A stretch of DNA of 64,000 nucleotides from the NCBI RefSeq assembly GCF_000165425.1, contig NW_001798956.1, positions 573,399 through 637,398 of the forward strand, given 5' to 3'. Both the position numbers and the translations under genes were made by a program. The notes beneath the pieces were generated by a model. It had not been told where the DNA came from and ran no database searches. It saw only the letters and a program-made list of their open reading frames with translations. The stretch is from Paramecium tetraurelia. Taxonomy: Eukaryota > Ciliophora > Oligohymenophorea > Peniculida > Parameciidae. This document shows, one piece after another, positions 1 through 64,000 of the stretch. Numbering within the stretch: position 1 is the first letter of the stretch; the number at the start of each line of letters is the position of its first letter.

Positions 1-3000
1 ACTTACGATAAAAATGAGATTTAACAAGAATCCTTTAGATTTCGCTTTGTTTCGACGAATTACTGCTGATACTATTGATATAGATTTATTTATGAGGTTA
101 TTCTGGTGATTCAATATCCTTTTCACTTGAATCCTACTTCGATATCATATCATGATGATCACTGCATAAGAATTCCTGTTATTTTAAGGGTTGATTTTCT
201 TATTCAACTGGGATCATTTAACTACGCAAAGTTATTGGATCTGGCTGAGAAGTGAATTGAGGAATCTCGTTATCTCCTGCACCAGGCATGATGTAATCCT
301 TTAACTTGATACCTTCAAATTCAGAACTATATTCATCTAATGACTTTGATAATGGGGATTCATCAGAACAAACTGCTCCTAATTTATATGGGGATCTGAT
401 TTTTAAAACATACACTTTAAAAACCATCCTATTCACTAGAGAGTAAGACATTTACACTTCCAAATCCAATTGAAATTTCGTCTCTTTGTCTAATATCATC
501 TCAATGGAATCTTAGGAAACAGTGAAATGTTAAACCAATTTATTTGCTGTTGTTAATGTTCCAGATATACCATTTTCCTTTTAATACTCCTCCAAGTAAT
601 GTTGCAATTAGGCTTCTAATGAATTAAAATTGGGTATAAATTAATTAATAGATTTACCTAATAATTTTGAGGGATTACTCATTTCAAAACATTCTAAAGC
701 ATTATTAGTAATTCCCTCTATGTTTTATTTGGAATCCAAAAGAATAAATCCACTTAATCCATCCTATCTAATTCCTTACTTGATTTCCTTCATGAAACAA
801 AAGGAGGGGAGAACATTTGATGAAAAATTAAAACTGATATCAATAAAGATTTCCAAATAACTCAAAACTCCTGGAGTTGCATTCTATGTTAATAAAGGTA
901 AAGGTTATCTAAAAATCATAGGCCTATTTGTTATTACAAACATCTCCACCATCTCATCATGTGCCTTGATGAGACTAGGATAACAAAGTTGATCTAATGA
1001 TTTCACTTGTTATCGAAATTCTTCCTAAGTATAACCTACAAAAGAAGGAAAATTCTTTGAGAAATTAATGATTTCACCTCTCTTCATATGCGATTAAGTT
1101 AGATTAAGCAACATATATCCAACCTTATATGATTACTCCTCAGTTTTATAATAAAAAGATGGGTACTCAAAAAATTTGCTTTCCCTTGTATTGATTAAAT
1201 TGCATAGTTTTATAAATTGATCATAATTATTTGTAACTTCGAGACAATAAAGCATGTAGCAATACAAAGAGGTTCTTCCTGGTGAATATAAATTAAAATA
1301 TTCTAATTCTTTCTAGATCTTACAATTTTGTGTGTTTAATTGCAAATATAATTCTTCGAGTGACTCATAACTATGAGTTTCATCATTTAATTTTATGAGA
1401 AACTGTTTTTTGTGCTATAAATTGGCAAACACTAATTTCAACAAGCGATCCCTCTCCAATTCTGTGTACCTGTAATCTTCATATTTCAATGTCAACTCTA
1501 TTGATTGTCTAGTGATATCTTCTTTGAATCTATGTAGAATTTGATATTTCGAATAACTCTTCAGTAGCTCAAAAGCTAATCTCTGCTACAAAGAACTTCC
1601 CTTCTCCAATAAATGTTTTAAATCAAGTATTTACAATTAAGCCTAATAGCACTCATCAGAATTGCATAAAAACACTAAGATCTATATCAAATAGATAATA
1701 TTAGGATGTGCCTTACGTATTTCAGTTTAGAAGACTAACTTCGAGTAATCTCTTAGATATCTCATAATCAATTCAACATAAAATTGAATATTGAGTATTT
1801 TGAAATCATCATACATTCTCATTTCCTTAACTATCTCATATTTTTCTATTATCTTTCTCTTTTCCCCTTTTAAACCTCTGCAAAAACAATATTGATTATT
1901 ACAATTTTCAGTGTGAGTCCTCAACAATATGATACACACCATAAGAATCTTAGACCTCTCATTCTTTAACTCCACTCCAGAATTTCTGGTTAATACTCCA
2001 ATTTCTGACAACCTCATCAATTGGACTGCTCTTATAAAGTGAATGAAGTAAGACATGTCGTATTATTTAATCATGTTTGATTAGAAATCCTTATATTTGA
2101 TATTCTCACTTTCAATCCTTAAACCTTATTCAGATTCATGAGTGTGTAGAGTTTATTGAGGTTATTATTGATTGACCAATACTTGAATAGACTTTTCCTT
2201 CTTTAGAGTGGAGGTGAGCACATTTTCAATTCGACTATCTTGAAGAACAACAAAGAGTCTACTAAGACAAGGGGACACAATAAAAGTCAAACATATTATC
2301 TATTAGTCACTTAGTCTGCATATGAAAAATAATGTCAAACAAATAACAATTGCCCTCATGAACAAATTTGTGGAATACTTGAATTTCTATACATAAGGCA
2401 GTGTGATGTAGGCATCTAAGGCATCAATTAGAAAAGCCAATATTACAAAGACCAAATTAACTGTGTGAATAAAATCGTCTTCTTTTATAAGGTTGCCTGC
2501 CCTTACATAAGAGTAGCTGATCAATATTGGTATTATACAAAATCCTATATGTAACCATTATAAATATGAAAATCTCAGTCTCAGAAAATTGGATTCATGC
2601 AATGTGAATGACACTTAACACCATACCAAGGACAAAGCTGCAATTATCAAAGTTTCAATAGCCAAAATTACATTGAGGATTTGTCCGACTATTTACTAAG
2701 TTTAATCTGCCTTATCTAAGGCTAAGTTGATTTGCAACAAAAAATAAAGTATAGGGATTAAAAAAACATGAGGAAAATAATTCAAAAATATTGCTATTTA
2801 TCTCAACCTAATGATTTATAGGGATGTGTTCGATTGATCTGACATCAAACGATGTTGAAATCCTTCTATATATGAGTTTTAGTTGTAGATCTAATGCATA
2901 ATCTGAATGCAATCACTTAGATTGTCACTCTGACTGATATTTAATTGTCTTTTATTCTTGAACTTAGTTTATTTAAAAAATGTTATCTCATCGGACATAC

Positions 3001-3340
3001 TCACTCCAACCAAGATGGCTGGAATGGAAAAGAATATGATGAATACACTCTAACATGCAATCAAATAATCTGGCCCTAAATTCTCAGGCAAATACATAGT
3101 TGGCACACATATTTTAAATAGTAACTCCAAATCCTGGATTCCAGGTTATCCATTAAAATTATTTAGTAAAGAAGCTAATTTTATTATGGCGACCTTTTAA
3201 AGTACGCTCACTATCAAGGACAGTGTCCAAAGGAAATTGTTTTCTTTCATGAGACAAAATTATGTAAATCCTATAATGAATTATAGTCTGTTTTCTAGTT
3301 TCTACTGAAAACTGTTCTTAAAGTTCTCCATTTTATTCAT
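1..3340 (-). CDS. Tiny-macrocysts-like (TmcB/TmcC) multi-pass membrane protein with PAS-like region, 3' end outside window
   Basis: Start is the ATG at 3340, with a second in-frame Met nine bases later. The frame is open with TAA/TAG as Gln all the way to base 1, so the C-terminus lies off the window. The N-terminal third has several hydrophobic segments (for example around 3040-3100 and 2740-2800). A Cys-rich stretch near 1870-1930 (C-NNQ-Y-C-F-C) is typical, as I remember them, of the large ciliate TmcB/PAS membrane proteins, and the C-terminal part is charged. Role is unknown; the family is presumed sensory. The assignment rests on architecture and the Cys motif, not on an alignment. Confidence 0.65.
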
Positions 3341-3375
3341 TTTGAATATACTTTTAATATATATATAATTAAAAT

Positions 3376-5017
3376 ATGAATTTCGACACCAATATATACA
3401 AAAGCAGTCTAATGAGCAAGTGGATCTTAATACTTCAACTGGTCATCGATGTAAGTCTGGTTGCTGTGTTTACTGGTATAGCAGAAGTTGCTCCTTAAAT
3501 CTTGACATTTACAGATGTAGTGGATGATACCAAATGTCAAAATGAATTGAATGTTTAATGTACTACTTTGGATAATAAAAGAGATTTAGGGAACTCAAGA
3601 AGAATTCAAATCAGTGTTGAGCAACAATTTGTTGTGTTTCTTTTGTCATGAAAACATACCAGATTAGCCATTTGGAATCAAAGGCATTCTACTTAATCAA
3701 GAAACCATAGTCAATTAAACTATGCTAACCTACTCTATAGGTTACTTTGATGACATTACAAGGAGATCTTGTTGGTATGATGCATCATAAAATGAGAATA
3801 TTAACTATCTACCCAAAATTAAGTCTAATATATATGATAAATAAATAGAGGTCCAATAGTCTACCTTACTTCTGAATTGGGAATGTATCCAAAATTTAAC
3901 ATCATATACTTGCTACACTAAAGAACATATATATAAAGACAATCGACCCTTTTCTAGGTTATTTGGCTTTATAATGGTAGAAGGAATTCAGTATCAATAC
4001 ATGAACTTTGCCATCATGAAACAAAGCAAAGATTATTATCTATATAATGAAGTTATGATGATTGCTTGGATTGGAATAGAACTGGTTTTTTGCTGTATTT
4101 TGTGCATGTTGGAAGATGAGTTTGAGGATTAATAAGCAAAGGTTTTAATACCCACTTTGTCTGTAAGAAATCAAATATTTTTGATATTCTTCCTAAATAA
4201 TCATCCCTTATTTCTGATTCAATTGTTCTATGATAATATCTACTTAAAATTATTCAATGTAATTTTCCAATCAATTGGTTAAGCTGGATTTATGTTCTAT
4301 TGTATATCAATTGCTTTCAAATTACTTGAACTCAATTAATAATTCATCACATTCATCAATTTAGGAATTTGTGTTACCTATTCGGCGTTGAAATCATTTA
4401 TTACTATCGTTACTGGATTGGACATGATGAAGAACATACCTCAATCGTCAGTTTATCTTAACTAATCAAACTTTACTTTTATTGGGTTATTTATGGTGTT
4501 TTGGTACACTTACTTCATATTGGTATAGGGTGTTTTATTCATAAAAAATAGGAGAAACAAAGCAATTCAATACAAATTTGCTAGAACTGATGTCAATATG
4601 AAGATGTGTCATAAATATTATAAGGGGATTTTCATATTTCAAATCTTTAGTTTAATTTTTGTCAGTGCATTTTTTGCAAGAATCCTATGGTAAAACATAG
4701 TGATATTTAACCCAAATTATTTGTATTATGATCATTATCAAATCACACTAATAAATGTTTGGATTGTAACCTTATTCATTTTATTTCACCTTGAAAATCC
4801 AAATAAGATAAATTAGATACTTGAGTAGGATGAGGAGGAAATTAGTGATAAAGTTGAAATTCAATTATGTAATACAATTCAATTAGAAGAAGAATAGGTT
4901 AAATTGCAGGAGATACCTGAGTAAAATTTGGAAATGGGCAGTAAGACACTTGACACCAATTTGCGTTAATATAAATATAACAATATTGCGTAACCTGAAA
5001 CACAACTAAGACATTGA
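3376..5017 (+). CDS. Multi-pass membrane protein with N-terminal luminal domain, possibly GOST/Wntless-like
   Basis: 539 residues after removing one 22-nt intron at 3560-3581. An N-terminal hydrophobic segment (about residues 15-38) is followed by a luminal domain of roughly 180 residues with several Cys, then about seven hydrophobic helices from position 4050 on, and a charged Glu/Gln-rich tail. This order (signal anchor, luminal domain, seven helices) resembles GOST/Wntless/TMEM181 proteins, but I see no decisive motif, so function is not assigned. It is divergent from the TmcB-like gene, with only 35 bp between the two start codons, so the two must share a very short promoter. Confidence 0.6.
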
Positions 5018-5057
5018 TTTATAATTATATATAAATTATATGATTATTTCTGAATAA

Positions 5058-5990
5058 ATGTAAGCCAACTTGGCTCACTTTTTTTTAGTTCTCAAATCAT
5101 AGGAGTGTGTCCAATATCAAGATATCAATGGTGCTCAATATGAAGGATAGATACGACTCATATAACCACATGAACAAAAACTGGTATTCAATTATACTCG
5201 CAATTTGGCAACTAATGAATCTAATGATAATAAGCTAGTGCAATTCAAAGATCTAACTTATTTGAAGGTGCAAAATCAAATACCGTAATCTCAGATAGTT
5301 GAGAAATCCAAATCTGAAAAAAAAACAAAGACTTTTGTGAGATGGGAACAGAATGTGGATGCATCAAACTTAGAAGATTAAGCAGTGAAAAACTTCGATC
5401 AATTCGAGGCTATTAAAAAATTTGGCATTGAACCTACCTATGATGAAAATAAATATACCACCAAATTGATAGCCCCTGTAACTGAAGATTTAAGATTGTA
5501 TGCAGAAAAATGCGAAAAAGAATTGAAAAATGACACATCCAATAAACATGTACTTGAAGAGCGAAATCTAAAACAATTAGACGATGAAGAATAAGCATAT
5601 TCTGAAGTTATTAGAGAACAACCATAATAGATGGCACAAGTTCAATAAACAATCTAAACTTAATTAACATCTCCTCCAATTCAATTTTTCAATTCTAATA
5701 AAAAAAAAGAAAAAAACAATAAAATATTATTTATAGAAAAACTATTAGAACCTGTCAATCTAATTTCGGATGATCCTGAATAATAAATGAAAATTAAATA
5801 GATAAATTAAGAAGCCACAACCAAGTAATTTTATTTTAATAAGCTTATTAGGTTTAAATTTCAATAGGCTACTACTGATAATATCCCTAAATTAATGCTT
5901 TCTAATTTCATTAATGCCATTGAAGGTTATAAATGGTAAAACATGAATCCAGACCCAAGCAAAAACAAAAAAGAGAAACTCAAAAAATGA
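5058..5990 (+). CDS. Ataxin-2/Pbp1-like RNA-binding protein (Lsm plus LsmAD)
   Basis: 310 residues in one exon, starting at ATG 5058. An ATG at 5040 is out of phase with this reading. Residues about 5-45 resemble the ataxin-2 Lsm domain (hydrophobic start followed by NGAQYEG, like the family's KNGxxYEG). Around residues 115-170 is an LsmAD signature: FGIEPTYDENKYTTKL, then YAEKCEKEL and HVLEER. The C-terminal part is Gln/Lys-rich and low complexity. Family members bind RNA and act in stress granules and mRNA stability. No PAM2 motif was recognised. The stop lies 6 bp from the stop of the convergent hydrolase gene. Confidence 0.78.
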
Positions 5991-5996
5991 ATTAAA

Positions 5997-7004
5997 TCAA
6001 AGTGTTTGTAATATATTAATAAAATTTTACATTTTCTCATTGAATTCCTTTGATTGCGATCCAAAATCATTATGATTTCCATCATCAATAATAAAGATCT
6101 CTATCAAGTTTTTAGCTCTCTGACTCAACTCCATAATTTATTTAATATCAACTAATTTATCTAATTTTCCATGGATTATCAACACTGGTGACATGACGTT
6201 TTCAATCATTTCATAATTCCTAAAAATATCAGATTTATGAAGTTGTTAATGATTTGAAATTATACTAAGAATAGATTTAAAACTGGACTTGATAATAACT
6301 CCCCCTATTTTAACTTAACTTGCCTATATTATCGATCAAAATACTAGATATAACGAAGGACTGGTTCCTAATGATTGGCCATATAATATTATTTAAGAGT
6401 TCTAAAATCCAAGAGACAATACAAAATGATAAACACATTCAATAGCATTGAATATACTGTCTTAACTCGTAACACCTTGACTAAGCCCATATCCAGGATA
6501 GTCGTATCCGATTACCATTATTTTGAATTTATTGCAAAAATCAATGTATTCATCAATGCAACATCCAATATCTGGATGATTTGAATGCGAATGAATCAAA
6601 ACCATTTTCGTTTCATATTTAATTGGCTTTATTAGAGCTAGAGCCAATCTTCCATTTTTGGTATCTAAATATAAACCCTCTATTTCCAAATCATTTGGCC
6701 ATTCCTTATTAATATTCTATCTTAATTGGATAGAATAAAATGATAGTTTAGTTTTTTGGGATTTTATTAGAGAATGCTTATTACTTAATAATTTATCTTC
6801 GAGACTTAAGCTAGAAGATTTAATTAAATTGATTGAAAATTATTCACTTTAAATTGAACATTCCTATAAGTTTGAATTCTGTAGATCTTATTCCTAAAAT
6901 TGATAGGTAGGGTTAATTGGTTTAAATACAAACCATCCCAATAGCTTATCCTTCAAGTTGCAGAATATTAGGAATAGACAACATTTGAGTTTACATGTCT
7001 TCAT
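5997..7004 (-). CDS. ABHD17-like alpha/beta serine hydrolase
   Basis: 328 residues with one 21-nt intron after the nucleophile region. Seen in order: oxyanion-loop segment SHSNHPDIG, then YDYPGYGLSQG, the nucleophile elbow GQSLG, an acid segment GKLDKLVD and the catalytic histidine in GNHND. This order and spacing fit the ABHD17/ABHD13 group, whose ABHD17 members remove palmitate from membrane-bound proteins. The ABHD17 N-terminal Cys cluster is echoed by CKLKCC at residues 4-9, which could be palmitoylated. It converges on the ataxin-2-like gene, so the two 3' ends must nearly abut or overlap. Confidence 0.85.
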
Positions 7005-7032
7005 TTTAAATTTAATATTATTTATATATATA

Positions 7033-7748
7033 TCATTTACTTTCAACCAGAGTATATTTGCTAAACCTTATTCCATCAAATATTTTTTATTGATATATTG
7101 TTGTTTTGCATAATCCTGAATAAGTACTTGATCTTCCTTTATCACATGCTGACCCAATGGTCTTTTAAGTGGCAGAAACATAAGGAACAACACCTTTGCG
7201 TGGAGCCTTGTTATTCTTAAAGATAAAGTACCTCATCAAAGAAACAAACAACATATTCTATGAATTTATCAATATTCTTTTTCAAAGAACGTCCGCACCC
7301 GAAATATTTCATTCTTGCAATAACCAATTACTCACCCTTGTTATCATCCATCCACTTTTGATAAACCTCCCTTGGTTCCCACTCCTGACTGATTGAATGA
7401 ACAGTTCTGAATTTATGTAGAGCACCATAACGAGTTGTTAACTAAATATTGTCTATTTTGTTAATTTACTTGTTTGCAACTTTCGAGAGAATCTGGACAT
7501 CGTTCTGAACACGTTTATGCAGCATTTGCAATCCCTTATTGCCACTCAACAACATTCATATTTGCTGCATAATCCATTTCGCCAACGTGATTTTTCCTTC
7601 TTCCCTAAGCAACTTCATTTCTTAATCTATTCAATTATTCTTCAAATTCAGTTTATCTTTTAGCAAATATTCCTTTTGCTGTAGTCTAACAAGAGTCACC
7701 TGGTAATCCATGTGCAACAAAGAAGCATCCTAAAACCAAAATTATCAT
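7033..7748 (-). CDS. Secreted CAP/SCP (PR-1-like) domain protein
   Basis: 220 residues with introns of 28 and 25 nt. It begins with a hydrophobic signal peptide (MIILVLGCFFVAHG). The body has the CAP pattern: an N-terminal helix with RLRNEVAQG, then MNVVEWQQGIANAAQTC, and later a Cys-containing core. About eight cysteines suggest disulfides and export. CAP proteins are extracellular; functions range from sterol binding to proteolysis control, so no precise role is given. The classical His/Glu tetrad cannot be placed with certainty. Second-best reading: another secreted Cys-rich ciliate protein. Confidence 0.72.
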
Positions 7749-7947
7749 TATAATATAATTATCGTTTTTTCTAAATAAAATTATGTTGGATCGATTCTCA
7801 GAAATAGGAATTGTAAAATTTATAACTTTTTGAATTGTTTAGTAATACAAATTGGATTGATGTCGATTCTTTAAACTTAGGTCACTTTTATATTAGTAAC
7901 ATAACATAAGTTCTAAAATCGAAATTTATAAATATATAATTTATATA

Positions 7948-8363
7948 ATGGCAGAGAACAATAAGGATTTAAAATAACTTAAGATCAAAACAGCAGCTCT
8001 CAAAAGAATTCAAAAAGAATTTTTTGGTTATTAAAAGGAAGAGTTGAAATAAAATGAAAGAATTTAAAAGCTTAAAGACTAAAATGCTGATGAGGCAGAT
8101 ATCAAAAAATAAGTTCAAATTTATTTCTTATCATTTTAGGAAGAAGTTCTATAAGAAACTGTATAAATGTATCCAAATATTATTGGAAGACTCGTTGAAT
8201 CTGTGACAGAACTCTAAGGTTGGCTAGTAATAATCCTTATTAAAACAATTAGGATGGAAAAATAAATGATCCCTTGATTGATACCAGTGATGAAAAGACA
8301 AAGGCCCTAGAAGCAATAGTTGAGGCCTAAGAGTTTTTGGTAGCAAATAACCCAGCTCAATGA
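7948..8363 (+). CDS. TBCA: Tubulin-specific chaperone A (TBCA)
   Basis: 120 residues after removing introns of 27 and 26 nt. Conserved TBCA blocks are clear: LKIKTAALKRIQKE near the N-terminus, then KEELKQNERIQKLK and ADIKKQ...EEVLQETVQMYPNIIGRL. The length matches the family (about 105-120). TBCA captures beta-tubulin during tubulin folding, which suits a heavily ciliated cell. The C-terminal 30 residues (from about 8277) are acidic-helical and lie in the exon after the second intron. It has its own short upstream gap from the divergent CAP gene. Confidence 0.92.
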
Positions 8364-8976
8364 ATATTTTAAATCTTATTAGCAATGAATGTATCTAATA
8401 TATACGATTAATTACACGCATATCTATTCATATCTATATAGAATTATTCAAAGCCTAAAATCTATTTTAGTTCCCTGTTATATCAATAATAGTGGAATGA
8501 AAAAATAATATTGAATATATTTAATTTTTCTTTTGGAATAATTCTTATTAAAATCAGAAGAGTTGTGATTAAGACAGAATAATCTGGGGATTGCTTAAAA
8601 TAACGAGTGATACTCTTACTTCAATAGAGTGCAAATAAATAAAAGAGTATAGCAGTTTATTGTTATTCATTTTTTTATTTCCAGTAATTTGAATGTTTAA
8701 TGAATTTTTGATTGCCGACTCTCCTTTATTCGATATTATTATTGTCTATGAAAGTATAAAGCTGGTAACAAGAATTTTTATCTTAACAAAAATATATTTT
8801 GGATTGATCCTGAACAATATACCAAATTGTTATGAATCACTAAGTTATAAGACAGAAAAAAGATGGAGAACGATGATTTCCTTATTTCTCATTATTGATT
8901 TTGATATGTTAATTTTTTTTTAATATGAGACAAAAAATGAATTGTGAGAAACAAATATTATTAAAATTTAGCAATA
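8364..8976. other. Intergenic, no supported gene
   Basis: 613 bp of AT-rich sequence between the TBCA stop and the kinase start. Short open stretches exist on both strands but none shows conserved motifs. One 8-bp perfect inverted repeat (ATACTCTT at 8610-8617, AAGAGTAT at 8643-8650) could form a small hairpin. Confidence 0.5.
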
Positions 8977-10761
8977 ATGTACACAATGGAAACATAAACG
9001 CTGTTAGGATGCAAGGAGTTATTGAACCCATAATCCAATTTAGGTAGTGAAGTATCTCTGAATATTTAAAAATCTAACTTGTATGTGATCATTAGGATTT
9101 ATAGATCTGAAAATTTTACTAATCTCTTGCTGAAACTGTTTAAAGAGGATTATTAGAGGTTTAATTTGGAAGAATAATTAAATCTTAATTTACAATATCA
9201 AATGCAAAGTTAATTAGTTGTTACAATACAAATTTTATTTCATGCCCTCCTTTATGGTGTTTCTTTGGATATTACTTATAAGCCATAGAAAGTATGCTTT
9301 ACAAGCTACTTAACTAAGCCGGATACAACTCCCATTTATGCTTCTGATAAGGTAAATTATTAATTACAATTTTACAATAGAATATAATTAATTTACTAAG
9401 TTTCTACACCCTGAAGTAGAATGACAAACTAGTTCATGGCTCTTTGAGTATCGACCCACTCACAGGATTATTTTAGTATAAGACCTTAACGACCATATCG
9501 TTTTACGAGTAGATAGAGCTAAGTGAAGGTTTTTTGGATTGTTTGCGCTTCAATATTGTAGAACACCAAAAACTCATGGAGATATAAGCTCCTTTTGTTC
9601 TCTATCAGATGAATAAGATAACGTTTAAAGAATTTAAGAAATTTACCCGAGAAGACCAATATGAAAGCAAATAAAAAAATATCGATTAATTGAAGGAGAT
9701 CTTTAAGCGGTAAATTTAATGTAGATTTAACAATAGTTAGATGCATCAAGAGATGACCAAAGAAGAAAAAGACAAGTTTTTGGATTACCCTAAACCAAAG
9801 AGTTTGCCTTTGCTAACTAAGATTAGTGTTCAAAAAACTGGCGATGATCTTCTCCAGCAATGGAAGGATTAGCTTCTGATTACTTCCGGGGGTTATTCTG
9901 AGATTCGGAAAGTTTAGTTAGGTAAATAAATAGAAATTATATTTTAGCTTATAAGATAAGCGATAACGATCAAGCTTTTACGAGGGCTTTAGCAGTAAAG
10001 ACAGATAAGTCGAGTACCAATAATAAAGTTAATCACGAGCTCTCAATATTGAAGACTCTGTCCAAGACAACGGAAAAGGGAAATGGAGAGGCATATATAG
10101 TTACAAGCTACTATGATGAAAACTTGAAGGGCTGTTATTTTATGGAGTTCTACAACAATGGATCTTTGGAACAATATACTAATTCTAAATCTCAGGTGTT
10201 GAGTTTAAGAACGAAGTTATTTATTCTGGCTGGTATCATAAATGGGATTGATTTTCTTCATTACAAATAAATAGCACACTTGGATTTGAAGATGGGAAAT
10301 ATATTAATTTAAAAGTAGTTAATTCCTAAGATTTGTGATTTTGGGGAAGCTAAGCCATTTGATTTTCTGGAACAAGACAAATCTAACTTTTCTCGTAGTT
10401 TGCCTTACGCAGCCCCAGAATTATATAATTCAAATGAAATCACACCTGCATTCGACATCTTCTCTTTTGGGATTTTAATGTGCAAATTTGTTTTTGAATA
10501 ATTTCCCATTGTAATATTCTCTATTTATCACAGGAATACAATCCAAATGACTTAACCAATTTAGCAGAGAGATACAAGAACAACACATACGCAATCAAAC
10601 GAAATTTGATATAACAAATTAAGTGTGGACCAAAAAAAATAATGAAGAAGATCCTTCATCTGATTATACTTTGTCTCCAATCAAATCCAAAATCTAGACC
10701 CAAACCCAAATGGATATTAGCAATATTGTGGAAGATGATTAATTTTTTAGATAGCTTTTGA
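8977..10761 (+). CDS. Serine/threonine protein kinase with long N-terminal region, variant catalytic loop
   Basis: 568 residues with introns of 29, 26 and 23 nt. The first 300 residues have no recognised domain. The kinase domain follows: ALAVK (ATP-binding Lys), catalytic loop HLDLKMGN in place of HRDLKxxN, DFGEAK (intact DFG), and PYAAPEL in the activation segment, then a normal FDIFSFG helix F. The Arg-to-Leu change in HRD weakens activation-loop control but leaves the catalytic Asp and Asn, so activity is plausible. The substrate is unknown. The N-lobe Gly loop is only partly recognisable (SGGYSEIRKV). Confidence 0.8.
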
Positions 10762-10816
10762 GAATATTCAATATATTTGATTTGTTATTGTTTAAAATAA
10801 TAAATTTTATTTCTGT

Positions 10817-11539
10817 ATGATGAATCAGAGAGTAGTTGTGAGAAAAAGAAGTCCACGTCCGATTATTAGATATCTCAAATATTGTCCCAAAATGACAGTT
10901 GCGTCTATAATGACAATTTAAAATTTTCAGGGATGTCCTTAATCTCCAAAAATCACACTGTCAGGTAGTAAGCTTTATCAGTCCTTTACCGTTCAATCCA
11001 GTCCCCAATCGCAAATGAAAAGATGTAAATAAAAACATAGAATTCTATTAGATATATCAGTGGATGCCCATAGATCAAGCCCGCCTTAAGCAATCTTAAA
11101 ATCTGCCTCTCCAACCGAGAGAAAATTTAGCTATCTTTCCTATTAAAGAACAACCATAGGACTAGAAAGTCCGGCCAAATAATAGGATAGTATTTATCAA
11201 ATTGAGTATGTTGATGATACAGTCTATTATGGATAGATAAGCATAACAAAAAGACATGGCATGGGTGCTATGTATGACAAAAACAAAAATCTAATCTATT
11301 TGGGCCAATGGAATAACGATAAATATCATGGACTTGGAGTTTTAGTGTAGAATGGGTATATTTATAAGGGAGAATTTTTAAATGGAGTCTTAGAAGGATA
11401 AGCAATAGAAGAGGGAAATGAAAAGAAATTCTATGGGTATTACAAAAACGGATAGAAAAATGGACCTGGTACCTTATATGAACATTCAAAAACCACAAAT
11501 GGAATTTGGAAAAACGATATTTTAGAATAAGAATGTTGA
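10817..11539 (+). CDS. MORN-repeat protein
   Basis: 240 residues in one exon, starting with two consecutive ATGs at 10817. The N-terminal 130 residues are basic and Ser/Pro-rich without a fold I recognise. The C-terminal part holds at least four MORN-type repeats: YYGQISITKRHGMGAMY, YLGQWNNDKYHGLGVL, YKGEFLNGVLEGQA and FYGYYKNGQKNGPGTL. MORN repeats bind membranes or scaffold cytoskeletal and ciliary structures. It lies 55 bp downstream of the kinase stop on the same strand. No enzymatic domain is visible, so a scaffold role is inferred. Confidence 0.85.
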
Positions 11540-11674
11540 TACTTCATTTTGCATATTTTCAATTGATCCAAGTTATTTTATAATCATTAGATTCTTATAT
11601 TGAAACAAATATAACACTTTCAAAATTTGAAAAACTTTAGGAATATTTGTTTTTTTAAATTTTATTTTTTAATT

Positions 11675-12867
11675 ATGTAAAATGTGAAATAAATGAGGGA
11701 AAAGTATGAAAATATCAAACAAAACAATCCGAATAGAAATGTTAGTGCTAGATCATATCATAGTCAAACACCTTCCAAAGAGCAATACCAAATCGCTTTT
11801 TCAAACAGTTAAAAATCAACTTAGAATCCCATAATATAGATTGGGAAAACATTATTATGTAGTCCTTGCTATAATAAAAGATTATTAAATAAAAAGCAAT
11901 TGAATAAAAAGTAAGAATCTGAATTGGAGAAAGTAAGTTTACAATTATAAAATAGAGGTTGCTAATGAATTAATTAGAATAAAATTAATTACTTGAATAA
12001 CAAAAGATTAATTTTGAAGTTGGATAATTATCATATCGAAAGTAATTGGAGCAACAAAATCGCGTTATTTCAAAATAATTATAGGATTAACAAAAAGAAA
12101 AGGAAAGATAAATTAAAGAATAAGAAATATTACAATAAAACTTAATTATAAAATAGAATTAGGAAATTTTATAGAAAGAAAAAGATGAGAGAAAAAAGAA
12201 ATAAAATAGTTTGCATTAAGAACTTGCAAGTCAACTTGAATAGCAAAAAAGATTAAAGAAATTAGATCAATTGTCTTAATCTGTGCAATTTGACGATCCT
12301 TATTGGAGATATCAAGCATAAGAGGAGAAGGAATTATAAAGAAGAAAACATTGCCAATTGATTGTGAATAATAACAACTGGTAAAATCATGAAAAAGAAT
12401 AACTTAAAAAATAATAGTAAGAAAGAGCAATAAAAAATAAAGAAATTGATTAAAGGATTAAGACCCTATAAGAGTATCATAATCAATTGGAATAGGAGAA
12501 AATAGAAAAATAATAAATATAGCAATAACTCATATTAGATTTAAATGCTTAAGTAAAACTTAAAAAAACAAAAGAAGAAGCCATTAAATTAATAGAGTTA
12601 TAAAAGCAGCGTAAAAGAGACGAAGAAATTATTGAATAAGAAAAATAAAGACACTGCCAAGAATTGTGTAACAAAAAGAAAATAAACCAAGAAATTATTG
12701 AAGGCCTCAATAAGTAAGTTGAAATGCAAAAATAATAAAATATTAAATAACAACAAGAACCAGTTAAAACTGATTTTTACTTATTCAAACCAACTGTAGA
12801 AAAGTAAACCATATCTTGTGCTGATTGCAAGAAATAGTAGGTTCCATAATAATTAAGCTATGCTTGA
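11675..12867 (+). CDS. Gln/Glu/Lys-rich coiled-coil protein
   Basis: 389 residues with one 23-nt intron near residue 75. After a short Ser/Asn-rich head, almost the whole chain is predicted helix with heptad-like E/K/Q repeats, interrupted by a short segment with FDDPYWRYQAQ. A Cys pair (CADCKK) sits close to the C-terminus. About one residue in five is Gln, much of it coded by TAA/TAG. I do not recognise the family; trichohyalin-like coiled coils of this kind are common among basal body and cortical proteins, but nothing here proves that. Confidence 0.7.
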
Positions 12868-13356
12868 TAATATTGGTAAAATATTTCAAAAACAATATTT
12901 GTACTCTTAACAGTCTTTTTTATTAAATTCTTGTATTTCGAGAGTCTAAAAAGGAATGTCTTATTTCTTAAATAATTAACCATTGTTTAAAGTTGCATAC
13001 AAGTTCTTTAAAATTCTTTTACCAATATTTATTATTGGTTGATATGTAACTGAAATGTTATCCGTATTATTAATATTCTAGTAATAATTTAAAATCTTGT
13101 AAATCTGAGAAGTACTATCTTGATTTATATTCCAATAGAGGGTTGAATAGTTTGTATTATTTATTTATACTATTTTCGTAATCTTTAATGCAGAATAATT
13201 TTGAATGTATAATGCATTGTCAACTTGAAATGTAAAGTGATTAATAATTATTTTATATAAAATATCAGACCATTATTAAATTCAATTTTTATGTAAAGTC
13301 TGAATAGTTTTTAATATGACCGAGATAAAATTACTAATCCTTAAGTCGAAACAACA
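12868..13356. other. Intergenic, no supported gene
   Basis: 489 bp, very AT-rich, upstream of the first channel gene. An ATG at 13317 opens a short frame that ends after 14 codons, and the channel frame is open before its first ATG at 13357. The true 5' end may therefore include a small extra exon here. Confidence 0.45.
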
Positions 13357-16225
13357 ATGACAAAATAGAATATATAGATTGAAAGTGAAACCTCTCTCTG
13401 TTTATTAAACAATAAGAAAGCGGAAATATAAAGTCCTGATATTGGTTCTAATATAATATTTAAGCCATTCGCTAAATTAATATTATATTTCCACATCGCC
13501 TCATTTGTGATTAGATTTTAGAGATATTTTAAGCCTGATGGTTCATTTATGGATAAACATTTTGCAATTATTGGAGATAAAGGATCAGGTAATTCGAAAG
13601 ATTTTTTAGCCTTCAAGTCCAAAAAGCCATCTTTAACTGTCGTAAACTTTGAATCGGTTTCATGGACAGTTCATGTACCCTATTTGTATCGACAATATAA
13701 AAGAAAATTAGAATTTTTGGCTACTAAATGCTTTAATTAAATTCCATTAATAGAACCAACAAACAAAATAAAAATGATTTGGGATATAATACTCAACCTT
13801 ATCCGAATTGAATTGTTGTACCTGATCCCAATACTGATAACTTATGAGAAGTTGTTGGATCAATATCACCTGACTTTGATTATAGCTTCCTTTTGCTTTT
13901 TGGTAGACATGGGATTGAAGAACATCACTATATACTTTGATTAAGGTCTTCCTATCAGAGACAGATACCAAATCTTGCACAATCAAAATGGTTTTTTCGT
14001 TTTAATTGAATTTTCAGGATTGTTGGGAATGTTTATATTTGCTGTGTTTTATAATTATTATGATGATGTATTCATATTAAATGGTGGATACCTTAAATTA
14101 CTACTATTGTTAGTATTCTATTAAATAAAGAATATTTTAGTATTTATTGATAACTTGTCTTAATCAATGTCATTTGGAAAGGCAACCTCTGCAATCATAG
14201 AATTGACTAGGTTGCTTGGAATATAATTAATACTGTAACATCTAAGTTCTTGTCTATGGTACATTCTAGATTTATATTAGGATTATCATTGGTAGATACT
14301 GCCTTTAAAATGGTATAAAAAATTGGATTGAAATTAATCAGTTGACAGAAAGTAGTTGGGATGACATTTATATAGAATCCCTGTATTTTATTAGCATATC
14401 TATGTTTACAGTAGGATATGGAGATGTCCATCCAAATAGTAACTAGTTTTAATAATTTAGATAAAATTGAGAAAATCTTTTCTATATTTTTTGTATTTCT
14501 ATGCGCATTTCAGCTCTCCTATAGTTTGGATACAATAGGACACTTATTGCAATAACTGAAAAAGACGAGTGAACAAATCAATAAGAAGCTGACATTCATC
14601 AATTAGTATATGCATAACAAGAATATCAGCAAGGACCTCTAAGTTCAAGTGAGAGAATACTTGCAATACTTTTGGTATTAAGAACAGACCAAACAAACAC
14701 TACAGTAATAAAAGATCCTAAATTAATTGTCTGATGATTTAAGAAGGTCTTTGGCTTATGAATCAAATATTCTGGTGTTTAAGAAATGTAAAGTATTCGC
14801 TTAGGAGTTTTCTTAAAAGTTCTAAAATGATCTATTGAAACAGTTATCCTTTTCAAATTACCAGCCTAGTATTCAAATTAATACACACATCGATGGAGAG
14901 TTGTTTTTACATATAATAGAATCGGGGAAGGTTAATGTGTATGAAAAAAATGAAAAGGATAACCATCTAACTTTGATGGGATCTCATAAGGAAGGAGAAT
15001 GCTTTAATTTGGAATAATTTTTCAAATAGGAGAAATAAGATAGATTAGTTTACAAAAGTGCTGGTTTTGTTAGTACTTTAGTTGTTCCTTTTAGTTTGTT
15101 TTATTAAACTCTACAAGATTATCAGAATGATTTAGAGAAATATCAAGACATTAAAAATTAAATCTAATAATCTTAGTTCCAATTAAAACAATGTGTCTCA
15201 TGTGATTCAAGAAGACATCAATCAGATTTATGTAGATAAGTTCATTATATACCTGATAGAGAGAAAGTCTTAAAATCATACATTTATAATTAATGTTAAG
15301 AGAGATAATTTTTTGTTAGAAATCGAAATCGGTTGAAAAACTACTTCAGTGCAAAGGTTGATATCGAATTTCTGAAGGAGGCAGCAAATTTAGTGAAGGT
15401 TAGCAATGAGAGTCACACATTTCTTAAATTTCAAGATTTAGAAGAGCTGAATAATGATGAGAGTAAACCGCATCTGAAAATTAAACATGATGCTGATTCT
15501 ATTTCTCTTTTGATCAAAGAATTTGAGAGTAAAAGCTACATTCCCGATGGGAATTCTGAGCTGAAATTACAATAGTCTTGTTCTCGATCTCGAGGATTGA
15601 ACCAAGAAGAATTCAATGTTCTTCAAAGTATAAATTAAAAACTAAGAAATAAACAATGTTTTACCTCTCATGATATTGAACAAATGGAATTCACAATTAA
15701 GAAATTAGAATTAAATTACAATCATCAATTTATCTAAGATTTTGAGAAGCTAAAAGAATTTAAAATTTACAACGTAAATCACAATGTTTCACAAGTATTA
15801 AAGTGCTAAAACTATCCAATACGAAAACTTTAATATAATAATTCTAATAGTTATGAAACTTGCCAACTTAGTTAGGCTAGTTATTTATTAAAATACCTAT
15901 TGTACCCATTCGATTTTATAAATCAATATAGAGTTTTGAATTTGAACGATATGAAGAGAAGTTAAAAGATTTCGAAAGTATAGTAAAGACAAAGAAGAAT
16001 GTCGAAAGAACTTCTATTAAAAAGAATAGGTAGAAAACTGATATTTAGAAAGGCATTACAGATTCACCCAGCCAAATGAGTAATGATAATATTAAATATT
16101 AAATGTTATCAATATTATACAAAACAAGATATCATGTATTTACGAGATCGAATAACTATCTGTATTGTTGTGATTGCAATCTAAGAGTTTTATGTTAAAA
16201 ATATGCATATTATTTCAATAATTGA
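13357..16225 (+). CDS. Cyclic-nucleotide-binding-domain K+ channel, copy 1 of tandem array
   Basis: 932 residues with introns at 14259-14280, 14439-14460 and a 26-nt one near 15930. Layout: cytosolic N-terminus with a KHFAIIGDK block, S1-S4, S5, pore loop with filter TVGYGD, S6, a C-linker (VREYLQYFWYQEQ), a CNBD-like fold (DGELFLHIIESGKVNVYE), then a Cys/His motif at 15192-15233 and a long charged tail. Family members are six-helix K+ channels of the EAG/CNG type at membranes. The S4 region (near 14090-14150) is almost free of Arg/Lys, so voltage sensing is doubtful. Whether the CNBD binds cAMP or cGMP cannot be told. Confidence 0.85.
14259..14280 (+). other. Intron inside S5 Trp codon, channel copy 1
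   Basis: 22 nt, splits a TGG codon after TG. Introns at the same codon and phase occur in copy 2 (17282-17302, 21 nt) and copy 3 (20143-20167, 25 nt). Removing each restores the frame into the conserved pore region. Confidence 0.85.
15192..15233 (+). other. CCHC zinc-knuckle-like motif in channel copy 1
   Basis: Encodes C-x2-C-x4-H-x4-C followed by VHYIPDREKV. The equivalent segments of copies 2 (18224-18262) and 3 (21069-21110) keep all four ligands and the HxxPDxEKV tail. It sits directly after the CNBD. Confidence 0.75.
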
Positions 16226-16262
16226 AAATTTTTATTGATTTTTGGATTGAAAATAATAAAAA

Positions 16263-19147
16263 ATGAATTAGACCAACATAACAGATAACTCTCATATCTC
16301 TCATTGCCAATTAATGATTTAAGAGGAGTCTTTGCCTGGTTGCAATAATTCAAATCTCTATCATTCGATCGATATTTAAAATCAAACAGCTCAATAAATA
16401 TAATACCAAGAATGTCAAAGAATAGAGGACATCCCAGGTCAGAAAGAAAACTTAATCTAATCTGAAGTAAAAAAAAAACAATTTTCTCAATTAATGGTTC
16501 AATTCAATATCCATCATTTCAAAAGGAAGATGCTGTCCTATATTCATCCTTATAAGGAATTATCAAAAGGCTAGTTTAGCATGATCTCTGATAAGTCTTC
16601 ATCGTTCAAAAGCTATCCAAAAAAATAACAATAAAAAACATCGTTACTCCAATATAATAAGGCAGTGTTAGGATTTCGTAACATAATCAAAGATTTTAAT
16701 AATACTTTAGTAGCTTAAACCAAGAAAAAAGTGTCATAATTGATAGGCATAATCCCTATCATTAATCCGTACTCAACAACAAAATTGTTTTGGGATGGAA
16801 TAATCACCATAATGAGAATATACTTATTGATTTGGATTCCTATTTTGATTGCATTTAAAAATGGAACTTTGGAGGATTTGAACGCATATACTCTTAATGT
16901 GTGCAGTAGCGCTTTTTTAATTGATTTGGCAATGCAGACTTTTACAATAAGATTTGATAAGGGATTTCCTGTAAAAGATCGTTATCAATTGATACAATAT
17001 TAAATAAACTGGTGGACCGCAATAGAGTTATTTAGCTTTATTATATCTTTGTACTTCAGCATCCAATTTCATTAGAACAACTTTTCAATGTCAGTAGTAG
17101 AGGATAAAGGGTGGACCAAAACACTGCTGTTGCTGTTAATCGTCCAGACCAAAAATATTCTTTAGTTTATTGAGAATTTATAATGTGTAATAAAGCCGAG
17201 TAAGTCAACTAATTCATTAATCGAATTAGTGAAATTGATTTGTTTAATCTTATTAATCTAGCATATTTTTTCGTGCATATGGTATTGAAGAGATATAATT
17301 AGGGTTATCATTGGCACCTACGAGCATTTGAAATCTCAAACCTCTTGGCTTGATTTGGTGCACTTGGATATAGATTAGCCTTGGCATAACATTTATTTAG
17401 AGGCCATGTATTTCATAAGTGTGACTACATTTACAGTTGGATATGGAGATATAACCCCACAGAGTATATTCAATTTGATAAAGTATAGATACATCAGAAA
17501 AGTGTTTTACCATTGTCTACATGTTTTTCTGTACATTGTAGCTCTCTTATTCTGTAAATACGATAGGATCTATTTTGATCCAATTGAAGGAAAACAATGA
17601 GGAAATTAAATAGAAAATGACAGCTGTTACCGAACATATGACAAATAGACAAATGAGTCGTGGATTGTAGTTTAAGTATGGCAATAATTATCCCTTCATC
17701 TAGAGTTAGAGAGTATTTAACTTATTATTGGCAACAAGAGAACGTTTAAAAGAAAAATGAGACTGCCGAAATAATACGATTACTTCCAGAAGAACTTTAA
17801 AAGAGCATACAGAGAGAAGGAAGTTCCAATTTAATCAATAAGTGTTCATTTTTCAAAGAGAAATTTACTCCTGGGTTTCTAAATTAATTAGTGGAAATAG
17901 CTTATGTGTAGAACTTTTAGCCAGGAATAATAATCAATGATCTGCAAAATATATACATAATTGAATATGGATTTGTCGAAATCTTGCAAAATTAAGTATT
18001 TATATGATATCGATATTGATAGACTGTTGTTGGTTAATTAAGTTAATTTTAGTAGTTTGGCTTAAAAAAAGTGTCTATGGATTTGATAAATGAAACAAAA
18101 TATCGTACAAAATCATTTACAAATCTTCTTATTATTCCATATGCATCCTTAGTCTAATTAGTGGCATAAAATTAGAATGAATTGGAAATTGTATCATAGG
18201 CTAGTTTCAGTGTTAAAAATGAATGTGTTATATGCAAAGGTTCACATGTAACAGAATTGTGTCCCCAAGTGCATTTTATCCCAGACAAAGAAAAAGTAAT
18301 TAAAAAATATTTGTACAATTCTATACAGACTAGAGGAAGGATAAAGAGAAAACCTAAAGATTAGTTTTAAGAATGGAAAAACGAATTGAAGTTTTTTTAA
18401 GATACGGCTGAATAGTTCTAATAAGATTCCAGCAATGAAATCGAACTCCTATTCCCCAATAATGAAAAGTAATAACAAATGAACGCTTGTACATAGAATT
18501 CCCTACTTGAAATAAATGATGAGAAGCCTAAGTCAATTATAATTAATTTGCCTATAGGACAAAGGGGGGACTTGGATATGAAGATTGATAATAAGGATCC
18601 CTTAAAAAGTGATAGAAAATCAGAATTAAAAAATGATATCAGTGAACTATGTTTGAATCAGCAATTTGAAGCTATCTCTTAGAAATTCAAATAAATTCAA
18701 ATCTACAATGAAAAGATATAAAAGGACATTTTTTTACTGTATAAATAATTAGAATGCCTTTTGGGATAGAATGGATATGAAATTGATAAATATAAGAGTT
18801 ATAAACATTATTATAAGAGTTGGAATATCGAAAGAATCATAGTGGAACATAATTTTGCATCCAATTATATAAATCATCGAAGAAGCGAGAAGGTAGGTCT
18901 TGAGTAGATATCAAAATATCTATTGTTCCCGAAGATGTATTTACAAAAGTATCGAACTGAGAAACCTCCTGAGGTTTAGTAATAGCAGCAGCCCTAAGTG
19001 AATAAGAGTATAATTAATGAATATAATAGGCATCAGAACTTCCAAGAAAAAGAAGCGTATTGCCATCCATCCAGATTTTTGAATATTACATTATTAGTAA
19101 TTTTATAATGGATTAAAATTAAAACATCAGTCGTTGTACTCTAATGA
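16263..19147 (+). CDS. Cyclic-nucleotide-binding-domain K+ channel, copy 2 of tandem array
   Basis: 927 residues with introns at 17282-17302, 17464-17488, 17676-17703 and one of 27 nt near 17997. It starts 37 bp after the copy-1 stop. S1 (WDGIITIMRIYLLIW), S2-S6 and filter TTFTVGYGD are clear; the C-linker reads VREYLTYYWQQEN and the CNBD contains FQPGIIINDLQNIYIIEYG. The Cys/His motif is C-x2-C-x3-H-x4-C at 18224-18262. The C-terminal helix block KYLLFPKMYLQKY recurs in copies 1 and 3. The last exon runs past the copy-3 ATG and its stop overlaps it, so the 3' end is uncertain by some 40 bp. Confidence 0.85.
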
Positions 19148-21872
19148 TAAATGATAATCAGAGCGAATCTAATAACAATATTGATCATTCGATTATTGGA
19201 ATAGACGAAACGATTACCAAGAAGGTAGATTTAACTAAGAATATGAAATAAAAAACAAAGTTTGATCAAGCAGAAATCAATGTCTCATTTCAAAATTTGT
19301 AAAGTAATCAAACTAGCTCCATTTCTCCAAAGCAGAAATCCTTTTCAAAGTTATTGATTTATTTTCATTCAACCAAATACGCCAACAAAATGTTGCAATT
19401 TATTAGACCCAATCAGAAATTTCAAAGGAAGCATTTTGCAATCATTGATGATCCTGCATCATCATATAAGTATATGAAGAAAACAACAAACATCACTACA
19501 AACATAGTCAGATAACACTTATATTTGATTTGATTTCAGAATTAAATTTAGAATGAAATATAGAGCATTTAAAACTTCCTTAAAATAACAGTTACTTCTA
19601 TGCTTCTCATAAATTCCCTTGATTGAACCTTAAAGTAAATTCAAATTGTTATGGGATTTGATATTGAGTGCATTGAGAATGTACATGATAATATGGATGC
19701 CTATAGTAATTACATTCCATTCTAAAGATCTTGAATAATATCACAGTCTTTTTATCTTTTTAACCTGCCTATTTTTTATTCTAGACATTATCCTAAGAGC
19801 ATTCACAATATGCTACGACAAGGGACTTCCTCTGAAGGACAGATTCGAACTAGTGAAAAGGTAATTCACATTATCAACTGGGTTGGAATTGTTTACTATA
19901 TTATATGGGATCATTCTTACCTTCTCCTTTTTATCAGAAATAGAAAGTCCATACATACTGGAAGAGGATGGATGGCCTAGAATTCTACTTTTACTCTTCT
20001 ATTAATAAATAATGAATATTCTACAGTTTTTTGATACAATTTAGCATCAACTAAAATTGAGTAAGCTGAGTAATTCTTTTATAGAATTGCTTAAATTGGT
20101 GTTCTTGATTTTATTAATACAACATTTTTGTTGTTGTCTTTGGTAAGAATTATAGTGTATAATTAAGGGTAGTGATAGGAGAGTATAAGTAAAGGTAAGA
20201 CACAATCAATTGGCTTAAACGAGTGGAAGGAGAGCCTTGGTAAAATGTGTATTTGGAATCATTTTATTTTATGAGTGTTACTATGTTCACAGTAGGGTAT
20301 GGAGAGATAGTGCCAACAAGTAAGGTTCTTTTCTCTATTATAGACCCTATTGAGAAGATATTTTGTATCTGTTATATGTTTCTATCAACAATGCAGTTAT
20401 CATTTTCTGTGAATACAATAGGAACTATATTGACTTAAATCAAAGAGAACAATGAGAAGATCAGATAAAAAATGACTTGTATTAATGAATATATGAGAGA
20501 AAAATAAATTAGTCAAGGTTTGCAATATAAGTAAGAATAATTAAATCTAAGGTAGAGTGAGAGAATATTTTAATTTTTATTGGGAATAGGAAAATCATAT
20601 AAAAAAAAAATGAATAATCTGATTTGATCCAATTGTTACCAGAAGAATTGCAAACTGATCTCAAAATTGAGTCAGCTTAAGTTCTAATGAACAAATGTGA
20701 ATTTTTTAGGCAGTTCTTCTCCTAAAAATGCTTACATTAACTTCTCGAAAAAGTGGAGTTTAAGACCTTTTAACCTGGGATTATAATTGAAAATAATGAT
20801 CTTAATATATTCATTATTGAATAGGGTTTAGTTGAAGTTAAATAATAAAAGGTAAAGGTATATGTAATTTAAGAGATAATTATGTTATTTGAAGGAGAAT
20901 GATTATTTTGGTCATTTGGAAATGAAAAGTAATTAATCATCCTCTTTGCAATACAAGACAGCATCGTTTTGTAGTATTCTGATAATTCCCAATAAAGGAA
21001 TAAGGGAAGTTTTACAATAAAATGAAGTTGATTAGGAGTAATATTTGAAAATGAAAGAAATTATGTATTGTTATATCTGCTAAAATAAACATCATTCTAG
21101 TGATGATTGTCATCTGGTTCACTTTGTACCAGACAAGGAAAAGGTCATAAAGCAATACAATTTCATTCAGAACTAATGTCGTGACTTTTATAAACGATAA
21201 AGACACAGACATCATTTTTCTGCCTCCTAAGATTTTGAACTGATCTCTAATAGTGCTAAGATTTATCAAATAGAAAATGATCAAATCATAGAATAAATAG
21301 TTCCTAGTTTATTTTATGAGTAAAAGCAGTAAATTCAAGGATTCGAGGATTGCTTAAATCACGAGAAAATTAATTTAAGTGATAGCAATTATAGGCAAAG
21401 CAAATATTTATGTAAAGCTTCGGCATCTATAAAGATGCTAAGAACACAGACTATTGATATTTTGATGAATGATTATGGTACGAAGGAGATGTATGAGTAA
21501 ATTAAATAGAAATATTTAAATATCCATAAATACACTCAGTAATAATAACACGATCTCTAATTGCTTTATAAGTAGTTGACAAATAAGCGAGAGGATGATA
21601 CGGAGATTTGCGATAAGATCCACAACTTAAGGTGTAACAAGGATTGGAATTTGGAGAATGTCATTCGGAAGATTAATAGATGCTACAGATAGGAGTTTCA
21701 CTAAGCGGTGATAGAACAATTTCAGAAATATATGTTGTTTCCGAATTTGTTTGTATCTTTGTATAAGAGTAAGAAAATAAGAACTTAGGAGGACGAGGAA
21801 AGGCGGAATGCATCGGTGATCATTCAATAATATAAATAAAGTAAATTTGTGAATATAATCTATAAGATCTGA
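19108..21872 (+). CDS. Cyclic-nucleotide-binding-domain K+ channel, copy 3, damaged
   Basis: Same layout as copies 1 and 2: S1-S6, filter TMFTVGYGE (Glu replaces the usual Asp), C-linker VREYFNFYWEQEN, CNBD with FQPGIIIENNDLNIFIIEQG and KENDYFGHLE, a Cys/His motif at 21069-21110 and block KYMLFPNLFVSLY. Introns at 20143-20167, 20320-20343, 20531-20555 and one of 22 nt near 20850 match or resemble those of its sisters. Two places break the frame: a TGA plus frame change near 19530-19560, and an A10 run at 20601-20610 that is one base too long for the conserved frame. Either a decaying copy or sequence errors. Alternative start at 19144. Confidence 0.72.
20320..20343 (+). other. 24-nt stop-less intron in channel copy 3
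   Basis: Length is a multiple of three and contains no in-frame TGA, so an intron-retaining message would read straight through. It is recognised because copies 1 (14439-14460) and 2 (17464-17488) have introns at the same codon and phase. Confidence 0.8.
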
Positions 21873-21930
21873 GAAACCTAAAGAGAAGAAATGGAAGAAT
21901 TGTACCTTAATTAATATTTAATATAAATTA

Positions 21931-23047
21931 ATGAACGACAATAAGTAGAAAGATCTTGAGAGTCCAATTTTCTCAGTTGTGTGTTTTCCTGATTCTGTTT
22001 TAGTGAGTTTAGGAGGAGGAGGAAAGAAATACGGGTTGGTTAATAGTTTAGTAGATATACTTCAATATTCTTTAAGCAATTATTTCCGAAACCTATATAT
22101 GGAATATTGAAGGATCCCATTCATACTTTACAATTAGGAGACGAGATATTCTAAAGATTAAGACTAAACACGAAAACAGGATTAATTGTGGGAAATAGCG
22201 ATGATTAATGTGTGATATTGAAAGTTTAAGATAACAAGATCTCAATAGTAACTAAGTTTTAGACTGACAGGGCAGCAATAGAACCTTGTTAGAATGACGG
22301 TGTCTTCAATTATTAGGGGGATACTTTGGCCACAGGAGGAGAAGATGGAATTTTGAAGGTTTGGAGTAAGGATTATCAATTGAAATACACAGTGGATATG
22401 AAAGGGAAAATTTAATCATTAGATTATCATGTAGCAAATGGAATGGTATATCTGATTTTGACAATAGTTAATAGTGGCCACTGACAATGAAGAATGCAAG
22501 ATATTAAAGGATAGCCACGTGTTGCATAAATTAGATATTTCATAAAACAACATCCATAAATTGCAATTTATATCAGCTCTATTCTCATTAGATGGCACTA
22601 CTATATTCACATTCAAGAATCCAATGAGAGGAGCTTCCTATATGACAAGTTGGAGAATTGAAAATGACAACATTAAACCATTAAAAACAATAAAGATTCA
22701 TGGACATCCAGTAGTCAGTACTTGTTAATCAAAGGAAGGCATGTTCATTGGTATTGGATGTTCAGATGGAACTGTAAAAATAATAAATGCAAGGTAACAT
22801 TGATGTGTGTATGTTTTCTATTAGAAAATTGGATATTGAATCTAGTAAGTAGATCCATGAACTTCCCTGTACTGCCTTATGTTTTACTCCAGATTCTAGA
22901 TTCATTATATCGGGATCGGTGGATGCCAAATACCATTTTCTCTAAAATACTAGACCTTAAGGAATTTTTTCTTTACTTTCTAAATTCTGGCTGTTGGGTA
23001 TGTTGTTGGCATACTTGTTTATTGTAATAAAGGATTTATTTGAATGA
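21931..23047 (+). CDS. Sec12/PREB-like WD40 exchange factor for Sar1
   Basis: 345 residues after removing introns of 26, 22 and 31 nt. The N-terminus has the Sec12 hallmark PIFSVVCFPDSVLVSLGGGG followed by KKYGLVNSL, close to the GGGG-K loop that binds K+ and contacts Sar1. WD40-type repeats follow (LATGGEDGILKVW, GIGCSDGTVKI, FIISGSVDAKY). A single hydrophobic helix near the end (WLLGMLLAYLFIVI) gives the C-terminal ER anchor expected of Sec12. It would start COPII coat assembly at the ER. Length is shorter than mammalian PREB (about 417) but similar to the core. Confidence 0.82.
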
Positions 23048-23096
23048 GAGTTATCAAGTATAATTTAATAGTTATTTACATTAAAATTATTTTAAA

Positions 23097-23810
23097 ATGC
23101 ATAACAGAAACAAAACGAGCAAGTCATAGATGCAACCCTTAATTCAATTGACTATCGATTTAGGGAATCACAAATGCGATAGGATTGCTCTGTACAGGGA
23201 TACTAATCCATATTTAGAAGCTAAATAATTTGTCGAAAGAAATCATCTTGCCCAATCTATGGTTTAAGTAATATCGAATTGCATTATCAAACAAATGAAG
23301 GCCTATGATGAAATTTTGATGATAACGTATGTAATTTAATCAATAATTAAAGGACACTCAAACAGAAACTTCCTATTTGCGCAATTTGAAATCAAATCAT
23401 GATGAAATATAGGCTAAACAAAAAACTCCAAGTCCAAAACGATTTCACCCGAGTCCCAAACAAACAACTAAACAAAATCTGTCAAGAAGTCCTTCCAATA
23501 TTTCATTACATGATGAATTGCCCACAGATAAAGTCGTTGTGAAGAAACTATTCTAAATTTTAGATTCGGATTAGGATGGATTAATCTCAGCCAATAAAGT
23601 GAATTATAATAAATTACCAATCTAGTTAAAGAACAGAGTACCTTAATCAATATAATCTAGATTACTGTTCATTTAGAACAATCCTTGATCCCATTAGAGT
23701 TTGAAGAATTATATGAAAAATTGAAGAATGATCCATAGGAGGAATACTTTATCACTTTAAAATTGATAAGCTAAATTTTAGACATTCCAAAGATTAAAGT
23801 ACTAATATGA
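23097..23810 (+). CDS. EF-hand protein
   Basis: 222 residues with introns of 22 and 23 nt. The middle carries one clear EF-hand loop, DSDQDGLISANK, which has Asp at positions 1, 3 and 5 and Gly at 6; position 12 is Lys, not Glu, so calcium affinity may be weak. Upstream is a Ser/Pro/Lys-rich linker, and the N-terminal 80 residues are helical. No second canonical loop is visible. Calcium-regulated role is inferred only. It converges on the alkane monooxygenase gene with 7 bp between stop codons. Confidence 0.7.
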
Positions 23811-23817
23811 ATAGAAA

Positions 23818-24913
23818 TCAATCATATAAAGAATAAATCATTAAACAACTTGCAAAGACTCCAAATTTCACTAAAAATCTTCTGACTTTTTTTCTGCTCT
23901 CTTCATACAATTATTTGGATCTATATCCTGTTATCAATGGATCCATCAAGTCCATCCAAACCTTTGGGAATTGAGCAATCATTATGCTTACTAAATACCC
24001 ACAAGGCAGTATTGGACTTTCAGGATCTATTTCTAATATTTAATATGGTTTTGATGGGTATTTGTGATGATCGCTATGTCTTTGTAGTTTAAACAACAAA
24101 TGATTGGTAATCCTATGAGGAGCATTCCATGAATGGTGATCACTAATCTATTCGTATTGATTATTTGGTAGCAGTTTTCTTCTTAAACCATAATGTTCAA
24201 TGTAATTTGAAGCTTCCAAATAGGCTATGCTCTAATAGACTTGTATTAAATAAAAGATGAATCCTTTGGTTGAGTATAACCTGTAAATTAAAATGCACAT
24301 TAAGATATTTAAGATTGTGTATCGTTACATCTTCTCCTTTTGCTTCCAGGCTTCCTTCCATTACACGACTATTGCTTTAGGAGTAAAGGAATGTAATGAC
24401 TAGCCTTTTTCTGCTGATACTGCATCCAAAGGAGTGCCAACATATCTATGATGAGTAAAGACATGTTCAATGTTGTAATGGCAATATAGACTCTTAACTA
24501 AGGTGTAGGTGCCAAGGAACTTGTCCAATTTGGTGTCTTTATGTAGAAGTTCATGTCCCACTGTGAAATTGTTAGAAGAGAGTCCTCCCCAAATGGACAT
24601 TAATCCAATTGTCTAAATTTAAATGAAAATAAAGTACATCGAACCATGAAACGTCATTCCAAGTCAGGTGATTCAAAACTGTAAACATCAAACACCAATC
24701 CAATACAACTACTAAGTAAAGTGGAATTCTATATGAAATATCATCTTCCAATTCTTTTGTTTATTTTGGATTAAAGTAGTCAAATGCAAGGATCTCATCC
24801 AGCAAAGGGATTATTACATAAATTGACCATAATATCATCCAAGGATTATCAATAAAAGTGATAGTGCATATTTATAAGATTGGCACAATATAGTACAATA
24901 ACTTGTTTTGCAT
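23818..24913 (-). CDS. Alkane 1-monooxygenase (AlkB-type membrane non-haem di-iron hydroxylase)
   Basis: 356 residues with one 25-nt intron. All AlkB histidine boxes are present in order: HELLHK, EHVFTHHRYVGTPLD, the NYIEHYGLRR motif, and LFKLQRHSDHHKYPSKPYQ. Two hydrophobic hairpins precede the first box (YYIVPILQICTITFI, then WMILWSIYVIIPLLDEIL). The family inserts oxygen into the terminal carbon of alkanes or fatty-chain compounds, using electrons from rubredoxin or similar carriers at a membrane. Length is close to bacterial AlkB (about 400). It is divergent from the PH-kinase gene at 25378. AlkB is mainly bacterial and patchy in eukaryotes, so transfer is possible. Confidence 0.93.
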
Positions 24914-25377
24914 TATTAATTTTATATTTTAATTGACAACGCTTCTAAATATTTCATTAATATCTTAATTCTATTGTACATCCTCTCAGATTCCATAAGA
25001 AATCCAATTTCTATCCAATAGCTATGTAAATGCTTATTAGAGGAGGAAATTGAGGAACATATTCATTTAAACTAATTTGCACGCATAGATTATACTACAA
25101 AGGAGGAACTTAAGTGGGGGTTATATTTGGATCAGTTTGACGCACTGCTAAGTTTCTGTCTTATCGCTACAATTAATGGGTAAGATAAAAACAAGAGGTA
25201 TAAATTAAAGGGATTTTGGTTTGATCAATTTAGTTTACTATAATTTTATACCATTTTTGAAGTTTCTATTTAATTAAATGGATTTTTTGGTTGATTCTTA
25301 AATTATAGGAACTCAAATCTCACTTTATCTTAAAATAGGTTTAGTATATAATAATTTGAGTAATATCTATAAATAAT
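24914..25377. other. Intergenic with a possible gene remnant
   Basis: 464 bp between two divergent genes. On the plus strand a frame stays open from before 24950 to TGA at 25292-25294 and encodes a protein-like stretch (DYTTKEELKWGLYLDQFD, then LKGFWFDQFS), but it has no ATG and no clear intron linking it to one. It may be a degraded gene or an exon of an unrecognised model. Confidence 0.35.
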
Positions 25378-27074
25378 ATGTAAAACATTAAATATCAGGA
25401 AAGCAAATTTTAGTTTGAATGCTTCAGAAAACACCTCTTGAAGGATGCTACGTATTATGGATATCTTCTACCTAACTTGTTGATTCTGGCAACGGTAGTG
25501 TGATTGCTTATAAATAATAGGTCAAATAGTCACAGACACCAAAATATAAGGTGCCTTTACTATTAACTACCTAAATACATTTCATCACGAAATAGCCTTC
25601 AAATGAGATTGAATAGTTTGGTTTTTTGTATAAAGAGCAATTCAAATATTTTTATGCTAACCCAAATACCATTTTGAAACTAAAAGAACTTATGGCTTGT
25701 CAAGCGATGTTTAAGGAAATAAGTGATTTCTATCAACCCATAAGTATGTTGGGTAGGGGAGGCTCTTCAAAAGTACGGCATATGATTTCCAGTTTAGGTG
25801 TATTTGGTGATGAAAAAGAGGAGTAAAGATCAATACGCTTCGAAGTGTGTGGACAAACGGTACCTAATCGAGGACGGAGGATTTGTAATCAATCGATATT
25901 TAGCATAGAATGGATTATTTAATGAGATTTAGCTAATGCAGAGGATGAACCATCCCAAAATAATACACTTGGAAGAACTGTACGAAGGAGAAAATACATT
26001 TTATTTGATTTTAGAGTATTTATAAGGTTAGAGTTTGCATGAGTCTTTCAACAAGAGACAAGTGTTATTTGAATAGGAATAAATATAAACTATTATGTTT
26101 GTAAAAGAATTTAATCAATTTTAGCAACTCCTAACAGCAGTTTAGTACATGCATTCTTTGGGGATTATGCATAGAGACTTGAAGCCAGAAAACATTATGT
26201 TCAAGAGTCAAAACGCCTATGACGAATTAAAGATAGTGGATTTTGGGTTGGCCACATCAATTCAGGCTGAGACTTATCCCTATCCGAAATGTGGAACACC
26301 TGGTTATGTTGCTCCTGAAATTGCCAACCTCAAAGATTTAAATTAAAAATACGATTTGATTTGCGATATGTTTAGTGTCGGTTGTATCTTCTATAAATTG
26401 TAAATACAGTTTAATTTTTAAGATTGACAGGCAAAGAGCTATTCCCAGGAACAGACTATTAAGAAATCCTAAAGTTAAATAAAAAGTGTTCCATTAATTA
26501 TGAACTCCTCACCCTATACAGAGCACCCAAGGAGGCGATTGAATTGATAGCATTGTTTTTAAAGATTAATCCTAAGGAAAGAATTTCAGCTCAAGCCGCT
26601 TTAGAACACAATTACTTTTAATTAAAATTTTAAACCAAAAGAGCCAAATTTTAACAAAGTAATAATAAATATACTCCTGTCTTTTAAACCCAAAATTTTA
26701 ATCCCAAAGATAATCATTAAAAACAAAACTTCCACATTGAAGATGATGTTGTAGAAGATGAAAATGCTCATTCTCTGAAAGTACCCATAATGCAAAACAT
26801 GAAAACCTTTGGTTAATTCGTTTGTAAAATCAAACCATAAGTTACACCAACTTTAGCCAGAAGGAACTTTAAAAAGTTTTAAACTTCAGACTTTAATTCG
26901 GCATTGTCACCTAACTCCCCTAATCCTTAACTAAATGATCATAAACCCTCTTTAATCATAAATGCTTAAACTTAAGAATTGATCAATGAAATTAATACCA
27001 AAAATGAACATCAAATTAATTAAATGGGTTAAATAGATGAAGAACAAGAAGATCAATTATAACAAAATATATGA
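25378..27074 (+). CDS. PH-like plus CAMK-type serine/threonine kinase, copy A
   Basis: 532 residues with introns of 26, 25, 24 and 23 nt. The N-terminal 100 residues look like a pleckstrin-homology fold (YYGYLLPNLLILATV, later IEQFGFLYKEQFKYFYA). The kinase core is complete: [59 protein letters not shown]. The C-terminal 170 residues are Asn/Gln/Pro-rich. Similar architecture occurs at 30699-32385 and 63147-64000, so this is a local representative of a larger family. Membrane-lipid or protein recruitment through the PH part is inferred. The 24-nt intron at 26101-26124 has no in-frame stop. Confidence 0.85.
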
Positions 27075-27833
27075 TCATTTTATTTTATTCATATATTTAA
27101 CATTTATTTTCTTTTTATTTCTCAATATCCAACTTAATTTAATGCTAACCCAAAACAGAATTTATTAATTTATTATCAATTTAATGACAACTAAATTATG
27201 TGATTATAAATTATGGATAGAGTCATGAATCATAATAAAGATTTAAATTAAATATTTATAGCTATCAATACAATGATTCATAAGTTGTCGTTCTAGGACC
27301 TTGACTAGTTTTTAATTCTAATTTGCTAATATATCTATACTTCTTGAGGAAGATTGACTATGGAGAGTCCTTTTGACCTATTCTTATGCAGCCAACATAT
27401 TCAAATCATCATTCGTTCCTACTACTAATTGATTGATTTACTTGTTTTTCTTTACAAATTCTCTCTATATTTCTTAACCTTTTCGATATCACTAACCCAA
27501 TTTTTTTTAGAATAAGCAGAACTTGCAGACTACAAACGTTTCAATATTGTTTAGTTCTCTGAACATATTTTATTTTACTCTTTTTTTCTCAAATTTTCTA
27601 AGGAACCATGAGTTGGGGGTTATTTAAAACCAGCATTCCTTTCTTGAATTTCCATCATTTTTCTTAATAGCTTACTATTAGATTCTGAGATTTCTTTCTC
27701 ATGAGCTGATATTTATTAAGAAATATGTACTATTGGTATATTTATTAACCAATCTGGAAATTGAATGTCCTGGTTTCCAAGGCTATGAATTATTAACCAA
27801 AGGTTTTGAATTTTAGAGGTTATTTAAATGCAT
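27075..27833 (-). CDS. CFAP97 (Hemingway)-like ciliary protein
   Basis: About 237 residues with introns of 25 nt and 20 or 23 nt (both AGs fit). The signature of CFAP97/KIAA1430 is visible: SKLLRKMMEIQERN, then SLENLRKKEQNKICSEN, ILKRLQSASSAYSKKNW and a following lysine-rich helix. Family members are needed for motile cilia. The reading continues through a poorly conserved tail to a TGA whose complement is at 27075-27077, directly touching the stop of the kinase on the other strand; the true 3' end may be upstream of that. The start at 27833 is the only good ATG. Confidence 0.75.
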
Positions 27834-28134
27834 TAATTGCTCCTATTTTATGAGATTCAAAAACATACTTAAGCTATTTTTTTCTTGAAGCATATTGGAT
27901 TAGAATGAATTAAGTTCCACATTAAAAAAATAAATAATTGTCTAAACACCAAAAAAATTAAATTCGAATGAATTAAAATTTATTTTATGAACCATCTTTT
28001 ACAATTCATTAAACTGTGAAAAGTGTATATACATTCTTTTTCAATAATACAATAGGATTAATAGTATCTATACTAATTACTTTTAAATGTATATATATAT
28101 ATATAATATTTGACATAAGTTGATTATTCATTAT
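27834..28134. other. Intergenic, no supported gene
   Basis: 301 bp of AT-rich DNA, including an (AT)n run at 28091-28105. Nothing protein-like seen. Confidence 0.5.
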
Positions 28135-29060
28135 TCATGATTATTATGAATTTTGAATTAATTCTCCTAATAATTAAAGTTCAATATCTTATTCTAATCT
28201 TCCACCATTTTCTTTTAATTTTTTAAGATTTTAAGTAATTTTCTTTTACATTAATTAAAATCGCTTTCTGGTACTATTCTATGGTGAAGACTGACGAGAA
28301 GCTTTCTTTGATAGTATTCTCTCAGAATCCAACTTAAATTTTAAAGCAAAGACTTTACTCATCTCTTCTGGGGTTTGTGAATCAATCAGCAACTCCTCAA
28401 TATACCCAGTTTCAACTCTAAACAACCAACCATGAACCATAATGGCTATTATATAATATTATTCATATAGTACGATTTCCTTTTTGCCAAGACTTCTAAA
28501 TGATAGGATTTTTCCAGATGTTCATAACTTGAGCTCTAACATTCAATGAACTAAGACAATTCACTTTATCATCCTCACTTTCTAGTGATTCGATAAGATC
28601 TTGATGTTTCTCGTACACTATTTTGATCTGATTCAACCATAAGTCAAGCAACCCTCCCACAGATTATTAGGTCATTGCTGCCTTTATACCACCACAACAT
28701 GTGTGACCCATTACAATAATACTATGGATATTAAGATGTTCCACTGCATACTAAATTACACAGTTCGACTTTAAAGAATATAGTGTTTATCATTACATTC
28801 AAATCAGTTGGTATCATCAAATTAGCAATATTCCTATGGATGAATATCTCCCCAGGGTCTGTTTCTGTCAACTCGTTTGGAGGAGCCCTGGAATCTGAAC
28901 ATCCAATGAGTAAGTACTTTGGACTCTGTCCTTTTGACAAATTTTTAAAGTAGTTATCATCTGATGCTAGTTTTTTGGCCACGTATCGCCTGTTTCCTTC
29001 CAGTACTCTGTTATAATGAGTGATCTCTTATATACTATTGCTAACTATCTGTTAATTCAT
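28135..29060 (-). CDS. Beta-class carbonic anhydrase
   Basis: 289 residues with two 28-nt introns. Zinc ligands are clear: CSDSR near residue 50, and GHTCCGG with the His-x2-Cys pair. Other family blocks: [27 protein letters not shown], and [16 protein letters not shown] near the C-terminus. It converts CO2 and water to bicarbonate and a proton. There is a 60-residue extra C-terminal charged tail. ATG 29060 was chosen because it gives the usual N-terminal helix with [10 protein letters not shown]. No signal peptide, so probably cytosolic. Confidence 0.95.
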
Positions 29061-29407
29061 AGATAATTAATATGAAATGACATAATCATATAAATCAAAG
29101 GCAATTTACTAAATTTTATGGAATTCATCTCATCATCAAAATCACTCAACAACATTTATATTATTTAATTTAAATTTTGATATAATATATATATATTCAA
29201 TAAATATATATTTGATTACTTATGTGAATTAAATTTCGAATGATCATCAACCTTATTGAAAGAGGAACATCTGATATTGCTTCCAGAAATAAGATGAAGG
29301 TAATTGTCATAATTTTAGATGATTTTCTTTAATTATATAGTTCTAGATTTATCTAAATTTTAGTATAAAAATAATGAAGCCAGGAAATATATAAATAATT
29401 TAAAATA
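29061..29407. other. Intergenic, possible short upstream exon of the next gene
   Basis: 347 bp. An ATG at 29240 opens 20 codons (IERGTSDIASRNKMK) ending at a plausible 19-nt intron, but I could not join it in frame to the gene at 29408. Confidence 0.35.
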
Positions 29408-29824
29408 ATGAATTAGAAAAAATATAAAAAAATGAGAACTAAAAATAAGCACAAACTCAAGGATGAAGTATCAACGGAAATTGAATTATATAATAAAGAA
29501 AAAATCATTTTAAAAAGGTTAGCGGAAAATTAAAATATTGAATATTTAGTCCAAAATCAAAAATAGGAGATTTGGAAAAGATGTGAGGAAATCGATCTAG
29601 AATTAATCAATATCTATGAAGAAAACCAAAAACAATTTCCTAAAATCTTAGGAAAAACCTTAATTAGAATTTGTGATCTTGAAGTCAAAAATGATTAAAA
29701 ATATTTGAGAGTTCAATTAGAGGGAGAAAACTAACTGTAGCTTTTTCCCTATTCTTTTTTGAAACTTCACGTTCCTCACCAGCTAGTACAATTTTTACTT
29801 TCGATTTATAATCCATATTTGTGA
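29408..29824 (+). CDS. Small helical protein, unrecognised
   Basis: 138 residues in a single exon. The N-terminus is strongly basic (KKYKKMRTKNKHKLKDE), followed by helices rich in Glu/Lys and a more hydrophobic C-terminus (LFPYSFLKLHVPHQLVQFLL). No family motif recognised. An upstream exon from about 29240 may belong to it. Codon use (frequent TAA/TAG for Gln) matches the neighbours. The next gene starts 17 bp downstream on the same strand. Confidence 0.5.
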
Positions 29825-29841
29825 TTTATTTTATAAATTAA

Positions 29842-30547
29842 ATGTCATCTACTTTGAAGTAAATGGTGTTTCCTCCCATCGGTAAACATATCGAGGATTT
29901 GCAACATCAGTTGAAAGATTCTGTTCAACAATACAAGGCGGATAGGCATAGAGAGTATAAAGATATAAAGAAGAAGAGATTGAAAGAAATTAATGAAGAA
30001 AATAAATACAAGATCTTTCATCGGAAGGGTAGAATTCATTTTCTAAATTAGTTTTCAATTCTTAAAGCAAACAATATGGAGGCATTTTTGAGAAGGAAAA
30101 GGATATCTATTTATGTAAGGAACCCTTAATAAACGATTATCTGAAATATCACATAATAGAGCCATAAAGAAATTTAGAGAAAGGACTGATTGAGAGTAGA
30201 TAATTCAGTTTAAATTAGTTAAAACTGGAACAAAAGAGTTTTTGGATGCCAGTTGTTTTGGAGAAGTTCCGTTATAGAAATTAGGAGAAAAGGAAAGAAA
30301 GTTAAGAGAATTTTGGATAAAGGAAGGGGAAAGATAAGCAAAGATCAGATTTAAGGCCTTAATAGATTCACAAACAGGAGTCCAAAAAAAATTAAATCAA
30401 TCGAAAAGATTGAAAGAATTAAAAGTCTTTATCCCAAATAAATTCACTCTCGATTTATTTGATGAACATCCATCATAAATTTTAGCATTAACGTAATTAA
30501 AAGCAATTAAACTATTAGACAATTACATTCACATTCAAAAACTATGA
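29842..30547 (+). CDS. Charged helical protein, unrecognised
   Basis: 218 residues after removing introns of 23 and 26 nt; both removals are needed to keep the frame. The chain is mostly charged helix: QHQLKDSVQQYKADRHREYK and KKKRLKEINEENKYK near the start, then a segment with QKSFWMPKLGEKERKLREFW. No transmembrane helix, signal peptide or zinc motif. The pattern resembles axonemal or cortical accessory proteins, but no family can be named. It ends 151 bp from the convergent PH-kinase. Confidence 0.6.
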
Positions 30548-30698
30548 AATGGAAACCCAATAGTTTTTATGGAGAAGTATTCGATAATAGTTTCTGCAAG
30601 ATATCTGATTAAAACCAATCTATATTAAAAGATATTGAAAAGACAGAGTAACTAGAATGAATAATAAAGAATGTCTTTTTAATAAATTTGATAAAATT

Positions 30699-32385
30699 TC
30701 AATCCTTTTTTGCATATTTTAACAAAGGATTGTTTTCAGCCTGCTTAGCAAATCTCGATGGTTTTATTTATGGTGATGGCTAATATTATTAGTTGTTCTT
30801 CTTTGTAGGAGTTCCAATAGATTAAGCACTGTCTATAGAATCAACTTTTCCTTTTAACAAGGGGGAATCATGTCCCACTACTTTAGTAGAATCAATTTAT
30901 TTTTATTGCTAAATTTACTTTTGCATCAAAAGACCTGGAGATTGTTTTGGTGATTGAAGAGGGGAGTTGATGTTTCTTGTAGCATCAAATTTAGAATACC
31001 TAAAATAACATCTATAATATTACTCATCATTGATTTTATTCATCATATTCTGAATTTCATTACCCTCGTCGATTTCGTCTATGCTCTATTGATCTTCCTT
31101 TTCTGCTTCTAACATAATCTTGGCCATATCTGATAGGAATGCATGATGTAAGCATTTTTCAGCATTTATCCTTTTTTTTGGATCCTTTTCTAACATTTGC
31201 TTTAATAAATCAACTGCAGCCCCAGGAGCATTTTAGAGTTATTTAATTTCAAAATCTACACTTGCCTCTCTGTTTTATTTGACAACAGTAGCATAACTTT
31301 TGCCGTTGAAGGCTGGCTTACCTGTCAATAATAAATAAAAGACTAATCCCAAACTATAGATGTCACAAATAGAGGAGTATTTAGATTTCATATCCTTTAT
31401 GTTGATCACTTCAGGTGCCACGTAACCAGGAGTACCACATCTGCAATATAAATAAACTGGTTCATTCACATGAGTAGCCAAACCAAAATCAGCTATTACT
31501 ACTGATTCCATTTTCCTAATGTAATCTAATTAAATTTTACTTTGAAACTTTAAATAGGATATTTTCAAGTTTTAAATCTCTATGCATTATCTCTTTTTTA
31601 TGCATTTCCTGCAGACCAATTAATATGCCAACCATTATCTGTTGGATTTGTTTTGTATTGATAGGCACTTTATCTTTGATTAGATCGTACAATGAGCCTC
31701 CCTCTAACAATTCTAAGGCTACGTATAAGGAATTCGAAGTTTCATAGACTTCAAACAATTTCATCAGATGCTTGTTATGCAATCTCCTCATGATTGCTAT
31801 TTCATTTAAAATTGCTTCCTTTCCATTTTCCTCTGCATATGCTGCCTATTTTGCAAAGGCTTTGATTGCCATCTCTTCCCCATCCTCAATTCTTTCAGCC
31901 ATATAGACCTGTTATAATATATAGATTGCATACTGTTGCAAAATTTCCCTTCCCAATTTTTTTATAAACTCTAAACATATTATGAAATTGCCATTAATTG
32001 ATCCTCGGACTTAGAAATTGTCTCCATTCAAGTATCAATTTGGAAGACGCACTCAATTTGTAGGTAGGCATAATTCCTGCATTGTCTCTTAAGAATTGAA
32101 TTCCTATTATTGGGCCTAAGGAATCATCATCTTCGTCTTTTTTTTAAATGGCTTATCTTAAGATTTCAAATTTAGTATCGAATTCTAACTTAATACACTT
32201 TTTGAATTATCCATCCTTTGAGTTAATATAGGAGTACAATCTACCTTAACACAAACTACGTAATGATCATATCCATAAAGTAGCCTAGTTTTCCCATTTG
32301 GTTTAGTAAATTCGCCTTAGATGATGAGATGCTCTTGTTTTGGTTTGAAATCGTTCGGAATTGGAATCCACAGTTTTTAATGCAT
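30699..32385 (-). CDS. PH-like plus CAMK-type serine/threonine kinase, copy B
   Basis: 535 residues with introns of 29, 25 and 25 nt. N-terminal PH-like region of about 150 residues (LIIQGEFTKPNG, YGYDHYVVCV, then PTYKLSASSKLILEWRQFLS). Kinase core: IGKGNFATVYMAE, MAIKAFAK, HRDLKLENIL, DFGLAT, CGTPGYVAPEV, CDIYSLGLVFYLLLTGK; all catalytic residues are kept, so it should be active. The C-terminal 130 residues are Ser/Gln/Asp-rich. Same architecture as the genes at 25378 and 63147. Substrates unknown. Confidence 0.87.
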
Positions 32386-32892
32386 CAAAATTTTGAAATA
32401 ATAATAATTAAAGTGAGAATGTTAATGCTCTTGTTTAAATAGTTTAAAAAATAATAATTAACATTTATTAATAATCCATATGTAAGAATATAAACGTGTA
32501 ATAATCAAAATTATAATGCGATTTTGACTTGTAGGTTCGAAAATAAAGATAAGATCAAAAACATCCTGAGCTTTAAAAATTACCATCTTGAATCCGCTTT
32601 TCAATACCTTCCAAGCCTCCCCCTTATTAACATTATAATATTAATAATGCCGCAAGTTAATATAAAATAAATTATTTCATAATGAAGTAAGAAATTGTTT
32701 TATTCTCATTGAAGATTAAAAGTAAACCTTAATGCCATAAAATGGAAATTCCTAGTAAAATTTAGCAATGTTTATTGTTTCTTTGACAATTTTAATTCTT
32801 CTGGCTAATATAACTTGATAAATTAATTTAGACAGTTAGAGAAGAAAAACACAAAAATGTTTCAATTTAAAACAATATTTATAATTATATCT
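32386..32892. other. Intergenic, no supported gene
   Basis: 507 bp, extremely AT-rich, between two same-strand minus genes. No conserved frame seen. Confidence 0.5.
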
Positions 32893-34500
32893 TCATGTGA
32901 AATTTTTAGTTTGTCTAAAGTAATTTATGAATATCTTCAAATCTGAATTATCAAAATTATATTGATTTTATACTAATCTATTCTACATTTTACCGATCTA
33001 ACCTTTTATGACAAGTCTAACCATTTTGTTCATTTTAATAATTTATGGAAACTACTTTTGTTCTTCATGCAAACATTCTTCATTTTTTTTATTGGAATTA
33101 ATATTATGCATCAGGCCGATTACACTCAATAACAAGTTTGATACCTCGGTCGATTAAAAATAATATTTATTTCTAAAAACTCCATTATTGAAAGATTTAA
33201 CTTGCTTATTAAAAAGATGAGCATTAGTTTGCATAATTATAATGTTCAGTTGATTTAATAATAGAAATGAAACCATATATGTAAGAAATATGATTAATAG
33301 AGTTATGCTAAGGAATATAATGAGATGCTATTGAATGATGCTATTGTACTGGTCAACAATGAGGGATAATTATAAATATTACAGTAGTTTCAAGTAATTC
33401 GTGTTTTTCACAAGTAAGAGAATATATGGGGTTCCATTAATAGTTGCAGTTTGAATAATACTAGAATCGTTTAATTTAGAATTATATCTGCACAGAACAT
33501 TTTTGTATTCTTAGATGTTGCTGCAACTGCTTGAATAATTTAATTGATTGTGATAATTTACTATTTACTCAAAATCTGTTTAATTGAAACCAGAATAGTT
33601 TTAATCTGTTATAGAAAATATAGTTTAATTTGGATTGTCGTAAAGTCTACTATAAATGACCTACCCTTTCAAATTAATAATGGTGACTGTGGTTGAGTCA
33701 TCTTGATATTTAAAAGCTTTCGTCTAATTAAAGTCAATATCTTTGGCAATCACTCCTTCTATTTCTTGATTGAGACTTATCAAATTCGAGGTCATAGCAA
33801 TCCGAATCCCACCTCCAGTAAGGAAGATTTAATAGGGATTGCCATAAATGAGTTAACTTAAGTTAGTGTTGTTGGTCGTTTAATTTCTATGAAATGTATA
33901 CCATGGTCTTGAGTGCGGTTTAAATCCCGGTTTAAAATAAAAACCTTAACTCAGAGTATAGAATTATGCGTAATTTGCATGACTGAAATATAAAGCTTAG
34001 GTGTTATCTATTGAGTTTCTAAATTGAGTGAGAATTGATGTTATTTTATACACTATTTGTAATTCTTCAATGTCATCTTATGTACAGGTTGTATTGAATA
34101 TTCCGAAACAGAATGAAGAACTATAGCAATAGGTATCATTTGTGTTTTCTTTATTCAAGCATTATACTGGATCGACAGTATTAAATGAAGTTGACTAAAA
34201 GTATTGATTTAACTTATTGATCAGCTATATCTGGTTGCTTGCAGAATTCAAGAGTGTAAGGATGTTATTCTTATACATCCATACACTATTCAATTCTGCT
34301 TTTGTTTACCTTATAAATATTACATCTGCAGATTCTTTAATGCTTTTTTATACCAAAATTTGGCCAACAATTATGATTGCTGTCAATAAAGCAAAAACCA
34401 AAATTAAACTAGCAATCTATATTGTAAGTATTTGATGTCGAACTCTCCAATTCTTATTAATGTACCAATACTTTTTCTTTATCAATTCATTTAATATCAT
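32893..34500 (-). CDS. Cache-domain membrane receptor-like protein
   Basis: 535 residues, no intron. One hydrophobic helix near the N-terminus (SLILVFALLTAIIIVGQILV) leads into a long extracellular region of about 330 residues. That region contains a dCache-like core with RPWYTFHRN, then IFLTGGGIRI and EGVIAKDIDF, matching the family's RPWY and GV.G.Di pattern. A second helix follows (LIIFLSITLLIIFLTYMVSF) and a cytosolic tail of about 140 residues with no enzyme domain recognised. Cache domains bind small ligands, so a chemosensory role is likely. Confidence 0.75.
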
Positions 34501-35071
34501 TTATTTATTACTATTAGAGTTTATAATTCAAAATAAACAGAAGATATTTTAGTGTATTAATCAATATTATATTTTTAAGAAAATCATTCAAAATCTCAAT
34601 GAATTATGAGTACATAATTAATAAAGAATATAAAACTATGCTAAAATTTTTCAATTATAAATTTCGTAAGTCTTGGCTATTTATAATTTCTTTTTTTAAT
34701 TATAATGTTTAATTATATTATTGATAACGCATCTGTAACATCTAAAGTTACTTAGGTTGGGTGATTTTTTAAACAATGATAACTATATTAATTATGTCCT
34801 AGCATTATAATTATTTATTTAATTGGCTGGCAATAAAAAATGTAAGGAATGCAGAGATATAAAATACTATTCTTGATATGTGTGGTTATCTGACATATAA
34901 AAGTCAAGGATGATGAAAAATGAGTAGTTAAATGGGTAATTGAAATTTTGCATCGACCCCAGTGGATTTGAAAGTGAGGATACTTTCAATAATGGTATTT
35001 AGGTGAATTATTTAATCGTTTTATGTAATATTTACTAAATCAATTTTAATCATATAATTGCTAACTTAAAT
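34501..35071. other. Intergenic between divergent genes
   Basis: 571 bp, AT-rich, upstream of both the Cache protein and the OSCA-like channel. I see no coding or RNA feature. Confidence 0.5.
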
Positions 35072-37748
35072 ATGAGCAAAATTGTTCCACTTCCAATAAA
35101 ATCAAGTGCGATAGTCATTAAAGAACAAGAGGATGACATCAGACCAGTATGAAAGTATAATTAACTTTAGAGCGACCCTGTCAAGGCAAATTAATACATG
35201 TTATAAAACATGTTTTTCAAGCAGGATGAAACTGGTCATCCAACTCCATATGAATTCACAGTGGGATTGGATGAATTCAAAAAACATGGTTTAGGATTGT
35301 ATTTGTACTTTAAATTCTTGGAATACACTATCTATGTATTCCTGATCATGAGTATAATTGCAAGCATAGTTTGTTATTTCAATTCTACTGGAAATGGCTT
35401 AGATGCATGGAAGAACCTAAATCTACTCTAAGTAATCTTGAATTCTATTATTAGAAATTGAGCGTTGGCAACCAAGAAAAAATTAAAAGTAGTACTGGAA
35501 CTGAATATACTACATCAGATATTTCAGATTTTTATAATAACTCGTAAACCTGGCTATCGACTTTGACTTGGATGGATTTCAGTTACACATTGATATTCAT
35601 ACTCTTTTATTTAGCCTTTTCATATTGGTCTAACAAGGAAATCAAGGAGTCCATGGTGAAAGAAAAGGTTCCTGCCAATTTTTCATTAGGAGTAAGCATC
35701 TAACAATAGCAATAGATAAAAGGACTGAGGGAGGATGAGAGAGATCCGGGAAAGCTGAAAGGGTTCATCGAAGATCTGGGATTTAAGGTCAAAGAAGTGA
35801 AATTCGCTAAGAACTACTCAAACACCTTATTATTGCACAAACAAGAAGCTGAATTGAAAATCTTAATCAAAGGAGAAGATATCAAAGCCCAATTTCCAGA
35901 GTAAGCTTTCTATCCTATCTATTTAGTTGTGACCCAGCAGTCAAACAGAAATATATGAAGTAATTATAGGAGATATAGGTTGAAAGAGAAACAATTATCA
36001 AGAATATTATAGGGAAAAGGTTAAGACATGATGAATACCCTACTTTAATGGCATTTGTGATATTCGAAAGAATTGGAGACAAAAATTTGTTTATTAAAGA
36101 ATATAAAGCAAATACTAATTACAGTGTTTTTTAAACTTTTTGTTGCGGCAAAAAAGTAGATGACAAGTATTTGTTTAGAGGCAATGTTTTAAAAATAATA
36201 CCTTAAGTAGACAACCCAAGCAATATTAATTGGGAAAATCTTGAAGTTTCTTCATCAAACAGATTTTTAAGGCAAATATTAGTTGGTTTTGGAGTGTTTT
36301 GTTTAATGATCATTACCTTTTTCATCGTCTTTGCCATAAATGTTGTAAGCAAATACAGTCCAGAAGATTGTGAAATAAGAGATTACACTTATGAAAACAC
36401 ATAGAAATGGATAAGTGAGGCTACTACGTCAAGTGATAAAACTTAAATCCAATAATGTTTTTGCATGAACTTGAGTCTAACAACCCTTTATGCAGATTAT
36501 TTTAATTACTGTACAGATATTGTGTATTAATATACTGGAATATAAGCATTGTAAATAGTTTCTGCCTTTGTTATTCTAATTGTAAACAGTTTACTGCAAT
36601 TACTAATAAAAAGTATTGTGATTTTCGAGAGATATCAGAGTTTAAGTAAGAAACTATCAGGCACACTAACTAAACTCTTTATATCATTATTTGTCAATAC
36701 TGCTCTGATTACCTTGATTTTGAAGGCAAATATTTATGGATTCAAACTATCCTACTATTTGAGTTCTCCGATTCCTCCTTTGCAATCAGCATAATAAAAG
36801 GAGGTTTTCCCTTCGGATTTTAATAGAGAGTGGTATGCAGTAGTGGGAGCAGCATATGTCAACACTTGGATAATCAATATATTTTCTCCATATTTTGTTG
36901 ACTTTGTGCTTTACCCAATAAGAAATTGGTTTAGAAAGAGAGAAGCACTTACTGCTAAAATTTAGAGAGACTTGAACAGACTCTCTGTTGGGCCAGAATT
37001 TAATCTTGACTTATACTATGCCAATCTCCTTAACACCATATTTGTAACCTTATTTTACTCTTCTCTTATCCCATTAATGTTGCCATTAGGATTCTTTGCA
37101 CTAGTTATGCACTTTTTGGTTCAGAAGTTCCTGCTTCTGAAATATTATCGTAAACCTCCTTCATATGATGAGGCCTTACATGATTCAGTCTTCACTTTAC
37201 TTCCCTATTCTATTATTTTGCATATTTTGGTAGCAATATGGACTTATGGCCACCCTTATATATTCCCTTCATCCTCAGATGCTCTAGTTGAGAATGGGGG
37301 TCTCCTGGATGTATCAAAAGATTCAATCTGGATCAGAATTTCAAACTCTTCATAATTGTCGATTTTGGGAGTATTATTTGTCATTATCCTGGTCATTAAA
37401 TACTTTTTGATTAACCCTCTGTCCTATTTAGTAAAGCTTTGTTTCGACAGTGAGGCAGTGGTATTTATTTATTAATATGAAAGGTCGTAGATTTTGCTTA
37501 AGAGGAAACTTATGATTAGATTTATGATCAGATATCATCGATTTAACTGGCAACATATGAAATAAGGGAAAATGAAAATTACAAGGATTTGGTATATTCT
37601 CTCGACTCAGATCAACGATCCCCAACCTAAAGAAAATCAGAAGAAGAAAGAGTACCCTTGCAAGATATATGATTTATTCAATATATGTTGTAATTCATTT
37701 AATTTTCACACTAGTATTTCTAAAAAATTCAGATATATTTTTATTTGA
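35072..37748 (+). CDS. OSCA/TMEM63 (CSC1-like) membrane channel
   Basis: 867 residues with introns of 24, 23 and 26 nt. Two N-terminal membrane helices, a cytosolic domain with VKEVKFAKNY, then the family segment FRGNVLKIIP and SNINWENLEVSSSNRFLR just before the next helix, and about seven further helices up to YFLINPLSYLV. This fits DUF221 proteins, which form osmo- or mechanically gated cation channels. The block KYYRKPPSYDEA with following helices is typical of ciliate members as I remember them. The end at 37748 is the first in-frame TGA; the last 30 residues are less certain. Confidence 0.72.
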
Positions 37749-37916
37749 TTTCTAATAGATTTCTCAGAAGTTCTGTGTAATATCTTCATTCTCTATGAGA
37801 CTTCGCTGAATCTTGCCCTGTCTATGTATTCTTATATAGATGAAGCCAATTGAAGTCTTGTAAATGGTTATCTAAATTGGTTTCAAACATGATGCAGAAT
37901 CTCATCAAGCTCAAAA

Positions 37917-38761
37917 TCATTTGGATTTTCGAAAACAAATAATATCATCAAACTCTTCTAATAATTCAGCAAATTCTTCAATTTTATGAAATTTAATTTT
38001 AACTTCATCATCATCTATTTGATTAATGAGATAGCTTGTCTATTCATATTTAAGCAATAGTGACATCTCTCTATCTTCATGCTTGAGTAGCTCTTTTAAA
38101 TTTGAGTCTGTAATTACCTAAGATTTTTCTGCTTCATATTTTAATTTTTTTCTATTTTTTAATTCTACCATTCTTTTTCCAATTTCATAACCTTTTTAAT
38201 GGTGCCATTAGAATTGATTAATGGGGACAATTGCTATTTGTTTTCAATCTCTTTTAAATTGAATTTTAGGTACATTTTAATGGAATAAATCAAATTACTT
38301 TTTCATCAAGTTATTTTGTTTTTCAATAATCCTCACTGAATGCTCAATCTAATCAATTCTTTTTTCTAAAATCTACCAATAATCAATCTCTTAATCAATT
38401 TCATTTTATAGCTGTATCTCTGGAATCTCTATAACCTAATCATTCTTGATCTTAATATCTACTTACATGATCTTTTTTTATTATTAATGTAGATCAATTC
38501 AGCCAAGATCTTTTAATATCCTGCCACTTCAACATCATCATTTTTTCTATAGATTGTCTTAATTAATTTCATAGAAAAGTCTCTTATTTACATTGTTTTA
38601 GTTGTTGATCGACTATCTTCATTACTAATTTTTAGTGCTTGAGTTTTTGGTTACATCAATCTTAATGCAGCCAATTGTTCTCTTAATACATTATCGATGC
38701 TCACTTTATGCAAAAAGATATTGGTTTTAGTTTTGGTTACTACTCTTCGAAATGAATTCAT
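37917..38761 (-). pseudogene. Coiled-coil protein gene with frame breaks
   Basis: From ATG 38761 a frame encodes basic and helical sequence (RRVVTKTKTNIFLHKVS), then must change frame at an A7 run (38473-38479 on the plus strand) to continue into QVDIKIKNDQVIEIPEIQL. One more A in the run would join the two frames. Further on, an in-frame TGA (complement 38244-38246) interrupts a frame that is otherwise open and helical to TGA at 37917-37919. No GT...AG intron of normal size explains either break. It could be a decaying gene, or a functional gene with two sequence errors. Family not recognised. Confidence 0.5.
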
Positions 38762-38932
38762 TTAAATATTGAAATTTAGTAAATTCAATTAATATAAATA
38801 AATGCAGTATCTTTATTTTATTAGGGAGAGAGGGATGTTAAAAAAAAGAGCATTATTTTACAATATATTTAATTTTCAATAAGAGTTTTCAAGAAATTTA
38901 TTGAATCCTTTATTGTGTATCCTACAATAAAA

Positions 38933-40337
38933 TCAGTATACATACTCTAATAATTGAATCTTGGTGTAATTTTTGTATTTCATTTCTAAAGGAATTTCAA
39001 AATTGTTCTCATCCATCCAATCTTGATATTGGGAATCCTATTAAACGCAAGTCCTTTCCCATTTGGGAAATAAAGACGGCTTTTCAATTTCAACTTAAGA
39101 TGGCAAGTACTTTATCTTCATTGAACTAAAAGATCCAACATTGGAATTCGAAGATGAATTTGAAAGATGTCTAAAATCGCTCCTTTGGCCTGGCTTCTTA
39201 TTTGGGTCAGGAGGTTACAACAAATGTTACTATGAATTTTGAAACTATATTTAAGAATAATTTACTTTACTTGTCCGTGTTATGGTTATTCATTGATTGT
39301 CCAAATTATTTAATTGGATAACTTGGATGAACTTTTCATTACAGGTCCTGGAGAGTGTTCTTTTATCTTGTTAAATTCGAATGATCTCTTTGATTCCAGA
39401 GAACTGAACTTTTTGGTAGATTTCATTAGACCTTCCGTCCAATCGTAAATGCCATCCAATATGAATTAGTTGTTTTCAGCAATCTAATTAAGCAATTACA
39501 AAATGTATTAGTAATTAGGTTCATCTGCAAAACTCAAGGTCTTGATGTATTGCAAGATCTCCACTAATTCGTGAGGTTGATTGGCACATAAATCGTTTAG
39601 ATCAATGTTTTACTTTATGTCTCCAACCGCTTTGGTTCTTTCGTTTTCGGAGACAGGCAAATTTTACCAAGGCAAGCTACCACGCAGAAAGTAGAGAACA
39701 ACATAAAATAAGGATTCTATGTCATCTTTCCTGGCTATTTCATGGCCTTAATGCGCTGCAATTGAGGCATACCTTGGAGTACCCATAAATGTTTTATCTT
39801 TGCGAAATGGCCTAAAAGATTTAAATTGAACAAAATGTACATATGTTCACCCTAAACGCAATAAACCTTACTAATACCAAAGTCAACAATATATAGACTT
39901 TCATTATCTTTGGACATCAAAATATTTTCAGGTTTCAAATCTCTATGGATAACATTCCTACTGTGTATATTTCTCAGTATTGACACACAGTCATATGCAA
40001 TCTAGACGGAGCATTTAAGACTGAATTTTTTTTATTGCCTAAAGTAGAATGACAGATCTCTGCCTAATAATTGTATAACCATGAGATTGAATTCATCCTC
40101 TGTCCCAAACCATATCAATTTCGGAGTCCCCTCTGCTTCATTGAGTTATTTCAGAATTTCCACTTCCCTTTCTAAAGATCTCATCTCTTCATTATCTTCT
40201 TTTTCTAATTTTAGTGCATGTTCTTAGTTTGTTTATTTATCTAAAACAAGAAATACCACTCCAAAAGCTCCCGATGAGATTTTTTTCTTCACTACAAATC
40301 TATTCAGAAAAACTTTCTATTATGCCTCCCGACTCAT
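38933..40337 (-). CDS. Casein kinase 1 family protein kinase
   Basis: 452 residues with introns of 20 and 26 nt. CK1 hallmarks: [39 protein letters not shown], the CK1 version of the APE segment ([15 protein letters not shown]) and [21 protein letters not shown]. The kinase domain occupies about residues 10-290. A Ser/Gln-rich C-terminal tail follows, ending in [17 protein letters not shown]1 kinases are usually constitutively active and prefer primed acidic sites. Paramecium-type genomes carry many CK1 copies, so no orthologue is named. Confidence 0.92.
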
Positions 40338-40820
40338 AGGAAAAATTAAAAAAAATTTTATAATATTGTTAAGAATATTTTTTGTAGTATGGCAAATCAA
40401 GCTAATCAAATTGAATAATTTTGAATGGCGTTCAAAAAATTAAACTGTATTTTTTATATATTTATTTATATATATATTTATTTTCCTTTTTCCAAAACCA
40501 TTCCACATCTTCTCATATCCGTTGTGAGGTACCAAAGTATGATTATTAAAAGTAAAGCCATGCTAGATGCACCATCCTCTTTTTATTTACCAATACACAA
40601 CTACATTGAAAATAGATTGTTTAAAATTGATGTAGGCGTGATGCTTATTTTCAAAGAGTTGTAGAGTCTTCTATTAAATTCAAGAGTTCATTCCTTACTA
40701 TTTCTGATTAAATATGTTGAACACTTATTTTCGGTATTTGATTTCTATCAATAATAATTTGATGAAATTTTGTCCCTAATTATAAGACGATTCATTATTA
40801 AATATTAAACAATAATTTTA
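40338..40820. other. Intergenic between divergent genes
   Basis: 483 bp, AT-rich. A short frame at 40425-40664 is hydrophobic and low complexity and I do not accept it as a gene. Confidence 0.5.
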
Positions 40821-41262
40821 ATGCAATCACAAGAAATTAATAAAGATTAATAAGTTGAGAATGTTGAAGTGAGTAAACCAGGAGATTCAACTATTTTCAA
40901 ATCACTTTTGACTAGAATTAAAGAGTAAAACCTGCCATTTACTGAAAATGAACATATGGCAATTTAAGATATTTTTGACATACTTTTGTAATATTCGATG
41001 ATAAGAGGTGAAAAAAATTAAACAATTATATGGTAACAATTTTTCATTTAAATTTAGTTTTGTTTAATATTTGATATCCTAATTATCAGGCAATCCTGAA
41101 TTGAATAAATTAAGCCTTGGTTATATTGCTGAGAAAAGTTAGGCCTAATTATTTGCAGTCAAGAGATTGTGGAATACTACAATTAGTTAAGAAGTATTTC
41201 TAGATTAAATTCCTAAATGGTAAGGTTAGAGGCCTATTTCAGAGCTGAAATCTATTGAATGA
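40821..41262 (+). CDS. Small protein, unrecognised
   Basis: 138 residues with one 25-nt intron. Mixed helical sequence (FKSLLTRIKEQNLPFTENEH, then IQDIFDILLQYS, and after the intron YIAEKSQAQLFAVKRLWNTT). No membrane helix, signal or zinc motif. The intron removal joins two frames with similar composition, which supports it as a real gene. The next gene starts 93 bp downstream on the same strand. Confidence 0.55.
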
Positions 41263-41355
41263 TATTATATATAACAACTAAATTCTTTATGAAACTTATA
41301 TAATTCTTGTTTTTGTATTTGTTATTAATTTAATAAAAATAAAATTTATATTCCC

Positions 41356-42982
41356 ATGAGTCATCACATGCCCTCAAATCCATTAATCAAACAACTTTGC
41401 TCAAATCATCCAACAGAACAATTCACCAACTTTTGTTAAAATCCAGAATGCTTGAAACCTTTGTGTCCAGAATGCATTGAATCTCATACCAAATATCATC
41501 AGCAAGTTTAGACAAGTGCTGACATCGACAGTTTTAAGAATGTGAAATAGCAATGTCTAAAGAAGATTAGTACTGGAATTCAAGAGATTCAGAAAATTAT
41601 TTAAGATGCCGACTAATATGGATTGAGTGATATTGATGATTAAACCATTAGAGAAATTCGAAAAGGGAAGGAAATAGCAATTACTTTAGTGACTGAACAT
41701 TTCTCCTCCTTAGAGGAATAATATAAATCATTTTTAGACTAACAATCCAACTCCTAATAAACTTTTAATCAATTATAAGAAAGTATTAAAAATACAATGA
41801 ATGAGTTGGAACATTTGAATGTTGGTTTAGAAAGCTCAAATTTGATTCAATTCATTAAGAAAATCTGCACAATGGACTTAAAAAAAACTTTATTGAAATA
41901 CAAAAAGACCATGAAAAACTTATAAAATAAATCAGCAACTTAATAAATAATGGTTTAACTAAATTAAGCCAATATCTAGCATATCTAAACAGCATTAAAT
42001 AATTATGCAAAATTAGATTTTATTCCATTGCAAAACACCGTGTTCCTTAGCCAAAGCCATGTCTCTTAATATTAAGAAACCTATCTCTAATAAAATGAGT
42101 ACTTTAGAGGGAAAAATAAACTACTTCATTTTTTTGAAACTGGTAAATCAACCATATGGCTATACGATTTAAGTTTGCCAGATCAAAATTGGAGACCTGT
42201 ACAAATCTCAAATTACGTTGAAGTGTTACCTTATTCTAAGTCAATAATGACTCCTGATGGTTAAATCTATTTAACTGGTGGATCCCTTCCAAACAATAAA
42301 AAAAGTGGAAAGATATATTAATTTAATTTCTCCAACTATCAATTATAAGAGGTTGGATAATTGACTTATGGAAGAAGTTCTCATGGATTAACATGGAAAA
42401 ATAATGAGTTATACTTAATTGGAGGTTATATGGACAATTTAGTAATTACATAAAATTGTGAGGTGTTTGATTGCATTAACAAAAGAACAAGACGTCTGCC
42501 AAATTTAAACAATGCGATAGCTTCTCCAAGTGTTTGTATTTTTAATGATGCAGTCACAGTAGCAGGAGGATTAGGTAAAAATAATAAATATTATTATAGT
42601 CTAGAATTTGAAAATTAATCAATAGATTGAATTTTTGATGATAGATAGATGGGTAACTTGTCTAATTACATCTTAATATCATCTGGCTTCTATGATGTGC
42701 TCAATTCAAATTGATTAAAATTAATTAATGATTTTTGGAGGGTACTACGAAAATAATAAGGGATCTAAAGAATGTATGATATTAGAGATCAATGAAACAA
42801 TTGCCAAAGTTGTGGAAGCTAAGTAACTTCCACATGCAGAAGGCTTCTGGAATAATACCCCCTTGATTTATTAAGGCAGAATTTGGGCTTTACAAAATGT
42901 TATTTAAGATATTCATGGAAATTGTTCTTAGGATCAAAGGAGAATTCTGATATTTGACGGATAAAATTGGAAATCAACATGA
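41356..42982 (+). CDS. B-box zinc finger plus Kelch-repeat protein
   Basis: 533 residues with one 25-nt intron. The N-terminus is a B-box: C-x2-H in CSNHPTEQFTNFC, then CLKPLCPECIESHTKYH. A coiled-coil region of about 150 residues follows. The C-terminal half holds Kelch repeats, each with a GG pair: IYLTGGSLPNNK, ELYLIGGYMDN, AVTVAGGL, LMIFGGYYENN. This resembles TRIM proteins without a RING finger, or ciliate B-box/Kelch scaffold proteins. No catalytic role is suggested. The intron sits inside the third Kelch repeat. Confidence 0.82.
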
Positions 42983-43707
42983 AGTATTATATAATTTCGT
43001 GCATTGAAATTACAATTTTAAAATATACTAAATTTAAATAAACCCAAAACCTAGTTAACTCTAAAAATTATATGTTCATAATGATGAATCTTTTTTGATC
43101 TAATTAATTCTGTTTTCTCAATTGTTATTTTTCTACAATCCTTTTCTAAAATATTTGTTGAACAATGTTTCAAGACTAACATCTTAAATTAGGACTATTA
43201 ATTGTGAAAAACTCTAAGTAAATATGTCAGTATCCCATAATATTTCAGTTATTAATTAAGGCATTTTTTAGAGAAATACGAATATAGAGATATAATGATT
43301 TTCAATAGATCATAATGTCTATAAGATTTAAATATAAATTGATCAATAAAGATTGCAATAATAATAATTATTTTTAATCTAAATTATTAAAGAAGTCCGA
43401 TAATTTAATATTATAGATAGATATTAATTCTTTCAGCATATTCAACATGATCAAATTTATTAATTAATAATAAATTTAACACTTTGAATGTGACATCTAT
43501 ACGCGAGTTATGAATTATACGAGAAAAATAAAGATAAAAACCAGTTTTGATTTTCTGGAAAATAGAAACTAAAATAGTCATCCGCTTTTCCTTTATGACT
43601 TAAAGAGAGGCAAATATATGAATAATTGTTTCTATATAGCATATCTCTTTATCTTATACAGATTTAAATGGTTTAGAATTATATATATTTAGAATACAAT
43701 GATATTA
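42983..43707. other. Intergenic, no supported gene
   Basis: 725 bp, very AT-rich, between convergent genes. No conserved frame or RNA gene seen. Confidence 0.5.
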
Positions 43708-44043
43708 TCACACAGTAAAGAAATCTTTGGGCAACGAAGTGTTTCTTATAACTTTTATACTCTTTCGGGTGGATATGGTTGGAGGTTATTTGAACACTTA
43801 TTTAAGTTATTAAGTTGATAAGCACAATAAATCTAGGATCTTTTCTTCTTTTAGAATAGGTGATTTAGCTTTCTTTTCCTGATTTTAAATAGGAAATTTA
43901 ATCAATTATGAAGTAATTGAAGGTACTTTTCTTGTGGTCAGTCGATTTACATGTTGTTCTGTTATTTTGGATTTAATATCTTAATTTCCTTCTGTTTTAA
44001 TGACTTTGTAACTATCATCATATTTGCCTCGATACTTATTCAT
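43708..44043 (-). CDS. Small basic protein, unrecognised
   Basis: 111 residues in one exon (start MNKYRGKYDDSYKVI). Rich in Lys, Ser and Thr with little predicted structure: LTTRKVPSITSQLIKFPIQN, then KKAKSPILKEEK and ISTRKSIKVIRNT. No domain recognised. It lies 49 bp downstream of the RPL7 stop on the same strand. The frame has Gln codons TAA/TAG at a density like its neighbours, which supports coding. Confidence 0.5.
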
Positions 44044-44092
44044 GAAATAATTGATTTATTTATTTATTAATGTATATATAATTACTGTTCAA

Positions 44093-44912
44093 TCAAATCA
44101 TTCTCTTAACAAGATCATTGATGAGATCTTCTCTATTTCCCCAATCTCCTTGATTAATGAAGGATCTTCTCTTAGCAATGAATCCACCTCTTGGTCCTCT
44201 CAATTTGAATGCCCTAAGATTGGAATAGATAATTACCATAAGAATCTATTTGCTTCTTTGAAGTGAGGTCCTACAGTTGTAATTTCATGGATGAGATCTT
44301 CAACGCTGTGAATGCCGACTTTTCCTAATTATTGCTCAATCACATTATTATTTGTGATTGGGATTCTTTGACCATTAATTTTGGCATATCCTCTCTTGTA
44401 AATCAGATTCTTGATGACAGCTCTTGATGGATATCCATAGGTGACATATGGCTCGACTTTTCTGATCATTTCAATTGTGGCCTTGTTGACTCTGACAAAG
44501 GCTGCATTATGAAGTTATCTCAATTTTAAAAGTCTCAAGGTTTATCTGACCTGTGGATTCAAGGTGTTGATACTGTCATTACTTAAATTAATAATACCCT
44601 CTGATTCTGACCACCAAAATCAATTTAGCTTCAGCTGGGACATAGAATCCACCTTCAGTCTTAGCTTTACGTAAGTTATCAACTAAGCTCTTGTCTGCAG
44701 CCTTGTACTCAGCTTCATAAGCTTGAGCAGTCTTTTCCCATTAAGCTCTTCTGGTTTTGTTGGCAGCCAATCTCTCTGTTCTTCTCTTAGCAACAGCATC
44801 CCTTAACTTAGAATCTCTTTAAGTCTTTTTGGCGACGTTCTCAGGAACCTTTTATCTACACAATCAATACAATAACTTACTCCACTTGTATTTTTTGCTT
44901 CTTTTGGGACAT
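44093..44912 (-). CDS. RPL7: Ribosomal protein L7 (uL30), large subunit
   Basis: 248 residues after removing introns of 25, 25 and 23 nt; each removal restores a known block. Seen: basic N-terminal extension [90 protein letters not shown] and the end [17 protein letters not shown]. Length is the eukaryotic norm. It binds 5S/28S rRNA near the 60S surface. Codon use is less AT-extreme (many GCT, AAG, GTC), as expected for a highly expressed gene. Confidence 0.97.
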
Positions 44913-46014
44913 TTTAAACAAAATAAAATCTTAAATTTTAAAATCAAATCAACTAAAACAGATTATTCTAATCCATTCTCAGTTTATACAACACAACTCA
45001 CAATATACTAACATTTAATAGAATCCTGGTCTCCAGGATAATAAGTAGTAAGAGTCGATCAATAAATTATGTTAATAATCACTATAAATGGATAATAATA
45101 AGCACACATATGAAAAAAATAATAGAAAAAATTAATAATGATAATTTATAATACTTTTTGTTTACGAATACTTTGATAAACTACCCCTATGAGTATTTGC
45201 CTTTTAAGATATGGCTACTTTAAAGCTATTAGATTTCAATGGTTATACTTTGATAAAAGGTTTCATTTCGCTTAAATCAATTTTTATTCTTTAAGATACT
45301 GATATATTATTTTAAAATATATGAATTTATAAAATTGCTTTATCTAGAGTGTATAAAACAATTAATATATTCCATTTCAAGTATTTAATTTGTTCTAATA
45401 ATATTCTAATTTTTCCTAGAATTTCTATCAATATAATAGGAATCTTAATATTTATCATTTTGTTTAGAGCTATATTCGTTTAATATGCTTTTGAACTCTT
45501 AAATCCTAACTAAGACTTTAAATTAGGTTTATCTTAAGATTTAATTAATGTATTGAGTTGATATATCAATAAATAGAGCAACTTGTTTTAAAAATCTTCC
45601 CCTATTCTTAATTTAAATTGTAAAAAAGTATCATAAATCATATTAAATCAATTCTTCTTAATCTTCAGATTATAACTTGTGATTCAATTCATTCTAATAG
45701 ATGAATTAACAAGTTTTAATTATGTTAAGTATTAAGCAAACTATTAATAAATCTAATTTATAAATTCATTATGGAATAAGTTAAGGAGATTTAAATATAA
45801 CCATAAGTTTTACTAATAAATAATAATGCCTTGTATTTTTCTACATCTTAAATGGTAATTTAAATCTATTTGGGTTCAGTTAATTTACTATTTAAATAAT
45901 TAATATTTTATAAATCTCTGATTTCGAAAAGGAAGAGAGTCTGTAATTTATTTTTGATTAATAATTTAGTGTTTAAATTTGAAAATATAAATCAATCACA
46001 TTATGATATTGATA
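44913..46014. other. Intergenic, no supported gene; one short hairpin
   Basis: 1.1 kb, AT-rich, upstream of RPL7 and downstream of the membrane protein at 46015. A perfect 7-bp stem with 3-nt loop (ATCCTGG, TCT, CCAGGAT) is at 45023-45039. Otherwise nothing protein-like. Confidence 0.5.
45023..45039. repeat. Short perfect hairpin
   Basis: Stem 45023-45029 pairs with 45033-45039, loop of three bases. It is GC-richer than the surrounding DNA and lies about 110 bp upstream of the RPL7 start. Could be a regulatory hairpin or chance. Confidence 0.5.
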
Positions 46015-46931
46015 TCACTTTTTTTTCTTAATTGTTTGATAGATTTTCTTTTTGACTCGTTTATATCTCATTGCAATAACACATAGAATGATAAACAGAA
46101 AAATAATTATGATTACTAGAATTATCATCACCATATATTAGACATAATACAGATTATTGTTTGGAGTTATCTAATAATCAATCTAAATTTTACTTAGATA
46201 TCGAAATCTATATCAAATTGGATTTCAGGTTCAGTTATATTCTAGAATTATTAAACACAACTTATATTTCTCATAATTTTGCAGAAATTTTTAAAGCTTT
46301 CATCCACAACCTGATTTTCTATTTCACTACTAGCATTTTAACAATTTTTGACTGTAATATTACAATCAACAAGGTTGGGAAAAGGAGTATTGTCTAAAAT
46401 CATATATGAGGCTGCATTCTAATAGTTTTTATAAGATGTATTAGCTATAATGAATGAGCCTACTTGATCGCTTTGACATCCCAAAAAACATAATGAGTTC
46501 ATATTTGTAGCATCTGAAATTTTGGTCTGATAATTTAATTGAACACTCATCACAGCTTAGAGAAATACTGAGACTAAAGTTTAAAAGTAAAATTAATTTT
46601 TGGGGCAAGGTTGACAAATATTGGATACTAATTGCTAGCATATATTCCCTGATCTCTCTGAAAAATGAATGTAGCAGACGTAAAATTGATTGTAAGGAGA
46701 GTCAAAGACAAAAAAGTCGAATTCATTCTTCGCTGGGGAACTAATGGTCAAATTAATAATTGCTGTCCCATCAACAATTGGATATTGATTGTTCTCTCCC
46801 ATTCCAAAGGTATTAGGAATTAATTGTATAAATTATCCATATCTAATATTGGCACTAATAGTGGAATTGATGCGAACATAGTCTTCGTTTTGATTTGCAT
46901 AAGCGATTTATAAAAATAATAAAAATAACAT
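46015..46931 (-). CDS. Type I membrane protein with signal peptide and Cys-rich lumenal domain
   Basis: 297 residues with one 23-nt intron. Signal peptide MLFLLFLQIAYA, then about 220 residues with paired cysteines (NICQQLVSNICQPCPKNQ, CFLGCQ) and several N-glycosylation sites (NLT, NTS, NIT, NAS, NIS). One C-terminal membrane helix (MVMIILVIIIIFLFIILCVI) and a short basic tail (KRVKKKIYQTIKKKK), fitting type I topology. Family unknown; a surface or ER-resident glycoprotein is likely. It starts 9 bp after the stop of the upstream gene on the same strand. Confidence 0.65.
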
Positions 46932-46940
46932 TAAATAAAC

Positions 46941-48328
46941 TCATTAATTAAATAAAAGCAATGGTGATCTTTTTTAATTATAATTGTATGCCACCTCATA
47001 TAATGAAATAAACCGAACAAAATAAGGACATGTAAATGTTTTTAATTTCTAATGTATTACTGAATCATATTCCTGCATCCACCTTAAATAATAATAGCAC
47101 AACAATAGATTTTAACTTTTGCTAGAACTCATGTATTTTTGTAATATATATTTTAAAACTTCAATTTTAGAATCTTCAGGTTGAATGATGTCTATAAACT
47201 GAGAGATTTAATTGTTTGATCGAGATGATAAAAAGATCTCCACAATTAACTTATCTAATTTGCCTATCAGTTTAAATTTCAACCAAGGCATCTTGCAATT
47301 GATAATGTTATGAATTAAGGCAAAGGTTTATGAATAAGGCTAAGTATTCCAATTCTATTCATTGAATATTGATTGCTGCCCTATATTTTATTCGGTTGAA
47401 TCCAATAAATCAAAGAAATGCTCACTCTATATGTTTTCAGTCACTAAAGGCATTAAACTTTGGTCTAAAATGGGAGGTGATGCACAATCGTTGCTAATTA
47501 GAGCAGATCTGTTATGGTAAACTATTGGTAAGGCATTAGAGAGCAATAATGACATATAAGGTATTGATTTGAAAATGTCCTTTTGATATATCTTGTTAAC
47601 GAATAATTGCCGATCTGTAAAAGCGTCAATATCAGTGCCAAATACTGAAGAAATGAATGAGCCATAAGTGTATTCGATAATAGTAGAACAAAGTTTAAAT
47701 ATGCAACTTAACTATTCTAAAAATAAGTATGCCAATTGTTTATTCTCGAAAAATTGCCTAGCAATATTTTAATTATTAATTGATTATTATGTCACATTTT
47801 AATCTGGCAATGATGGTTGCTAAACCCTACAATTCTCAGACTAACTTCTTTTGAAACTAACATTTCTCACAAGTTATGTACTGGTCTTTACATCCCCATA
47901 ATTATATGAAGTCATGGATTTTAAAGGGAATTCTTCTTGAAATTCGAAAAGCTCATTCAAAAATTAACTATAATGCAAAATGAGCTAATTGTAAAGGTGC
48001 TTCCCCTTTTATTGCATGTCATTAGAAATCTTTTTATAAACTATCTATTATTCCCCATCATCAGGATACTTGCCTTTTATCTTTACAAACAGCTTTTTCT
48101 GATTCATATTTTTGCACAATTCCTGTATGTCATTTTCCACTATTTTCTAATTTTAGATTACTACTCTAATACCTTGTGAAATTTTTTAAAATAAGTTTCA
48201 GTGCATGAATTTATAAAGGCATTGTTATCTTTTAACAATTTATCTTGAACTGAGATCCGTGATAGTGTAGTTCTTGATATTGGTGCCTCAGATGAAGAAT
48301 TCTCCTTTGCTGAACATTGATTACCCAT
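46941..48328 (-). CDS. Putatively N-myristoylated protein, unrecognised family
   Basis: 453 residues with one 26-nt intron. The N-terminus MGNQCSAKE has Gly2, Ser6 and Cys5, the usual signals for N-myristoylation and palmitoylation, so it is probably anchored to a membrane. The rest is helical, with no enzymatic motif. Short landmarks: FVNKIYQKDIFKSIPYMSLL, then LSNALPIVYH, and near the end YYLRWMQEYDSV. No transmembrane helix. A phosphatidylinositol or Ras-regulator fold is possible but nothing proves it. The next gene's ATG follows only 9 bp after its stop. Confidence 0.6.
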
Positions 48329-48495
48329 TTTTATATTAATAATATAGAATTTTTAACTTAATATCGTGGAAGTATAACAGATATTTATAATTCATTCAAA
48401 TTGAATAGGATCTATCTTCTCGCCATAAATTGTGTAAATTATTTATAGCTCAAAAATAACATGTTTGAAAATAATTAAAACTCCCTAAAATAACC

Positions 48496-49048
48496 TCATA
48501 TATCATAAGTTGTCTAATAATACTTTTATATTGCTCTACGTTTATTTCCATGTTTGTAATCCTAATATCCTCTCTACAAAAAATCAATTATTAAACCGAC
48601 AAGATAATCCATAGTTTTTTCATGAATTCTCTGTATCTTTATAATTTAAGAAGCTTCATTTTTGATGTTCCAACTCTTTCCAAATGATTAATTTATTCAT
48701 TTTTGAATATTCTTCATGTTCCACCATTTTTGGAATCTCATGGATGAATACTCGAAATAAAATAAAGAATTAGAGCAAATCTCAATCAATTTAGGCCAAT
48801 TAGCTTCTGATTTATGAACAATATTATTACAGAGAATTTTTCATATATTTCTCAGTTATTGGGTTCTTGCGTTTACCAAAATGAACTTTTCATTCTTCAA
48901 ATAGATGTAATAGTGGATTATATAATCCAGATCTTCATGTGGAGTATGATTCCCTCTAATTGATTTATTTATAGAATTGCTAATGCAGATTATGCTTTTT
49001 TTATATAATATACATAAATAATCTTCATAATAATAATAATAATTTCAT
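48496..49048 (-). pseudogene. Degenerate gene with two in-frame TGA codons
   Basis: One minus-strand frame runs about 180 codons and encodes protein-like sequence: NHTPHEDLDYIIHYYIYLKN, later KLIEICSNSLFYFEYSSMRF and TMDYLVGLIIDFLQRGY. It is broken by TGA at 48841-48843 and 48697-48699 (complement) and ends at 48496-48498. No ATG or intron rescues it. Near its start the plus strand holds an (AAT)n repeat (49028-49043). Looks like a former gene. Family unknown. Confidence 0.5.
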
Positions 49049-49271
49049 TCCATGATGCTCATTAGATAGACAATATAAAAAATTATAATCTATTTTATAG
49101 AATATCAATTTAGTATGTAATAACTTATTTGTCTGCAAAATTTCATCTAATCTATAAATTATGGATGCGTTTACTTGTACGTAATGAAAATGATAAATTT
49201 AAAATATTGACATCGTATATTAGAATAAATGAATACTATATTTAGTTTTTCTCAAATAATTTAGCATTACT

Positions 49272-49343
49272 GGATCTATCGTATAGCGGTTAGTACCTGA
49301 GGCTCTAACCCTCAAGACCTTGGTTCGAATCCAAGTAGGTCCT
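49272..49343 (+). tRNA. tRNA-Gln with anticodon CUA, reads UAG
   Basis: Full cloverleaf: acceptor GGATCTA pairs with TAGGTCC (one G-U), anticodon stem TGAGG with CCTCA and loop CTCTAAC, T arm CTTGG-TTCGAAT-CCAAG. The anticodon at 49305-49307 is CTA, so the tRNA reads UAG. In ciliates with reassigned stops these tRNAs are charged with glutamine, which the Gln-like use of TAG in this window supports. A box and B box (GGTTCGAATCC) are intact. A tRNA for UAA is not in the window. Confidence 0.95.
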
Positions 49344-49344
49344 A

Positions 49345-49350
49345 TTTTTT
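49345..49350 (+). terminator. RNA polymerase III terminator of the tRNA
   Basis: A T6 run two bases after the tRNA end, with a second run of T8 at 49357-49364 as back-up. Confidence 0.85.
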
Positions 49351-49392
49351 ATATTATTTTTTTTATAATAATAAAATGAACACAAATATTGA

Positions 49393-50901
49393 ATGCAAGA
49401 AGCTTATGTCTTACATGATCAATATAGGAATCAATCCATGTTCAACTACATCAGTGGAACATCTCGTCCTCTTTATTTTAAAAGGCCTTTAGTGCCTAAA
49501 ATGACAGACACTCCTATAAAATTGAGTCAGCCCCAGTATAATTTAGTGAAAGTACAACTTCCTCCTGTCAAAATGACAATAGAAAGAGTATCGCAACAGT
49601 TTTTTTCTGTGTTAAAGACGTAGAAATTTAAACTGACTACAGAGAAGCTGAGGCCTAGACCGATCCATACCAGCTCATGATTAGAATGAAAATTAAAATA
49701 TAGAAATATTAGCGTTGCAACATTTGAAATGGGACAAGGGATTACCAGCTTCAATTGAGGAATAAGAGTCTATAGAATGGAATAGAGAGAAGGTTTGATT
49801 TGAGAATGCACTACCTCCTATATCTAATGAAGCTTCATTTAAATTGAGAAGAGTGTTAATGAAATCATAAGAGGAAAGAGAGTGGAAGAATAAGGAAACA
49901 GAAAATACTTAGAAAGATGTAAAAAAGCAGAAAAGAAATTGATAATGAAGATAAGGGCAGAGAAATTATAGAAGATTATGCTAATTTCGCTTCTAAAGTG
50001 TATGATGGTATCACAAGGGAAGGATTGAGTCTTGATAAAATAGCTGGCAAGTATGAAGTGTAACCAGTTGCATTAAATACTTACAAGGGTTTGACTGAAT
50101 TATCAACCACAATAAAACCTTCTATTTTAGAAACAACAATAAATGTGGCTCAATTTATTAAAACTATCTATGAAGGTAATAAAAGGTATTTTCTTAGCTT
50201 TTTATTCATCTAGAGAACTGTCTTGATTGAGGAGTTGTTAACTGTTGCTAAAATACCAGATCTACCAGAGGCTGAATAAGAGGAAATCTTGATGCAATAA
50301 CATGAAGAAAAAGTGAAGAATGCTTCTTTGGAAGCTATTTAAGGAGAAGTGATTGCAGAGACTTTGGATATGTTAAGCAAAGAATTGTTCAGAATTAAAT
50401 AAGAGAAGAGAATTGCTTAAATGGAGAAATCAGCTGAAGAAGATAGAAGATTAAGAGAGATTAAGGAGGCTGGCACAAGATAAGCAGAATAAATCTTAAG
50501 AGATAGAAAAATATGTCTAATATAATCAAATTATGAGAGTTCATTAAGGAATTGTTGATACATATTTATTTAAGAATAATATAGAATAAGGTAGTCATAT
50601 TTAAATACATCGGTAGCTGCAACAAGACAAGCAACTATTATGACTAATCTAAGAAAATAAAAGATGAATACTCCTGTTGAATACTTTGAAAGGAAATACA
50701 ATAGTGATGAAACTATTATCAAAGATTTAGTTTAGCAATTTTTAATTCCAAATTGTCAAAGATCAAAATTATAACAACAAAGTAATTATCATCAATAAAT
50801 TATTAGTATAAATTGAAGAAAGAAGATTTAATGAAGCAGCTAAAAAATTAATTCAGGCAACTTTATCACAGGCAGCTTAATAGATTAATCAAAAATGTTG
50901 A
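49393..50901 (+). pseudogene. CFAP91 (MAATS1)-like ciliary protein, damaged
   Basis: CFAP91 blocks follow in the right order: RPLYFKRPLVP, DVEIQTDYREAEAQTDPY, ILALQHLKWDKGLPASIEEQ, NALPPISNEASFKLRR, IIEDYANFASKVYDG, GEVIAETLDMLSKELFRIKQ, QIMRVHQGIVDTYL and EYFERKYNSDETIIKDLVQQ. Some frame changes fit introns (20, 30, 26, 25 nt). Others do not: a one-base shift near 49675, TGA at 49796-49798, a jump near 49915-49930 where the family has a longer helix, and one extra A near 50505-50512. Either a decaying duplicate or an error-rich stretch. CFAP91 is a calmodulin/spoke-associated axonemal protein. Confidence 0.7.
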
Positions 50902-51084
50902 TAAAATTATTAATTATCTATTTATTTTAATTAATACTAATACATCAAACTAGTTATAATGTCCTATCAAAAAAACATCTAAAATTTCATAAATTAAGTA
51001 ACCCTTCTGTCAAATAAATAATTTAAATAATAAATAGAGGAAATGATTTTTAATGAATTGAGAGAAATAATGATATCATGATAA

Positions 51085-52588
51085 TCACCAAACCTTTTAC
51101 TTTATCTTAGGCATAAGATTCATTCTTGGTAGTTGATATAAATTGCTAGGTCTTTTTTATGCATTTTGTGAAGGTGGCTTCAAACCTGAATCAATTTTAT
51201 TAAATTTTGATATTTTCAGAGGAGATACCATATTTTTAACTCTGTTTGATAAACTTCTAGACTCACTATTTCTATCTTGAATATTAGGTAATGTGTTAAC
51301 TCTAGAGCGTATTTCCATTGATTCATCATCACTATTACTTTATTCACTATGCCTTCTTTTATCATTCAAATTTTGATATTTAAGAATGAAATTTTAAGGT
51401 TCTATTTATTTCTTAAAGATATCATTTTTTAACACTTCAAGAGGAGTGTTAGTATCACTCAACTGCAATTCAAAATCAATTAAAAGTAATTGTTAAAGTA
51501 GAATTTCTAATTCCTTGCTTGTTTATTAGAAATTTAATATGCTTTTGATATCATCCATTTGACTAGGCAAATTGAATTGATTAAACTAATAGCCAGTAAG
51601 TAATCTTATCAAAATGATTCCCAACTGTTGTAGATCAGAAGTGTGGGCTTTGTCATTCTTTAAGGATGGTCTTTAACTGTACATTTTTTTAGTAGAGTTT
51701 CTTGCTGCATTGATTGACATCACTTTGGAATAATGTAATAAGCATAAGGAATCCATATCTTATTCACTCTTGAATCCTATAGCTTTTAGAGTGACATCGC
51801 CATGTATGAATCCTTTCTTATGCATTTCTTGTAATCCATTCAATGTTTGTTTAATGATCAGTATGATCTATTGTTGGTTAAAGGTTGTTGATGAAATTTT
51901 ACTTTCTAAGGTTCCTCCTTCAACTAACTCTTCGACGACGTAGAGATGATTGGCACTTTCGTAAACTTCCTATAGGCGAATTAAATTTTTATGATCAAAT
52001 TGTCTTTTCATACCGATTTGTTTTTTCAAAAGGTCTAACAAGTAAGGAGAATTTAATAGTTTCAATTTATCATATATTTTAACAGCATTTTACTATCCAG
52101 TTAGTTTGTCTCGAATTTTGAAAACCTTTTATAAAAATAAAGTCATAAAATACCTAAAATTAGCTTCCCTCACCTATTTTCTTGATTATTTTGTATTTTT
52201 ATTACAAATTCTTTTAGATTGTATACTTTCTTAAGACTTCAACCCAATTTTAGATGTCTCCGTAAGCATCCAGTTTTTCGCCATTTTTACTTAATCTGAA
52301 TCCTGTTTGAGAAGTTCTTGGATGGTAAACGATCTCAAGAAATAGATTCCTAACGTCAAGGAATTTCTGTTTAATTATAGAGATTATTCATACATCATCT
52401 CCATATTTTAGATAATAACCTCCGAAATAAATTGTTTTTTGGATTAATCTATTCCTATTAACAATCGAGAGTTCGTCTGACAGTTGGAATTGAATTAGTA
52501 TTTAAGGTCTTTGTATCCAGAATTCTGGACTGTCATCTAAGATAGATTATGATAAATTGATGGCTTTGTTAATTTGGGATTTAATCAT
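51085..52588 (-). CDS. PH-like plus protein-kinase-fold protein, predicted pseudokinase
   Basis: 482 residues with introns of 27 and 28 nt. N-terminal PH-like region (QILIQFQLSDELS, GYYLKYGDD, WVEVLRKYTIQ). Kinase fold: KIIKKIGEGSQFQVFKI, NAVKIYDK, HLYVVEELVEGGTLE, but the catalytic loop is HGDVTLKAIGF (Arg, Asn lost) and the DFG position reads LLHYS, so magnesium binding and catalysis are unlikely. Residual helix F (SDLQQLGIILIRLLTGYQ) is present. The C-terminal 120 residues are Ser/Asn-rich. Likely a scaffold or regulator of the related active kinases (inference). Confidence 0.8.
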
Positions 52589-53159
52589 TTAAATAATATA
52601 ACATATTTCAGAAGAATAATTATCAATAGTAGGGTCTTTAGAATTTACAAATGTACTTAAATAAGAACATAAGATTTAGTTTTAGACAGAAAAGACTAAT
52701 TGCAATCAAATTGTTGCAGTAAATACTAATTTATTGATTTAAATTTAAAGTCGTCAATAATTTTATGCTGAACACCTAGTATGATGAATCAATCCATATT
52801 TTTCAAGTAATAAACTTGGTTTGAATACATTTATTTAAATAATAAGAGTTGTTTGCGATTATATTTTCTATATATATTAGTTTAAGAATCTTGAGATTAA
52901 AGTATTGATTGCAATTCTCTTATATTGATATCAAATATCATATTACTTATTGTAAAGGCTTTGAAACTTTGTGAATTGTATATTAAATGTAATATGCAAG
53001 GAATGTTGTTGACTCATCACAAGATATAGATGGACAAGGATGTCGAATCAAGAAAAAGATTACCAATTTTGTGAATATAATAATATAATAAATGAACAAA
53101 TAGAGGAAATATATTTTAAATCTTTTATTAAAAATATATTTTAAAAAACCAAAAATATT
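52589..53159. other. Intergenic between divergent genes
   Basis: 571 bp. Minus-strand open stretches near 52983-53315 are the reverse of RPS20 and AT-rich leader; no gene supported. Confidence 0.5.
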
Positions 53160-53580
53160 ATGACTGACTTGAAAGAGAAGAAAGTAGAAGATGAACAATA
53201 AACAAAAAAAATTAGAATGATTGTTACATCTAGAAGTGCTTAAGATTTGGAAAATTTCACTAATTAAGTTATTGAAAAGACCAGAGGAATTCAAGTAATG
53301 ATTACATTTCAACATTAAGAGAGATTAAGGTGCACAAGTTGTATTCAAAGGACCAGTTAGAATGCCAACAAAGCATCTTAAAATGACTGTCAGAAAGAGT
53401 CCTTGCGGTGAAGGTTCAAAGACTTGGGATAGATTTGAAATGAGAGTATTAAAATTATTTAACATCTAGATTCACAAAAGAGTAATTGACTTCTAATGCA
53501 CTTTACCAACTTTCAAGGATATTACAAACTTCAAGATTGGTCCAGGAATTAATGTTGAATTAAACGTAGAATAATAATGA
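53160..53580 (+). CDS. RPS20: Ribosomal protein S20 (uS10), small subunit
   Basis: 123 residues with introns of 25 and 24 nt. Family blocks: [53 protein letters not shown] followed across the intron by [10 protein letters not shown]. The second intron (53446-53469) is a multiple of three with no in-frame TGA; it is certain because RFEMR-IHKR is continuous in all eukaryotes. Length is normal. It lies in the 40S head. Confidence 0.97.
53446..53469 (+). other. 24-nt stop-less intron in RPS20
   Basis: Reads as eight in-frame codons if retained, but the ribosomal protein family shows it must be removed. A clear positive control for the similar intron in the third channel. Confidence 0.9.
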
Positions 53581-53701
53581 TTAGTGATAATATTAAATAA
53601 TACATTAAATCTAAATACATTAATATAATTAGTAATATTTATTAATAGGAGTCTAACTCAAACAAACTAATTAAGCCTTCCCTAACTTTTACATCAATCA
53701 T

Positions 53702-54002
53702 ATGGAACATTATAATTCAAGTTAGTCTTCACTACATAGCTGATTTGAAAATTTACATAAAATTGCATTGAGATAATAAAAAATCCAGTTATTATGAAAT
53801 TCATTTGAGATAATATGGTTGTAATCCATCTTAAAATAGAATTAGAAGAAACTATCATAAGAATTTTAAAAAATTGGAAGAATTGTTCAAAACGATATTA
53901 AAGCAATTTGATCTATAAATTTTGTTGAGGGAATAATTCAATAGGAGAATCTAATAATCTTAATAAACAGGAAATAAATTGACCATACTAAAGGATTAAT
54001 GA
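53702..54002 (+). pseudogene. Possible small gene with in-frame TGA
   Basis: From ATG 53702, after a 19-nt intron, one frame encodes charged helix: KKSSYYEIHLRQYG, then NRIRRNYHKNFKKLEELFKT and ILKQFDLQILLREQFNRR, ending at TGA 54000-54002. It contains a TGA at 53769-53771. The frame change and TGA make a functional gene doubtful. Its end lies 24 bp from the convergent ribophorin gene. Confidence 0.35.
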
Positions 54003-54026
54003 TTTAATATATGAATTTAAAATATA

Positions 54027-55520
54027 TCACTCTTTTAATTTTAATGTCTACAAATCTAATCTTCTTAAATATATGATCAACAAAAAGGCAAACAAAAATG
54101 TTCCAAAAATCATCAAGGGCTCTCTTAATATTGATATTCCAGAAAATTTATAAGTGATCTAAGTTAGAATATTATTATACTATAATTTGTTTATTATCGA
54201 ATTGGCTTGTTGTAGTTTTATCCAAAATGATTGTAGGTCTGCCAACTGTATCAAAGTAAGAAAATAATAATGTGTCATTCCTTTCAACTTACAAAGGCAA
54301 ATCAACTCGGATGTCATAAGCTCCTTCGGGTAAGGAAATTTAAAAGTTATATGAGTCAGATACCATTTCCTTGACAGAGAAAGGGAAATTCAAAGTTAAT
54401 TTAAAATTATTTCCATCTTATTCTAAGTATCTAAGTGATATTGATGTGAAATACTTTTTTGTTGGTAAATTGTACCCTAAAGTAAAATTGCTTCTCCATC
54501 CTCCAAATATTGCAAATCTGGGTCTTAATTAGATAAGGGCTTAATTTTCCCCATTAAGTTTCTTAGATAATCAATTAAGAAATGATACCCCTTTAGCAGC
54601 ATTTGATGTTGAAATGTTTCCTATCTCATCCCTATAGTAAACACCCCAAGAATCATATGGGAGTGATGCAGACAATTATTTCAAAGAGTGTTTGCCCACA
54701 TTTGGATTGTATTTATTAAAATTAACTCTTCCGAATTCACCTTTCAACTTTGCTCCTTGATTTTCAATTGAATAGTTTTCTTCAATTAAAATATTGCCCC
54801 AATGAGATACTTCTATGATTTTAGATGCCTTTGTGAAAACAGTCATTGGTGTGTTGTTTTCTAAATGGATTGTGTGAATCTAAGTCGAAAAAGCCTTAAT
54901 GTCTTAGTAAGGTCCAAATTCTAGAAGTGAATTTCTCTGAGTAGCTGATTTTAGAGTATAAGAGCTATAGGTAATGTGTATATTTACATAATTTTTGGAG
55001 TTTCATAATAAGTTATTTGATTTTGAACAAAATAAGGAGTGAAGAAATATACGGAATCCATAAATTGGACTAATTATTCATCCTATTTATTATTAATCAC
55101 AGAATACCTCAACTCCAATTTCTTTAGGCATTGGTTTGAATCGTTTATAATAATATTCATTTAATTCTACTTCTTAATCTGTAGAAGGTTCGATTGATTT
55201 CTATAATGTAAATTCATAGACTGTTGCATTCTATTTGTATTTTACATCCACATCTTCTATTACTCTTTTTGCATTGCTTTCCTCTATATTGACATGATAT
55301 AATTTATCTGACAGTGCACTATGGATTGTATAATAAATCTTTTCAATTGGAATGACTCCATCATTTTTAAAATTAATCTTAAGATGATGTTAATCGTTAC
55401 TTTAGATTTGATGTAGACATATCTATCAGTTAATTACACTGTCCTCTCAATATTTGAAATGAAAAAGTTTTTTTGAATTCTTAGTGATGATGCTAATGCA
55501 ATAAATATGAAAAGCAACAT
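54027..55520 (-). CDS. OST1: Ribophorin I, oligosaccharyltransferase subunit OST1
   Basis: 457 residues after removing introns of 23, 25, 23, 27 and 22 nt. Signal peptide MLLFIFIALASSLRIQKN. Family blocks: IEVSHWGNILIEENYSIENQ, ASLPYDSWGVYYRDEIGNIS, LRPRFAIFGGWRSNFTLGYN, ISLPEGAYDIRVDLP, FDTVGRPTIILDK. A single C-terminal helix, PLMIFGTFLFAFLLIIYLRR, gives the expected type I ER topology. OST1 helps transfer N-glycans to nascent chains. Slightly shorter than yeast Ost1 (476) but complete. Confidence 0.94.
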
Positions 55521-56178
55521 AATTAATTATTATTTATTTTGCAATAATATTTGATAACTCTTTCTTTTATTTATTTTCCGAATTCTTAGATTTTTTAAGC
55601 AGCCATAAGTGTTTTTTCAGTTTTTTAATACTACTTCAAAATTTAGTTTATTGTGGCAAGAGAGGCATCGTTTGTTTAGGTCTTTTAATTAGGCCACAAA
55701 TAATATGAATTCTTTATAAAATTATTATAATTTTATTCAAATTAATCCAGTAAGATTGTTTGTAAGATATTAATGTAATATAAAGAGGAAACAATAAGAT
55801 ACAATTGATTATTTAATAAAAATTTTTTACAATGTAAATAATTATTATTATAAATTATATATATTTATTATAATTTATCATGGTAAATCGATGCAATTTA
55901 TTTAATGACGGATCATACGATTTATTTCTCATTAAAATTATATAAATGTATATAATCCCTTATAATGAATGGTTGCTCTACACTTGTCTAAAGTCTCCCT
56001 GATCTCCTCAAGAAGCTAATGTTAGTGGACTTTTATAATGATTTTTTATAAAAATATATGTTTAATATACTTTTAGTTTAAAAAGGAATGTTAAAAAAAA
56101 GGATTTGACATTAACATAAAAAATAATGGAGAGTATATTACAAATCAATTCTTCTCTTCTTATTTCGTTACTACCACT
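55521..56178. other. Intergenic, holds one arm of an inverted repeat
   Basis: 658 bp, AT-rich. The arm GATCTCCTCAAGAA (56001-56014) recurs inverted at 56425-56438. No gene supported. Confidence 0.5.
56001..56014. repeat. 14-bp inverted repeat, left arm
   Basis: Perfect reverse complement of 56425-56438, about 410 bp away; similarity extends to 17 of 18 bases. The arms flank a small minus-strand frame. Confidence 0.7.
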
Positions 56179-56397
56179 TCACTTTTGTTCTCGTTTGGGA
56201 TTCCATTTCTAGATAAATTAAACTTATTACTTTTTATATTGGACGTCCTTGATGTCTTTCATAGATAAGAATATCTTTTTTTTCGTCTATTTTTGAGAAG
56301 AATTTTGGTTGTTAGACTTTGTTTCTTTTGATTTTTTGATGACTTTCGATATTTTCTTGGATTTAGATAGTTCAAATGAACTTTGTTCATCATTCAT
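56179..56397 (-). CDS. Small lysine-rich protein, uncertain
   Basis: 72 residues, one exon, very basic (SKSKKISKVIKKSKETKSNN, then KKKIFLSMKDIKDVQYKKQQ). No domain recognised; nucleic-acid binding is possible from charge alone. Its start overlaps the start of a plus-strand frame at 56376 by 22 bp, so at most one of the two is likely to be as drawn. Confidence 0.35.
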
Positions 56398-56603
56398 TAT
56401 AGTATTCTGCTCGATTATTTGGGTTTCTTGAGGAGATCGGGGTTAAATCTAAGGACTTGACTACGCTTGGAGAGAGCAAGCAGTTCTAAACAAACATTAA
56501 GGGTAAAAGCTTACCTTAGAGCTATCAACGAGTTGAATTAAACGAGTTATTGAAGCAAAAGTTGTTGCTGAATAAGAAATTGTTGATCATAGAGCAAGAA
56601 TGA
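56376..56603 (+). CDS. Small helical protein, uncertain
   Basis: 75 residues starting at ATG 56376, ending at TGA 56601-56603. Composition is protein-like: ARLFGFLEEIGVKSKDLTTL, then QRVELNELLKQKLLLNKKL. No family recognised. It contains the right arm of the inverted repeat. Overlaps the divergent minus-strand frame at its start. Confidence 0.35.
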
Positions 56604-57122
56604 ATTCATAATTTACAAAAGAATATTTAAATCACAAGATTCGAACCATATTCACTTATAATGCATGAAATACGTATTATTAAAATTAATACTGTTACAA
56701 TCAAGTGTGCACAATTTATATTATCAACTATTAATTTATTTCAATACAAAGAAGCAGAGCATCAGCCAATCTAAATTAGTTGATTATAATAAATATCTTT
56801 TTTAACTTGACAACTGTCAAATAAAATATATAAATATTTTAAAATTTATATAATTTAGTTAATTTATAATATAATTTACTTTATTTTAAATAAATTTGTT
56901 TTATCATCTTATATTACTTTGAATCCTATGAAATTTATGACTCCCAATAATACATTTGTACATTCCAATCAATCTTATGAATGTATAAAATGGGTCATGT
57001 TTGTTACAATGATCCTATTTTTATTGATACTCCCCTGAGATCTTTGAAAATAGAGTCTATATCTACATATTTTTCGATATAAACAAACAAAATCAGAGCC
57101 TCTTTAATATTATTTAATTAAT
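56604..57122. other. Intergenic, no supported gene
   Basis: 519 bp of AT-rich DNA with no convincing frame or RNA gene. Confidence 0.5.
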
Positions 57123-57979
57123 ATGAATTAATTTAATCAGAATATATTATTTGCTTTTTGGCAATCCACTCCAATAGTAAATAAACTTCTTATAATATTT
57201 GCTGGAATATTTTGGATTATTGAACTTTTTATTGGTGATTAGCTCAAATTTTAGCCAATTTCATTGTAATATGTTTGTATTTGGCAATTGATAACATCAG
57301 CATTTGTTTAAGGTATTGGATAAATTGTAATGCATAGGGTCTCTTGTGTCAATCATCTTTAATTTATGTTGTTTGCCTGATCTCAACAATACAGAAAGAA
57401 GATTGGGGAGTATTTTGTATTTATTAGAATTTATAATCAAAAACAGTATTGGAATGGTATTGTTTCATTAAATACATAGGCATGTATCTTTTTAATAGTC
57501 AGATTATATTGTTTATTTGATTATGATGAAGAGATGATGCATTCCAATCATTTTGGTTTTTGGAATGTCGCGGTTTATTTTATTACAACCAAGTACTTAA
57601 CCATTAAAATCTTAGAGCACTTCACAAACCTAATGAGGAAACAGAGTTTTTATTTTTCCCATTAGTATTGAAATCCAGATATTATTTAATCTCCTTGCTA
57701 TTGTTTTTATAAATATTTAAACAAACTCGGTGTTCGGTGTTAGTTTTTGCTTTCATTGCTTTTCTAGAGTTTATAATATATAAAGGACCCATGTTTAGAT
57801 TGCCTAAACGTTTTATTGAATCAATAGAGAAGAAAGCTTTTCTATAAAAATACATTTCAAGATAAGATTTCATTCCTATTGATCAAGCATATGACTTAGT
57901 ATTTTCAGGAACACAGAAGATTGAATTTCAAATAGAAAATTTGAATAAAGATTTGGAGCTATCTCCTACTGGGTATTGA
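57123..57979 (+). CDS. Rhomboid/derlin-like multi-pass membrane protein
   Basis: 262 residues with introns of 25, 23 and 20 nt. About five hydrophobic helices: IFAGIFWIIELFI, then WQLITSAFVQGSLVSIIFNL, ERRLGSILYLLEFIIK, GMACIFLIVRLYC, and a helix near 57670-57760. The pattern WQ-x2-T-x2-F followed by an ER-x2-GS motif is typical of rhomboid-fold proteins without protease residues (TMEM115, UBAC2, derlins); I see no GxSG serine. The cytosolic C-terminus is basic then acidic. An ER/Golgi role is inferred. Confidence 0.6.
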
Positions 57980-58228
57980 TATTAGTTTAATTTATAAGTT
58001 AGATGAGTAATTCTCAAGAAAAAGTTCAAACTGAAGATGACAGTATGCAAATAAAATGAATTTATTATCTAAGTAATTTATGAATAAATTACTGATGTGT
58101 TCTCATGTCTTTATTTAAGAAGAGCATCTACTCCTTTATATTAATCTTGTTAATCATTCTCTTCTTGAAATAATTAAATTATTTTATAACATATTTTTCT
58201 TATAAATATTTATTGAAATAATACAATT

Positions 58229-59290
58229 ATGAATTAAGTAAGTGTTCTTTGCTAGAATGATAATTGTTTCGATTAATTAATCAAAAGAGTATGTAAAAAC
58301 AAGAGTTGTAAAAACAGACTAATTTGTGATAGATGTTTGAATGACCATAAAAATCATGTAGAAGACTGCTTCTTAATTTGTGATATTCCTTAATAAATTA
58401 ATAAAATATATAAATAGTAAAAATCTGCATTGGCAGATATGGAAACAGCAATAGAAGGATTCCTGAAAAAAGTAAGAATGTAAATAGAATAAAAATTTGC
58501 TTTTAAATACTGCCCTATATTTTAAATTGAATTATCCCCAAATATTTTAGATTGGACATCAACAGATTTTTATTAGTTTTCCTAAAGTCTATCTCATCTG
58601 GACTTTGAATCAAAATATTTTGATAAAGCTTTGAGTGAAAAATTAGATCAATTAAATTCCATGAAATTTGATGAAAAATCACATGAACAACTATTCGTTC
58701 CCAATTAATCTTAGGCGAGAAACAAGATAATCATATCAGGTTTGTCAGCAAAAATTAATAAAAATTATGGAATGAGTAATTTTTAACGATAAATCTTAAG
58801 GGAAAATGTTTTTAAGTCAATTGATATTAGAGATAATTAATTAATTGCTGGAACTGACATCGAAAAATTGTCAATTCTCACCCCAAACCTACTTTATTTA
58901 GCATAGGATTAAATAAAATTGGTATTCAAATATGAAGGGGATTTATTATATAAGGATGGAAATAGTAAGTTTGGATTGTTTACAGGGACATTAAATAAAT
59001 GCAGCTTATCTGAAGAAGACAATGAAGGAAATTTAATTCTAATTAATGATTAAGGATATTATGTTTAGAAGAAAACATAATTACTTGAATAAGATGAAGT
59101 TGAATTGCTATTTCCTGATAGTGATAATAATACATACATGCTTGTTTTTAATAAATAAATAGATAATTAATCCTTATCCTTAATAAATTTAAGAGTATTT
59201 ATTTATGTTTATTTAGAACAATAAAAAAGCAGAAATTTAGATAAAAAGATAATTACTATATGCTTACTTTTGTTTTAGTTTATCATGTGA
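58229..59290 (+). CDS. Protein with N-terminal B-box-like zinc-binding region
   Basis: 353 residues, no intron needed. The first 60 residues have B-box-type ligands: VLCQNDNCFDQLIKRVCKN, then CKNRLICDRCLNDHKNH and VEDCFLICD. Then a helical section (KSALADMETAIEGFLKKVRM) and a region rich in Ser/Asp without a recognised fold. The last 30 codons overlap the start of the next frame (59260), so the real 3' end may be slightly upstream through an intron. Role unknown; ciliate B-box proteins are numerous. Confidence 0.6.
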
Positions 59291-60140
59291 AGCAAAAATT
59301 CAAATTCTATGATTTATTATATCAAATATCAAATTTTTATAAACCTAAGTAGAATCATTTCAAATCCTAAATCATCCATTTTTCTTAATTAAAGGATATT
59401 CATTAAATTAATAAGGATAAACCATAGGTTGAGACACTTTTATAGGATACAAAAATAAAGGATGAAGTGATTGCTAATTCTATATTTATTTTAATAAAGC
59501 AGCTAGTTTATGAAAAAAAAAATTTTTTACATAGAACTCATAGAAATCCTATTCTAAAAATTATTCCAAAATTTGAACTAAAAAGCAGAGGATACTAATT
59601 CCTAAGGTTAAAATAAATTTTGAGATAAATCACCCCTCAATTAAAAATAAGTTATGTTAAGAATTAATTCTGATTCTTTATTAAATCCTCCAATATGAGA
59701 ATCTGATAAAGCCCTTGATTTGTAATTTAAGACCAACTAAAGAGAAAATAAAAGGGAACAAAAATAATAATAGTAAACTGTAGATGGACACCTTCAAATA
59801 AGAGTAAATAAAAAATATTCTTGCTCATCTAATGTAATATATTAGACTGTAATTTTGTTAATTGATTTTATCTTCAGCGATTGCTTCTTAATTCCTTTAA
59901 ATAGAGGAATAAATTGGCTGTATTTATTCTCTTCTTAATTTTCATTACAAATTATCAATTTGAGACATTATCTATAATTATTAACTATTGTAGATTCTTT
60001 AAAGTTTAATATACAGAAAAGAACTCAGAGCCTATTCATCATTGAATTTTTCACTTTAGCTGCATAAGGGATTTTAACTTAGCAAAGTTTACTGAAATCT
60101 TTTATTTATTTTATTAAAAATCGTGAATATATATATAATA
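59260..60140 (+). CDS. Membrane protein gene, model incomplete
   Basis: From ATG 59260 a frame encodes about 137 residues (FKFYDLLYQISNFYKPKQN, later DEVIANSIFILIKQLVYEKK) to TGA at 59671-59673. A second frame then runs on from about 59700 with hydrophobic stretches (VILLIDFIFSDCFLIPLN, LFIIEFFTLAAQGILTQQSL). It includes one TGA near 59694-59696. A roughly 49-nt intron would join them, longer than any other here. The 3' end cannot be fixed; the frame continues over the neighbouring minus-strand gene. Family unknown. Confidence 0.4.
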
Positions 60141-60143
60141 AAT

Positions 60144-60576
60144 TCACTTTCCCATACCATTTCCCAAATCGAATTTATTAGCATACTTCTAAAACAAATC
60201 CTTATCATAATCCTATATTTTTTTTTTCAGATCTTATTTCATATTCATATATTTGCTATCTCCCATGTATGTTCTTCTCATTGCATCTTAATTTTGGAAT
60301 TCCTTGAAGAACTCATTACTTGTAACCAAAAACTAAATCATTTAGGTATTTTACTTTCTTTTTTTTCTCGACCTACTAAATACTATTGTCTTATCCTTTT
60401 TTTCTAAAATATTCGTCTAAAGTCATTCCATTGTAACTATTTGGATTAAAATTCTGGGCTGTTCTGCTTTAAATTGCTGTTCGATTTCTTTGAGAATTCT
60501 GATTTGTCATTCTTCTTTTTTCTAATCGAGAACATTTAGATGTCTCAGGTCTTTATTCTAGACGCTCTTAACTCAT
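60144..60576 (-). CDS. Small basic protein, unrecognised
   Basis: 136 residues with one 22-nt intron. N-terminal half is Arg/Gln/Asn-rich (RLEKRRMTNQNSQRNRTAIQ, then SYNGMTLDEYFRKKGQ); C-terminal half is helical (RRTYMGDSKYMNMKQDLKKK) ending DLGNGMGK. No domain recognised. The intron removal joins two well-matching charged frames, which supports a real gene. It overlaps the extended reading of the convergent membrane-protein gene. Confidence 0.6.
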
Positions 60577-62215
60577 TTTTATTGAAAAAATTAATATAAT
60601 TTACTCATCTGTTAAGAAATTTAATTCATAATCATCTTAATCTATATATCTATCTAAACAAGACGTTACTTCATAACAAGAGCTTCTTTATAAACTCTAA
60701 ACGAAGATGATCAAGGAAATAATTCTTATTCCCATATTCTTTAAAATGATACCAATTAAAAATGAACTTCTCTAATCCAAGTTTAGAAATCAAATGAAGC
60801 GATTAGACCATACATAGGATTGATTATATAAAGTAAGTTCTTGCTTCAGAGACACTCCAAATTAAAATATATTTTAGATGGAATGAATAAATAATAATTT
60901 TGAAAGTATACTATTATTTTTGAATAGATAAATTTAGTAAAAACATCTAGCTTCAAACTTAAAATAAAATTTCCATATGCAATAAAATTAATAATTGGTC
61001 AACTATTAAACAAAGAGCTGAATTTTATCTATTTAATTTTAAAATTATTAATTTTTCAGAGCAAAATCAGCTTTTTTTTTGACATTTATATAAGAGTTCA
61101 TATAAATTACATCACAGCAACAATAATAATTTCTATTTTGTTAAGATTTCATAATATTTAAAGAAAATATTCTTGTTTAGACTTGATTAATATTAAGAAT
61201 TAAAGGTTTGTTAGAAATATCAGCAGATGAAATATAAAGCTGTAGAAACTTTATAGGGTATAAATCAAATCTCTTGAAATTCTATAAAATAAACAATTAT
61301 AATAGAATTCTTAACATAAAAGTAATAAAAACTGTCAAATAAAATCTAATTAGATTAAGATAGGACTCTTTTTAATTTTTCTGTTAAATTGGATGAAGAA
61401 ACACCTAAATAATCTATTAAATATCTATGAATGTCTTGATATTGAAATTAATTTCTTTGTTGTATTAATATTAAAATATATAAATGAATATTGTTATCTG
61501 AAAACAATATTTATAACTCGTGATTCTTATATGTAAGTTAACATAGCATTGTTTTAAAATTGAAGATACTTAAAAAAATTAAGATTTAACATTGACAGAA
61601 AACAAAAGAAAAAATATTAACTCATTAAAACTAATAAATGTTCCTTTTGCTGATTACTAATATAACAATTTATTTCAATGCTGAATTAACATCAGAAGTT
61701 TCAACAGTGGGGGTTTGCTCCAAATTTATTGATAAGTTATGAAGAAATTGATTTATGTAATATATACTGCAATAGTAAGCAACTAAGAGTTTTTTTTAAT
61801 GGTCTAGTTTTCTAACTTACTATCAATTAAAATAGTTGAATTTGATTTAGTTATTATCTGATTTTGGTTTATATAGGGTAATATGTAAGAACTTTTCAAT
61901 AAAGTAATTATTAGATTGAGATATTCATTTTAGTATTAATGTTTATTGGTTAACCCAATAACTCAACATTCTTATTGAAAAGAATACCAAGTGAACTTAT
62001 TTTTAACTATTTCTTACTTAAGGACTTCAAACGGAATTACCTAACATTCTACATATTCCAATAGGTAATTTATATTAAAAATGTAATTAAAATTAACAAA
62101 AATGGCGTCAAATTGAAAGTTTGTAATTATATTATTTGTTTATATTTTCACTGGAAATTATATTTTATATTATAAAAACACAGTATAATTATGAAAAAAA
62201 GATAATAATAAAAAT
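60577..62215. other. Long intergenic region, one weak small ORF
   Basis: 1.6 kb, among the most AT-rich stretches in the window. A 34-codon frame at 61638-61742 begins with a signal-peptide-like stretch (MFLLLITNITIYFNAELTSE) and might be a first exon, but no continuation was found. A second 38-codon frame starts near 60708. Neither is accepted. Confidence 0.4.
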
Positions 62216-62656
62216 ATGTAGGGCACAGTTTAATAAGTATTCTTGCAATTCACTGCAAATAAACCAGAAATGGATGGAAAAACCTTTGCTAAAGTTTCCA
62301 AAGACTGTCATCTCCTAGATAAGAAATTGACATCTACAGATGTAGATTTAATCTTTGCTAAAATCAAACCTACACCAGCAGCTAGATCAATAACCTATGC
62401 TTAATTTGAAAAGGGTTTATAAATGATGGCTGAAAAGAAGGGAGTTGGAATTCAAGATGTTCAGAATCAAATTCTTAATGCTGGTGGACCTCACTTTTAG
62501 GGTACAAAAGCCGATGCTGTGAAATTCCATGACGATAAAAACCTATACACAGGAGTTCATGCAAATGGTGGACCATCAACAATAGATAAGAATCACGGGG
62601 GTTTGAATACCATTTGTGACAGATCCTAAGCAGATGTGAGAGGAGTTAAAAAATGA
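62216..62656 (+). CDS. TPPP/p25-alpha family tubulin polymerisation-promoting protein
   Basis: 146 residues in one exon. Family blocks: VFLQFTANKPEMDGKTFAKV, SKDCHLLDKKLTSTDVDLIF, IKPTPAARSITYAQFEKGL, and the C-terminal GVHANGGPSTIDKNHGGL with the conserved P-S-T-I-D-K motif. p25-alpha proteins bind and bundle microtubules; ciliate and flagellate members are associated with cilia. Start 62216 gives the full N-terminal VFL block. Slightly shorter than animal TPPP3 (176), as usual for short-type members. Confidence 0.9.
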
Positions 62657-62665
62657 TAATATTAC

Positions 62666-63154
62666 ATGATTATATTACACAATTAATTATTAAATAATAA
62701 AGATTTACATTCTGAAAATATCAGTGATTTTATATTTCTAGAAAGAAATGTTTCTTAAATACTGTCTTCTATATCTGAGAATTTAACAGGAGTCTCTATT
62801 TTAAAAGGAACCATGGATTTTAATTACCCTAGAATTACATTGTTGAATACGACTAATTTTATTCCTAAATATAAAGTTGTTAATTATTGTAAATGGTGGG
62901 GTGGCCAACTAATAAATTAGATAGCAATAGAATAAATTATAAATATCAATTTTTAAAGTTATATTAATTATTTGGATGGATTCTTTATTTAATAAAAATT
63001 GATACCGGTCTTAATTCTCATATATGCGACTTATATGATGAATTCCTTAAGATACACTTTTGCTCAAATTGATATTTTTTTGAAAATTGTAAGGTTTTAT
63101 ATCATCTGTCATTATTTTTAATTCACTTATTTAATATTATAGAAAAATGGATGA
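62666..63154 (+). CDS. Hypothetical protein, uncertain
   Basis: 162 codons open in one frame from ATG 62666 to TGA 63152-63154, about three times the length expected by chance when TGA is the only stop. Sequence is protein-like in the middle (NVSQILSSISENLTGVSILK, then NTTNFIPKYKVVNYCKWWGG). No family. It ends over the start of the kinase at 63147, so it may be partly wrong (missed intron) or non-coding. Confidence 0.35.
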
Positions 63155-64000
63155 GAAAATTAAAGATTCTTTTTTTGATGATCCTGAAACTACCACCTTC
63201 TGGATTAATAGTAGTCTACCCAGTTAAGATTAAATTTTACATTTGCAAGATTCTATGTACATCTAAAAAGATTAAGAGTTTCACAAATGCACCTTAGGTA
63301 TTTAGTATCATAACTTACTTTATTTTAAACAATAAGTAAATTGTAAACAATAACTAATAGACTGTTTAAAAATGGGTTAATTTGAACAATTCTACAATGG
63401 AATACATCAAACATTAAACTGCAGGAGTGGGAATTAGAATTTCAAAACATAAACAATACTTCGAATTCTTCGGAGATGTTGAACCTTGGTATAATTATTT
63501 GAGATAATACTGTGTATAAAGAAATTTTTCCTAAAGTTACACTTTGTTAAAGAAGATAGGACAAGGAAATTTTGCAGAAGTAAATAATTTTCTTATTGTA
63601 GGTTTACAAGGCAACTAACAAATTGGATGGAGCTGAATATGCCATCAAATGCTTCAGAAAGAGTAAATTGAAGGAGAAAATTGATAGATTATCAATGATC
63701 AAAGAAATATCAATCATGAAGAAAATGTAACATGAGTCTGTCATTAAATTATACGAGGTTTATGAAGGACCGGAGTGTTTGTACTTGGTTTTGGAATATT
63801 TGAGAGGTGGAGAAATTTATTAGTATATCAAGAAGTCACATCCCTTTTCAGAAGAGAAATGCTAAAAATTAATCTATAGAATATTGAAAGCGGTTCATTC
63901 AATACATGAAAAGGGAGTATTACATAGAGATCTCAAACCTGAAAATATTATGCTAAGAAACAAAGATGATCTTGATAATATTTGCATTGGAGATTTTGGA
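63147..64000 (+). CDS. PH-like plus CAMK-type serine/threonine kinase, copy C, cut by window end
   Basis: Starts at ATG 63147; introns of 25 and 22 nt. The N-terminal 140 residues resemble a PH domain as in copies A and B ([16 protein letters not shown], then [20 protein letters not shown]). The kinase part has [56 protein letters not shown] and ends in GDFG at the window edge. All catalytic residues seen so far are intact. The rest of the domain lies beyond 64000. Confidence 0.88.

Follow-up and report, generated by a model that had tools for sequence, protein, structure and literature searches.

The window, by which we mean the whole stretch of 64,000 nucleotides of Paramecium tetraurelia DNA analysed here, contains three consecutive potassium channel genes in which a C-x2-C-x3/4-H-x4-C motif lies behind a domain resembling the cyclic nucleotide-binding domain (CNBD; Table 1). 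The window reads as ciliate nuclear DNA in code 6, with introns of 21-28 nt in copies 1 and 2. An automatic gene model was rejected because it skipped conserved segments, and introns read by hand were used instead: with two such GT..AG introns (22 and 22 nt) copy 1 forms one open code-6 frame, and copy 2 likewise has an open code-6 frame. Copy 1 can be aligned with HCN4 over S1-S6 (E 3.8e-10) and with CNGA1 structures over its C-linker and CNBD (phmmer, E 1.7e-11). The Pfam Ion_trans_2 model scores over its cut-off in both copy 1 and copy 2, and Ion_trans does so in copy 2; copy 1 narrowly misses the Ion_trans cut-off, with 24.3 of 25 bits. Pfam PF00027 matches copy 1 at E 0.014-0.017, which is below its cut-off, as is its match in copy 3; no PF00027 match was obtained in copy 2. 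At the sequence level the CNBD of copies 1 and 2 thus reads as divergent. A TVGYGD/E selectivity filter is situated about 783-794 bases 5' of each motif.

Table 1. Channel genes of the window and the features mapped in them
Feature	Position	Strand	Basis or remarks
Channel gene, copy 1	13357..16079; exons 13357-14258, 14281-14438, 14461-16079	+	892 aa; knuckle residues 598-611
Selectivity filter TVGYGD, copy 1	14408..14425	+	sequence
C-linker and CNBD-like domain without canonical phosphate-binding cassette, copy 1	14511..15170	+	phmmer, cassette test
CCHC motif CVSCDSRRHQSDLC, copy 1	15192..15233	+	profile alignment
Conserved post-knuckle segment VHYIPDREKVLK...QxR, then basic stretch, copy 1	15234..15338	+	
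Channel gene, copy 2	16263..19082; exons 16263-17281, 17303-17463, 17489-17675, 17704-17995, 18023-19007, 19030-19082	+	898 aa; knuckle residues 621-633
Selectivity filter TVGYGD, copy 2	17433-17450	+	sequence
CCHC motif CVICKGSHVTELC with x3 spacing, copy 2	18224..18262	+	profile alignment, window motif count
Channel gene, copy 3 (start and introns provisional)	19108..21872	+	sequence reading
Selectivity filter TVGYGE, copy 3	20289-20306	+	sequence
CCHC motif CYICQNKHHSSDDC, copy 3	21069..21110	+	profile alignment, window motif count

Copy 3 displays an apparent frame break at the A10 run at 20601-20610, as might arise in a pseudogene, from an assembly error or from an unusual intron. Its GYGE filter recurs in its pair at locus L019 (G000:C84:54800-62300), a paralogous block in which copies 2 and 3 have tandem counterparts (78% and 73% identical, respectively, over the stretch compared), an arrangement such as a genome duplication would leave.

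Read in code 6 (TAA/TAG = Q), the motifs of copies 1, 2 and 3 are followed by HYIPDREKV, HFIPDKEKV and HFVPDKEKV, respectively, and the spacing between the second Cys and the His is four residues in copies 1 and 3 and three in copy 2. The six code-6 frames of the window contain exactly three instances of C-x2-C-x3/4-H-x4-C, whereas 40 first-order resampled 64-kb sequences averaged 0.075 and never held more than 1, and a chance motif was rejected on this ground. The preliminary description, which had reported three CCHC motifs with a trailing HxxPDxEKV in these genes, is therefore borne out, and these are the sole such motifs in the window.

In the genome searched (69 Mb in 231 contigs, for which match counts are lower bounds), tblastn with the C-terminus of copy 1 recovered at least 47 matches, 43 of them covering the motif position, and a profile built from the window copies aligned 44 stretches, namely the three of the window and 41 elsewhere (loci L001-L008 were left out of this alignment, their places being covered by the window and later fetches). 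The C, C, H and C ligands are kept in 44 of the 44, of which 43 were collected with a tblastn query starting at the first Cys, a procedure that favours members retaining the motif and may under-represent losses precisely at that point. A check for ligand loss in relatives found none: the Tetrahymena relative also keeps all four, and the 23 of 67 profile domain rows that lie outside the alignment, which are weak-scoring fragments, show no degraded CCHC behind a CNBD or beside a channel. A query comprising the CNBD and knuckle of locus L070 extends the family further, with 141 of at least 144 rows reaching the last ligand (150 of 163 candidates scored) and at least 137 of the 144 spanning both CNBD and motif, while four cover the motif side only; these figures describe the reach of BLAST matches and not a letter-level check of the ligands. 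With more than 100 genome matches sharing the arrangement, the motif first noted in three neighbouring genes is not a local oddity. Locus L037 (G000:C73:2100-6700) holds two knuckle-bearing channel ends on one strand, 3 kb apart, the second of which is absent from the tblastn matches, and two or more knuckle-bearing ends per fetched stretch recur at L010, L011, L019, L023, L028 and L033. A scan of viral contigs returned no viral relatives.

The 44-row alignment shows the spacing C-x2-C-x4-H-x4-C in 42 rows and the x3 variant in two, these being window copy 2 and its L019 pair. CP stands after the last Cys in 31 of the 44 rows; past the knuckle, columns E30, K34, Q42 and R44 are each at least 90% conserved, and the approximately 35 residues after the last Cys carry a net positive charge in every row (mean +6.3, range +4 to +11). 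A [TS]xGYG filter is found about 723-823 bases upstream of the motif in 42 of the 44 loci. When the open piece around each motif (present in 44 of 44) is aligned and columns with at least 60% occupancy are counted, six out of 383 show no variation, namely the four ligands (44 rows), one Leu (35 rows) and one Pro (37 rows); most CNBD columns vary while the ligands do not. Both synonymous codons are used at each ligand (TGT/TGC 35/9, 24/20 and 37/7 for the cysteines; CAT/CAC 41/3 for the histidine). When 14 reciprocal-best pairs (55-91% identity, dS close to saturation) are pooled, the CNBD side upstream has a dN/dS of 0.065, the motif segment one of 0.096 and the downstream part one of 0.13; at its pooled value the motif segment is under purifying selection. 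The earlier contention that the sequences flanking the motif have diverged accordingly holds 3' of about +45 residues, where dN/dS exceeds that of the motif segment, and fails on the CNBD side, which as a whole is the more constrained. The notion of a pseudogene array was rejected for copies 1 and 2, in view of their open frames, and for the family, in view of its dN/dS; copy 3 might be a pseudogene.

With regard to the identity of the module, Pfam zf-CCHC (PF00098) gives no match in copies 1 and 2 or in the copy-3 piece, and it matches seven of the 44 motif rows at E<=10. Across the genome it yields at least 50 matches at E<=1, with 38 over cut-off. Half of the 50 listed (25) fall inside matches to the CNBD-plus-knuckle query of L067, and 16 of these 25 are over cut-off, so that 16 of the 38 over-cut-off places listed lie inside CNBD-plus-knuckle matches. 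Searched against the PDB, the motif profile retrieves 7w5z chain C (1.7e-7), AIR2 (5.9e-5), nucleocapsids (from 5.1e-4) and Lin28 (0.006), with weaker matches to RBBP6 (0.05), ZCCHC8 (0.09) and CLIP-170/Restin (0.92); the AIR2, nucleocapsid and Lin28 structures matched are ones that we take to contain zinc. AlphaFold models reached a mean pLDDT of 46.6 (5-row window alignment) and 56.2 (3-row), which is too low to show ligand geometry. The link from the family profile to solved knuckles and the 16 over-cut-off Pfam places in sister channels give good support to the original suggestion that these K+ channels carry a CCHC zinc knuckle behind their CNBD, and we regard it as very highly probable, on sequence criteria, that the region is a zinc-knuckle-type module behind a CNBD-like domain.

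The distribution of this module among CNBD proteins was surveyed through PF00027, at least 150 listed matches of which were merged by hand into 133 loci; 52 were read, namely the 20 best, the 12 weakest and those ranked 41-60. This sample is small and free of the bias of a motif query, and for ranks 41-60 the reading extended about 180 bases beyond the CNBD and would not have reached a motif separated from it by an intron or a longer linker. The motif is present in seven of the 52 (L067, L070, L077, L078, L085, L091 and L093), and the knuckle was therefore rejected as a feature of every CNBD protein. Many of the PF00027 loci devoid of the motif are probably not channels. Two others, L066, with a TVGYGD filter, and L076, which adjoins an Ion_trans match, are channel-like, and the sequence read behind their CNBD contains no knuckle; therefore the knuckle marks a subset of CNBD channels. 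The L066 channel query matches 12 fetched loci, of which L093 alone has the motif, the remaining 11 (L062, L063, L064, L066, L074, L075, L076, L079, L082, L083 and L089) being free of it; this query is no test of a clade because it also weakly catches knuckle-bearing channels.

The phosphate-binding cassette GE...R[TSK][AS][ST]A is found in one of the 44 motif rows (L038) and is missing in the other 43; it is also found in L067 and L070, which lie outside the 44, and the knuckle is present in all 46. Since the knuckle is kept where the cassette is missing, its role is independent of nucleotide binding. The S4 stretch of L070, SAKLLRLLKFLRFIKILKLLRL, has seven K/R residues and the part of copy 1 aligned there, KLLLLLVFYQIKNILVFI, has two; S4 of copies 2 and 3 looks equally poor in K/R, in an alignment that is gapped. 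The window channels may hence be voltage-insensitive as well as devoid of the cassette, and, with the cassette missing in 43 of 44 rows and S4 poor in charge, the module that is kept throughout is not the nucleotide-sensing one. The simplest history would be one in which cassette and knuckle originally occurred together and the relatives in the window lost the cassette and not the knuckle.

The module as a whole spans about 45 residues directly behind the CNBD-like domain and comprises the CX2CX4HX4C knuckle, a V/L-H-F/Y-x-P-D-x-E-x-x-I-K segment, QxR and a basic stretch. Its four ligands are among the best-kept positions of an otherwise drifted region, which suggests that it probably has a real job. 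We propose, with a probability of roughly one half, that the module is stabilised by zinc, sits where helix C ends and serves docking or assembly. One structural Zn2+ would be bound constitutively by the knuckle; so folded, the knuckle would cap helix C at its end, beneath the cytosolic gating ring, as the order of domains suggests, and offer a protein-docking or subunit-assembly surface to an adjacent subunit or to a partner in the cytosol. Even with a dead nucleotide pocket, channels could in this manner still be assembled, placed or gated by way of the module. The knuckles of AIR2 and CLIP-170/Restin serve protein-protein contacts, and many nucleic-acid-binding knuckles occur in tandem; the presence of a single knuckle would count in favour of docking. 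The conservation of E30, K34, Q42 and R44 past the knuckle exceeds what would be required of a bare structural turn. The basic tail counts against the docking reading in that it would also suit RNA or an acidic lipid. The conjecture that the knuckle may couple the channel to another signal is plausible. Going further, a large group of ciliate K+ channels might have lost both the S4 charges and the cassette, leaving the invariant knuckle as the main regulatory input through a partner protein or through zinc/redox chemistry; we offer this tentatively and consider it unlikely, though, if true, it would represent an undescribed control of a CNBD-type channel.

Several other explanations of the module deserve consideration. 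It could be purely a structural cap by which the knuckle staples the end of helix C to a post-CNBD helix of the same subunit, with no partner or signal involved. Such a local fold element would fit the invariant ligands, the helix that the 3-row AlphaFold model predicts right after PD (pLDDT about 71 in that block, lower in the rest) and the retention of the knuckle both with and without the nucleotide cassette; however, the conserved H, PD and QxR beyond the knuckle, together with the basic tail, point to a role larger than that of a staple, and the CNBD channels L066 and L076 manage without one. We deem a bare cap a doubtful alternative. If the window copies, lacking the cassette and seemingly poor in S4 charge, are in want of another input, reversible loss of Zn2+ or oxidation of cysteine might gate the channel in place of the lost voltage and nucleotide inputs, and three Cys and one His do make up a redox-capable site. 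Yet CX2CX4HX4C sites usually hold zinc tightly, and the knuckle is also found in L038, L067 and L070, channels with an intact cassette in which no replacement is needed. We rate a zinc or redox sensor as distinctly unlikely.

A role in binding RNA or other nucleic acids, through local tethering of mRNA or RNA-tuned gating, draws on the fact that the nearest solved knuckles (AIR2, nucleocapsid and Lin28) come mostly from RNA-binding proteins, on the Phe/Tyr at C1+1 in 27 of the 44 rows, and on the uniformly basic residues that follow (+4 to +11 in 44 of 44). Against it are the single knuckle, the membrane-channel context and, unlike classical nucleocapsid knuckles, a Gly before the His in just five of the 44 rows with a variable residue after it, and we view nucleic acid binding as quite improbable. 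As for a chance motif or the functionless relic of a fusion with a mobile element, the shortness of the motif and the apparent frame break in copy 3 could be cited; set against three occurrences where 0.075 are expected, conservation in 44 of 44 rows, a pooled dN/dS of about 0.1 and presence in Tetrahymena, its probability is negligible. We regard docking or assembly as the best reading.

Why Paramecium needs so many K+ channels is an old puzzle. An invariant module shared between ciliates, present in more than 100 channel-like matches and kept without the cassette, offers a concrete target here, and mutating the four ligand residues should reveal what the knuckle channels are connected to. 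For the superfamily of CNBD channels, docking through a metal site would, if true, be a new regulatory architecture. Several hundred K+-channel subunit genes are reported for Paramecium tetraurelia in a passage of PMC3283738, and the CNBD is among the top domains of species-specific Tetrahymena genes according to a passage of PMC6564038. The open-access literature yielded no paper joining zinc knuckle, potassium channel and cyclic nucleotide-binding, and the open-access papers naming Paramecium, CCHC and channel concern other subjects by their titles. No description of a knuckle on a CNBD channel was found among the open-access matches listed, nor in passages of PMC7576140, PMC10227065, PMC10060162, PMC8208649, PMC3283738 and PMC6564038; the main text of the eukaryote-wide survey PMC7576140 mentions neither Paramecium nor Tetrahymena nor zinc. 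Some of these proteins may already be annotated with zf-CCHC in InterPro or ParameciumDB.

Outside this species, a relative is seen in 7w5z chain C, titled 'Cyclic nucleotide-binding domain protein', which is the best PDB sequence match of copy 1 and matches its transmembrane part (E 5.3e-20) and, in a separate segment, the region from S6 through the CNBD into CYNCKKIGHISSSCP (E 4.1e-18). The Tetrahymena protein has the knuckle, ECYNCKKIGHISSSCPKTHQIFDKQ, in common with the window copies and, unlike them, keeps a cassette-like GEISFFSGLSRKASA. The knuckle starts at query residue 278, and in the 60 of 65 matches listed 7w5z chain C is the one channel whose alignment runs past residue 276. The sequence of chain C is that of a CNBD channel of 1471 aa and was deposited as part of complex IV. 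In passages of PMC10060162 and PMC10227065, 7w5z is the Tetrahymena complex IV dimer, COX3 is assigned to Ymf67/Ymf68 (PMC10060162), and the passages of both papers found by search terms hold nothing on the CNBD chain C protein. We infer from the source of this structure that the species is Tetrahymena thermophila, and the chain may be mis-assigned in complex IV.

As regards CNG, HCN, KCNH and SthK channels, the transmembrane region of copy 1 is alignable with HCN4 and its C-linker and CNBD with CNGA1, and the TVGYG filter is shared; the ciliate proteins differ from CNBD channels in that 43 of the 44 motif rows are without the phosphate cassette. With the zf-CCHC knuckles of nucleocapsid, AIR2 and Lin28 the module has in common the CX2CX4HX4C spacing and, in the 31 rows noted above, the CP after the last Cys, whereas it is single, fused to an ion channel, devoid of a Gly preference before the His and backed by a conserved PDxE...K...QxR segment. 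A metal site on the cytosolic part of a tetrameric channel is also seen in Kv channels, in which the zinc lies at the interfaces of T1 domains; T1, however, is N-terminal. A docking element after the CNBD is likewise known from plant CNGCs, which use calmodulin-binding helices or IQ regions in that position, whereas the ciliate channels would use a zinc knuckle.
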